A stretch of DNA of 33,864 nucleotides, from contig JBFMHB010000035.1 of the NCBI GenBank assembly GCA_040752915.1, positions 1-33,864 of the forward strand, read 5' to 3'. Within the stretch, counting starts at the first letter, position 1. Every line of letters starts with the position of its first letter. Positions 1-33,864 of this stretch are shown in pieces. The DNA comes from Acidobacteriota bacterium. Lineage in GTDB: Bacteria > Acidobacteriota > UBA4820 > DSQY01. A program made the position numbers and the translations under genes. The notes under the pieces were generated by a model, which was not told the origin of the DNA, made no database searches, and worked only from the letters and a program-made list of their open reading frames with translations.

Positions 1-534
1 GGGGTCCCACATTCCGCCGTCGGCGCAGTCGAGTTCCGCGTTCCAGATCCGCTCGGCGGCGTGCGCGCGAAGAACGTCGAGGAGCACGAGATCGCACCGG
101 GCGTCCAGAACCAATTCCTGGCGGAGGCGGCATTCCAGGGCCACCGGCGCCGCCGCCAGCCTCGGCGGCCGTACGCGGTCCGACGGCAGCGTTTCCAGGC
201 CGAGGCGGACCGCCTCGCTTACCCCGTAGGGCAGCTCCTCGCCCGTGGCGTGCAGGGCTTCGAGCAGGGTCCCGTCGGCCAGGTGAACCACCGCCTCCCC
301 CGTGTCACGCAGATTTCGGTGCGTGTCCTTCAGCGAGCCGTCGCTCTTCCGGCCGAAGGCGACCGCCAGGGCCGGCGGGTTGAAGATCCCCATGAAGCTC
401 GAGAAGGGAGCCAGATTCGAGGTCCCCTCCCGGCCCTGGGTGAGGATCCAGGCGATGGGCCTCGGGATCACCAGGCTCGAGAGGATCCTGTACACGTCCT
501 TGCGCGACGCCCCATCGAGGTCCCGCGAGATCAT
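1..534 (-). CDS. Flavin reductase-like (FMN-binding split-barrel) protein, 3' end outside window
   Basis: The leftward frame is open from an ATG at 534 to the window edge (178 codons), so the C-terminus is missing. The N-terminal part contains RPIAWILTQGREGTSNLAPF followed by a short spacer and NPPALAVAFGRK. This is the typical flavin-reductase-like FMN-binding pattern (RPIAW.T..G..N.APFS, then PP) of the DIM6/NTAB type. A later segment, ALECRLRQELVLDARCDLVL, fits the second half of the barrel. Such proteins bind FMN in the cytoplasm and often reduce flavin with NAD(P)H, but many members have no assigned substrate. A GGGGAG ribosome-binding site lies about 6 nt before the ATG. The gene is 50 nt downstream of glmS on the same strand and may be co-transcribed. 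The family call is fairly sure; the specific function is unknown. Confidence 0.8.
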   Translation of the reverse strand, partial: MISRDLDGASRKDVYRILSSLVIPRPIAWILTQGREGTSNLAPFSSFMGIFNPPALAVAFGRKSDGSLKDTHRNLRDTGEAVVHLADGTLLEALHATGEELPYGVSEAVRLGLETLPSDRVRPPRLAAAPVALECRLRQELVLDARCDLVLLDVLRAHAAERIWNAELDCADGGMWDP

Positions 535-584
535 CTTTCTCCCCTCCCCGCCGGAGGCCCGCCCGGCGCGACTCGGCTCTTCCC

Positions 585-2375
585 TCAATCCACCGTCAAG
601 GTCTTGCTGAGGTTCCTCGGAAAGTCGGGGTCCACCCCGCGGGCCACGCTGATCCGATAGGCCAGGACCTGCAGGGGGAGCACGGACAGGATGGGCGCGA
701 AGAGGGGCCCGGAAACCGGCAGGGGGAGGAAGTGGCGGACGTTCGCCTTGAGGCGCTCGTCGGGTTCGGCCACGGCCAGGGTCTCCGCCCCGCGGCAGGC
801 ACATTCGTTCACCCCGCTGACCATGAGGGGCACGTCCTCGGGCCCCGCCACGAAGAGCACCGGAAAGCCCTCCCGCACCGCCGACAGGGGGCCGTGCTTG
901 AATTCCGTCGAGAGCATTCCCTCGCAGTGGGCGTAGGTGATCTCCTTGAGCTTCAGGGCCCCTTCGAGGGCGATGGCGTAGGTCAGGCCGTAGCCGAGGC
1001 AGTACAGGTCGTCCTTGTCGCGGAGCCGCTCCGCGGCCTCCAGGATGAGCGGGTCCGTCTGCTCCAGCGTCCGCTCCAGCAGCGCGGGGAGTTCTGCGAG
1101 GGGAGCCGTGTCGTGGCCCCCGGCGACCAGCGCCACGCAGAGGAAGGCGATGACGGTGTTCACGAAGGTCTTGGTGGCCGGCACGCTGATCTCGTACCCG
1201 CACGCCAGGGGGAGGTAGCGGTCGCTCACGTTCATGAGGGTGGAGCCGAGGACGTTGACGAGCCCGAGGATCTGCGCTCCCCCGAGGCGGGCCGCCTCCA
1301 TGGCGTTCAGGACGTCCTTGGTTTCCCCGCTCTGGCTGACGCACAGGACCACGTCCTCCGGACCGACGGTGGAGGCGTACTGGGGAAGGAACTGGGGCGC
1401 CAGCACGGGGATGGCCGGCCGCCCCGCGAGGCGCGCGAGATACACGGCCCCCAGCAGGCACGCGTGGTAGCTCGTCCCGCATCCCACCAGGTACAGGTTC
1501 CTCGCGGCCTTCACCCGGCGCGCGAAGGGCTTCACGTGGGGAGAATCGGCCAGGAGATGGATCAGGTCGGCCGCCACCTTGGGCTGCTCGTGGATCTCCT
1601 TGAGCATGAAGTGCGGAAACCCGCCCTTCTCGGCGGCCTCCATGGACTCGGTGACCTCTTCCGGGAGGCGGTCCACCTCCACCCCATCTTCCACCTGGAA
1701 GATCCGGACCCGATCGGCCGAGAGTTCCAGGATCTCCCCGTCCTGGACGCGGACCACGCGCCGCGTGAGCGGGAGAAGGCACGGAAGGTCGGAGCCCGCG
1801 CACGTGAAACCCTCTCCGAGCCCCGCCACCAGTCCCGACCCCTTCTTGAGGGCCCAGAGACGGTCTTCCCCCCGGCGCCCCACGAGGAAGGCGTAATCGC
1901 CGTGCAGATCGGCGTAAGCGCCGCGGATCGCGTCCACCATGGACAGCCCCTGCCTGAGGTGGCGCTCCACGGCGTGGACGCAGGATTCCCCGTCGTTGGT
2001 GGAGCGCACGGTGAGGCCCTCGGCGAGGAAACGCGCCCGAAGCTCCACGTTGTTCACGACGTTGCCGTTGTGGGCGCCCACCATGGAGCCGTCCGAGTCC
2101 AGATGAGGCTGGGCGTTGACCTGCGAGGGCGCTCCGAAGGTGGCCCACCGGAGCTGGACCATCCCCCTCCGGCCCCGCATGTCCCCGACGCGGTACCGGT
2201 CGGCCACCTCGTCCACCTTCCCGACGTCCTTGCGCAGGTCCACGGGACCTGCGTCGGGAAGCACCGCGAAGCCCACCGAATCGTAGCCCCGATAGGACAG
2301 CCTCCGGCCCGCGTCCCTCAGAATCTGACCCAGTTCTTGCTCCTGCTCCGTCACGATTCCGAAAATGCCGCACAT
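585..2375 (-). CDS. glmS: Glutamine--fructose-6-phosphate aminotransferase (isomerizing)
   Basis: A 596-residue protein (E. coli GlmS is 609) that makes glucosamine-6-phosphate from fructose-6-phosphate and glutamine, the entry to peptidoglycan and LPS amino-sugar synthesis. The start at 2375 gives MCGIFGIV, exposing the catalytic N-terminal Cys of class II glutaminases; an upstream in-frame ATG at 2426 would bury it. A GAGGAG site lies 11 nt upstream. The glutaminase domain keeps RWAT, the oxyanion HNG and a later Asp (NDGES). Two SIS domains follow with CGTSYHA, SQSGET and ATKTF. The isomerase residues are present: Glu in LKLKE, His in FKHGPL and Lys in the C-terminal PRNLSKTLTVD. Some residues near RWAT differ from the common GHTRWATHG/NAHPH pattern (here LRWATFG and NAQPH). 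The gene diverges from nfo across a 345-bp gap. Confidence 0.93.
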   Translation of the reverse strand: MCGIFGIVTEQEQELGQILRDAGRRLSYRGYDSVGFAVLPDAGPVDLRKDVGKVDEVADRYRVGDMRGRRGMVQLRWATFGAPSQVNAQPHLDSDGSMVGAHNGNVVNNVELRARFLAEGLTVRSTNDGESCVHAVERHLRQGLSMVDAIRGAYADLHGDYAFLVGRRGEDRLWALKKGSGLVAGLGEGFTCAGSDLPCLLPLTRRVVRVQDGEILELSADRVRIFQVEDGVEVDRLPEEVTESMEAAEKGGFPHFMLKEIHEQPKVAADLIHLLADSPHVKPFARRVKAARNLYLVGCGTSYHACLLGAVYLARLAGRPAIPVLAPQFLPQYASTVGPEDVVLCVSQSGETKDVLNAMEAARLGGAQILGLVNVLGSTLMNVSDRYLPLACGYEISVPATKTFVNTVIAFLCVALVAGGHDTAPLAELPALLERTLEQTDPLILEAAERLRDKDDLYCLGYGLTYAIALEGALKLKEITYAHCEGMLSTEFKHGPLSAVREGFPVLFVAGPEDVPLMVSGVNECACRGAETLAVAEPDERLKANVRHFLPLPVSGPLFAPILSVLPLQVLAYRISVARGVDPDFPRNLSKTLTVD

Positions 2376-2720
2376 GTTTGTTTGGACTCCTCGTCTGCGC
2401 GATGGAACGAACCCTGGCCCGGCCATTGACCGGCGTCCTGGTGGACACCCCTCTTCTCTTCTGGACGGGGAGGGCCCTTGCCGGCCCGCTCCCCGGACGG
2501 CTCAGGCGAAACCTCACCCCACCCTCGGTGCGCTCCCCCCCTCGGCACGAGGTCACTCCGATCCCCTCTCGGGGGAACCCACGCCTTGGCCCAACTCGCT
2601 CTCCTCCCTGATCTCATTGTGGCTGGTCGCGCCCCATCGCGGGAGCGGGGGGAGACACTCCCTTCTTGCCCCGACGGGGCGGTTCATTGTATACCGGGAA
2701 CCGACCCGGGAGGACATGGG
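2376..2720. other. Intergenic region between divergent glmS and nfo
   Basis: This is the only gene-free gap over 300 bases. I find no convincing gene: short open frames on both strands lack ribosome-binding sites and have shadow-like composition. It holds an imperfect GC-rich inverted repeat around 2466-2495 (GGGGAG against CTCCCC). Near its right end is a short AT-richer patch (around 2684-2695) containing candidate -10 elements on both strands: TATACC for nfo, and TACAAT (2692-2687) for glmS. If the latter is used, glmS would have a leader of about 300 nt. I saw no glmS-ribozyme-like sequence. Confidence 0.6.
2666..2695 (+). promoter_or_regulatory. Candidate sigma70-type promoter for nfo
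   Basis: TTGCCC (2666-2671), an 18-nt spacer and TATACC (2690-2695). Each hexamer matches consensus at 4 of 6 positions. Transcription would begin near 2702, just ahead of the ribosome-binding site at 2708-2713. Plausible but only moderately strong. Confidence 0.4.
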
Positions 2721-3641
2721 ATGGCATCATCGAAGAAGACACCCTCGGCTCGACGCGCGGCGACACCGACTTCCCGCAAGTGGGTGGGAGCCCACGTGAG
2801 CACCACGGGAGGCGTCGAGAACGCCCCCCTCAATGCGGCGGCCATCGGCGCCCGGACCTTCGCCCTCTTCGTCAAGAACCAGAGACAGTGGTCCGCCCCA
2901 CCCCTCACCGGAGAGCAGGCCGAAGCCTTCCGGCGGAACTGCGAGGCCCACGGCTTCGACCTGGACAAGGTCCTCCCCCACGACGGGTACCTGATCAACC
3001 TGGGCAATCCCGATCCGGCGGGCCTTTCGCGCTCCCGGGAGGCGTTCCTGGACGAAATGCGGCGCTGCGAACTCCTCGGCCTGAAGCTCCTCAACTTCCA
3101 TCCCGGAAGCCACTTGAAGCAGATGGCCCCGGCGGACTGCCTGGAGCGCATCGCCGAATCGGTCAACCTGGCCCTGCAGAGAACGCGCGGCGTGTCGGCC
3201 GTGTTCGAATGCACCGCCGGCCAGGGCGGCTACATGGGGAGCACCTTCGAGGAGATCGCGGCGCTCCTCGACCGGGTCGAGGACCGGTCGAGGACCGGCG
3301 TCTGCCTGGACACCTGCCACCTCTTCGCGGCGGGATACGATTTGAGGAGCCCAGAGGCCTTCGACGCGGTCATGAAGGAGTTCGATCGGACCGTGGGCCT
3401 GTCCAACCTTTGCGGATGGCACCTGAACGACTGCAAGGGAAAGCTGGGGAGTCACCTGGACCGCCACGCGCCTATTGGGGACGGCGAGCTGGGGCTCGAG
3501 CCCTTCCGCTTTATCATGCGGGACCCTCGCTTTGATGGAATCCCGCTCATTCTGGAGACGCCCGAGCCCGATCGGTGGGAACGGGAAATCGACCTCCTCT
3601 ACTCCCTCGAGGGTGACTCCGGGCCCGGCGATTCCGGCTAG
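2721..3641 (+). CDS. nfo: Endonuclease IV (AP endonuclease)
   Basis: A 306-residue zinc-dependent apurinic/apyrimidinic endonuclease of base-excision repair. It cleaves 5' of abasic sites and can remove blocked 3' ends. The signatures of E. coli Nfo are all visible: GAHVSTTGG near the N-terminus, KNQRQW, LPHDGYLINLG, NFHPGSH, ECTAGQGG, CLDTCHLFAAGYD, HLNDCKG, LDRHAPIGDG and PLILETPEPD. The predicted three-metal ligands are His87, His127, Glu163, Asp197, His200, His234, Asp247, His249 and Glu279. An extra basic N-terminal stretch of about 20 residues precedes the barrel. The ATG at 2721 is chosen because GGGAGG lies 7 nt upstream; a longer in-frame extension to 2478 would run through the promoter. 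The gene converges with the barrel gene, leaving 49 nt between their stops. Confidence 0.96.
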   Translation: MASSKKTPSARRAATPTSRKWVGAHVSTTGGVENAPLNAAAIGARTFALFVKNQRQWSAPPLTGEQAEAFRRNCEAHGFDLDKVLPHDGYLINLGNPDPAGLSRSREAFLDEMRRCELLGLKLLNFHPGSHLKQMAPADCLERIAESVNLALQRTRGVSAVFECTAGQGGYMGSTFEEIAALLDRVEDRSRTGVCLDTCHLFAAGYDLRSPEAFDAVMKEFDRTVGLSNLCGWHLNDCKGKLGSHLDRHAPIGDGELGLEPFRFIMRDPRFDGIPLILETPEPDRWEREIDLLYSLEGDSGPGDSG

Positions 3642-3690
3642 GTCCCGCCCGTCGGCCGGTCCTCCCGCAGGGGCCCCATCCTCCCTCCTC

Positions 3691-4479
3691 TCAGAAGCAC
3701 AGGCTGAGGCCGCACAAGACGGCGTCCCTCGGGCCGGGGCCGCGCAGGGCGCGGCGGTAGCCCAGATCCAGGACCAGGTTCTCCGCGGCCCGCAGGCTCA
3801 GGCCCACGAGGGCGAAGGTCGGGTTCTCCCTGAGGTGCCTCTCCGGGTTCTGGCTGCCCTGGACCTCGAGGCACAACTGGACCCTCTCCGAGAGGCGCGC
3901 TTCCAGGGCGCCCCCGTAGAAGGCGTAGTCTCGCACGGCCCCGTTCAGGTGATCGCCCTCCCGCGTGAACCCCACCGAGAGGTGCAGGGTGGAACGGCCA
4001 CGGCTCTTGGAGGCGCCCAGGACGGCCGACAGATCGTTGTCCCCCGTCCCCAGCCCCATGCGCGCGTCCGCCGTGTGGGTCTTCCAGGCAAACCGGAGGG
4101 CAAGCCCCGGACGCCCCGTCTCCTCGCGGACCAGTCGGACCTTCGCGCCCAAGACCAGGTCCCCGAATCCACGTTCAGACTCTCCGCGCGGACCTTCGAG
4201 GGTCACGAAGGGGACCTCCGCAAAGAGCTCCACGCCGCCTCCGACACCCACCGCCGGGACCACGACCCAGACCCGGTCCCGGCCCTTCTCCTCGGTCTCC
4301 CACGTCTCGAATCCCGCCTCCAGGGAAACCTCCCCCTTTTCCGACACGCACGCGTCTTCGGTCACGAACGGCCTGCCCGCCCAGGCCGCGACGGGGACGG
4401 CAAGGAGCAGGGGCAGGCAGAGAGCCCGCATGCGCGCGCGCGGCGCCCCCCCTCTCCTCGGCAGCTTGTTCCTAGGCAT
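3691..4479 (-). CDS. Predicted outer-membrane beta-barrel protein (MetA-pathway/transporter-like)
   Basis: A 262-residue exported protein. A long basic N-terminus (PRNKLPRR..PRARMR) leads to a hydrophobic core, LCLPLLLAVPVAAWA, and likely signal-peptidase cleavage after AWA. The remainder is alternating polar/apolar strands, for example VELFAEVPFVTL, LALRFAWKTHTAD, LHLSVGFTREG and LVLDLGYRRAL. It ends in Phe, as outer-membrane barrels commonly do. The pattern, including GTGDNDLSAVLGASK, resembles the 'MetA-pathway of phenol degradation' outer-membrane family (Pfam PF13557), whose role is poorly defined; I infer a porin or transport role. ATG 4479 is preferred because AGGAGGGAGG lies just upstream. 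An ATG at 4497 falls inside the palindrome and before this site, and one at 4431 would shorten the basic N-terminus. The gene stands alone behind a strong promoter and a large palindrome. Confidence 0.72.
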   Translation of the reverse strand: MPRNKLPRRGGAPRARMRALCLPLLLAVPVAAWAGRPFVTEDACVSEKGEVSLEAGFETWETEEKGRDRVWVVVPAVGVGGGVELFAEVPFVTLEGPRGESERGFGDLVLGAKVRLVREETGRPGLALRFAWKTHTADARMGLGTGDNDLSAVLGASKSRGRSTLHLSVGFTREGDHLNGAVRDYAFYGGALEARLSERVQLCLEVQGSQNPERHLRENPTFALVGLSLRAAENLVLDLGYRRALRGPGPRDAVLCGLSLCF

Positions 4480-4491
4480 TCGGCCTCCCTC

Positions 4492-4523
4492 CTGCATATC
4501 TGAGCGTGTGCTCAGATATGCAG
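4492..4523. promoter_or_regulatory. Perfect inverted repeat, 14-bp arms, likely repressor operator
   Basis: The left arm CTGCATATCTGAGC (4492-4505) and right arm GCTCAGATATGCAG (4510-4523) are exact reverse complements around GTGT. The element starts at the last two bases of the -10 hexamer and covers the expected transcription start of the barrel gene, the classic position of a repressor operator (TetR/AcrR-type by size and symmetry; family is an inference). It ends only 13 nt before the start codon, so the transcript could also form a hairpin beside the ribosome-binding site. No candidate regulator is adjacent. Confidence 0.8.
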
Positions 4524-4549
4524 TATAGGCATCTCGGGGCCGTTGTCAA
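4522..4549 (-). promoter_or_regulatory. Strong sigma70-type promoter of the barrel gene
   Basis: On the minus strand, TTGACA (4549-4544, exact consensus), a 16-nt spacer and TATACT (4527-4522, 5 of 6). The predicted start near 4515 lies inside the palindrome at 4492-4523. This is one of the two best promoter matches in the window. Confidence 0.8.
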
Positions 4550-4679
4550 GCCGGGGGAAAACCCGGGCGGGAGAGCGTCCGAAAGTCGCCGTGAATGGCC
4601 TTCACCGGCCGCGTCCGACCCGAGGCGGGGGGCCCGCGGCCCCGGCTTCCGCCCCTTCCTGGTGGCCACGGCCTTTGAT

Positions 4680-6611
4680 CTACTCCAGGTAGGTGTACCC
4701 CTCGAGGCCGTCTTCGAGAAAGCGCTTGATGCGGGCCGACTCCTTGATGGAAATCCTCCGCTTGTCGATGCTCTCCTCCACGGCGGCCCGGATGGCGTTC
4801 ATCACGTCCCGCTTCTGGTATTGCATGTAGGAGAGGACGTCCCGCACCCGGTCTCCCTCGATGGTCTTGTCGATACGGTACTTGTTGCGTCCCGTCACGG
4901 AGACGTGGACCGTGTTGGTGTCCCCGAACAGGTTGTGCAAGTCCCCCAGGGCCTCCTGGTAGGCCCCCACGAGGAAGACGCCGACGTAGTAGGGCTTCCC
5001 GGCCTCAAGGGGATGGAGGTCAATCGTGTTCCGCACGTCGTGGAGGTCCACGAACTGGTCCACCTTCCCGTCCGAATCGCAGGTGATGTCCGCGATGGTG
5101 GCCTTGCGGGACGGCTTCTCCCTGTGCCGGTGGATCGGGCACATGGGAAAGAGCTGCTTCACCGCCCAGTGGTCGGGGAGGCTCTGGAAGACCGAAAGGT
5201 TGCCGTAGTACGTGTCGCTGATGAAGCGGTCGAGGTGCTCGAGCTCGTCGGGGACGTAATCCAGCGTGTGGATGATCTTCGAAATCTTGAAGCAGACGGC
5301 CCAGAACAGACGCTCCACGAGCGCCCGGTGCTGGAGGGACATCATCCCGACGTTGAAGAGCGTGAGGGTTTCGTCGCGGATCTGAAGGGCGTCGTGATAG
5401 GACTCCTGGAAGTTCTTCACGGAGAGGCCCTTGAGTACCTCCGCCAGGTTTTCCACCCCCTCGGGCACGCCCTCGGGGATTTCGATGGTGAGGTTCTCGT
5501 CCATGAGTTCGCTGCTGCCCAGGACGTTGAAGACGAGGACCGAGTGGTAGGCCACCAGGGCCCTCCCGCTCTCCGAGATGATGTGCGGGTGCTGGATGCC
5601 CTTCTCGGCGCAGATCTCCGACAGGGCGGAAATCACGTCGCTGGCGTACTCCTCCATGGAGTAGTTGGCGCTGGAGGAGAAGTTCGTCTTGCTCCCGTCG
5701 TAGTCCACGGCGAGGCCGCCCCCCACGTCGAAATAGCGGATGGGGACACCGAGGCGCACGAGTTCCGCGAAGATTCGGCTCGACTCCCGCATGGCGTCCT
5801 TGATGCTCTGGATCGAAGTGATCTGGGAGCCGAGGTGAAAATGGATGAGCTGGAGCCGGTCCTCCATGCCGAGGGCCTTGAGCTTCTCCACGGCGTCCAG
5901 GATCTCCGAGGGGAAAAGCCCGAATTTGGACTTGTCCCCGCCGGAGCTCTCCCACTTTCCCCGCCCCCTCGCGGAGAGTTTGGCGCGCACGCCGATGTAC
6001 GGTTTGACCCTCAGCCTCCTGGCCCACTTGATCACGAGGTCGAGTTCGGAGGGCTTTTCCACCACGAGAAAGACCCGGCGCCCCATCTTCGTGGCCCAGA
6101 GCGCCATTTCCACGTACTCGTCGTCCTTGTACCCGTTGCAGACGATGGGCGCCTTCTCGTTGTCCAGGGAGGCGAGCACGATGAGCAGCTCGGCCTTGGT
6201 CCCTGCCTCGAGCCCAAAGTTCCACTCCCGTCCGAACTCCACGATGTCCTCGACCACCTGCCGGTTCTGGTTGACCTTGACGGGATAGACGCCGTGGTAA
6301 CGCCCCCCGTACTCGTACTCCCGGATGGCCCGATCGAAGGCGCCCTGCAGTTCCTCGATGCGCTTCCTGAGGATGTCCGTGAACCGGATGAGCAGGGGCG
6401 GGCTCAGCCCCCGGTCCGTCAGGGCGTCCACAAGCGCCTTGATGTCGAGGGACCGCTGGCGGTTCTTGTCGGGGAGGACGACGACGTTGCCCCGCTCGTT
6501 GATCTCGAAAAACCCCTTGCCCCACTCGGGGATGTTGTACAGCTCGCGCGATTCCTCGATGGACCACTTGGGCAGGGCGGTCTGGTCCTTCAGCTTGATC
6601 CTCTGCACCAT
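4680..6611 (-). CDS. speA: Biosynthetic arginine decarboxylase
   Basis: A 643-residue PLP-dependent enzyme (E. coli SpeA is 658) that converts arginine to agmatine plus CO2, the first step of the agmatine route to putrescine. The N-terminus WSIEESRELYNIPEWGKGFF is typical. GVYPVKVNQNRQVVEDIV carries the PLP-binding lysine. HFHLGSQI and YFDVGGGLAVDYDG are fold-III decarboxylase motifs, and DITCDSDGKVDQF carries the active-site cysteine contributed to the partner subunit. The C-terminus is the usual helical extension. ATG 6611 is preceded by GGAGGTGAGG at good spacing. No agmatine-processing gene (speB or aguA/aguB) is in the window. It lies 125 nt downstream of the RRM gene on the same strand, possibly with its own promoter, though I could not identify one. 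Confidence 0.95.
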   Translation of the reverse strand: MVQRIKLKDQTALPKWSIEESRELYNIPEWGKGFFEINERGNVVVLPDKNRQRSLDIKALVDALTDRGLSPPLLIRFTDILRKRIEELQGAFDRAIREYEYGGRYHGVYPVKVNQNRQVVEDIVEFGREWNFGLEAGTKAELLIVLASLDNEKAPIVCNGYKDDEYVEMALWATKMGRRVFLVVEKPSELDLVIKWARRLRVKPYIGVRAKLSARGRGKWESSGGDKSKFGLFPSEILDAVEKLKALGMEDRLQLIHFHLGSQITSIQSIKDAMRESSRIFAELVRLGVPIRYFDVGGGLAVDYDGSKTNFSSSANYSMEEYASDVISALSEICAEKGIQHPHIISESGRALVAYHSVLVFNVLGSSELMDENLTIEIPEGVPEGVENLAEVLKGLSVKNFQESYHDALQIRDETLTLFNVGMMSLQHRALVERLFWAVCFKISKIIHTLDYVPDELEHLDRFISDTYYGNLSVFQSLPDHWAVKQLFPMCPIHRHREKPSRKATIADITCDSDGKVDQFVDLHDVRNTIDLHPLEAGKPYYVGVFLVGAYQEALGDLHNLFGDTNTVHVSVTGRNKYRIDKTIEGDRVRDVLSYMQYQKRDVMNAIRAAVEESIDKRRISIKESARIKRFLEDGLEGYTYLE

Positions 6612-6736
6612 GGCCTCACCTCCACGTCGCGGGGGGGCCCGCGGCGGAGCCTACCGGCGGAACCGCACCGGCTCGGTTGGAAACGGGTTCGTGAGCGCGT
6701 GGATCCCGGGACGGGCCCCGGGGGACGTCCGGAAGG

Positions 6737-7348
6737 TTACTCCAGCCCTTCGTCGTCATCGGAGGCCTTGATCGCGATGTTGTCCCCCCGGAAGTTGTCG
6801 AAATCGTCGTCCGGGTCGTCGATCTCGCTGTAGCGGACCTTCTCGTCCAGCCGCCTCCGAATGCCCTTTGGAGCCTTGTCGGATTTCTCCCACTTCCGCT
6901 TCTTGGCGGGGGCGTCCGGACCGAAGGTCCGCCCGCCGCCGGTCTTTCCCCGGCGCGCCTCCGCCTCTCCATCCTCGGGCGGCGCCCAGGCGGAGGGCCG
7001 CGGACCCATGGGGCGAGGGCCCGGAGGCCGGGGCGAGAAGCCGCCTCCCGGCCTGGAGGGGGGCGGGCCTCCGTCCCTGGGGCGAGGGGGGGCGGAGGCG
7101 TCCCGGGCGCGCGCCTCGTTGATGGTCAGGGGCCGGCCCCGAAGAGGCTGATTGTTGAGCCGCCGGACGGCCTCGTCGGCCTGTTCCCGCTCACTGAATT
7201 CGATGAACGCGAATCCCCTGAGCCTTCCGGTTTCGCGGTCCGCCGGGAGATAGACGTACGAGAGGGGCCCCACCTGCTCGAAGTGCTGTTTGAGCTCTTC
7301 CTCCGTCACGTCGTAGGGAAGGTTTCCGACAAACAACCGGACGGACAT
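6737..7348 (-). CDS. RNA-binding protein with one RRM domain and a charged disordered tail
   Basis: A 203-residue protein. Residues 1-80 form an RNA recognition motif with RNP2 LFVGNL (5-10) and RNP1 RGFAFIEF (44-51), plus the expected ETG loop before RNP1. It resembles the small bacterial/cyanobacterial RRM proteins that bind single-stranded RNA, with suggested roles in stress or mRNA handling. The tail is unlike the short Gly-rich tail of many relatives: first a Pro/Arg/Gly-rich stretch (PPPSRPGGGFSPRPPGPRP), then a basic Lys/Arg segment (KKRKWEKSDKAPKGIRRR), then an acidic end (DDPDDDFDNF, DDDEGLE). The tail is probably disordered. ATG 7348 has GAGGAGGAG immediately upstream. A good promoter lies at 7413-7440. 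The RRM call is firm; the physiological role is unknown. Confidence 0.9.
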   Translation of the reverse strand: MSVRLFVGNLPYDVTEEELKQHFEQVGPLSYVYLPADRETGRLRGFAFIEFSEREQADEAVRRLNNQPLRGRPLTINEARARDASAPPRPRDGGPPPSRPGGGFSPRPPGPRPMGPRPSAWAPPEDGEAEARRGKTGGGRTFGPDAPAKKRKWEKSDKAPKGIRRRLDEKVRYSEIDDPDDDFDNFRGDNIAIKASDDDEGLE

Positions 7349-7412
7349 CTCTCCTCCTCTTCAGGACAAACCTGGGCGCCCGGCGCCGCGCCGCGACGCA
7401 TTCACCTCGGGG

Positions 7413-7440
7413 AGTGTACCAAAACGCGGTCGTACGTCAA
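7413..7440 (-). promoter_or_regulatory. Promoter of the RRM gene
   Basis: On the minus strand, TTGACG (7440-7435, 5 of 6), a 16-nt spacer and TACACT (7418-7413, 4 of 6). Transcription would start near 7406, about 58 nt before the RRM start codon. It lies between the kinase stop codon and the RRM start, suggesting separate transcription. Confidence 0.6.
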
Positions 7441-7485
7441 TCGTCCCCGACCGGCCTCGGTTCTCCCCTTGTCCACCCCGTCGTC

Positions 7486-10400
7486 TCATGGCCCGGCGAT
7501 TCTCCGCGCCTCCTCCAACCGGCTCTGCAGGTCGGGCACCAGCGAGGGATCCGCCGCCAGAGCCTCCTCCAGGATCTTCACCGCCTCCGTGGCGGTCCGG
7601 CGCCGCTCCTCCCCCGACGCCGCCGAAGCCCGCGCGAGAAGCAGGGCGCCCTTTTCGCCTAGGGCCTGGTGCATTCCCGGATTCAACCGGAGTGCCTTCT
7701 CCGCCGCCGCGAGGCCCTTTTGCACCTCCCCGGCGCCGCTCCTCCCCCTTTCGCCGAGCCATTCGGCCCGAATGCGGTGGCCCTGCGCCACGTTCAGAAA
7801 CGTGTGGGGCGAGGCGGGGTTGGCCTTCAAGGACGCCTCGAAGGCCGCCTCGGCGGCGCGGAAATGGGGTTCCGGGTCCCCCCCCGCCCGCATCCTCCAC
7901 CGGGCCATGTAGAGATCCACTTCCCCCTGGGCCCGCAGGTATTCGTGGAAGCCGGGGCGGAGCGCCAGGGCCCGGGCCAGGGCTTCGCGGGCCTGTTTGA
8001 GCCAGACCTCGGGGCTTTTCCCGGCGCGCATCTCCTGAACGGAGACCGCCAGGCAGCAGGTGTGAAGGTTATAGTGGCCAGCTGGCCGGTTCGGGTTCAA
8101 TTCGACGGCCTTCTGCAGGTTTTCCCTTCCCTTCAGGAAGGAGGGCATGGGGTCCTCCCCGTGGCCCATTTGCCACTCCCCGCGTTTCAAGTAGGCCGAT
8201 CCGAGGTTGCTGAAACACTGCGACATGCTCGGATTCAAGGACGCCGCCGCCTCGTAGTTGCGAATCGCCTCATCCAGGGAAGGCCCGGGATCGTGGTCCT
8301 GTTCCATTTCGTACATGGCCCGGAACAGGTAGACATTGCCCAGATTGATCAGGTACACGAAAAACGGCCGTGGGGCCAGGGCCCGGCGAAAGGCCTCGGC
8401 GGCCCTCCCCAGGCTCACCCGGGGGTCCATGCCCCGCGACATTTCCTGGTCCGCCCTCCTCCAGTGGGTCAAACCGAGCGTGTTCAGGGCATAGGGATCT
8501 CCCGGGCTGAGGGTGAGCGAGCGTCCGCAGGCCTCCACGGCCTTGTCCCACAGCGGAAAGGGGTCCTGCCCAGCCCCCGAGGCCCACTCGCCCATCCGGA
8601 AGTACGCCAGGGCCAGGTTTCGAGGCGCCTCCGCATCGCTGGCGTCCAGCGACTGGGCGGCAAGGGCCGAGGCGATTCCCCGTTCGAAAACCGGTCCCGC
8701 GGGCCCACCCGTGGAGGCCCGGTGCTGGGCGGCCACCAGGTGCGCGCGGGATGCGACGTTGTGGAGCCGTGCATGGTCGGGGTCCGCAACCAGTCCCCGA
8801 TCGCAGGTCCGAATGGCGGCGACGTAGGCCTCCTCGGGGTCCGACCCGCGGGCGGCGTGGACCTCCATTTCGAGGACCCAGGTCGAGGCGGCCGCGGCGT
8901 GAAGCCGGGCATCGCTGTGGCCCGTTTCCGCCCCCCGCAGGTACGCCTCCCGGGCCAGGGCCAGCGCGGCGAGGCAGGCCTCCCAATCCCCCCTGTCCTG
9001 GGCGTCCAGGGCCTGCTTCAGGCGGGCGTCTCCCCTCAGGAGGGCCGCTTCGTAGAGCCAGGGAAGGGCCTTCTCCGCCTCGCCGGCCCGTGCGATGGCC
9101 TCCTCCGTGCGCCCCTCGTAGAGGGCGAAGAGTCCCTCCAGGTAGGCCGCCGAATCCACTTCCGACGTCCGACCCAGCGCCAGAAACCGGAGCGCCGCAT
9201 CCCGGAGGCTCCCCTCGATTTCCTTGCGCCGCGCCTCCTTCAGTTCCTTCCCGCCGAGGCGGGCGGTCTGAGCCAGTTCCACCTGGTACAGGGCTCCAAG
9301 GACCCGACCCAGGGCGTACGCCGCACCGGGCTCCCGGTATCCGAGCTCCCAGGCGCGCTCGAGGCGGATCCGGGCCTCCTCGTAACGCTCGAGCGCAAGG
9401 AGCGCCCGCCCGATGGCGGCGTTTCCCGGGCCTTGGGCCGGAGCCCCCAGCTCGGACATGTCCCGCTCGATCCTCTTGACCTTCTCCAGGACCAGGCTCT
9501 TCTCGGGACGCGTGTCGTGAAGGGGGAGGAGGCGGCCGAAGCGGAGCACCGATTCGGCTTGTTCCAGGTCCCGCCCGAAGCGTTGCGCGGCCCGCGCCTG
9601 CTCCGCGGCGCGAAGGCGGGCCTGGATCCATAACCCCCCCAGGATGAGGACCGACGCCAGGGCCGCGGCGCTGACCGCCGCCAGAAGGCGGTTCCTCCGG
9701 ACGATCTTCCACAGCCGGTAGCCCGCTCCCGCTCGACGGGCCTCGATGGGGGATCCGTCGAGAAAGCGCCCGAGGTCCTCCGCGAGGGCCCGCGCCGATT
9801 CGTACCTGCGGTTCGGGTCCTTCTCGAGGCAGCGCAGGACGATGGTGTCCAGGTCCCGCGGGATCGACGGACGAAGGGAACGGGGAGCGGGCGGCTCGTC
9901 GGCGAGGACCTTCACCATCACGTCGACGGCGGCGTCGCCCTCGAAGGGCAGGCGCCCGCAAAGGAGTTCGAAGAGAGTGGCCCCAAGGCCGTAGACGTCG
10001 GTCCTGCGGTCCACGGCGTGCACCTCTCCCCGGACCTGCTCCGGAGCCATGTAGTGGGGCGTGCCCGTGATGGAGCCGGAGACCGAGAGGCTCGGCGCCG
10101 CGACCTCCTTGGCCAGACCGAAATCGGTGACGTAGGGGTGCCAGCCATCTTCCGTCTTTTCCACGAGGACGTTGGACGGCTTCAAGTCCCGGTGGATGAG
10201 GCCGAGCCGGTGGGCCGCGTGGACCGCTTCCGCCACCCTTCGGAGGAGGAGGACCTTTTCCTCCAAACGCAGCTCCGACGAGGCCCGATCGAGGGTGGGC
10301 CCGTCCACGAGCTGAAAGGCGATGTAGGGCCTTCCGTCGAGTTCTCCGGCATCGTAGACCCGGCAGATGTCGGGGTGCTCCACCCGGGCCTGAAGCCGGG

Positions 10401-10905
10401 CCTCCCGCAACAGCCGTTCCGTCAGCGCGGGATGCTGGATATGGAGGAACTTCAAGGCCACGTTTCTCTGGAGCTGCTGGTCATAGGCCTTGACCACCTC
10501 CGCCATCCCCCCGGCGCCCAGGGGTTCGAGGAGCGTGTACCGGGGCCTGGCCTCACCCTGGATCGTGCCCCGCGCGCGGTCCTGGAGTCCCGACTCAAAG
10601 GCGGGCCAGGGAGAGGATCCGGGGTCCGAAGCGTCCCGGTCCAGATAGGGGCCCGCCGGAATCCCTCGTGGGGGGGTGGTCGGCCCGGTCCACCGCGCGG
10701 TCTCACCCGGATCCTCGAGAACCTCCCGAGTCAGGGACAGGACCTGGCCGATGGTGAGCCGTCCGCTCTGGACGAGCCCTTCCACGAGAGCTTCGGCCTC
10801 CCGGCCCGATGCCTCCGCCTGGACGTCGGCACCCAGCCAGCCCCGCGAAAAGGCCTTCTGCAGGATCCGTTCTTCCACACGACCGCGCCGGCGGTCTTCC
10901 GTCAT
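7486..10905 (-). CDS. Membrane-anchored Hanks-type Ser/Thr protein kinase with TPR-like repeat region
   Basis: A 1139-residue protein. Residues 1-110 form a helical and then low-complexity N-terminus I do not recognise. The kinase domain (about 123-385) has the glycine loop LGAGGMAEV, catalytic Lys152 (VALK), HRDLKPSN with Asp240, DFG 261-263, GTPHYMAPEQ and RTDVYGLG, so it should be active. One hydrophobic segment (about 408-427) follows a basic stretch. The remaining ~700 residues are helical repeats with TPR-like signatures such as A.R.LALERYEEA, EAIRNYEAAASLNP..SQCFSNLGSAYLKRGEW and NPASPHTFLNVAQGHRIRAEW. They probably lie outside the cytoplasmic membrane and scaffold or sense partners. 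This layout is common in Acidobacteriota and Planctomycetes. ATG 10905 is chosen because a GAGGGGGG stretch precedes it; the frame extends to 11049, but that would run through the divergent STAS promoter. Confidence 0.92.
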   Translation of the reverse strand: MTEDRRRGRVEERILQKAFSRGWLGADVQAEASGREAEALVEGLVQSGRLTIGQVLSLTREVLEDPGETARWTGPTTPPRGIPAGPYLDRDASDPGSSPWPAFESGLQDRARGTIQGEARPRYTLLEPLGAGGMAEVVKAYDQQLQRNVALKFLHIQHPALTERLLREARLQARVEHPDICRVYDAGELDGRPYIAFQLVDGPTLDRASSELRLEEKVLLLRRVAEAVHAAHRLGLIHRDLKPSNVLVEKTEDGWHPYVTDFGLAKEVAAPSLSVSGSITGTPHYMAPEQVRGEVHAVDRRTDVYGLGATLFELLCGRLPFEGDAAVDVMVKVLADEPPAPRSLRPSIPRDLDTIVLRCLEKDPNRRYESARALAEDLGRFLDGSPIEARRAGAGYRLWKIVRRNRLLAAVSAAALASVLILGGLWIQARLRAAEQARAAQRFGRDLEQAESVLRFGRLLPLHDTRPEKSLVLEKVKRIERDMSELGAPAQGPGNAAIGRALLALERYEEARIRLERAWELGYREPGAAYALGRVLGALYQVELAQTARLGGKELKEARRKEIEGSLRDAALRFLALGRTSEVDSAAYLEGLFALYEGRTEEAIARAGEAEKALPWLYEAALLRGDARLKQALDAQDRGDWEACLAALALAREAYLRGAETGHSDARLHAAAASTWVLEMEVHAARGSDPEEAYVAAIRTCDRGLVADPDHARLHNVASRAHLVAAQHRASTGGPAGPVFERGIASALAAQSLDASDAEAPRNLALAYFRMGEWASGAGQDPFPLWDKAVEACGRSLTLSPGDPYALNTLGLTHWRRADQEMSRGMDPRVSLGRAAEAFRRALAPRPFFVYLINLGNVYLFRAMYEMEQDHDPGPSLDEAIRNYEAAASLNPSMSQCFSNLGSAYLKRGEWQMGHGEDPMPSFLKGRENLQKAVELNPNRPAGHYNLHTCCLAVSVQEMRAGKSPEVWLKQAREALARALALRPGFHEYLRAQGEVDLYMARWRMRAGGDPEPHFRAAEAAFEASLKANPASPHTFLNVAQGHRIRAEWLGERGRSGAGEVQKGLAAAEKALRLNPGMHQALGEKGALLLARASAASGEERRRTATEAVKILEEALAADPSLVPDLQSRLEEARRIAGP

Positions 10906-10954
10906 GGACGCCCCCCTCTTCGACCTTACGGTAGCACGCCGGGCGGACCTGCCG

Positions 10955-10983
10955 GAACCAGACGGCCACGCCTGCCGTATACT
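10955..10983 (+). promoter_or_regulatory. Candidate promoter for the STAS gene
   Basis: A good -10 hexamer, TATACT (10978-10983), lies 69 nt before the STAS start codon. The -35 region contains CCGGAACCAG, which is not a good TTGACA match, so the promoter may be weak, activated or read by another sigma factor. Confidence 0.4.
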
Positions 10984-11052
10984 TGTGCATATCCCCCGAC
11001 GCGGACCCGGGGCGCCCCGCGTTCCTCCGGGGGAACCGAAAGGAGGCACCCC

Positions 11053-11403
11053 ATGGCCGACCTGAAGTGGAAGCGGTACACGGAAGGCAGCGCCGTGGTC
11101 CTGGCCCTGAGCGGCCCCATCAGCATGGGCGGCGGAGACAAGACCCTGCGCGACCTCATTCAGGACCTCCTCGCCGAAGGAAAGTCCCGCATCGTCATCG
11201 ATCTGGCGGCCGTCCCGGGCATGGACTCCACGGGACTCGGCGAACTCGTGGCGGCCTACACCACGGCGCGCAACCGGGGGTCCGTCTTGAAACTGGCCAA
11301 CCTCACGCGCAAGGTCAGGGACCTTCTGGTCATCACCAAGCTCACCAGCGTCTTCGAATCCTACGACTCCGTCGCCGAGGCGGCGGGCTCCTTCGAAAAG
11401 TGA
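11053..11403 (+). CDS. STAS-domain anti-sigma factor antagonist
   Basis: A 116-residue single-domain protein of the SpoIIAA/RsbV type. These proteins bind an anti-sigma factor/kinase and release the sigma factor, controlled by phosphorylation of a Ser/Thr. Visible features are the beta-strand VVLALSGPIS, RIVIDLAAVPGMDSTGLGELV with the expected phosphosite Ser59 in MDSTG, then LKLANLTRKVRDLLVITKL and VFESYDSVAEA. ATG 11053 is placed 6 nt after AGGAGG; the open frame extends far upstream only as antisense to the kinase. No RsbW-type anti-sigma kinase, phosphatase or sigma factor lies nearby. The only obvious local phospho-signalling partner is the divergent Ser/Thr kinase, which could phosphorylate it (inference from position). 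Confidence 0.9.
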   Translation: MADLKWKRYTEGSAVVLALSGPISMGGGDKTLRDLIQDLLAEGKSRIVIDLAAVPGMDSTGLGELVAAYTTARNRGSVLKLANLTRKVRDLLVITKLTSVFESYDSVAEAAGSFEK

Positions 11404-11419
11404 ACGTCTGCGCAGACGT
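11404..11419. other. 16-bp perfect palindrome after the STAS stop codon
   Basis: ACGTCTGC followed directly by GCAGACGT, with no spacer, begins right after the TGA of the STAS gene. It could be a protein-binding site for the downstream DUF362 operon or a short hairpin. There is no T-run after it, so it is not a standard terminator. Confidence 0.5.
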
Positions 11420-11521
11420 CATGGGGCAGATCATCCACCGTGCCGGCCAGGTCAATCGGGAGGTGGCATTGGGTGGCCCTCCCCCCTACATTCGGGTTGA
11501 GATGAGCCGTCCGTAAGCGCG

Positions 11522-11548
11522 GGCGCCCCTGATCCTTCCGGGGGCGCC
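11522..11548 (+). terminator. GC-rich hairpin between STAS and DUF362 genes, possible terminator
   Basis: GGCGCCCC (11522-11529) pairs with GGGGCGCC (11541-11548) around an 11-nt loop. The stem can be extended a little by flanking GCG/CGC. No U-tract follows, so it is only a weak terminator candidate; it could instead be a leader structure of the DUF362 operon. Confidence 0.3.
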
Positions 11549-11589
11549 TCCGCTTGACGGGTTCCGCGTCTCGCCGCCGGAGAGAGACC

Positions 11590-12489
11590 ATGAACGACCG
11601 AAGACGATTCCTGAAGACCACGGCGGGCGCCGCCGCCGCCCTGGCGGCCTCGGCCGCCGCGCCGAGTCTCCTCGCCGCCGCTTCGCCCCATCCGGACCTC
11701 GCCGTGGCCCATGGAGGCTCTCCCGAAAAGACGACGCGCGCCGCCGTGGATGCTCTCGGAGGCATGCGGAGGTTCGTCTCCAAGGGCGACATCGTGGTGG
11801 TCAAACCCAATATCGGGTGGGACCGAACCCCCGAGCAGGCGGCCAACACGAATCCCCTGGTCGTGGCCACGCTCGTCGCCCTCTGCCTGGAGGCGGGCGC
11901 GAAGAAGGTCAAGGTTTTCGACCGCACGTGCAACGACCCGCGCCGCTGTTACGAGCAAAGCGGCATCGCCCCCCTCGCGCGGAGGGCCGGCGCCGAGGTC
12001 TCCTTCGTGGACGACCGCCGCTTCAAAGAGGTGACGATCCGCGGCGAGGCCCTCCAGACCTGGCCCCTCTACCAGGACCTTCTGGAGGCGGACAAGGTCA
12101 TCAACGTCCCCATCGCCAAACACCACGGCCTGTCCGGCCTCACTCTCGGGCTGAAGAACTGGATGGGGATCATGGGCGGCTCCCGGGGGCGGATCCATCA
12201 GAACATCCATCCGTCCCTCGTGGACCTCGCCGGAGTGATCAAGCCCTGCCTGACGGTCCTCGACGCGATGCGCGTCCTCACCGCCCACGGACCCCAGGGG
12301 GGCAGCCTGGATGACGTGAAGTCCCTCGACACCGTGGCGGCCGGCACGGACGTCGTGGCGGTGGATGCCTTCGGGGCGACGCTCATGGGGCGGGTACCGT
12401 CGGAGATCGGCTACATCGCCAACGCGGCGCGCCGCGGCCTGGGCACCATGGACCTATCCAAGGTGTCCATGAAGCGCGTGGACCTCTGA
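11590..12489 (+). CDS. Tat-exported DUF362 domain protein
   Basis: A 299-residue protein. The N-terminus MNDRRRFLKTTAGAAAALAA is a clear twin-arginine signal (RRRFLK, then an Ala-rich h-region), implying export of a folded, possibly cofactor-bearing protein. The body matches DUF362 (PF04015): VVVKPNIGWDRTPEQAANTN, LVALCLEAGAKKVKVFDRTC, DKVINVPIAKHHGLSGLTLG and LKNWMGIMGG. The family has no settled biochemical role but often occurs beside or fused to [4Fe-4S] domains, as here. ATG 11590 is preferred over one at 11554 because GGAGAG lies 6 nt upstream and the Tat signal then sits at the very N-terminus. Its stop is 16 nt before the polyferredoxin gene, so the two are almost certainly co-transcribed and may act together in periplasmic electron transfer. 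Confidence 0.9.
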   Translation: MNDRRRFLKTTAGAAAALAASAAAPSLLAAASPHPDLAVAHGGSPEKTTRAAVDALGGMRRFVSKGDIVVVKPNIGWDRTPEQAANTNPLVVATLVALCLEAGAKKVKVFDRTCNDPRRCYEQSGIAPLARRAGAEVSFVDDRRFKEVTIRGEALQTWPLYQDLLEADKVINVPIAKHHGLSGLTLGLKNWMGIMGGSRGRIHQNIHPSLVDLAGVIKPCLTVLDAMRVLTAHGPQGGSLDDVKSLDTVAAGTDVVAVDAFGATLMGRVPSEIGYIANAARRGLGTMDLSKVSMKRVDL

Positions 12490-12505
12490 TCCCTCGGGGG
12501 GCGGT

Positions 12506-14077
12506 TTGAAGCGCCAAAGAACCGCGAGCGGTACCGTCTGGGCGAGGAGGACCGTCCAGGCCCTCTTCCTGCTCCTGTTCTTCTTCCTCTTCCTGCAGAC
12601 GGAGCAGAAGGGGGCGGACCAACTCGGCTACCCGGTCAAGCTCTTTCTCGACTTCGATCCCCTCCTCTTCCTCACGGCCCTCCTTTCCTCCCACGCCCTC
12701 GTGGGCGCCTTCTGGCTCTCCCTCGCAACTCTTCTCCTGACGGCGCTCCTGGGGCGGGTCTTCTGCGGCTGGATCTGCCCCCTGGGGACGCTGAACCACC
12801 TCGTGGGGGCCCTCCGCAAGTGGCCCGCTCGCCCCCGGCTCCGGGGCTGGTTCCACCTCAAGTATCTGATGCTCGTGGGCCTCCTGGCCGCCGCCGCCTT
12901 CGGGTTCCAGTGGGTCGGCGTACTGGACCCCCTCTCCCTCACGGTCCGCTCTCTGGCCCTCGGCGTCCATCCGGCCCTCAACGCCGGCCTGAACTCCCTC
13001 CTGGACATCCTGTACGCCCCGGACGGGGCGTTCTTCCGGGCCGTCGCCGAAGGCGCCGCCTCGTTCCTCCAGAGGACCGTCCTCGCCTTCCAGCCGCCCC
13101 GCTTCGCCCAGGGGGCGCTGATCGGCGCGATCTTCCTCGGCGTCCTCGCGCTGAACCTCGTGGAGCGCCGGTTCTGGTGCCGCTACCTCTGCCCCCTGGG
13201 CGCCTTGCTGGGCCTCGTGGGGCGCTGGTCCTTGCTGAAGCGCACCGTGAGCGAGGGGTGCACCTCCTGCGGCCTTTGCGACCACGGGTGCCAGGGAGGG
13301 GCCAGCACGGGCGAGGGACAAGGTTGGCGTCCCTCCGAATGCGTCGCCTGTTTCAACTGCGGCGACGCCTGCCCCACCTCCTCTGCATCCTTCGGCCTCT
13401 CCGAGAAGCCCGCCCCGGACGGCGCGGACCTTTCCCGACGGCGCATCCTCCTTGCCGCCGCGGCCGGCGCCGCGGCCGTGCCGATCTTGAGAGTGGCCCC
13501 TTCCCCCCGCGACGGCCGTCCCCACCCGCTTCTCCTGCGTCCGCCCGGCGCTCTCCCCGAAGAGGCGTTCCTCGAGCGGTGCGTCAAGTGCGGAGAGTGC
13601 ATGAAGGTCTGCACGACGGGAGGGCTCCAGCCCGCTCTGCTGGAGGCGGGTCTGGAGGGGCTTTGGACGCCGGTCCTCGTCCCGCGCATCGGCTACTGCG
13701 AGTACAACTGCACCCTCTGCGGACAGGTCTGCCCCACGGGGGCCATCGAGAAGCTCCCGCGCGACGAGAAGGTCAAGGTGAAAATCGGGCTGGCCGCCGT
13801 GGACCGCTCGCGGTGCCTCCCCTGGGCCCACGGCACGCCCTGCATCGTCTGCGAGGAGGTCTGCCCCACCCCCACCAAGGCCGTCTGGTTCGAGGAGACC
13901 ACCGAGCGAACCCGCGGCGGCGCAGAGATCCACCTCAAGCGCCCGCGGGTGGACCTCGACCTCTGCATCGGGTGCGGCATCTGCGAGGCCAAGTGTCCCG
14001 TCCTCGACCGTCCCGCCATCTACGTCACGAGCACCGGCGAGAGCCGGAACCCGGACAACCAGTTGCTGCTTCAGTGA
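12506..14077 (+). CDS. NapH/NapG-like fused membrane polyferredoxin with internal Tat motif
   Basis: A 523-residue iron-sulfur protein. The N-terminal half resembles NapH/MauN/CcoG-type quinol-oxidising ferredoxins: hydrophobic segments near 14-31, 52-82, 117-137 and 201-219, CGWICPLG (87-94), CRYLCPLG (225-232), and two cluster motifs, CTSCGLCDHGC (252-262) and CVACFNCGDAC (279-289). Next comes SRRRILLAAAAGAAAVPILRV (310-330), a twin-arginine signal-like segment in mid-protein. The C-terminal half resembles NapG, with CVKCGECMKVC, CTLCGQVCPTGAI, CIVCEEVCPT and CIGCGICEAKCP. I infer electron transfer from the quinone pool to a periplasmic acceptor, perhaps involving the DUF362 protein. The start is TTG 12506 after a G-rich tract; no ATG occurs before the transmembrane segments. 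Confidence 0.87.
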   Translation: MKRQRTASGTVWARRTVQALFLLLFFFLFLQTEQKGADQLGYPVKLFLDFDPLLFLTALLSSHALVGAFWLSLATLLLTALLGRVFCGWICPLGTLNHLVGALRKWPARPRLRGWFHLKYLMLVGLLAAAAFGFQWVGVLDPLSLTVRSLALGVHPALNAGLNSLLDILYAPDGAFFRAVAEGAASFLQRTVLAFQPPRFAQGALIGAIFLGVLALNLVERRFWCRYLCPLGALLGLVGRWSLLKRTVSEGCTSCGLCDHGCQGGASTGEGQGWRPSECVACFNCGDACPTSSASFGLSEKPAPDGADLSRRRILLAAAAGAAAVPILRVAPSPRDGRPHPLLLRPPGALPEEAFLERCVKCGECMKVCTTGGLQPALLEAGLEGLWTPVLVPRIGYCEYNCTLCGQVCPTGAIEKLPRDEKVKVKIGLAAVDRSRCLPWAHGTPCIVCEEVCPTPTKAVWFEETTERTRGGAEIHLKRPRVDLDLCIGCGICEAKCPVLDRPAIYVTSTGESRNPDNQLLLQ

Positions 14078-14109
14078 CCGAGCCGGAGGCCTTGCCGCCG
14101 GGAACGCGA

Positions 14110-14137
14110 AGAGGGCGGCCCAACGGCGCCGCCCTCT
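14110..14137. terminator. Hairpin between convergent genes, probable bidirectional terminator
   Basis: AGAGGGCGGC (14110-14119) pairs perfectly with GCCGCCCTCT (14128-14137) around an 8-nt loop. It sits between the stop codons of the polyferredoxin gene (14077) and the leftward RCC1 gene (14189). The following plus-strand sequence, CCTTCGTGTTT, is only modestly T-rich. Confidence 0.6.
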
Positions 14138-14188
14138 CCTTCGTGTTTCATGGCCCTTCCGGTCTTCTCGCCGGGTCGGCCATCTCTC

Positions 14189-17077
14189 CTACGGCCACTG
14201 CCAGGTGAGGGTCTGGGTGCCGCCGTCGGGATTCTGAAAGACGAATTCCGTGGCGGTGTCCTTCGGGACGGCCGCCTTGAGGGCCGAGCCGCCCTTGAGA
14301 ACGACCTTGGAGGTGCTCTTCCACGATACGTTCGTCCATTCGCTGCCGTTGATGAAGACGCGGATGCCGTTCTGAAGGTTCGTTCCCGTGGCGATGAACC
14401 GGAAGGGATTCGCCTTCTTGGCCATGGCCGTGACGCCGGGCGGAGGAACCACCGCGACGGACCCGGTCCGGATGCAGGTGATTGAACTGCACGACACCGT
14501 TAGGGTCCAGGTGTACGTCCCCGCAGTCGTATAGGTGTGAGACGGCGACGCACCCGTCCCATGGACGGATCCGTCCCCGAAGTCCCAGTCGTAGGCGAGG
14601 CTCCCCGAGTCGCAGAAGGGGTTGAGCGCCGCCGTGGCCGCGAACGAAACGGGCGATTGAACCGGGGCCTGTCCGGGAACGGTGGCGGTGCAGGAGAGGA
14701 CGCAGGGCGCAACGGTCACGTTTCCGCGCCTCAGGCACGTCCGTCCACCCTGGATCACCTCCAGGGTCCAGGCATAGTCGCCGGAGGCCACGTAGGCATG
14801 ATCGGTGATCGGCTCGAGGGAGTGAGGCGACCCGTCCCCGAAGTCCCAGTCGTAGGCGGGCGCGCCCACGCATCCCGCCGCGGCCACACCTCCCTGGAAG
14901 GTCAGGCTGGCCCCAGGGGCGCCCGCTCGGGGCACGGTGGCCGTGCATCCTACGGCGCAGTCCTCCTCCACGTAGGCGCTGAATCCATTGCCCACGCCCA
15001 CGGCCGAGGCGGTCCCCGGTGGCGCCACTTGAACCGGAGTCAGGCGCTGGGCGGTGGTCCCGTCCCCCAGTTTTCCTCCCGTGTTGTCGCCCCAGGCCCA
15101 GACGCTCCCGTCGTCTTTCAGGGCCACCGTGTGGGTCCCCGAACAGGCCACGGAGACCACGCCTACACCCACGAGCACCGGGCTCGTCCGCGTGGTCGTC
15201 GTACCGTCCCCGATCATCCCCTTGTTGTTGTAGCCCCACCCCCAGAGGGTGCCGTCCTCCAGGACCGCGAAGCTCACCTCCCCCCCCGCGAAGACCGCCG
15301 CCGCAGGCCCAGGCAGGCCCGTCACGGGCACGGGTGTGAGGCGGACGGTGGTCGTTCCATCCCCGATTTGCCCCCGGGTGTTCTCCCCCCAGGCCACGAC
15401 CGAGCCGTCCTCGAGCCGCGCCAGACCATGCGCGCTTCCCGCGGCCAGGTCCTCCGCCGTCGTCACGCCGCTCACCTGGACGGGCGTCGTCGTGGAGGTG
15501 GTGGTTCCATCTCCGAGGCGCCCCGAGCCGTTGTTGCCCCACCCCCATACGGTGCCGTCCGATTTTAGAACCAGGGAGAAATCTGCCCCGGAGGCCGCCT
15601 GGAGCGCGTCGCTCAACCCGGCCTTCTGAGAGGGAACATAGGAGTAGCCTTGGAGGTACCCCCCCCACCACCAGACCGTTCCGTCGGACCGGATGGCCGT
15701 CGTGTGCGAGGTTCCCTCCGACAGGTGGACCACGTTCGTCAGGCTTCCCGCCCGGACGGGCGAGGAGGCCGGGGTCTCGTCGAGGCCCGTTCCCAGCCGG
15801 CCGCTCAGGTTGTAGCCCCACCCCCAGGCGGTCCCGTCCTCGGCGAGGGCCGCCGCTTGCTGGTGCCCTCCCGAAACCATGGAGAAAGGCTGGCATCCCG
15901 CCACGGGGCCGAAGGTCCACCTCTCGTAGGTCCTACCGTCCCCGAGCTGCCCGGAATCGTTGGCGCCCCAGACCCAGGCGCTCCCGTCGGGTTTCACGGC
16001 CCCCACGGTCTTTCCAAAGGCCGCCAGGGAGGAGGCCGTTCCGAGGGCCGACGCCGGCGCCGGAGTGAATCCGGACGTGGTCGTGCCGCGCCCGAGCTGG
16101 CCGTACCCGTTGTTTCCCCACCCCCAGGCCGTCCCATCGGCCTCCAGGGCCAAGAAGCAGAGGTAGCCCCCCGCGATGGAGGCGATGGGGGGGAGGCCGG
16201 AAACCTGACCGGGCACGTTCCGGGTTGCGATCATTCCCCACGTCCATACCGTTCCGTCGGCCTTGAGGGCCGCGGCGGACAGGTAGGCCGAGGCGATTCC
16301 CGTCACCCCCGTCAGACCCGTGACTTGGACGGGCGTGGCGCGGTTCGTCCCCGTCCCATCCCCCAGGGCCCCGTAAACGTTGTACCCCCAGGCCCAGACC
16401 GTCCCATCCTGCAAGACGGCGTACGTGGTATACAGGTGGGCCGCCACGGCGAGGGCGGGACCCAGCCCGGCGACGGGGGCGGGGGAGGGCCTTTGGGTGG
16501 TCGTGCCGTCCCCCAAGTACCCGTAAGCATTGCCCCCCCACGTCCAGACCGTTCCCGCGCCGTCCAAGGCTACGGTATGGTCGAATCCTGCGCTGACCTG
16601 GCGGACGTCCGTGAGGCCCGTCACCTGTACAGGTTCGTAGCGGTGCGTGGTGGTGCCGTCGCCCAGGCAGCCACTGCCGTTGTATCCCCAGGCCCACAGA
16701 TTGTGATTCGGGTCCAGGGCGAAGGAGCAACAGTTCCCGGCCCGGACCTTTGTGATGCCCGAGAGAAGGTGCACGGCGCCGGGCGTGGGCCGGTACGAGG
16801 TAGTACCGTCGCCCAACTGTCCGTATGTGTTATCCCCCCAGGCCCACACCGTGCCATCCTCGAGGAGCGCCAGGGTGTGGGTCTCCCCCGGAGATAAGGC
16901 CAGCGCATTCTGGGGCAGGTTCGCCTGCACCGGAAAGGGGGAGCAGACGCGGCTGCCGTCACCCAGTTCCCCCCACAGGCCCCGGCCCGCCGTCTGCACG
17001 GGCCCCGCCGCCCACAAAGCCATCCCTGCCAACACCCCAATGCATACCGCTATCAGGATTCTCTCCGTCGCGCGCAT
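14189..17077 (-). CDS. Large exported RCC1-repeat protein with two PKD domains and IPT-like C-terminus (copy 1)
   Basis: A 962-residue protein. The N-terminus MRATERILIAVCIGVLAGMALW is a signal peptide or anchor. Residues ~31-703 hold 14 RCC1 repeats of pattern W.WG.N..GQLGDGTT...PV.V.GL; the sixth (WTWGMIATRN) and tenth (WWWGGYLQGY) lack the GQLGDGTT loop. Two PKD domains follow (about 704-790 and 791-877), each with YDWDFGDGS and paired cysteines, then an 85-residue IPT/TIG-like module (878-962) starting near VTAMAKKANPFR. RCC1 repeats make seven-bladed propellers, so 14 suggest two propellers. The eukaryotic Ran-exchange function should not be transferred: this is an extracytoplasmic, probably surface or secreted, protein of unknown role. 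ATG 17077 follows GGGGAGGGG. A full-length paralog lies at 28257-31187. Confidence 0.9.
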   Translation of the reverse strand: MRATERILIAVCIGVLAGMALWAAGPVQTAGRGLWGELGDGSRVCSPFPVQANLPQNALALSPGETHTLALLEDGTVWAWGDNTYGQLGDGTTSYRPTPGAVHLLSGITKVRAGNCCSFALDPNHNLWAWGYNGSGCLGDGTTTHRYEPVQVTGLTDVRQVSAGFDHTVALDGAGTVWTWGGNAYGYLGDGTTTQRPSPAPVAGLGPALAVAAHLYTTYAVLQDGTVWAWGYNVYGALGDGTGTNRATPVQVTGLTGVTGIASAYLSAAALKADGTVWTWGMIATRNVPGQVSGLPPIASIAGGYLCFLALEADGTAWGWGNNGYGQLGRGTTTSGFTPAPASALGTASSLAAFGKTVGAVKPDGSAWVWGANDSGQLGDGRTYERWTFGPVAGCQPFSMVSGGHQQAAALAEDGTAWGWGYNLSGRLGTGLDETPASSPVRAGSLTNVVHLSEGTSHTTAIRSDGTVWWWGGYLQGYSYVPSQKAGLSDALQAASGADFSLVLKSDGTVWGWGNNGSGRLGDGTTTSTTTPVQVSGVTTAEDLAAGSAHGLARLEDGSVVAWGENTRGQIGDGTTTVRLTPVPVTGLPGPAAAVFAGGEVSFAVLEDGTLWGWGYNNKGMIGDGTTTTRTSPVLVGVGVVSVACSGTHTVALKDDGSVWAWGDNTGGKLGDGTTAQRLTPVQVAPPGTASAVGVGNGFSAYVEEDCAVGCTATVPRAGAPGASLTFQGGVAAAGCVGAPAYDWDFGDGSPHSLEPITDHAYVASGDYAWTLEVIQGGRTCLRRGNVTVAPCVLSCTATVPGQAPVQSPVSFAATAALNPFCDSGSLAYDWDFGDGSVHGTGASPSHTYTTAGTYTWTLTVSCSSITCIRTGSVAVVPPPGVTAMAKKANPFRFIATGTNLQNGIRVFINGSEWTNVSWKSTSKVVLKGGSALKAAVPKDTATEFVFQNPDGGTQTLTWQWP
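14969..16987 (-). repeat. Coding RCC1 repeat array, 14 units
   Basis: Tandem units of roughly 45-55 codons encode the propeller repeats of the RCC1 protein. The most conserved stretch, coding GQLGDGTTT, recurs at DNA level as variants of GTCGTGCCGTCCCC on the plus strand. The units are diverged, so this is an old protein-domain repeat and not a recent DNA tandem duplication. Confidence 0.8.
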
Positions 17078-17127
17078 GGACCCCTCCCCGAGCCGGGCTG
17101 GATGACTTCGTCGCCGATCTTGAAGTT

Positions 17128-17154
17128 ATTATAGGCCTCTCAGGCCAAATTCAA
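17128..17154 (-). promoter_or_regulatory. Promoter of RCC1 gene copy 1
   Basis: On the minus strand, TATAAT (17133-17128) is an exact -10. TTGAAT (17154-17149, 4 of 6) lies 15 nt upstream, which is short. The spacer contains a small inverted repeat, GGCCT-GAG-AGGCC, that could bind a regulator. The leader to the start codon at 17077 would be about 45 nt. Confidence 0.55.
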
Positions 17155-17330
17155 GAGCACGTTCCCGGCAACGCGAGCCATGGAGAGGCCATGGATGTGA
17201 AAGAACGAGATCCGCAGGATCCTTGGCGGCGCCAGGGCGCGGGACAGGCAGGGCCATATGCCGGATCTCCGCGCCACCAACGATGGCTCGCTCGGGCTAC
17301 CGGTCTCGCTGGTGCTCGCCGTCTTTCCCT

Positions 17331-19175
17331 TCAGCAGCACCGTTGGGGAACGCCCTCCCGAACGGGCGCGGGACCGAAGGCCTTGGGGGGGATGGGGCGG
17401 CCCCTCAGAGTGGCGATGCAGCGGCGCAGGGCGTCGGCCAGGATCACGACCACGAGGACCATCATGATCGCCGTGAGGGAGGCCTGAAGGTAGCCCTGGA
17501 AGGCTTTCCCGGCCTTGCGGGCGAGGGGGAGGTAGATGTTCACGATGCCCAGGGCTCCCGCCGTGAGGGTGGTGACGGCCACGAAGACCATGGGGACCGC
17601 CGTCGCCCACGCATACCGGGACTTCCCCATGTTCACCAGAAACGTGGTGCCGATGGCGAGGGCCACGGTGGCGAGGAGCTGGTTGGCCGTCCCTAACATG
17701 GGCCAGATCGTCTGAACGGAGCCCGTGTAGATGAAGTAGCCCCACGCCGCGCAGATGACCGTCGTGGTGGCCACGTTGCCGGGGAGCCAGGAGGGGTTCC
17801 CCATGGGTTTGTAGTAATTGCCCAGGAACTCCTGGAGGAGGAAACGCGCCACGCGCGTGCCCGCGTCGATGGTCGTCAGGATGAACAGGGCCTCGAACAT
17901 GATGGCGAAGTGGTACCAGATGGCCATGAAGGGCCGCAGGCCGGGAATGGCCCCGAAGATCTCCGCCATGCCCACGGCCAGCGTGACCGCCCCTCCGGCC
18001 CGCCCCGTCACGTCCTCGCCGACCTCGGCGTTGAGCCTGCCCAGGTCCACCGTGTCGAGGCCAAGGGCCTGAAAGGCCTCCGGGGAGAGATTGATGGCGT
18101 AGTAGTCTCCGGGATGGAGCGAGCAGGCGGCGATGAGGGCCACCACGCCCACGAGGCTCTCCATGAGCATGGCCCCGTAGCCGATGAAGCGCGTGTCGGT
18201 TTCCTTGTCCACCATCTTGGGAGTGGTTCCCGAGGAGACGAGGGAATGGAAGCCCGAAATGGCTCCGCAGGCGATGGTCACGAACATGAAGGGGAAGAGC
18301 TTCCCGGGGATGATGGGGCCGCCGCCGGAGACGAAGCGGGTGAAGGCCTCGAAGTGCAGGTCGGGCCGGACGATGAGCACGCCGGCGATGAGGGCGAAGA
18401 TGGTGCCCACCTTCATGTAGGAGGAGAGGTAATCCCGCGGGGCCAGGAGGAGCCAGACGGGCAGAACCGAGGCGGCGAATCCGTAGAGGGCCAGGAGGAT
18501 GGTCAGCTGATGGTGGCTGAAGGTGAAGGCCCCCGCGAACGAGGAGGCCGCCACGTATTTTCCCAGGATGACGCAGAGGACCAAGGCCGCCACGCCCGCG
18601 AGGGAGGGCCCCTTGATGGCTCCGGGCCGGACCTTGAACATGTAGAGCCCCATCACGACGGCGATGGGGATCGTCATGGCGATGGTGAAGGTGCCCCAGG
18701 GGGAGGCGGCCAGGGCGTTGACGACCACCAGGCCGAGCCCCGCCAGGGCCACGACGACGATGAAGAGCACGGCGATGCCGGCGGTGAAGGCCGCCACGGG
18801 CCCGATCTCTGCGCGGGCGATTTCCGGCAGGGAACGGCCGTTGTGCCGGACCGAGGCCACGAGGATCGTGAAGTCGTGGACGCACCCCGCGAGGACGGAC
18901 CCGGCGAGGAGCCAGAGAAGCCCGGGCGCCCAGCCGAACTGGGCGGCGAGGACGGGGCCCACGAGGGGGCCCGCGCCCGCGATGGCCGCGAAATGGTGGC
19001 CGAAGAGGACCCATTTGTTCATGGGGACGTAGTTGTGGCCGTCCTCGAACCGGTGCGAAGGCATCTCCCGGCTCGGATCCAGGGCGAGGGCCTTGGCCGC
19101 GAGGAAGGCGCTGTAGTACCTGTACCCCAGCGCCAGGACGCACAGGGCGCCCACCATGATGGGAAACGAGTTCAT
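17331..19175 (-). CDS. cstA: CstA-family carbon starvation transporter
   Basis: A 614-residue, highly hydrophobic membrane protein with many transmembrane helices. Family hallmarks are visible: YYSAFLAAKALALD near the N-terminus, RFEDGHNYVPMNKWVLFGHHFAAIAGAGPLVGPVLAAQ, HDFTILVASVRHNGRSL, HSLVSSGTTPKMV, EALFILTTIDAGTRVARF and GTANQLLATVAL. CstA proteins import small nutrients on carbon starvation; pyruvate and peptides are reported for enterobacterial members. At 614 residues it is shorter than E. coli CstA (about 700), as many non-enterobacterial members are. ATG 19175 has GGGGAGGGGGG upstream. It is last in the run of leftward beta-oxidation genes, 79 nt after the racemase gene, and may have its own promoter (19205-19233). 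The substrate here is not determinable from sequence. Confidence 0.93.
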   Translation of the reverse strand: MNSFPIMVGALCVLALGYRYYSAFLAAKALALDPSREMPSHRFEDGHNYVPMNKWVLFGHHFAAIAGAGPLVGPVLAAQFGWAPGLLWLLAGSVLAGCVHDFTILVASVRHNGRSLPEIARAEIGPVAAFTAGIAVLFIVVVALAGLGLVVVNALAASPWGTFTIAMTIPIAVVMGLYMFKVRPGAIKGPSLAGVAALVLCVILGKYVAASSFAGAFTFSHHQLTILLALYGFAASVLPVWLLLAPRDYLSSYMKVGTIFALIAGVLIVRPDLHFEAFTRFVSGGGPIIPGKLFPFMFVTIACGAISGFHSLVSSGTTPKMVDKETDTRFIGYGAMLMESLVGVVALIAACSLHPGDYYAINLSPEAFQALGLDTVDLGRLNAEVGEDVTGRAGGAVTLAVGMAEIFGAIPGLRPFMAIWYHFAIMFEALFILTTIDAGTRVARFLLQEFLGNYYKPMGNPSWLPGNVATTTVICAAWGYFIYTGSVQTIWPMLGTANQLLATVALAIGTTFLVNMGKSRYAWATAVPMVFVAVTTLTAGALGIVNIYLPLARKAGKAFQGYLQASLTAIMMVLVVVILADALRRCIATLRGRPIPPKAFGPAPVREGVPQRCC

Positions 19176-19204
19176 GAGTCCCCCCTCCCCCGATGCAAGG
19201 CCAC

Positions 19205-19233
19205 AATGTACGCGCCCGGCCTTCGAGGCGCAA
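19205..19233 (-). promoter_or_regulatory. Candidate promoter of cstA
   Basis: On the minus strand, TTGCGC (19233-19228), a 17-nt spacer and TACATT (19210-19205). The hexamers are weak matches but the spacing is ideal and the position is right for the gap before cstA. Confidence 0.4.
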
Positions 19234-19254
19234 GGAGGGAGGCCCGGCCCCGAA

Positions 19255-20325
19255 TCAGCCGCCGGTCCACCTCGCCGTATGCTCGCCCAGCCGGGGAACG
19301 GGCCCCGCGCCGGGGCGTCCGTAAGACGCGAGGAGCGCAGGAAACGGGAAGCCTACCCCGGCGCCCCCCGCCAGGGCGAGGGACCGCACGGCCTCCAGGT
19401 CCCGCACCGGAGAAACGGGAAGCCCGAGAACGCGGAAGCGCTCGGTCCACCATGCGGCAGGCCTTCGCGCGATGGCCTGCGCGATGCGCGCGGCGGCGGC
19501 CGCGCCGACTTCCCCCCGCTCCAGGGCGGCGCCCGCGAGATCGGGAAGGCCCACCTCCTTGAGGAAGGCGTCCCAGAATTTGGGCTCCAGGCAGCAGACC
19601 GCGATCTCCCGCCCGTCGGAGCCGGCGTAGAGCCGGTACGCGGGACACCGGCCCGAAAGCATGTCCTCGCCGAGGCCTCCGCCTCCCGCCGCGAGGTCCG
19701 CCAAGGGCCAGGCCAGAAAGGGCGCCGAGGCGGCCGAGAGGGGCTGGTCCAGAAAGCGCCCCCTGCCCGTGCGGCTTCGTTCCAGGAGCGCCGCCAGGAG
19801 CGCCGTGAGCCCCAGGACCCCGCCCGCTATGTCCGAAACGGGCAGCCGGGGCATTCCCGGAGGGAAAAGGGAAAGGAGTCCCGAGGAGGCGGTGAAGTTC
19901 AGGTCGTGGCCCACGGCATCCCGGTCGGGGCCCGTGTGGCCGTAGCCCGACATGGAGAGGTAGATGAGGCCCGGGTTCACGGCCATCATCCTCTCCCAGC
20001 CCAGGCCCCACCCCTCCATCGTTCCCGGCCGGAAGCTCTCCACGAGGACGTCGGCGTGGCGGCACATCCTCCTCAGGGACGCGGCTCCCGCCTCCTCCCG
20101 CAGGTCCAGGCAGACGGACTCGGCCCCCCGGCACAGGGAGGCGAAGGCCGCCCCGACGCCGCTTTCCGGGTCCAGGGGCGGAGCGTGGCGGAGAGGGTCC
20201 CCCGCGGTGGGGTCCTCCACCTTGGCCACGGTGGCGCCCAAATCCAGGGCCAGGCGGTCGAGGACGGCCCCGGGAAGCATGCGCGAGGCGTCCACGATCA
20301 CGGTCCCCGTCAGGGGTCCTTCCAT
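19255..20325 (-). CDS. Alpha-methylacyl-CoA racemase (CaiB/BaiF family III)
   Basis: A 356-residue family III CoA-transferase fold protein. It resembles mycobacterial Mcr/AMACR more than true CoA transferases. FRPGTMEGWGLGWERM and GYGHTGPDRDAVGHDLNF match the racemase pattern, and DMLSGRCPAYRLY, then DGREIAVCCLEPKFW, align with the Mcr region before its catalytic Glu. Predicted catalytic residues are His140 (GHD), Asp165 (VSDIAGG) and Glu247 (LEPKF). The enzyme would epimerise (2R)- to (2S)-2-methylacyl-CoA so that methyl-branched chains can enter beta-oxidation. ATG 20325 follows GGGAGGAAACG. It is 43 nt downstream of the dehydrogenase-SCP2 gene in the same leftward cluster, which supports this role. 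A CoA transferase cannot be excluded without biochemistry. Confidence 0.82.
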   Translation of the reverse strand: MEGPLTGTVIVDASRMLPGAVLDRLALDLGATVAKVEDPTAGDPLRHAPPLDPESGVGAAFASLCRGAESVCLDLREEAGAASLRRMCRHADVLVESFRPGTMEGWGLGWERMMAVNPGLIYLSMSGYGHTGPDRDAVGHDLNFTASSGLLSLFPPGMPRLPVSDIAGGVLGLTALLAALLERSRTGRGRFLDQPLSAASAPFLAWPLADLAAGGGGLGEDMLSGRCPAYRLYAGSDGREIAVCCLEPKFWDAFLKEVGLPDLAGAALERGEVGAAAAARIAQAIARRPAAWWTERFRVLGLPVSPVRDLEAVRSLALAGGAGVGFPFPALLASYGRPGAGPVPRLGEHTARWTGG

Positions 20326-20368
20326 CGTTTCCTCCCTGCCCGTTCCAGGATGCCCCCCGATCCCTCGA

Positions 20369-21970
20369 TCACCCTTCGAGGGGCCGGAAGGCCTTGATGA
20401 ACTGCATCATCTCCGTCAGGTTGGTGACGCGCACCCGGCCCATGAGGAAGGCCGTCTGCGGGTTCATCTTCCCGGTCTCGATGGCGAGGAAGGTCTCCTC
20501 CTTCATCTCCACAATGCAGTCCGGGGAACCCGCGAGGCCCTCCTCCACCGTGCACGCGCCGTTTTCGATGCGCACGGTCCAATCGGGATGCTCGGAGTTC
20601 TTCAGCCGGTAGTGGAAGGTGCTCTTCCAGCCTTCGGCCTTGTCGGCGCGCAGCCGCCCGGGCAGGGACCTGGCGATGCGCTCCACGGTCCAGGGTTCGG
20701 CGGCGGACGGCGTCTGGGCGGCGGGATTCTCGGAAGGTTCCATGGTGGGCTCTCTCCTTTGGGAAGACGGGGCGGTCGGGGCCGCCTTGCGCTCCTGGGC
20801 CCCTGCGCGTTCGAGGAGCGATCGGGCGACGATTTCGCGCATGATTTCGGAGGTTCCTCCCGCGAGGGTGGCGGCTCGGGCGTCCCGGAAAAAGCGCGCC
20901 AGCGGGTACTCTTCCATGAACCCGTAGCCCCCGTAGCACTGGAGGCAGGCGTCCGCCATTCGGACGGAGAGTTCGGTGGCCACCAGCTTGGCCATGGCCG
21001 CCTCGGTGACGGCGGGGCGGCCCTCTCCGACGAGGCCGGCGCAGTGGTAGGTGAGGCGGCGGGCCGCTTCGAGCTGGGCGGCGAGGTCCGCCAACCGGTG
21101 GGTGAGGGCCTGAAAGCGGGTCAGCGGGCGCCCGAAGGCGGTGCGGCTCTTCATGTAGGCGAGCGTCTCCTCCAGGGCGAGGTCCGCGCTCCCTACCGCG
21201 ATGGCGGCGGCGCACAGGCGCTCCAGGGCGAAGGCCCCGACGATGAGCTCGAAGCCCCGGCCTTCCTCTCCCACGAGGTTTTCGGCCGGCACCCGCGCGT
21301 CCTGGAAGGCCAGCTCCGCCGTGTCGGAGGCGTGCCAGCCCATCTTCTTCAATCGGCGCGAGACGGAGACCCCAGGCGTGTCGGCATCCACCACGAGAAG
21401 GCTCAGGCCCTCGGCTCCCTCTCCCCCGGTGCGGACGGCCATTGTGTAGAAATCGCCCGAGACTCCGTTCGTGATGAAGGTCTTGGCGCCGTTCACCACG
21501 TAGGCGTCCCCCTCCCGGACCGCCCGGGTCCGGAGGGAAGCCACGTCGGAGCCCGCGTCGGGCTCGGTGATGGCCAGAGCGCCCACCTTGGCCCCCCGGA
21601 TGGAGGGCTCCCAGTAGCGCCTCTTGAGGGCCTGGCTCCCCGCCGCGGCGATGTGGGCGGTGGCCATGAACTGCTGGACGGACACGGAGGCGCAGAATCC
21701 CCCCATCCGCGAGCGCGGCAGTTCCTCCAGAAAGGCCACGGCCATGAGGACATCCGCGCCCGCCCCGCCGTATTCCTCGGGAGCCGTGATGCCCAGGAAG
21801 CCGAGGTCTCCCATCCGGAGATAGATCTCCCGGGGGATGCGGCCCGCCGCCTCCCATTCCTCGGCGTGGGGGGCCACCTCCTTCACCAGGAAGGACCGCA
21901 CGGCCTTCCGGAAGGCCTCGTGTTCGGAGGTCCAACCGAAGCCGTTCATGGGATCGCCTCCGATAGACAT
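20369..21970 (-). CDS. Acyl-CoA dehydrogenase fused to a C-terminal SCP2 sterol-carrier domain
   Basis: A 533-residue fusion. Residues 8-390 form an acyl-CoA dehydrogenase: ITEPDAGSDVASLRT and TFITNGVSGD are FAD/substrate signatures, then RTAFGRPLTRFQ, QCYGGYGFMEEYPLARFFRDAR and AGGTSEIMREI. The usual MCAD-type catalytic Glu position (YEGT) is Gly371, but Glu250 (FALERL) sits where isovaleryl- and long-chain-type enzymes keep their base, so activity is still likely. After a Pro/Ala/Ser linker (390-425), residues 426-533 form an SCP2-like lipid-binding domain (VRIENGACTVEEG, DCIVEMKEETFLAIETGKMNPQTAFLMGRV). ATG 21970 starts 1 nt after the ligase stop and has GGAGGG upstream; ATG 21949, also with GGAGG, is equally possible. 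An internal start may give free SCP2. Confidence 0.9.
   Translation of the reverse strand: MSIGGDPMNGFGWTSEHEAFRKAVRSFLVKEVAPHAEEWEAAGRIPREIYLRMGDLGFLGITAPEEYGGAGADVLMAVAFLEELPRSRMGGFCASVSVQQFMATAHIAAAGSQALKRRYWEPSIRGAKVGALAITEPDAGSDVASLRTRAVREGDAYVVNGAKTFITNGVSGDFYTMAVRTGGEGAEGLSLLVVDADTPGVSVSRRLKKMGWHASDTAELAFQDARVPAENLVGEEGRGFELIVGAFALERLCAAAIAVGSADLALEETLAYMKSRTAFGRPLTRFQALTHRLADLAAQLEAARRLTYHCAGLVGEGRPAVTEAAMAKLVATELSVRMADACLQCYGGYGFMEEYPLARFFRDARAATLAGGTSEIMREIVARSLLERAGAQERKAAPTAPSSQRREPTMEPSENPAAQTPSAAEPWTVERIARSLPGRLRADKAEGWKSTFHYRLKNSEHPDWTVRIENGACTVEEGLAGSPDCIVEMKEETFLAIETGKMNPQTAFLMGRVRVTNLTEMMQFIKAFRPLEG
20741..20760 (-). promoter_or_regulatory. Possible internal ribosome-binding site and start for free SCP2
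   Basis: Inside the fusion gene, AAAGGAG (20760-20754) lies 10 nt before an in-frame ATG (20743-20741, residue Met410). Starting there would give a 124-residue SCP2 protein covering the whole domain. The position at the linker makes a second product plausible, but it is not proven. Confidence 0.4.
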
Positions 21971-21971
21971 T

Positions 21972-23765
21972 CTAGAGCCCTCCGACCCGGCCCACGTGCC
22001 CGCCGTACATTTCCTCCAGTTCCTCCCTGTAGCGCGCCTCGATGACGCGCCGCTTGAGCTTGAAGGTGAGGGTCATGGTGCCGCTCTCCGCCGAGAAGTC
22101 CTCCTCCAGGATGCGGTAGACCTTGATCTGCTCGACCCGCGAGAGGGACGCGTTCACCGCATCCACCTGGGCCCGCACGTGGGAGAGCAGTTCGGGGGCA
22201 TCCAGGGGGGCCGAGGAGAGCCCGGGGCGAACCCCGTCCAGGGCGGGCCGGTCCAGCGTCAGGAGGGCCACCACATAGGGACGGCGGTCGCAGTGGACCA
22301 GTGCGTTGGAGATCCCGGGCCGCGCCTTGAGGAGGTTCTCGAGCTTCGTGGGAGCGATGTTCTCCCCGGAGGCCGTGATGATCAGCTCCTTCTTGCGGTC
22401 CGTGATTTTCAGGAAGCCGTCGGCGTCCATCTCCCCCACGTCGCCCGTCCGGTAGAAGCCGTCGGGAGTGAAGACCGCCGCCGTGGCCGCCGGGTCCTTG
22501 AAGTACCCGGCGAAGACGTTGGGGCCCCGGACGAGGATTTCACCGTCTGCCTCGAGACGGATCTCCACGCCCGGCAAGGGCCGCCCCACCGTCCCGAAGC
22601 GGAAGGCCTCGGGCGTGTTGCACGTCGCGGGCGCGGAGGTCTCCGTGGCGCCGTACCCCTCGCAGACCAGGATCCCCACGGCGTGGAAGAACCTGGCCAG
22701 GTCCGCCGCCAGGGGGGCGCCTCCCGACACGAAGTACTTCAAGCGGCCGCCCAGCCTGTTTTGGATCTTGGAAAACACCAGAGCGTTCGCCAGGGCGCAC
22801 TTCAGCCCCAGGGACGGAGGAACGGGCCGCCCCGATTCCAGGAGAAGGCTCCGTTTCCGGCCCGCCTCCAGCGCCCACCGCGCCATCCGGCGCTTCCACC
22901 CGGGCTCCCTGGCCATCTGCGCCTGGATCCGGTCGTGGACCTTTTCGAAGAAACGCGGGACGGCGATGGCGTACTCGGGGCGGACGGCCGCGAAATCCTC
23001 CACGAGGAACTCGGGCCCACGGGAGTAGGCGATGGTCCCGCCCAGGTAGAGGGGCGTGAAGTGGCCGGCCACCCGCTCCAGCGAATGGGCCAGAGGAAGG
23101 AAACTGAGGTTCAGTCCCAGGTGGTTCTCCGGCCCCACGGCGGCGAGCACCGCCTCCACCACGCCCACGGCGTTCCCGTGGGTCATGACGGCGCCCTTGG
23201 GGTCCCCCGTCGTCCCGCTCGTGTAGACCAGCGTGAGGGGGGTGGAGGAAGGCGCCCGGGCGCTTTGCTCGACCCTCTCCCTCCCCACGGCGGGATCGCC
23301 CGTGGCCTCGAAAGCCGAAAGCGGCTCGGTGAAACCGTCGCCCTCCGGGGCCGGATCGAACGCGACGGCGCGCTCCAGAAGGGGGAGGCTCCCCCGCGCC
23401 GCGAGGACCTTTCCCAACTCCGTTTCGCCTTCCACGAAGACGACGCGGGAGTCCGAGTGGCGCAAGACGTAGGCCGCCTCCTCGCTCCTCAGGTCGGCGT
23501 AGACGGGCGCCACGACCCCGCCGGCGAACTGGATCGCCAGGTCGCAGAGCGCCCATTCGGGGCGGTTCCTGGAAAAGATGGCGGCCCGGTCGCCGGGACG
23601 CAGTCCGGCCCGGACCAGCGCGGCGGAAATGGACCGGACCCGCTCCTCCACCTCCGCGTAGGTGAGGTCCCTCCACGCTCCTCCCCGGAAGTACCGCATG
23701 CAAGGCTTCCCGGGCCTTTCCCGGAAGCGGTCGAGCATCACCTGCACGAAGTTCTCGTATCCCAT
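21972..23765 (-). CDS. Long-chain acyl-CoA synthetase (AMP-forming)
   Basis: A 597-residue ANL-superfamily ligase that activates fatty acids to acyl-CoA with ATP, releasing AMP and pyrophosphate. It shows the P-loop-like TSGTTGDPKG (182-191), YFVSGGAPLAADLARFFHAVG, EGYGATETSA, RTGDVGEMDADGFLKITDRKKE with the hinge Asp/Arg, and ITASGENIAPTKLENLL, the long-chain FadD/FACS pattern. The C-terminal domain is present and ends normally. ATG 23765 is chosen because GGGGAG lies 5 nt upstream; the frame extends to 23807, but without a site. It follows the FadJ gene by 42 nt and is 1 nt before the dehydrogenase gene, so all are probably on one message. Chain-length preference cannot be read from the sequence. 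Confidence 0.93.
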   Translation of the reverse strand: MGYENFVQVMLDRFRERPGKPCMRYFRGGAWRDLTYAEVEERVRSISAALVRAGLRPGDRAAIFSRNRPEWALCDLAIQFAGGVVAPVYADLRSEEAAYVLRHSDSRVVFVEGETELGKVLAARGSLPLLERAVAFDPAPEGDGFTEPLSAFEATGDPAVGRERVEQSARAPSSTPLTLVYTSGTTGDPKGAVMTHGNAVGVVEAVLAAVGPENHLGLNLSFLPLAHSLERVAGHFTPLYLGGTIAYSRGPEFLVEDFAAVRPEYAIAVPRFFEKVHDRIQAQMAREPGWKRRMARWALEAGRKRSLLLESGRPVPPSLGLKCALANALVFSKIQNRLGGRLKYFVSGGAPLAADLARFFHAVGILVCEGYGATETSAPATCNTPEAFRFGTVGRPLPGVEIRLEADGEILVRGPNVFAGYFKDPAATAAVFTPDGFYRTGDVGEMDADGFLKITDRKKELIITASGENIAPTKLENLLKARPGISNALVHCDRRPYVVALLTLDRPALDGVRPGLSSAPLDAPELLSHVRAQVDAVNASLSRVEQIKVYRILEEDFSAESGTMTLTFKLKRRVIEARYREELEEMYGGHVGRVGGL

Positions 23766-23807
23766 CCGAACTCCCCGGCCTTCCCCTCTCCGCGGATGCG
23801 GCCCCAC

Positions 23808-25928
23808 CTATCCTGGAGGGTAGAACTTGGTCCCCTTCCGCGCCGCCTCCTCCAAAAGGGGGGCGGGACGGAACCGAGGCCCGAGGCGCTCCGCGTACCC
23901 CTCCATGCGCCGCACGGCCTCGCCGGCGCCCAGGGTATCGAGGTAGCGGAAAGGCCCTCCCCGGAAGGGCGGGAAGCCCAGCCCGAGGATTCCGCCCACG
24001 TCTCCGTCCCGGGGGCACGCGAGCACGCCCTCCTGGAGGCACCACACGGCCTCGTTCACCATGAGAAAGGCCAGCCGCTCCGCCATCTCCAGGGCGGGGA
24101 ACTCCCGCCGGGGCGCGCCGCCGAGGAGAGCGTACACGGCCTCGTTTACGGGCTTGGCGCCCCGCCTCCGGCGGCCGTAGAGGTAGAAGCCCTTGCCGTT
24201 CTTCCGCCCCTGGAACCCGGCGGCGAAGAGCTTCGGCAGGGCCTCGCTGGAGGAGAGGCCCCGGTCCTTGAAGGTGTCGCCGAAGTCCTTGGCCACGTGG
24301 GCTCCCACGTCGATCCCCACCTCGTCGAGGAGCGCCACGGGGCCCACGGGGTAGCCGAAGTCCTTCAAGGCCCGATCCACCGCCTCCACCCGCGCGCCCT
24401 CCTCGAGCAGGACCATGGCCTCGTTCAGGAAGGGGGAGAGGATCCGAGTCGTGTAAAAGCCCGGGCCGTCCTTCACGACGATGCAGGTCTTGCCCTGGGA
24501 GACGCCGAAGGCGCGGGCCGTCGCGAGGGCTTCGCGGGAGGTCTTCTCCGCCCGGACGATCTCGAGCAGGGGCATCTTGGGCACGGGCGAGAAGTAGTGC
24601 ATCCCCAGCACGCGCTCCGGCCGGCGGGCCCCTTCCGCGATGGCGCGAATGGGCAGGGCCGACGTGTTGGAGGCGAAAACGCAGGACTCGGAGACGACGG
24701 CTTCCGTTTCCGCCAGGACCTTCCTCTTCAGGGCGAGGTCTTCGAAGACCGCCTCCACCACGAGGTCCGCGTGGCGGATGGCCTCGTAGTCCAGGCTCGG
24801 CGTGAGCCTCGCCCAGAGCCGGTCGCGCTCGAAGCGAGTGACGGCCCCCGACTTGACCTGCTTGGACAACCCCTCCCAGACGATCTTTCCGCACCGGGAG
24901 AGGACCTCGTCCGAGACGTCCTTCACCACGACGGCGGACCGCTTGAGGGACACGGAGGCCACGCCCGCCCCCATGAAGCCGCCTCCCAGGACGGCGAGCC
25001 GCCGCACGGGACGCGGCGCCGTGTCGTCGAGGGGCTTCTTCAGCTCCGTCATGTGAAGGAAGAGGGTCAGGAGGCTCCGCGCGGCCTCCCCGGCGAGGAG
25101 TTCACCGAAGAGGGCCTCCTCCTTCCGGAAGCCCGCCTCCGGTCCCCTCTTCAGCCCTTCTTCCACGCAGTCCAGGATGGCGAAGGGAGCGGGGTACAGT
25201 CCCCGGGTCTTGGCGCGCACCGAATCGCGGGCCTTCTTCAGGACCAAGGCCCTTCCGGGCGGAGTGGAGAGGAGGCGCTCGACCAGGGAGCGCTTCCTCC
25301 TTCCGGGACGCAGGCTCCCCTCGGCCAGCCGGCGGGCGGCCAGGGCCGCCGTCTCCACCAGGCCGCCGGGGGTGGTCAGCGCGCTCACGAGACCCATCCG
25401 GAGCGCCTTGCGGCTCCGGACCCTCTGGCCCGTGAGCATCATGGGCAGGGCCGCGGGCAGGCCCACCAGGGGGGGCAGGCGCTGGGTTCCCCCCGCGGCG
25501 GGCAGGAGCCCGAGGGTCACTTCGGGAAGGGCCAGGACCGTGGCCGGATCGTCCGAGGCGAGCCGGTAGGTGCAGCACAGCACGAGTTCCACGCCGCCCC
25601 CGAGGACCTGGCCGTGGATGGCCGCCACGAAGGGCTTGGGGCTCTTGGCCACGAGGTCCATGAGGACGTGGCCCTCGGCCGACAGCGCGGCCCCTTCCTC
25701 GGGCGTCCGGCAGGCGAGGAAGTCCTTGAGGTCGGCGCCCGCCAGGAAGTCCTTCTTTCCGCTGGCGAGGACGGCCGCCTTCACGTGCGGGTCGGCCAGG
25801 ACGTCCTCGATGGCCGAGCGAAAATGGCCGAAGAGGCTTCGGGACAGGATGTTCTGGGGACCGGACGGATTGTCGAAGGTCAGGATCGCCACTCCGTCGA
25901 GGCGCTTTTCGAGTCGAACCGGATTCAT
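23808..25928 (-). CDS. fadJ: FadJ/FadB-type multifunctional enoyl-CoA hydratase / 3-hydroxyacyl-CoA dehydrogenase
   Basis: A 706-residue two-enzyme protein of beta-oxidation. The crotonase half (1-200) has the oxyanion/catalytic HGQVLGGGVELVL (Glu114) and PEVTLGLLPAAGGTQRLP (Glu136). The dehydrogenase half has an NAD-binding Rossmann loop, LGGGFMGAGVA (314-324), and catalytic His444 in GMHYFSPVPKMPLLEIV, followed by VKDGPGFYTTRIL and the C-terminal duplicated helical domain (EVGIDVGAHVAKD, GRKNGKGFYLY). It hydrates trans-2-enoyl-CoA and oxidises the 3-hydroxyacyl-CoA with NAD. The start at 25928 overlaps the thiolase stop by 4 nt (ATGA), showing tight translational coupling. A frame that runs on upstream to 27269 is only the shadow of the thiolase gene. 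The symbol is by family resemblance; FadB is the alternative. Confidence 0.93.
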   Translation of the reverse strand: MNPVRLEKRLDGVAILTFDNPSGPQNILSRSLFGHFRSAIEDVLADPHVKAAVLASGKKDFLAGADLKDFLACRTPEEGAALSAEGHVLMDLVAKSPKPFVAAIHGQVLGGGVELVLCCTYRLASDDPATVLALPEVTLGLLPAAGGTQRLPPLVGLPAALPMMLTGQRVRSRKALRMGLVSALTTPGGLVETAALAARRLAEGSLRPGRRKRSLVERLLSTPPGRALVLKKARDSVRAKTRGLYPAPFAILDCVEEGLKRGPEAGFRKEEALFGELLAGEAARSLLTLFLHMTELKKPLDDTAPRPVRRLAVLGGGFMGAGVASVSLKRSAVVVKDVSDEVLSRCGKIVWEGLSKQVKSGAVTRFERDRLWARLTPSLDYEAIRHADLVVEAVFEDLALKRKVLAETEAVVSESCVFASNTSALPIRAIAEGARRPERVLGMHYFSPVPKMPLLEIVRAEKTSREALATARAFGVSQGKTCIVVKDGPGFYTTRILSPFLNEAMVLLEEGARVEAVDRALKDFGYPVGPVALLDEVGIDVGAHVAKDFGDTFKDRGLSSSEALPKLFAAGFQGRKNGKGFYLYGRRRRGAKPVNEAVYALLGGAPRREFPALEMAERLAFLMVNEAVWCLQEGVLACPRDGDVGGILGLGFPPFRGGPFRYLDTLGAGEAVRRMEGYAERLGPRFRPAPLLEEAARKGTKFYPPG

Positions 25929-27229
25929 GGCTCCACCCTCTCGAAGACCAGGGCGTTCCCGATGGCTCCCGCCGCGCAGGCGGCCACGAGCCCGTACCGG
26001 GCCCCCTCCTTCTGCATTCGCTGGACGCAGGTCGTGACCAGGCGCCCTCCCGTGGCTCCGAAGGGATGGCCGATGGAGAGGGAGCCGCCCCACGCGTTGA
26101 GGCGTTCGGGATCCACCCGGCCCACGGCCCGGTCGCGCCCGAGGCGCTCCCGGGCGAAGGCATCGCTCTCGAGGAGCTTCAGGTTGGCCACCATCTGGGC
26201 GGCGAAGGCCTCGTGAATCTCCACGACCCCCACCTGGTCCAGGGTGAGTCCCGCTCCGTCCAGGGCCTGGGGAATGGCGAAGGCCGGTCCGAGAAGGAGC
26301 TCGTCCAGGGGGTCCATGGCCGTGAAGCCGTAGGACACGAGCGCCGCCAAGGGCCGGAGCCGGAGTTCCCTCGCCTTCTCCTCGGACATGAGCAGGACGG
26401 CCGAGGCGCCGTCGGTCAGGAAGGAGGAGTTGGCGGCCGTGAGGCTTCCGAATGAGCGGTCGAAGGCGGGCCGCAGGCTCCCCATCTTCTCGGGGGTGCT
26501 GTCGCCCCGGATCCCGTTGTCCTCCCGGACGATCCGGAATCGGCCCGGAACCAGGACGGGCACGATCTGCCGGGCCAGGTGGCCCTCCTGTCTGGCCCTG
26601 GCGGCCTTCAGGTGGGAGTTCAGGGCATAGGCGTCCTGGTCCTCGCGGGTGACGCCCAGTCGCTTGGCGAGGCGTTCCCCGTTCTGCCCCATGGACAGCC
26701 CCGTGGAGAAGTCCGCGATGGCGGGCACGGCGGGCTTGAGGTCCTTCCACTTCGTGCCGGCGAAGTGGCGAAGGAGCCCAAGGGGCCCCTTGACCCGCTG
26801 GGCGCCCATGAGGCGCTTTCTCATGGGACGGCTCAGGCGGATGGGCGCATCGGACAGCGTCTCCGTCCCTCCCGCGATCGCCACGTCCGCCATGCCCGAG
26901 GCGACGAAGTGGGCCGCGTTCACGAAGGCCAGATTGGCCGAAACGCACGCCACCGTCAGGGTGTACGCGGGACAGGAGGAGGGAAGGCCGGCGGCCAGAC
27001 CCACCTCCCGGGCCACGTTGCTCGTGTCCGGGTCGGCGATGACGGTCCCCATCACGAGGGCGTCCACCTCTTTGGGATCGATGGGAGTTCGGTGAAGGAG
27101 GCCCGCCACCGCCGCCCGGCCGAGATCGTAGGCCGAGAGGTCGAGGAAGTCGGTCCCCGACCGGAGAAAGGGGGTCCGGCAGCCGTCCACGACGACCACC
27201 CTCCGCCCCGGAAGCCTTCCGCTCTTCAT
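25925..27229 (-). CDS. fadI: Acetyl-CoA acyltransferase (3-ketoacyl-CoA thiolase, FadI-like)
   Basis: A 434-residue thiolase that cleaves 3-ketoacyl-CoA with CoA to acetyl-CoA and a shortened acyl-CoA. The nucleophile is Cys95 in LTVACVSANLAF. The other active-site motifs are EIHEAFAAQ, GHPFGATGGR (His388) and ACAAGAIGNAL (Cys418). The length and the KGPLGLLRHF loop region fit the FadI-like long form. ATG 27229 has AGGAGGGGAGG directly upstream. It is the first gene of the leftward beta-oxidation cluster and overlaps fadJ by 4 nt, the fadI-fadJ order seen in proteobacteria. A near-consensus promoter and a TGGTNNNACCA operator precede it, so acyl-CoA-responsive repression is likely. Thiolase identity is sure; the symbol is by resemblance. 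Confidence 0.93.
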   Translation of the reverse strand: MKSGRLPGRRVVVVDGCRTPFLRSGTDFLDLSAYDLGRAAVAGLLHRTPIDPKEVDALVMGTVIADPDTSNVAREVGLAAGLPSSCPAYTLTVACVSANLAFVNAAHFVASGMADVAIAGGTETLSDAPIRLSRPMRKRLMGAQRVKGPLGLLRHFAGTKWKDLKPAVPAIADFSTGLSMGQNGERLAKRLGVTREDQDAYALNSHLKAARARQEGHLARQIVPVLVPGRFRIVREDNGIRGDSTPEKMGSLRPAFDRSFGSLTAANSSFLTDGASAVLLMSEEKARELRLRPLAALVSYGFTAMDPLDELLLGPAFAIPQALDGAGLTLDQVGVVEIHEAFAAQMVANLKLLESDAFARERLGRDRAVGRVDPERLNAWGGSLSIGHPFGATGGRLVTTCVQRMQKEGARYGLVAACAAGAIGNALVFERVEP

Positions 27230-27274
27230 CCTCCCCTCCTGGAGCGGGCGCAGGACGACCCGCGGGCACGATTC

Positions 27275-27285
27275 TGGTCAGACCA
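27275..27285. promoter_or_regulatory. GntR/FadR-type operator at the thiolase promoter
   Basis: TGGTCAGACCA is a perfect 5+1+5 palindrome matching the TGGTNNNACCA consensus of FadR/PdhR-type GntR regulators and close to the E. coli FadR core TGGTCNGACCA. It begins 9 nt downstream of the thiolase -10, beside the predicted transcription start, where bound repressor would block transcription. Confidence 0.82.
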
Positions 27286-27293
27286 CAATAAAA

Positions 27294-27322
27294 ACTATAG
27301 GAAGGCGAATCCCCCCTGTCAA
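27294..27322 (-). promoter_or_regulatory. Strong sigma70-type promoter of the beta-oxidation cluster
   Basis: On the minus strand, TTGACA (27322-27317, exact), a 17-nt spacer and TATAGT (27299-27294, 5 of 6). Predicted start is near 27287, giving a leader of about 58 nt to the thiolase ATG. Confidence 0.82.
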
Positions 27323-27331
27323 GCCAACCGG

Positions 27332-27360
27332 TTGCATTTCATGAACCAATGACCTAGGAT
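27332..27360 (+). promoter_or_regulatory. Candidate promoter of the GntR-family regulator
   Basis: TTGCAT (27332-27337), a 17-nt spacer and TAGGAT (27355-27360). Hexamers are weak, but spacing is ideal and transcription from about 27367 would place operator 2 just downstream and agree with the start codon at 27398. Confidence 0.4.
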
Positions 27361-27373
27361 GCTTTCAGAACTG

Positions 27374-27384
27374 TGGTCTTACCA
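27374..27384. promoter_or_regulatory. Second GntR/FadR-type operator, in the regulator leader
   Basis: TGGTCTTACCA also fits TGGTNNNACCA, differing from the first site at two of the three central bases. It lies 99 bp from the first site and 13 nt before the regulator's start codon, consistent with autorepression. Confidence 0.72.
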
Positions 27385-27397
27385 GATGGAGCCGCCC

Positions 27398-28126
27398 ATG
27401 CAGATCCGTCCCCTGGAGCGCCGACCGAAACTCAGCCGCCAGGCCGGCGAATACCTCGCGAGGCTCATCAGCGAGGGGGCGCTGAAGGCCGGCGACCGGC
27501 TCCCCTCCGAGTCGGCCCTGGCGCGCCAGCTCGGGGTCAGCCGCCCCACCGTGAGGGAGGCCATCGGCGCCCTCGAGGCGCGGGGGCTCGTGGAAGTGCG
27601 GCCCCGCTCCGGCGTCTTCGTGACCGCGGCGCTCTCCCTGGACGATCCCGAGGGGATCCAGGAGATGATCGCGGTGGACCCGGCCCGCCTCTGGGACCTG
27701 CTGGAGATCCGGAAGATCATCGACGCCGAGGGCGCCGCCCTCGCCGCCGAGCGGCGGACCCCCGAGGACATCCGATCCCTGCGGGCGCTGGCCGAGGAGG
27801 CCCTGGGCCACTCCGCGGAAAACCTCGTCCGGCGCGAAACGGGAGGCAAGGCCTACGTGGCCTTCTTCTCGCTCCTGGCCGCCGCCACCCACAACACGCT
27901 CTTCGACCACTTGAGAAAGTCCATTGACCGCCTCGTGCAGAACGCCCTTCCCGCCAGCCGCCTCCGGCTGCGGGGCCACCCCGAAGCCGGAGAGGCCATC
28001 CGCCTCCAGCTCCTCTCGGTCCTCGACGCCGTGGAGGCCGGCGCCCCCTCCCGGGCCCGGCGCGCCGTGCGCATCCACCTGGAATACCTCGAACAGGTCC
28101 TATTGGGGCCAGGCCGTCCGTCTTAG
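27398..28126 (+). CDS. GntR-family (FadR/FCD-like) transcriptional regulator
   Basis: A 242-residue regulator. The winged helix (about 8-78) shows LISEGALKAGDRLPSESALARQLGVSRPTVREAIGALEARGLVEVRPRSGVFV, here split as family signatures GDRLPSE, SRPTVREA and RSGVFV. The C-terminal all-helical domain has the FCD outline (DLLEIRKIIDAEGAALA, then ARRAVRIHLEYLEQ). The two earlier metal-binding His of typical FCD proteins appear replaced (VAFFSLLAAATHN, IRLQLLSVLDAV), as in FadR, which binds acyl-CoA instead of a metal-linked carboxylate. I infer an acyl-CoA effector. ATG 27398 has GGAG 6 nt upstream; in-frame ATGs at 27359 and 27386 lack sites and overlap the promoter/operator. It diverges from the beta-oxidation cluster and probably represses both it and itself. 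Confidence 0.88.
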   Translation: MQIRPLERRPKLSRQAGEYLARLISEGALKAGDRLPSESALARQLGVSRPTVREAIGALEARGLVEVRPRSGVFVTAALSLDDPEGIQEMIAVDPARLWDLLEIRKIIDAEGAALAAERRTPEDIRSLRALAEEALGHSAENLVRRETGGKAYVAFFSLLAAATHNTLFDHLRKSIDRLVQNALPASRLRLRGHPEAGEAIRLQLLSVLDAVEAGAPSRARRAVRIHLEYLEQVLLGPGRPS

Positions 28127-28256
28127 AGTCTGATCCGTTGCGATGTCCGGAGCGTCGGGGACCCGCACCGGTCTTGTCGAGCCAGGCTATCGTTTGAGGC
28201 TGGACTTTAGAATAGAGCGCCCGGGGGCGGGGTTAAGAGAAATCATGGAGAGGCTC

Positions 28257-31187
28257 ATGGCCAAGATCGGAATTCGGACGGGTGGCGGTGTGGAAAGGGC
28301 TTTTTCCTGGGCTTCTGGCGCGCTTCGGCTGGGGGCCTCGGTCATGCTCGCGGCGGCCTGTGGGGTCGGTCTCGCGCCCCTGGCGCAGTCGATCCACAGC
28401 GCGGGCGGCAACGATCGGGGACAGATCGGCGACGGGGCCACTCCCGTGGCGGCGACCCCCATCCTCCTTCCCGGTCTCGGCCCCGCAAAGGGGGTCAGCG
28501 CCGGAGACGGATTCACGGTGGTCCTGAAGGAGGACGAGACGGTCTGGGCCTTCGGGCGCAACCTGGACGGCCAGTTGGGAAACGGATCCTTCTTCTCCAC
28601 CAGCGCTCCCGTTCAGGTTTCGGGGGTCTCGGGCATCAAGCAGATCTCCGCAGGCCGGAACCACGTCCTCGCCCTCGGCGCCGACGGCTCCGTTTGGGCC
28701 TGGGGCTACAACGGCAGCGGCCTGCTCGGAGACGGGACAACGGTCTCGCGCTCCACGCCCATTCACACGCTGTCGTTGAACACCATCACCAAGGTGGCCG
28801 CCGGACTGGCCCACAGTGTGGCCCTGCACCAGAACGGCACGGTCTATACCTGGGGCGCCAATTACTTCGGCGAACTGGGCGACGGAACCACCACGGGCCG
28901 CCTCCTCCCGGCTCCCGTCCCGGGTCTGACGGACGTCGTGGACATCGCCGCGGGGGGCTTTTTCACCCTGGCGCGGCGGGTGGACGGAACGGTCTGGGCC
29001 TGGGGCGCCAACGCCTCGGGCCAGCTGGGCGACGGAACGACCACGAGCCGGACGAGCCCCGTGCAGGTGGCGGGCCTGTCGGGCGTGGCCGCCCTCGCGG
29101 CGGGCTACGACCACGCCCTGGCCGCGCGCATGGACGGCACGGCCGTTCAGTGGGGGTACGGAGCGGGCTCCACTCCCGTTTCCGTGAGCGGGCTCTCCTC
29201 GGTGCAGTCCGTCGCCGCCGGCAACAAGTACAGCCTCTTCCTCGACGCGGATGGTTCGATCCGGGGCCAGGGCGTGAACTTCTACGGCCAGCTCGGCAAC
29301 GGGACTTGCTCCTCTGCCGCCTCCCTGGGCCCCGTTCTGGCCATCGCCGAGGCGGGCCTCGTGGCGGCGGGGTGGGATTCCGCCGTGGCCGTGGACGGCG
29401 TGGGCGAGGTGTGGACCTGGGGCTCCGATTCGGACGGCCAGCTCGGCGCGGGCCGCCCCACCTTCCGAACGTCCTTCGCCCAGATCTCGGGCGCGGGATC
29501 CATCGTTCAGGCGGCGGGCGGAGCCTCCCACTCGGTGGCCCTCCTTTCCGACGGCACGGTCTCCTCCTGGGGCGACAACTACTACGGGGAACTGGGTATC
29601 GGCGATTACGCCCCCAGCGGGACACCCCTCCCGATCCCCGGCCTCTCTGGGATTGCGCAGGTCGCCGCGGGGGCCTACCACACGCTGGCCCTGAAGGCGG
29701 ACGGCACCGTATGGGTCTGGGGCTACAATTACGACAGCAACCGCTTCCCGACGCAGAAGACCGGGCTCACCCAGGTCGTCGGCGTGGCCGGGGGGGGCGT
29801 GTTCAGCCTCGCCGTCCGGTCCGACGGGACGGTGTGGGGTTGGGGTTCCAACTCGCAGGGCCAGTTGGGCGACGGGACCACGGCCTCCACCTCCGTCCCC
29901 GTCCAGGCCGCCGGGCTCACCCAGGCCACCGCCGTGGCGGCGGGCACCTACCACTCCCTGGCCCTCCGGCAGGACGGGTCCGTCTGGTCCTGGGGCTACA
30001 ATCCCCGCGGGCAGTTGGGCGACGGGACCACGACCAGCCGGCCGACCCCCGGGCCCGTTCTCGGCCTTCCCCTTCCCGCCACCGCCGTGGCCGCGGGGGG
30101 CCATTTCAGCGCCGCCCTTCTCACCGACGGAAGCCTGTGGCTATGGGGAGACAACGAGGATGGGCAGATCGGGGACGGGACCACCGCCAACCGGGCGCTT
30201 CCCGTGGAGGCGGCGGGCCTCCCCCACCCCGTGGCGTCGGTGGCCCTCGGCTACGCCCACGCCCTGGCCGTCCTCGACGACGGAAGCCTCTGGACGTGGG
30301 GCTGGAACGCCTCGGGACAGCTGGGCCAGGGAAATCGCACGGACGCCCATGCTCCGGTGCGGGTGGCCGGCTTCGGGCCCGCCTCCCTGGCCGCCGCGGG
30401 AGCCAACCACAGCCTCCTCCTCAAGGGAGGGTGCTCGGTCTCCTGCTCGGCCCTCGTCCCGGCCTCCGTCCTGTCGGGTTCGCCCGTGAACTTCTCGGCC
30501 TCCGCCTCCGTGAGCCAGTGCGCCGGCGCGCCCGATTTCGCCTGGGACTTCGGAGACGGCTCTCCCCCGGCTTCCGGGGCCGACGTAACCCATTCCTACG
30601 CGCTGGAGGGGACCTACACCTGGACGCTGACGGCCTCGGCCGACGGGGTGACCTGCCAGCGGACCGGGACCCTCACGGTGGCTTCCTGCACCCTGACCTG
30701 CGCCGCCTCGGCGCCAACCCTGCTCAACACAGGGGAGCCGGGCGCCTTCTCGGCCACCGCCCAGGTCTCCGCCGGGTGCGCCGCACCCTCCTTCGCCTGG
30801 GACTTCGGGGACGGCTCGGGCGCCGCCACCTCCGCTTCGGCCCACGCTTACTCGGGGCCCGGAGCGCGCACGTGGACCCTCACCGTCACCTCCGGAGCGC
30901 TGACCTGCACCCGAACGGGGATCGTCACGGTGGTGAATCCGCCCTCCGTCACCGCCCTGGCCAAGAAGACCAACCCCTTCCGCGTCGTCGTCACCGGGAG
31001 CAACCTGCAAAACGGGATGCAGGTCTTCATCGGAGGGACGCCCCACGCCACCGTGACTTACAAGAGCGCCGCCAAGGTGGTCCTCAAGGGCTCGACGCTC
31101 AAGAGCCTCGTCCCCAAGGGCATCCCCACCCTCTTCCGCTTCGTCAACCCCGACGGCGGCTGGGCCGAGTACACCTGGACGAGATAG
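28257..31187 (+). CDS. Large exported RCC1-repeat protein with two PKD domains and IPT-like C-terminus (copy 2)
   Basis: A 976-residue paralog of the 14189-17077 protein. A long N-terminus ends in a hydrophobic segment (LGASVMLAAACGVGLAPLAQS), probably an export signal. Fourteen RCC1 repeats follow, with the sixth (VQWGYGAGST) and tenth (WVWGYNYDSN) degenerate, exactly the positions degenerate in the other copy. Then come two Cys-containing PKD domains (FAWDFGDGS..., twice) and an IPT/TIG-like tail (VTALAKKTNPFRVVVTGSNLQNG...KVVLKG). Likely surface-exposed or secreted; function unknown. ATG 28257 is chosen because GGAGAGG lies just before it; ATG 28245 and a longer frame to 28143 are alternatives with weaker sites. 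A good terminator follows at 31217-31257. It is transcribed away from the regulator gene, which ends 130 nt upstream on the same strand. Confidence 0.88.
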   Translation: MAKIGIRTGGGVERAFSWASGALRLGASVMLAAACGVGLAPLAQSIHSAGGNDRGQIGDGATPVAATPILLPGLGPAKGVSAGDGFTVVLKEDETVWAFGRNLDGQLGNGSFFSTSAPVQVSGVSGIKQISAGRNHVLALGADGSVWAWGYNGSGLLGDGTTVSRSTPIHTLSLNTITKVAAGLAHSVALHQNGTVYTWGANYFGELGDGTTTGRLLPAPVPGLTDVVDIAAGGFFTLARRVDGTVWAWGANASGQLGDGTTTSRTSPVQVAGLSGVAALAAGYDHALAARMDGTAVQWGYGAGSTPVSVSGLSSVQSVAAGNKYSLFLDADGSIRGQGVNFYGQLGNGTCSSAASLGPVLAIAEAGLVAAGWDSAVAVDGVGEVWTWGSDSDGQLGAGRPTFRTSFAQISGAGSIVQAAGGASHSVALLSDGTVSSWGDNYYGELGIGDYAPSGTPLPIPGLSGIAQVAAGAYHTLALKADGTVWVWGYNYDSNRFPTQKTGLTQVVGVAGGGVFSLAVRSDGTVWGWGSNSQGQLGDGTTASTSVPVQAAGLTQATAVAAGTYHSLALRQDGSVWSWGYNPRGQLGDGTTTSRPTPGPVLGLPLPATAVAAGGHFSAALLTDGSLWLWGDNEDGQIGDGTTANRALPVEAAGLPHPVASVALGYAHALAVLDDGSLWTWGWNASGQLGQGNRTDAHAPVRVAGFGPASLAAAGANHSLLLKGGCSVSCSALVPASVLSGSPVNFSASASVSQCAGAPDFAWDFGDGSPPASGADVTHSYALEGTYTWTLTASADGVTCQRTGTLTVASCTLTCAASAPTLLNTGEPGAFSATAQVSAGCAAPSFAWDFGDGSGAATSASAHAYSGPGARTWTLTVTSGALTCTRTGIVTVVNPPSVTALAKKTNPFRVVVTGSNLQNGMQVFIGGTPHATVTYKSAAKVVLKGSTLKSLVPKGIPTLFRFVNPDGGWAEYTWTR
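28394..30430 (+). repeat. Coding RCC1 repeat array, 14 units
   Basis: Units of about 45-55 codons encode the second RCC1 propeller array; the segment coding GQLGDGTT recurs as near-copies of CAGTTGGGCGACGGGACCACG. Diverged repeats, as in copy 1. Confidence 0.8.
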
Positions 31188-31216
31188 CCCAGGAGTGGAG
31201 GACCCCTCTTCTGACC

Positions 31217-31257
31217 CCCGCCCCGACGGCCCCGGGTGTCGGGGAGGGATTTTTTTT
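31217..31257 (+). terminator. Rho-independent terminator after RCC1 gene copy 2
   Basis: CCCCGAC (31221-31227) pairs with GTCGGGG (31238-31244) around a 10-nt loop. The stem extends past one mismatch with CCC/GGG, and a run of eight T's (31250-31257) follows. This is the clearest intrinsic terminator in the window. Confidence 0.88.
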
Positions 31258-31275
31258 GGGGCGGGTGTCTATACT
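31247..31275 (+). promoter_or_regulatory. Candidate promoter of the 92-residue orphan gene
   Basis: TATACT (31270-31275) is a good -10 placed 62 nt before the start codon and only 12 nt after the terminator T-run. The -35 region (GGATTT, 31247-31252) is a poor match, so the promoter may be activated or extended by other contacts. Confidence 0.45.
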
Positions 31276-31293
31276 GTTAAGGAGGAGAACGAG

Positions 31294-31311
31294 CGGTTCC
31301 GGTCGGAACCG
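31294..31311 (+). other. Leader hairpin before the orphan gene
   Basis: CGGTTCC (31294-31300) and GGAACCG (31305-31311) pair around GGTC, in the predicted 5' leader. An additional AAGGAGG (31279-31284 region) precedes it with no start codon at usable distance. It may be an operator or an RNA structure controlling translation. Confidence 0.45.
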
Positions 31312-31336
31312 GTTGAAACAGTGGAGGAGGGTGCCC

Positions 31337-31615
31337 ATGGTGAAAGTGTTCGAGGAAGTGACGGACCCGAGGGAAGACCCGTTCTTCGGTGGGGTGGGCG
31401 CCTTGATTCCGTTCAGGCTACCGCCGACCGACTCTTCCGAGAAGCCCTCGACCGAGAACTCGGCGCCTCAGCCGGAGATAGGCCCGGACGGTCGAATCGT
31501 CCCGGACAGCCCCTTCCTCCAGGTGAACAGCCCGACTCCCCCGTACCCGGCACCGCCGGGAAAGGAGTGGACGGACTACGACGGGGTGTGGACCCTTCTT
31601 CCGACCACCCGGTAA
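31337..31615 (+). CDS. Small proline-rich protein of unknown function
   Basis: A 92-residue protein I do not recognise. It begins MVKVFEEVTDPREDPFFGGV and has a Pro/Ser/Glu-rich middle (LPPTDSSEKPSTENSAPQPE). It ends with a Tyr/Trp-containing segment, PPYPAPPGKEWTDYDGVW, and TLLPTTR. There is no signal peptide, membrane segment or cysteine. It is probably largely disordered, with a possible short binding motif at the WTDYDGVW end. Support for a real gene: AGGAGG exactly 6 nt before the ATG, high-GC third codon positions like its neighbours, and its own -10-like element after a strong terminator. It converges with hslU, with 138 bp between stops. No function is inferred. Confidence 0.68.
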   Translation: MVKVFEEVTDPREDPFFGGVGALIPFRLPPTDSSEKPSTENSAPQPEIGPDGRIVPDSPFLQVNSPTPPYPAPPGKEWTDYDGVWTLLPTTR

Positions 31616-31753
31616 AGCGTGGACGCGGGCGGCCGAGCCCGAACGACCCGGTCGCGGGGGACCGCGGCGTCCCGGACCAGACCGACGGGGCCGTGTCTTT
31701 CCGGCGGGGGCTCGGTTTCTGGGTCTCTCTTTCGGAGCGGGCGCCCGGAACCT

Positions 31754-33166
31754 TTACAGGATATACCGGCTGAGGTCCTGGTCGGCGGCCACGTCGCGGA
31801 GGCACTCGTCCACGTAGGCCTTGTCGATGGTGACCCGGGCGCCGCCCAGGTCGGGCGCGTTGAAGGAGACCTCGTCCATGACCCGTTCCAGGACGGTGTG
31901 CAGGCGGCGCGCGCCGATGTTCTCCAGTTTCTCGTTGATGGCGTCGGCGTAGGCGGCCATGGCCTCCACCGCGTCGTCGGTGAAGACCACCTCCACACCC
32001 TCTGTGGCCAGGAGGGAGGTGTACTGGAGGACGAGCGAATTCTGCGGCTCCTTCAGGATCCGCACGAACTCGCCCCGGCCCAGGGACGACAGTTCCACGC
32101 GGATGGGGAAGCGGCCCTGCAGTTCGGGCAGGAGGTCGCTGGGCTTGGCCATGTGGAAAGCCCCCGCGGCGATGAAGAGGATGTGGTCGGTCCGCACGAG
32201 CCCGTGGCGGGTGTTGACGCGGGTTCCCTCCACGATGGGGAGGAGGTCCCTCTGGACGCCCTCGCGGCTCACGTCCGGGCCGTGGCCCCCGGAGCCCTTT
32301 CCTGCGATCTTGTCGATCTCGTCGAGGAAGACGATCCCGCTCTGTTCGGTCCGCGTGACGGCCTCCCGGTCGATGTCGTCCTTGGAGATGAGCTTGTCCT
32401 CCTCTTCCTGGGCCAGGAGTTCGAGGGCCTCGGGGACCTTGACCTTGCGCGTCTTGCGCCGCCCCCCGCCGAGGCCGGGCAGGAGCTCCTGGAGGTTGAT
32501 GCCCATCTCCTCCATGCCCGCCGGGGTGAAGAGCTTCATCGAGGCCCCGCCCTCGGGCACGCTCACCTCCACGGTGCGGTCGTTCAGGCGCCCGGCCTTC
32601 AGCCACTCGCGCATGCGCTCCCGGCTGGAGGCTCCTGAGCCCGGCACCGGGGGCGGCTCGAAGGCCCCCCCCTGGGCGGGCGGGGCCGTGTCGCCGGGCC
32701 GGTACGAGGGCGTCGGCGGGATCAGGAGGTCGAGAAGGCGCTCCTCGGCCTGGGCCTTGGCCTTCTCCCGCACGGCCGCCACCTTCTCCTCGCGCACGAG
32801 CTGGAACCCGATCTCCGTCAGGTCGCGCACGATGGACTCCACGTCGCGCCCCACGTAGCCCACCTCGGTGAACTTGCTGGCCTCGATCTTGAGGAACGGA
32901 GAGGCCGTCAGGCGCGCCAGGCGCCGCGCGATCTCCGTCTTCCCCACCCCCGTGGGGCCGATCATGATGATGTTCTTGGGGGCCACCTCGTCGCGCAGGT
33001 CCTCGGGAAGGGTCTGGCGTCGCACGCGGTTGCGCAGGGCCACGGCCACGGCGCGCTTGGCCTCGGCCTGGCCGATGATGTACTTGTCCAGCTCCTCCAC
33101 GATCTTCTTGGGCGTGAGCGGATCGTCGAGGCGGTTGTACAGGGAGCCCGGTTCCGTCTTGATCAT
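31754..33166 (-). CDS. hslU: ATP-dependent protease ATPase subunit HslU
   Basis: A 470-residue AAA+ unfoldase that feeds substrates into the HslV peptidase (cytoplasmic protein quality control). [17 protein letters not shown] is the standard N-terminus. Walker A GPTGVGKT is at 70-77, the pore loop GYVGRD at 103-108, an intermediate (I) domain with a Pro-rich insert (about 110-270), Walker B IVFLDEID (278-285), then [15 protein letters not shown] and [11 protein letters not shown]. It ends in LSRYIL, matching the C-terminal tail that docks into HslV. E. coli HslU is 443 residues; the extra length is in the I domain ([18 protein letters not shown]). ATG 33166 has AGGTG upstream. It is 88 nt downstream of hslV on the same strand, the usual hslVU operon. 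Confidence 0.97.
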
Positions 33167-33254
33167 TTTCGCACCTGTCGGAGAGCCCGAAAGCGTCCGC
33201 GGGGAGGAACGGGAAGATGGCGCCGGAGGGCCCGCGGCGGGCCGGAGGCGGCCC

Positions 33255-33812
33255 TCATCCCCCGCCGGTCGTTTCCTTTTCCAGTTCCTCGACGACCAGG
33301 TTTCCGTTGGTAAAGATGCAGATCTCGCTGGCGATGCGCAGGCTCTCCTCCACGATGGCCCGGGCCGGAAGGTCCGTGTTCCGCAGGAGCGCCCGGGCCG
33401 CCGCGAGGGCGTAAGGCCCCCCCGAACCGATGGCGAGGATGCCGTCGTCGGGCGCGATGAGTTCGCCGCTTCCCGAGAGGAGGAACTGCCGCTCCCCGTC
33501 GGCCACCACCAGCATGGCTTCGAGCCGCCTCAAGGCCCGGTCCGTGCGCCAGTCCTTCACGAGTTCCACGGCGGCCCGCTCGAAGTTCCCGTGGAACTCC
33601 TCCAGCTTGGCCTCGAAGCGGGTGAAGAGGGCGAAGGCGTCCGCCACCCCGCCCGCGAAGCCCGCCAGAACGCGCCCCTGGTACAGCCTGCGGACCTTGC
33701 TGGCCGTGTGCTTGATGGCCGTCTGGCCCATCGTCACCTGGCCGTCGGCCCCCAGCGCCACCCGGCCTCCCCTCGACACGCACAGCACCGTCGTCGAACG
33801 CACGCGATCCAC
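33255..33812 (-). CDS. hslV: ATP-dependent protease peptidase subunit HslV
   Basis: A 185-residue proteasome-beta-like N-terminal-threonine peptidase, partner of Hsl[21 protein letters not shown] matches the mature N-terminus of HslV, with the catalytic Thr at position 7 after a short propeptide, MDRVRS; later [17 protein letters not shown] and [17 protein letters not shown] are family signatures. The start is taken as GTG 33812, with GGAGGT 6 nt upstream. A GTG at 33842 opens the frame further but has no site and would give an unusually long propeptide; GTG 33803 is also possible but badly spaced. The operon promoter is not visible in the last 52 bases of the window. Confidence 0.95.
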
Positions 33813-33864
33813 CGCCGCACCTCCGGCCCTACCATACCGCACGCCGGAAGCGCGGGGAAGGAGG

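Follow-up and report, generated by a model that had tools for sequence, protein, structure and literature searches.

The window analysed here is a stretch of 33,864 nucleotides from an Acidobacteriota contig. It carries a long perfect palindrome over the start of a gene for an outer-membrane barrel, and the locus raises the question of what recognises this element, and whether recognition takes place on the DNA or on the messenger RNA. The first-pass annotation had described a palindrome with exact 14-bp arms together with a TTGACA-16-TATACT promoter over the start of the barrel gene, and the coordinates bear this description out. The features of the locus, by position in the window and with the basis of each, are as follows.

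3691 to 4479, minus strand: outer-membrane barrel gene (PF13557), from a profile match, a signal peptide and 12 predicted strands.
4484 to 4492, minus strand: Shine-Dalgarno sequence GGAGGGAGG, from the sequence; it abuts the right arm of the palindrome, starting at the palindrome's last base.
4492 to 4523, no strand: palindromic operator, a predicted ArsR/SmtB site, from its arms, its core 12-2-12 repeat and its recurrence before arsR-feoB in the same genome and in 6 relatives.
4522 to 4527, minus strand: -10 box TATACT, from the sequence, 16 bp from the -35 box.
4544 to 4549, minus strand: -35 box TTGACA, from the sequence, invariant across 8 aligned leaders.

The 32-bp palindrome is made of two arms, [4492-4505] and [4510-4523], which are complementary at 14/14 positions and are separated by a 4-nt spacer. 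The -10 box TATACT overlaps the palindrome by two bases, its last two being the palindrome's first, and the dyad is centred 14 nt beyond the box. Transcription usually starts 6-9 nt past a -10 box, so the start of the barrel-gene transcript is likely inside the left arm. The core of the palindrome can be described as CATATCTGAGCA-CA-CGCTCAGATATG, that is, two 12-bp halves around 2 bp, placed at the predicted transcription start. A perfect arm of at least 14 bp with a spacer of 3-20 nt was found in one of 200 windows simulated with a second-order Markov model.

The reading frame of the barrel gene is open from 4497, where an in-frame ATG sits within the palindrome; the ATG at 4479, rather than this one, is the likely start codon. 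The gene matches PF13557, which we take to correspond to COG4313, with an E-value of 1.8e-5 and 25.3 bits (Pfam cut-off, 22), and it is the only PF13557 gene found in the source genome. The predicted structure comprises a signal helix followed by 12 strands, with a pLDDT of 80.8 for a model made from 14 sequences. In a Foldseek comparison, FapF (E 1.9e-11) and the COG4313 channel 4rl8 (E 1.4e-7) were both among the best folds, with sequence identities of 13-18% to the barrel. The gene looks to be transcribed singly; speA lies upstream of the barrel promoter on the same strand and ends at 4680, and a TIM-barrel gene converges from the other side. Gene order around speA is not conserved: over the flanking sequence compared, the five other window genes tested were beside speA in none of the 8 relatives. 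Farther along the window, two large proteins with RCC1 repeats and PKD domains (14189-17077, minus strand, and 28143-31187, plus strand) flank fatty-acid degradation genes, which comprise a CoA transferase, an acyl-CoA dehydrogenase with an SCP2 domain, a thiolase and a GntR regulator.

Absence of the element upstream of orthologs, which the first-pass annotation would have held against it, is not strictly applicable to this gene: the scan of genome contigs gave no ortholog, the relatives gave distant homologs with a best identity of 32%, and the palindrome was found before none of the 27 homolog loci examined, which are part of the matches listed.

The site was sought by its own sequence. When 3 mismatches at most were allowed to ATCTGAGC-N4-GCTCAGAT, this pattern was found across the genome (3.07 Mb in 153 contigs) in the window (0 mismatches), in the leader of an arsR gene at C7:40238 (2 mismatches), and at C45:2138 within a coding frame (3 mismatches). 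The other close intergenic site in the whole genome is the arsR leader only, with 2 of 16 bases differing. A looser pattern of 12 fixed bases, with at most 2 mismatches, occurs at 14 places; beyond the window and C7, the sole place with 1 mismatch falls inside a coding frame. The genome-wide search that had been proposed thus located a regulator gene with the same site. The action in trans on the barrel gene that the first-pass annotation had called for is traced to a locus on another contig, while the TetR/MarR regulator that it had expected gives way to an ArsR gene, the only good intergenic partner of the window site:

G000, contig C7, 39857 to 40222, minus strand: arsR, encoding a 122-aa ArsR/SmtB-family repressor, first gene of its operon, with the palindrome in its leader.

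The operon on C7 is composed of arsR, then feoB, then a DtxR-C/FeoA gene. The palindrome in its leader has the same promoter position as at the barrel gene and is slightly degenerate. Orthologs of arsR, with identities of 51-73%, are present in 6 of 8 relatives of the same family, with feoB next to arsR in each; the third gene of the operon follows in 5 of these 6, the contig of the sixth stopping inside feoB. In all six, arsR is preceded by the palindrome with no more than one mismatch. The other two relatives, G003 (91% complete) and G007 (67% complete), have neither an arsR ortholog nor a site at 0-1 mismatches. A FeoB ortholog was not found in G003, and G007 has one FeoB at 38% and a 30-residue fragment at 63%. 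Alignment of eight leaders, seven from arsR and one from the barrel gene, shows that TTGACA is invariant, that the -10 box follows 16-17 bp on, and that the dyad centre lies 14-15 nt after the -10 box in every one. The first-pass annotation was very probably right to place an operator over the promoter of the barrel gene.

A scoring matrix was made from the arsR operators of the six relatives only, leaving out both the window site and the genome's own arsR site. With this matrix the window site scores 38.8 bits, and no other place in the window exceeds 3.5 bits. The own arsR site on C7 scores 33.7 bits, so the operator of the barrel gene is nearer to the family consensus than that of the regulator's own gene.

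In a set of 396 genomes of the phylum there are six exact copies of the site, all of them in this family: five precede arsR-feoB and the sixth is that of the window. At a barrel gene the site was seen in this genome alone, and there it has no conservation of its own. Sites with one mismatch number twelve, including the arsR leader of G006. By the beginnings of nearby open reading frames, none of the 11 others (L109-L119) appears to have an ArsR- or PF13557-like gene. At L109, L110 and L111, from other genomes of the phylum, the one-mismatch palindrome (~1501-1520) stands directly before a GGAGGG stretch, which at L110 and L111 is followed by a gene resembling what we take to be the MEMO family; these versions are probably an unrelated element. 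Outside the family, feoB was found beside ArsR relatives at 0 of 23 loci (flanks of ~1.5 kb) and at 0 of 5 Chloroflexi-type loci. At two distant ArsR loci of the phylum (L054 and L056), the gene is preceded by related repeats whose half-site is of the TGAACA type.

The protein encoded by arsR on C7 matches PF01022 (HTH_5) with an E-value of 4.2e-18 and the metalloregulator model NF033788 with 96.9 bits (cut-off, 55). Its best solved relatives are SmtB (1r22, E 1.5e-21) and CzrA. In a gapless alignment with SmtB, residues D94, H96, H107 and D110 fall on SmtB positions 104, 106, 117 and 120. The α5 metal site has been described by the motif DxHx10Hx2E, and SmtB-type operators as 12-2-12 repeats near the start site (sections of PMC8790569). 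The pattern DxHx10Hx2(D/E) is found in 7/7 orthologs, in which D94, H96 and H107 are invariant and the last ligand is D or E. The deduced C7 protein has no cysteine, and the α3N cysteine site is therefore absent from it. Computed directly, then, are the site and its recurrence, its constant placement relative to the promoter, the near absence of other copies, the family of the regulator and the conserved metal-ligand pattern. On these grounds the palindrome is very probably the operator of the α5-type ArsR/SmtB metal sensor encoded on C7, shared with the arsR-feoB operon, and in this genome the barrel gene appears to have been brought into the regulon of ferrous-iron import. The window's contig and C7 are tied to one genome by binning alone.

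Three other explanations were weighed. The first is a hairpin in the mRNA leader, beside the ribosome-binding site, that governs how stable the barrel mRNA is or how well it is translated. The full 32 nt with the leader do fold at -37.0 kcal/mol (z -4.1). Furthermore, the 8-bp core of the arsR leaders breaks symmetry at three points, each of which reads U-G on the sense strand and would be tolerable in an RNA stem, although three cases are too few to decide the matter. However, transcription likely starts within the left arm, and transcripts beginning at 4519 and 4515 fold weakly at best (z -1.65 and 0.09, respectively); nor does the hairpin of the barrel leader pair with the Shine-Dalgarno sequence. 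Pairing across the eight leaders is 97.5% with one double change, no better than in shuffles, 103 of 500 of which reach the same level; the symmetry of a DNA site would by itself account for such pairing. The dyad, moreover, does not shift relative to the -10 box, and it precedes the gene of a DNA-binding regulator. We consider a hairpin very unlikely and the element most likely to act as a DNA operator. The first-pass annotation had allowed for control at either level; the fixed distance to the -10 box and the copies in ArsR leaders strengthen the DNA operator, and the mRNA hairpin gains no support.

The second explanation, a similarly faint prospect, is that the palindrome belongs to a different DNA-binding regulator (TetR, MarR, GntR or another ArsR). 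Palindromic operators are common to many regulator families, three further HTH_5 matches are present in the genome, and the window itself has a GntR gene at 27359-28126. The palindrome nevertheless tracks the arsR-feoB operon through the family, apart from the window the genome has a good intergenic copy only in the leader of the C7 ArsR, and none of the three other HTH_5 loci has the site in its upstream stretch. Finally, a functionless chance hairpin, a terminator or a scattered repeat, for which one can cite the simulated window that also held a perfect arm of this length, is of negligible probability: no U-run follows the palindrome, the six exact copies in the 396 genomes always have the same promoter position, and the genome itself has no further good copies. 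A scattered repeat family, which the first-pass annotation had named as a possible source of the element, is ruled out by the searches of the genome and of the phylum, where the site is nearly unique.

For the shared ArsR operator, the binding, the repression, the identity of the metal, the direction of the response and the cargo of the barrel are matters of inference, and the likely mechanism is as follows. In the ArsR/SmtB family, the apo repressor blocks transcription and ligand binding releases it. A metal-free ArsR dimer on the 12-2-12 repeat would lie over both the downstream edge of the -10 box and the likely start, and would shut RNA polymerase out of both the barrel and the arsR-feoB promoters. 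Metal bound at the α5 site (D94, H96, H107 and D110) would then release the repressor, so that the barrel in the outer membrane would be produced together with the FeoB importer. Known α5 sensors react to an excess of metal, and what they control is in most cases efflux or storage. An iron importer under such a repressor is odd, since the direction of the family rule, applied to an iron importer, would have metal induce import. The metal sensed may therefore be one other than iron, or else this system departs from the rule in its direction or its ligand. An α5 ArsR/SmtB repressor on a feoB operon is unusual, and none of the papers listed in library searches was devoted to one by its title or the opening of its abstract.

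The third gene of the C7 operon (L091:3081-3716) encodes a DtxR metal-binding and dimerisation domain fused to a FeoA domain. No DNA-binding domain was recognised in it in this genome or in the two relatives scanned, and the protein is perhaps an iron sensor stripped of DNA binding that works with FeoB or with ArsR. The source genome has two Fur-family matches. It is possible, though doubtful, that an α5 ArsR/SmtB sensor replaces or complements Fur/DtxR on ferrous-iron import in this family and here also commands a dedicated outer-membrane channel for the same metal, which would make a two-membrane route under one sensor. Metal transport by the barrel is a guess from co-regulation alone. Unspecific porins are generally credited with letting ferrous iron across the outer membrane, and a barrel probably co-regulated with FeoB is therefore a testable candidate. 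The orphan palindrome becomes part of a concrete two-locus regulon, which would link an uncharacterised outer-membrane channel to metal handling.

Among known systems, the channel Pput2725 (PDB 4rl8) resembles the barrel in having 12 strands; the sections of PMC4493636 consulted implicate COG4313 channels in the uptake of hydrophobic molecules and mention no metal-sensor operator for them. Pput2725 and FapF (5o65-5o68) differ from the barrel in that they serve hydrophobic molecules or amyloid export. On the side of the regulator, SmtB, CzrA and AzuR share with the C7 ArsR the family, the α5 ligand pattern, the 12-2-12 palindrome and its position at the start region. However, the half-site here is ATCTGAGC, while theirs is TGAACA-like, and the targets here are an operon for ferrous-iron import and the gene of an outer-membrane channel, while theirs are a metallothionein or an efflux pump. 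Another parallel is ArsR6 of Brucella with its target Omp25D, presumably a member of a barrel family other than that of the PF13557 barrel. As portions of PMC8509827 describe it, ArsR6 is an autoregulated metalloregulator that directly controls the Omp25D gene; the C7 ArsR is likewise predicted to regulate both its own gene and an outer-membrane protein gene located elsewhere. ArsR6 differs in being an activator, with a reported role in Cu/Ni homeostasis. The predicted trans action on a remote gene also has a parallel in AzuR, an α5 relative that represses a gene far from its own through a 12-2-12 repeat (sections of PMC8790569). The repression mechanism itself is well known and ordinary; less usual is that an α5 ArsR, feoB and an outer-membrane channel are found in combination.

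Follow-up and report, generated by a model that had tools for sequence, protein, structure and literature searches.

The best explanation for the gap upstream of a five-gene beta-oxidation cluster, which taken as a whole we hold with about even confidence, is a GntR double-site divergon whose likeliest inducer is an acyl-CoA. The locus lies in a 33,864-nucleotide stretch of DNA from an Acidobacteriota bacterium, referred to below as the window. In the proposed model, a dimeric FCD regulator would bind two near-identical operators, each situated just downstream of the −10 element of one of two divergent promoters. Bound regulator would block RNA polymerase at both promoters, resulting in repression of the beta-oxidation operon and of the regulator's own gene, and a metabolite of the pathway, most likely a long- or medium-chain acyl-CoA, would release it. 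Judging from the DNA and protein sequences, it is very probable that the regulator binds both sites and represses both promoters. The sites, the leftward promoter, the genes and the type of domain can be read directly from the sequence, while binding, repression, autoregulation and the ligand are predictions. The first-pass annotation had proposed a FadR-like autoregulated switch at this position. A circuit in which a single GntR regulator acts through a pair of operators on both the cluster and its own gene is predicted to be repressive and is well supported by the geometry of the gap, the near-identity of the sites and the presence of the same 11-mer beside the nearest homologues of the regulator, whereas the step from a FadR-like ligand domain to acyl-CoA is less well supported.

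Table 1. Positions in the window of the genes, promoters and operator sites discussed in the text.
Feature	Position	Strand	Basis
Family III CoA-transferase, last probable operon gene	19255..20325	-	
Acyl-CoA dehydrogenase with C-terminal SCP2 domain	20369..21970	-	
AMP-binding acyl-CoA synthetase, FadD-like role	21972..23765	-	
FadJ-like enoyl-CoA hydratase/3-hydroxyacyl-CoA dehydrogenase (multifunctional)	23808..25928	-	
FadI-like 3-ketoacyl-CoA thiolase	25925..27229	-	
Operator 1 15-mer TGTGGTCTGACCAGA	27287 to 27273	-	
Leftward promoter TTGACA-17-TATAGT, beta-oxidation operon	27294..27322	-	promoter scan
Putative weak rightward promoter TTGCAT-17-TAGGAT, regulator gene	27332..27360	+	inferred by eye
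Operator 2 15-mer TGTGGTCTTACCAGA	27372-27386	+	
GntR-family regulator, HTH (PF00392) and FCD (PF07729), 242 aa	27398..28126	+	

Two palindromic sites, a leftward promoter and a putative rightward promoter in the divergent gap

Site 1 (TGGTCAGACCA, 27275-27285) and site 2 (TGGTCTTACCA, 27374-27384) are the only exact TGGTNNNACCA palindromes in the window, where 0.12 would be expected, and both fall inside the divergent gap. Only 1 of 100 shuffles of the window contained two such sites. When the 168-bp gap itself was shuffled 100,000 times with its dinucleotides preserved, at least one site appeared in 235 shuffles and two sites in a single one. Each read along its own transcript, the two 15-mers are identical at 14 of 15 positions (p ~ 0.003 for the agreement beyond the fixed core), and exact matches to GTGGTCNNACCA occur at three places genome-wide, two of which are in the gap. 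The centres of the two sites are 99 bp apart. Both palindromes, their spacing, the length of the gap and the near-consensus leftward promoter had been reported in the first-pass annotation, and our analysis reproduced each of them.

The leftward promoter was the only sigma-70-like site found in the surrounding 11.3 kb. Since the 15-mer of site 1 starts 7 nt past the −10 element of this promoter, site 1 should overlap the start of transcription. The earlier placement of site 1 over the thiolase start region thus holds for the predicted transcription start, but not for the translation start, because 46-56 bp separate the site from the thiolase ATG (27229) downstream of it. Part of the promoter spacer coincides with a terminator-like stem (27299-27317), which was read as a chance feature. 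The putative rightward promoter scored below the threshold of the promoter scan; relative to the start it predicts, site 2 would span roughly +7 to +17. The 15-mer of this site starts 12 nt past the putative −10, shortly before the ribosome-binding site of the regulator gene. Both sites have the same orientation and a similar position relative to their own promoters. This layout matches the definition of a double-site divergon with separate operators, in which the interval dividing a transcription factor gene from a structural operon carries two sites, one close to each start; in the FadR subfamily each site served its own operon in 71 of 100 double-site cases (PMC4494728). The same study gives a palindromic TKGT-N3-ACMA-type consensus for FCD-group GntR proteins, and an operator of this type is present in the regulator's own upstream region.

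The gap length presumes that translation of the regulator begins at ATG 27398, a codon that follows a GGAG ribosome site and lines up with the starts of the regulator's homologues. A longer open reading frame from ATG 27359 was rejected, its start falling inside the putative −10 element. Downstream, only 16 bp separate the regulator gene from a gene for a 1014-residue protein with RCC1 repeats and PKD domains (28143-31187, + strand), and the two may be transcribed together. On the other side of the gap, the start of the FadJ-like gene overlaps the stop of the thiolase gene, and because no intergenic gap within the leftward cluster exceeds 43 bp, its five genes are likely to form a single transcript. 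A CstA-family carrier gene (17331-19175, - strand) follows the CoA-transferase gene after 79 bp on the same strand. The CstA family includes pyruvate and peptide carriers; if this gene belongs to the same transcript as the beta-oxidation cluster, as it may, that would be relevant to the question of the ligand.

The whole 3.07-Mb genome contains 13 exact TGGTNNNACCA sites. No exact site is near any of the genome's seven other acyl-CoA dehydrogenase genes, indicating that the circuit is local at most. A wider regulon was considered and rejected: eight of the 11 sites outside the gap are within predicted genes and one is part of a TetR-type palindrome, while other FadR-like sites in the genome carry mismatches. 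The TetR-type palindrome, AGTTGGTTAGACCAACT (G000:C19:17494-17504; L083:1995), is just upstream of a TetR-family gene that is followed by an HlyD-family gene, and it is probably the operator of the adjoining TetR protein.

Classification and relatives of the regulator

Both Pfam domains of the regulator scored above their cut-offs (PF00392, 76.5 bits; PF07729, 57.4 bits), which places the protein in the FCD group of the GntR superfamily, that is, in the FadR subfamily in its broad sense. The ligand domain of the regulator is FCD, with no FadR_C domain (PF07840) detected by Pfam, and FadR is absent among the NCBIfam matches listed. The best NCBIfam model was PdhR (PRK09464) at 131 bits, against an equivalog cut-off of 330. 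Among the E. coli proteins tested, PdhR scored 97 bits, LldR 78 and FadR 14; identity to PdhR reached 47% in the HTH, and identity to FadR in the C-terminal region was 12%. In a phylogenetic tree, E. coli FadR and the FadR proteins from the same family formed a clade with 100/100 support. The regulator fell outside this clade, on a long branch with no resolved placement within the FCD group, and it does not qualify as a FadR orthologue. The genome encodes no other FCD protein.

Genuine FadR proteins, recognized by their FadR_C domain, are present in five genomes of the same family (L049, L050, L051, L053 and L063), and both of those tested exceeded the NCBIfam PRK04984 cut-off. The gene is preceded by a promoter and then by a conserved autoregulatory operator, AACTGGTCAGACCTCTNACCAGT; written as ACTGGTCAGACCTCTNACCAGT, this operator is strongly conserved and directly follows the promoter. 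In the two neighbourhoods read (L153 and L154), FadR heads an operon with genes for a FAD-linked oxidase and a glycerol-3-phosphate-oxidase-type protein, and one of the two also contains a glycerol-kinase-like gene. This glycerol-3-phosphate-type setting, which is not a thiolase operon, differs from that of E. coli FadR. A search of the source genome, the completeness of which is estimated at 98.3%, recovered no FadR_C protein. A FadR operator has the form aaCTGGTCnGACC(T/A)Gtt and covers the point where transcription of fad genes begins. Site 1 matches the FadR core CTGGTCnGACCA and lies across the predicted start, and site 2 has one core mismatch; the core is also used by LldR-type proteins.

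Within the phylum, the nearest homologues share 31-35% identity with the regulator and come from 25 genomes of family f23 (L004-L028). In all 25, TGGTNNNACCA precedes the matched start of the homologue's gene by 80 to 177 bp, and in 21 of them the site is exactly TGGTCAGACCA. Wherever the neighbours were read, the divergent gene encodes an L-lactate permease. These gaps support the view that this class of protein would recognize TGGTNNNACCA-type sites. As the same 11-mer is found beside LldR-like regulators in 25 genomes, the operator does not reveal the ligand. In one LldR-type genome (L041:2206), a second TGGTCTGACCA is located upstream of the gene for a cytochrome c3 and FAD-binding (fumarate-reductase-like) protein, near the lactate genes, which suggests a wider LldR regulon.

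Closer to the source genome, a search at 1e-12 through the 12 remaining genomes of the class recovered no regulator orthologue, and a scan of genome contigs gave only two distant partial matches. The orthologous thiolases of sister genomes (L034-L036) are 70-73% identical to that of the window, and their promoters keep the TTGACA box, with a −10 element of the TACAA type. These promoters have no operator, and the regulator is absent as well; 26 further thiolase loci in the phylum also contained neither. Conservation of both sites in close relatives, which had been set as a check on the proposed circuit, was thus not observed. The joint absence of operator and regulator agrees with their being a pair, but it does not provide a phylogenetic footprint. 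A thiolase from outside the class (L092; G016:C316:266-1567) is 75% identical to that of the window and thus more similar to it than the same-family orthologues are; horizontal transfer of the beta-oxidation cluster is possible.

The ligand pocket and alternative explanations

FCD regulators usually hold a metal through Asp and His residues, whereas E. coli FadR has Phe149, Tyr193 and Tyr215 instead (PMC7674646). At the four metal-ligand positions, the regulator has Y153, F157, L205 and H227, compared with D, H, H and H in the LldR-type homologues, V, Q, R and H in E. coli PdhR, and D, F, Y and Y in E. coli FadR. Thus, the Asp/His ligands typical of LldR and DgoR are replaced by hydrophobic residues at three of four positions. 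This pattern makes a metal-held carboxylate an unlikely ligand and a hydrophobic one plausible; it permits an acyl-CoA without proving it. PdhR senses pyruvate and has lost the same three metal ligands, so that loss of the site does not in itself imply an acyl-CoA, and we give only moderate weight to this step. Because the site was lost in a hydrophobic direction and AlkR is a known FCD regulator that responds to acyl-CoAs, a long- or medium-chain acyl-CoA remains the most likely inducer, at roughly an even chance. A structure predicted from the single sequence of the regulator, with no alignment, had a pLDDT of 56, too poor for inspection of the pocket.

The strongest competitor, tentative though it is, retains the same circuit but has as inducer pyruvate, lactate or a similar small carboxylate or central metabolite. 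A PdhR/LldR-type regulator would then couple beta-oxidation to carbon status and not to the supply of fatty acids. It draws on the higher scores of E. coli PdhR and LldR over FadR, on the lactate permease and identical 11-mer of the nearest homologues, on the direct regulation of fadIJ and fadE by E. coli PdhR (PMC7660256), and on the CstA-family gene downstream of the cluster. Set against this, the regulator no longer has metal ligands of the lactate/carboxylate type, the polar Q and R of PdhR are F and L in it, and the neighbouring genes encode acyl-CoA enzymes rather than enzymes of lactate or pyruvate metabolism.

Other explanations concern the sites themselves. Control could be one-sided, acting on either the operon or the regulator gene, with the second site an auxiliary element for looping rather than a separate operator. 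Although the rightward promoter is weak and was called by eye, and the 99-bp spacing amounts to about nine and a half helical turns, such roughly half-integral phasing does not favour looping and the sites are placed alike relative to their promoters; we regard one-sided control as improbable. It is far less probable still that a true FadR encoded elsewhere binds both sites. CTGGTCAGACCA does fit the E. coli FadR core CTGGTCnGACC(T/A), and a genuine FadR with operator AACTGGTCAGACCTCTTACCAGTT exists in same-family genomes, but site 2 deviates from the core and the nearly complete source genome yielded no FadR_C protein. Chance matches are hardly more credible an origin for the two sites: apart from their lack of conservation in sister genomes nothing favours it, and the gap shuffles, the near-identity of the 15-mers, the overlap with promoters and the adjoining regulator of matching DNA-binding class all argue against it.

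Comparison with known systems and a possible regulator replacement

The predicted circuit shares features with several known systems. As with E. coli FadR and the same-family FadR proteins, it has a GntR HTH, a TGGTCnGACC-type operator over the predicted transcription start and a ligand domain that lacks a metal site, and the predicted control of fadI/fadJ-type genes also resembles that by E. coli FadR. It is unlike FadR in its FCD domain, in its divergent C-terminal region and in its separate position in the tree. The predicted autoregulation would be a further difference from the textbook FadR, since the E. coli protein does not control its own gene (PMC9329746). The regulator resembles PdhR, which matched it best of all the E. 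coli proteins tested, in the GGTnnnACC box, in the loss of the same three metal positions and in the action of PdhR on genes like its own predicted targets; the PdhR box is ATTGGTnnnACCAAT (PMC7660256). In contrast, PdhR is a pyruvate sensor encoded beside aceE, with polar residues at the former metal positions. The LldR-type loci have the same divergent layout with TGGTCAGACCA in the gap, although with one site rather than two, an intact D-H-H-H metal site, and lactate instead of beta-oxidation genes. AlkR of Pseudomonas aeruginosa (FCD/VanR, PF07729) binds the fadD, fadBA and fadE promoters, and its release is brought about by C16- and C18-CoA (PMC12042122). It is likewise a PF07729 regulator with a palindromic operator; however, it belongs to the VanR subclass, recognizes ATTGTCAGACAAT and has alkB2 as its main target, and the sequence match between the two proteins is confined to the HTH region.

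The double-site divergon is already a common design, and the modest surprise is the apparent replacement of a regulator at a beta-oxidation operon. We tentatively suggest that a metal-free PdhR/LldR-type FCD regulator took over acyl-CoA sensing and the beta-oxidation operon in this lineage, whereas in sister genera a genuine FadR still serves a different operon. In this scenario, a new operator would have arisen at an old promoter, and the former metal positions of the FCD pocket would have become hydrophobic. The locus also carries a warning. Since lactate-type regulators in the phylum use the identical 11-mer, TGGTNNNACCA together with a 'FadR-family' label does not identify an acyl-CoA ligand. 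With a genuine FadR found in relatives and not here, and with sister operons that keep the TTGACA box without the operator, the locus offers a compact and testable case of regulator replacement.
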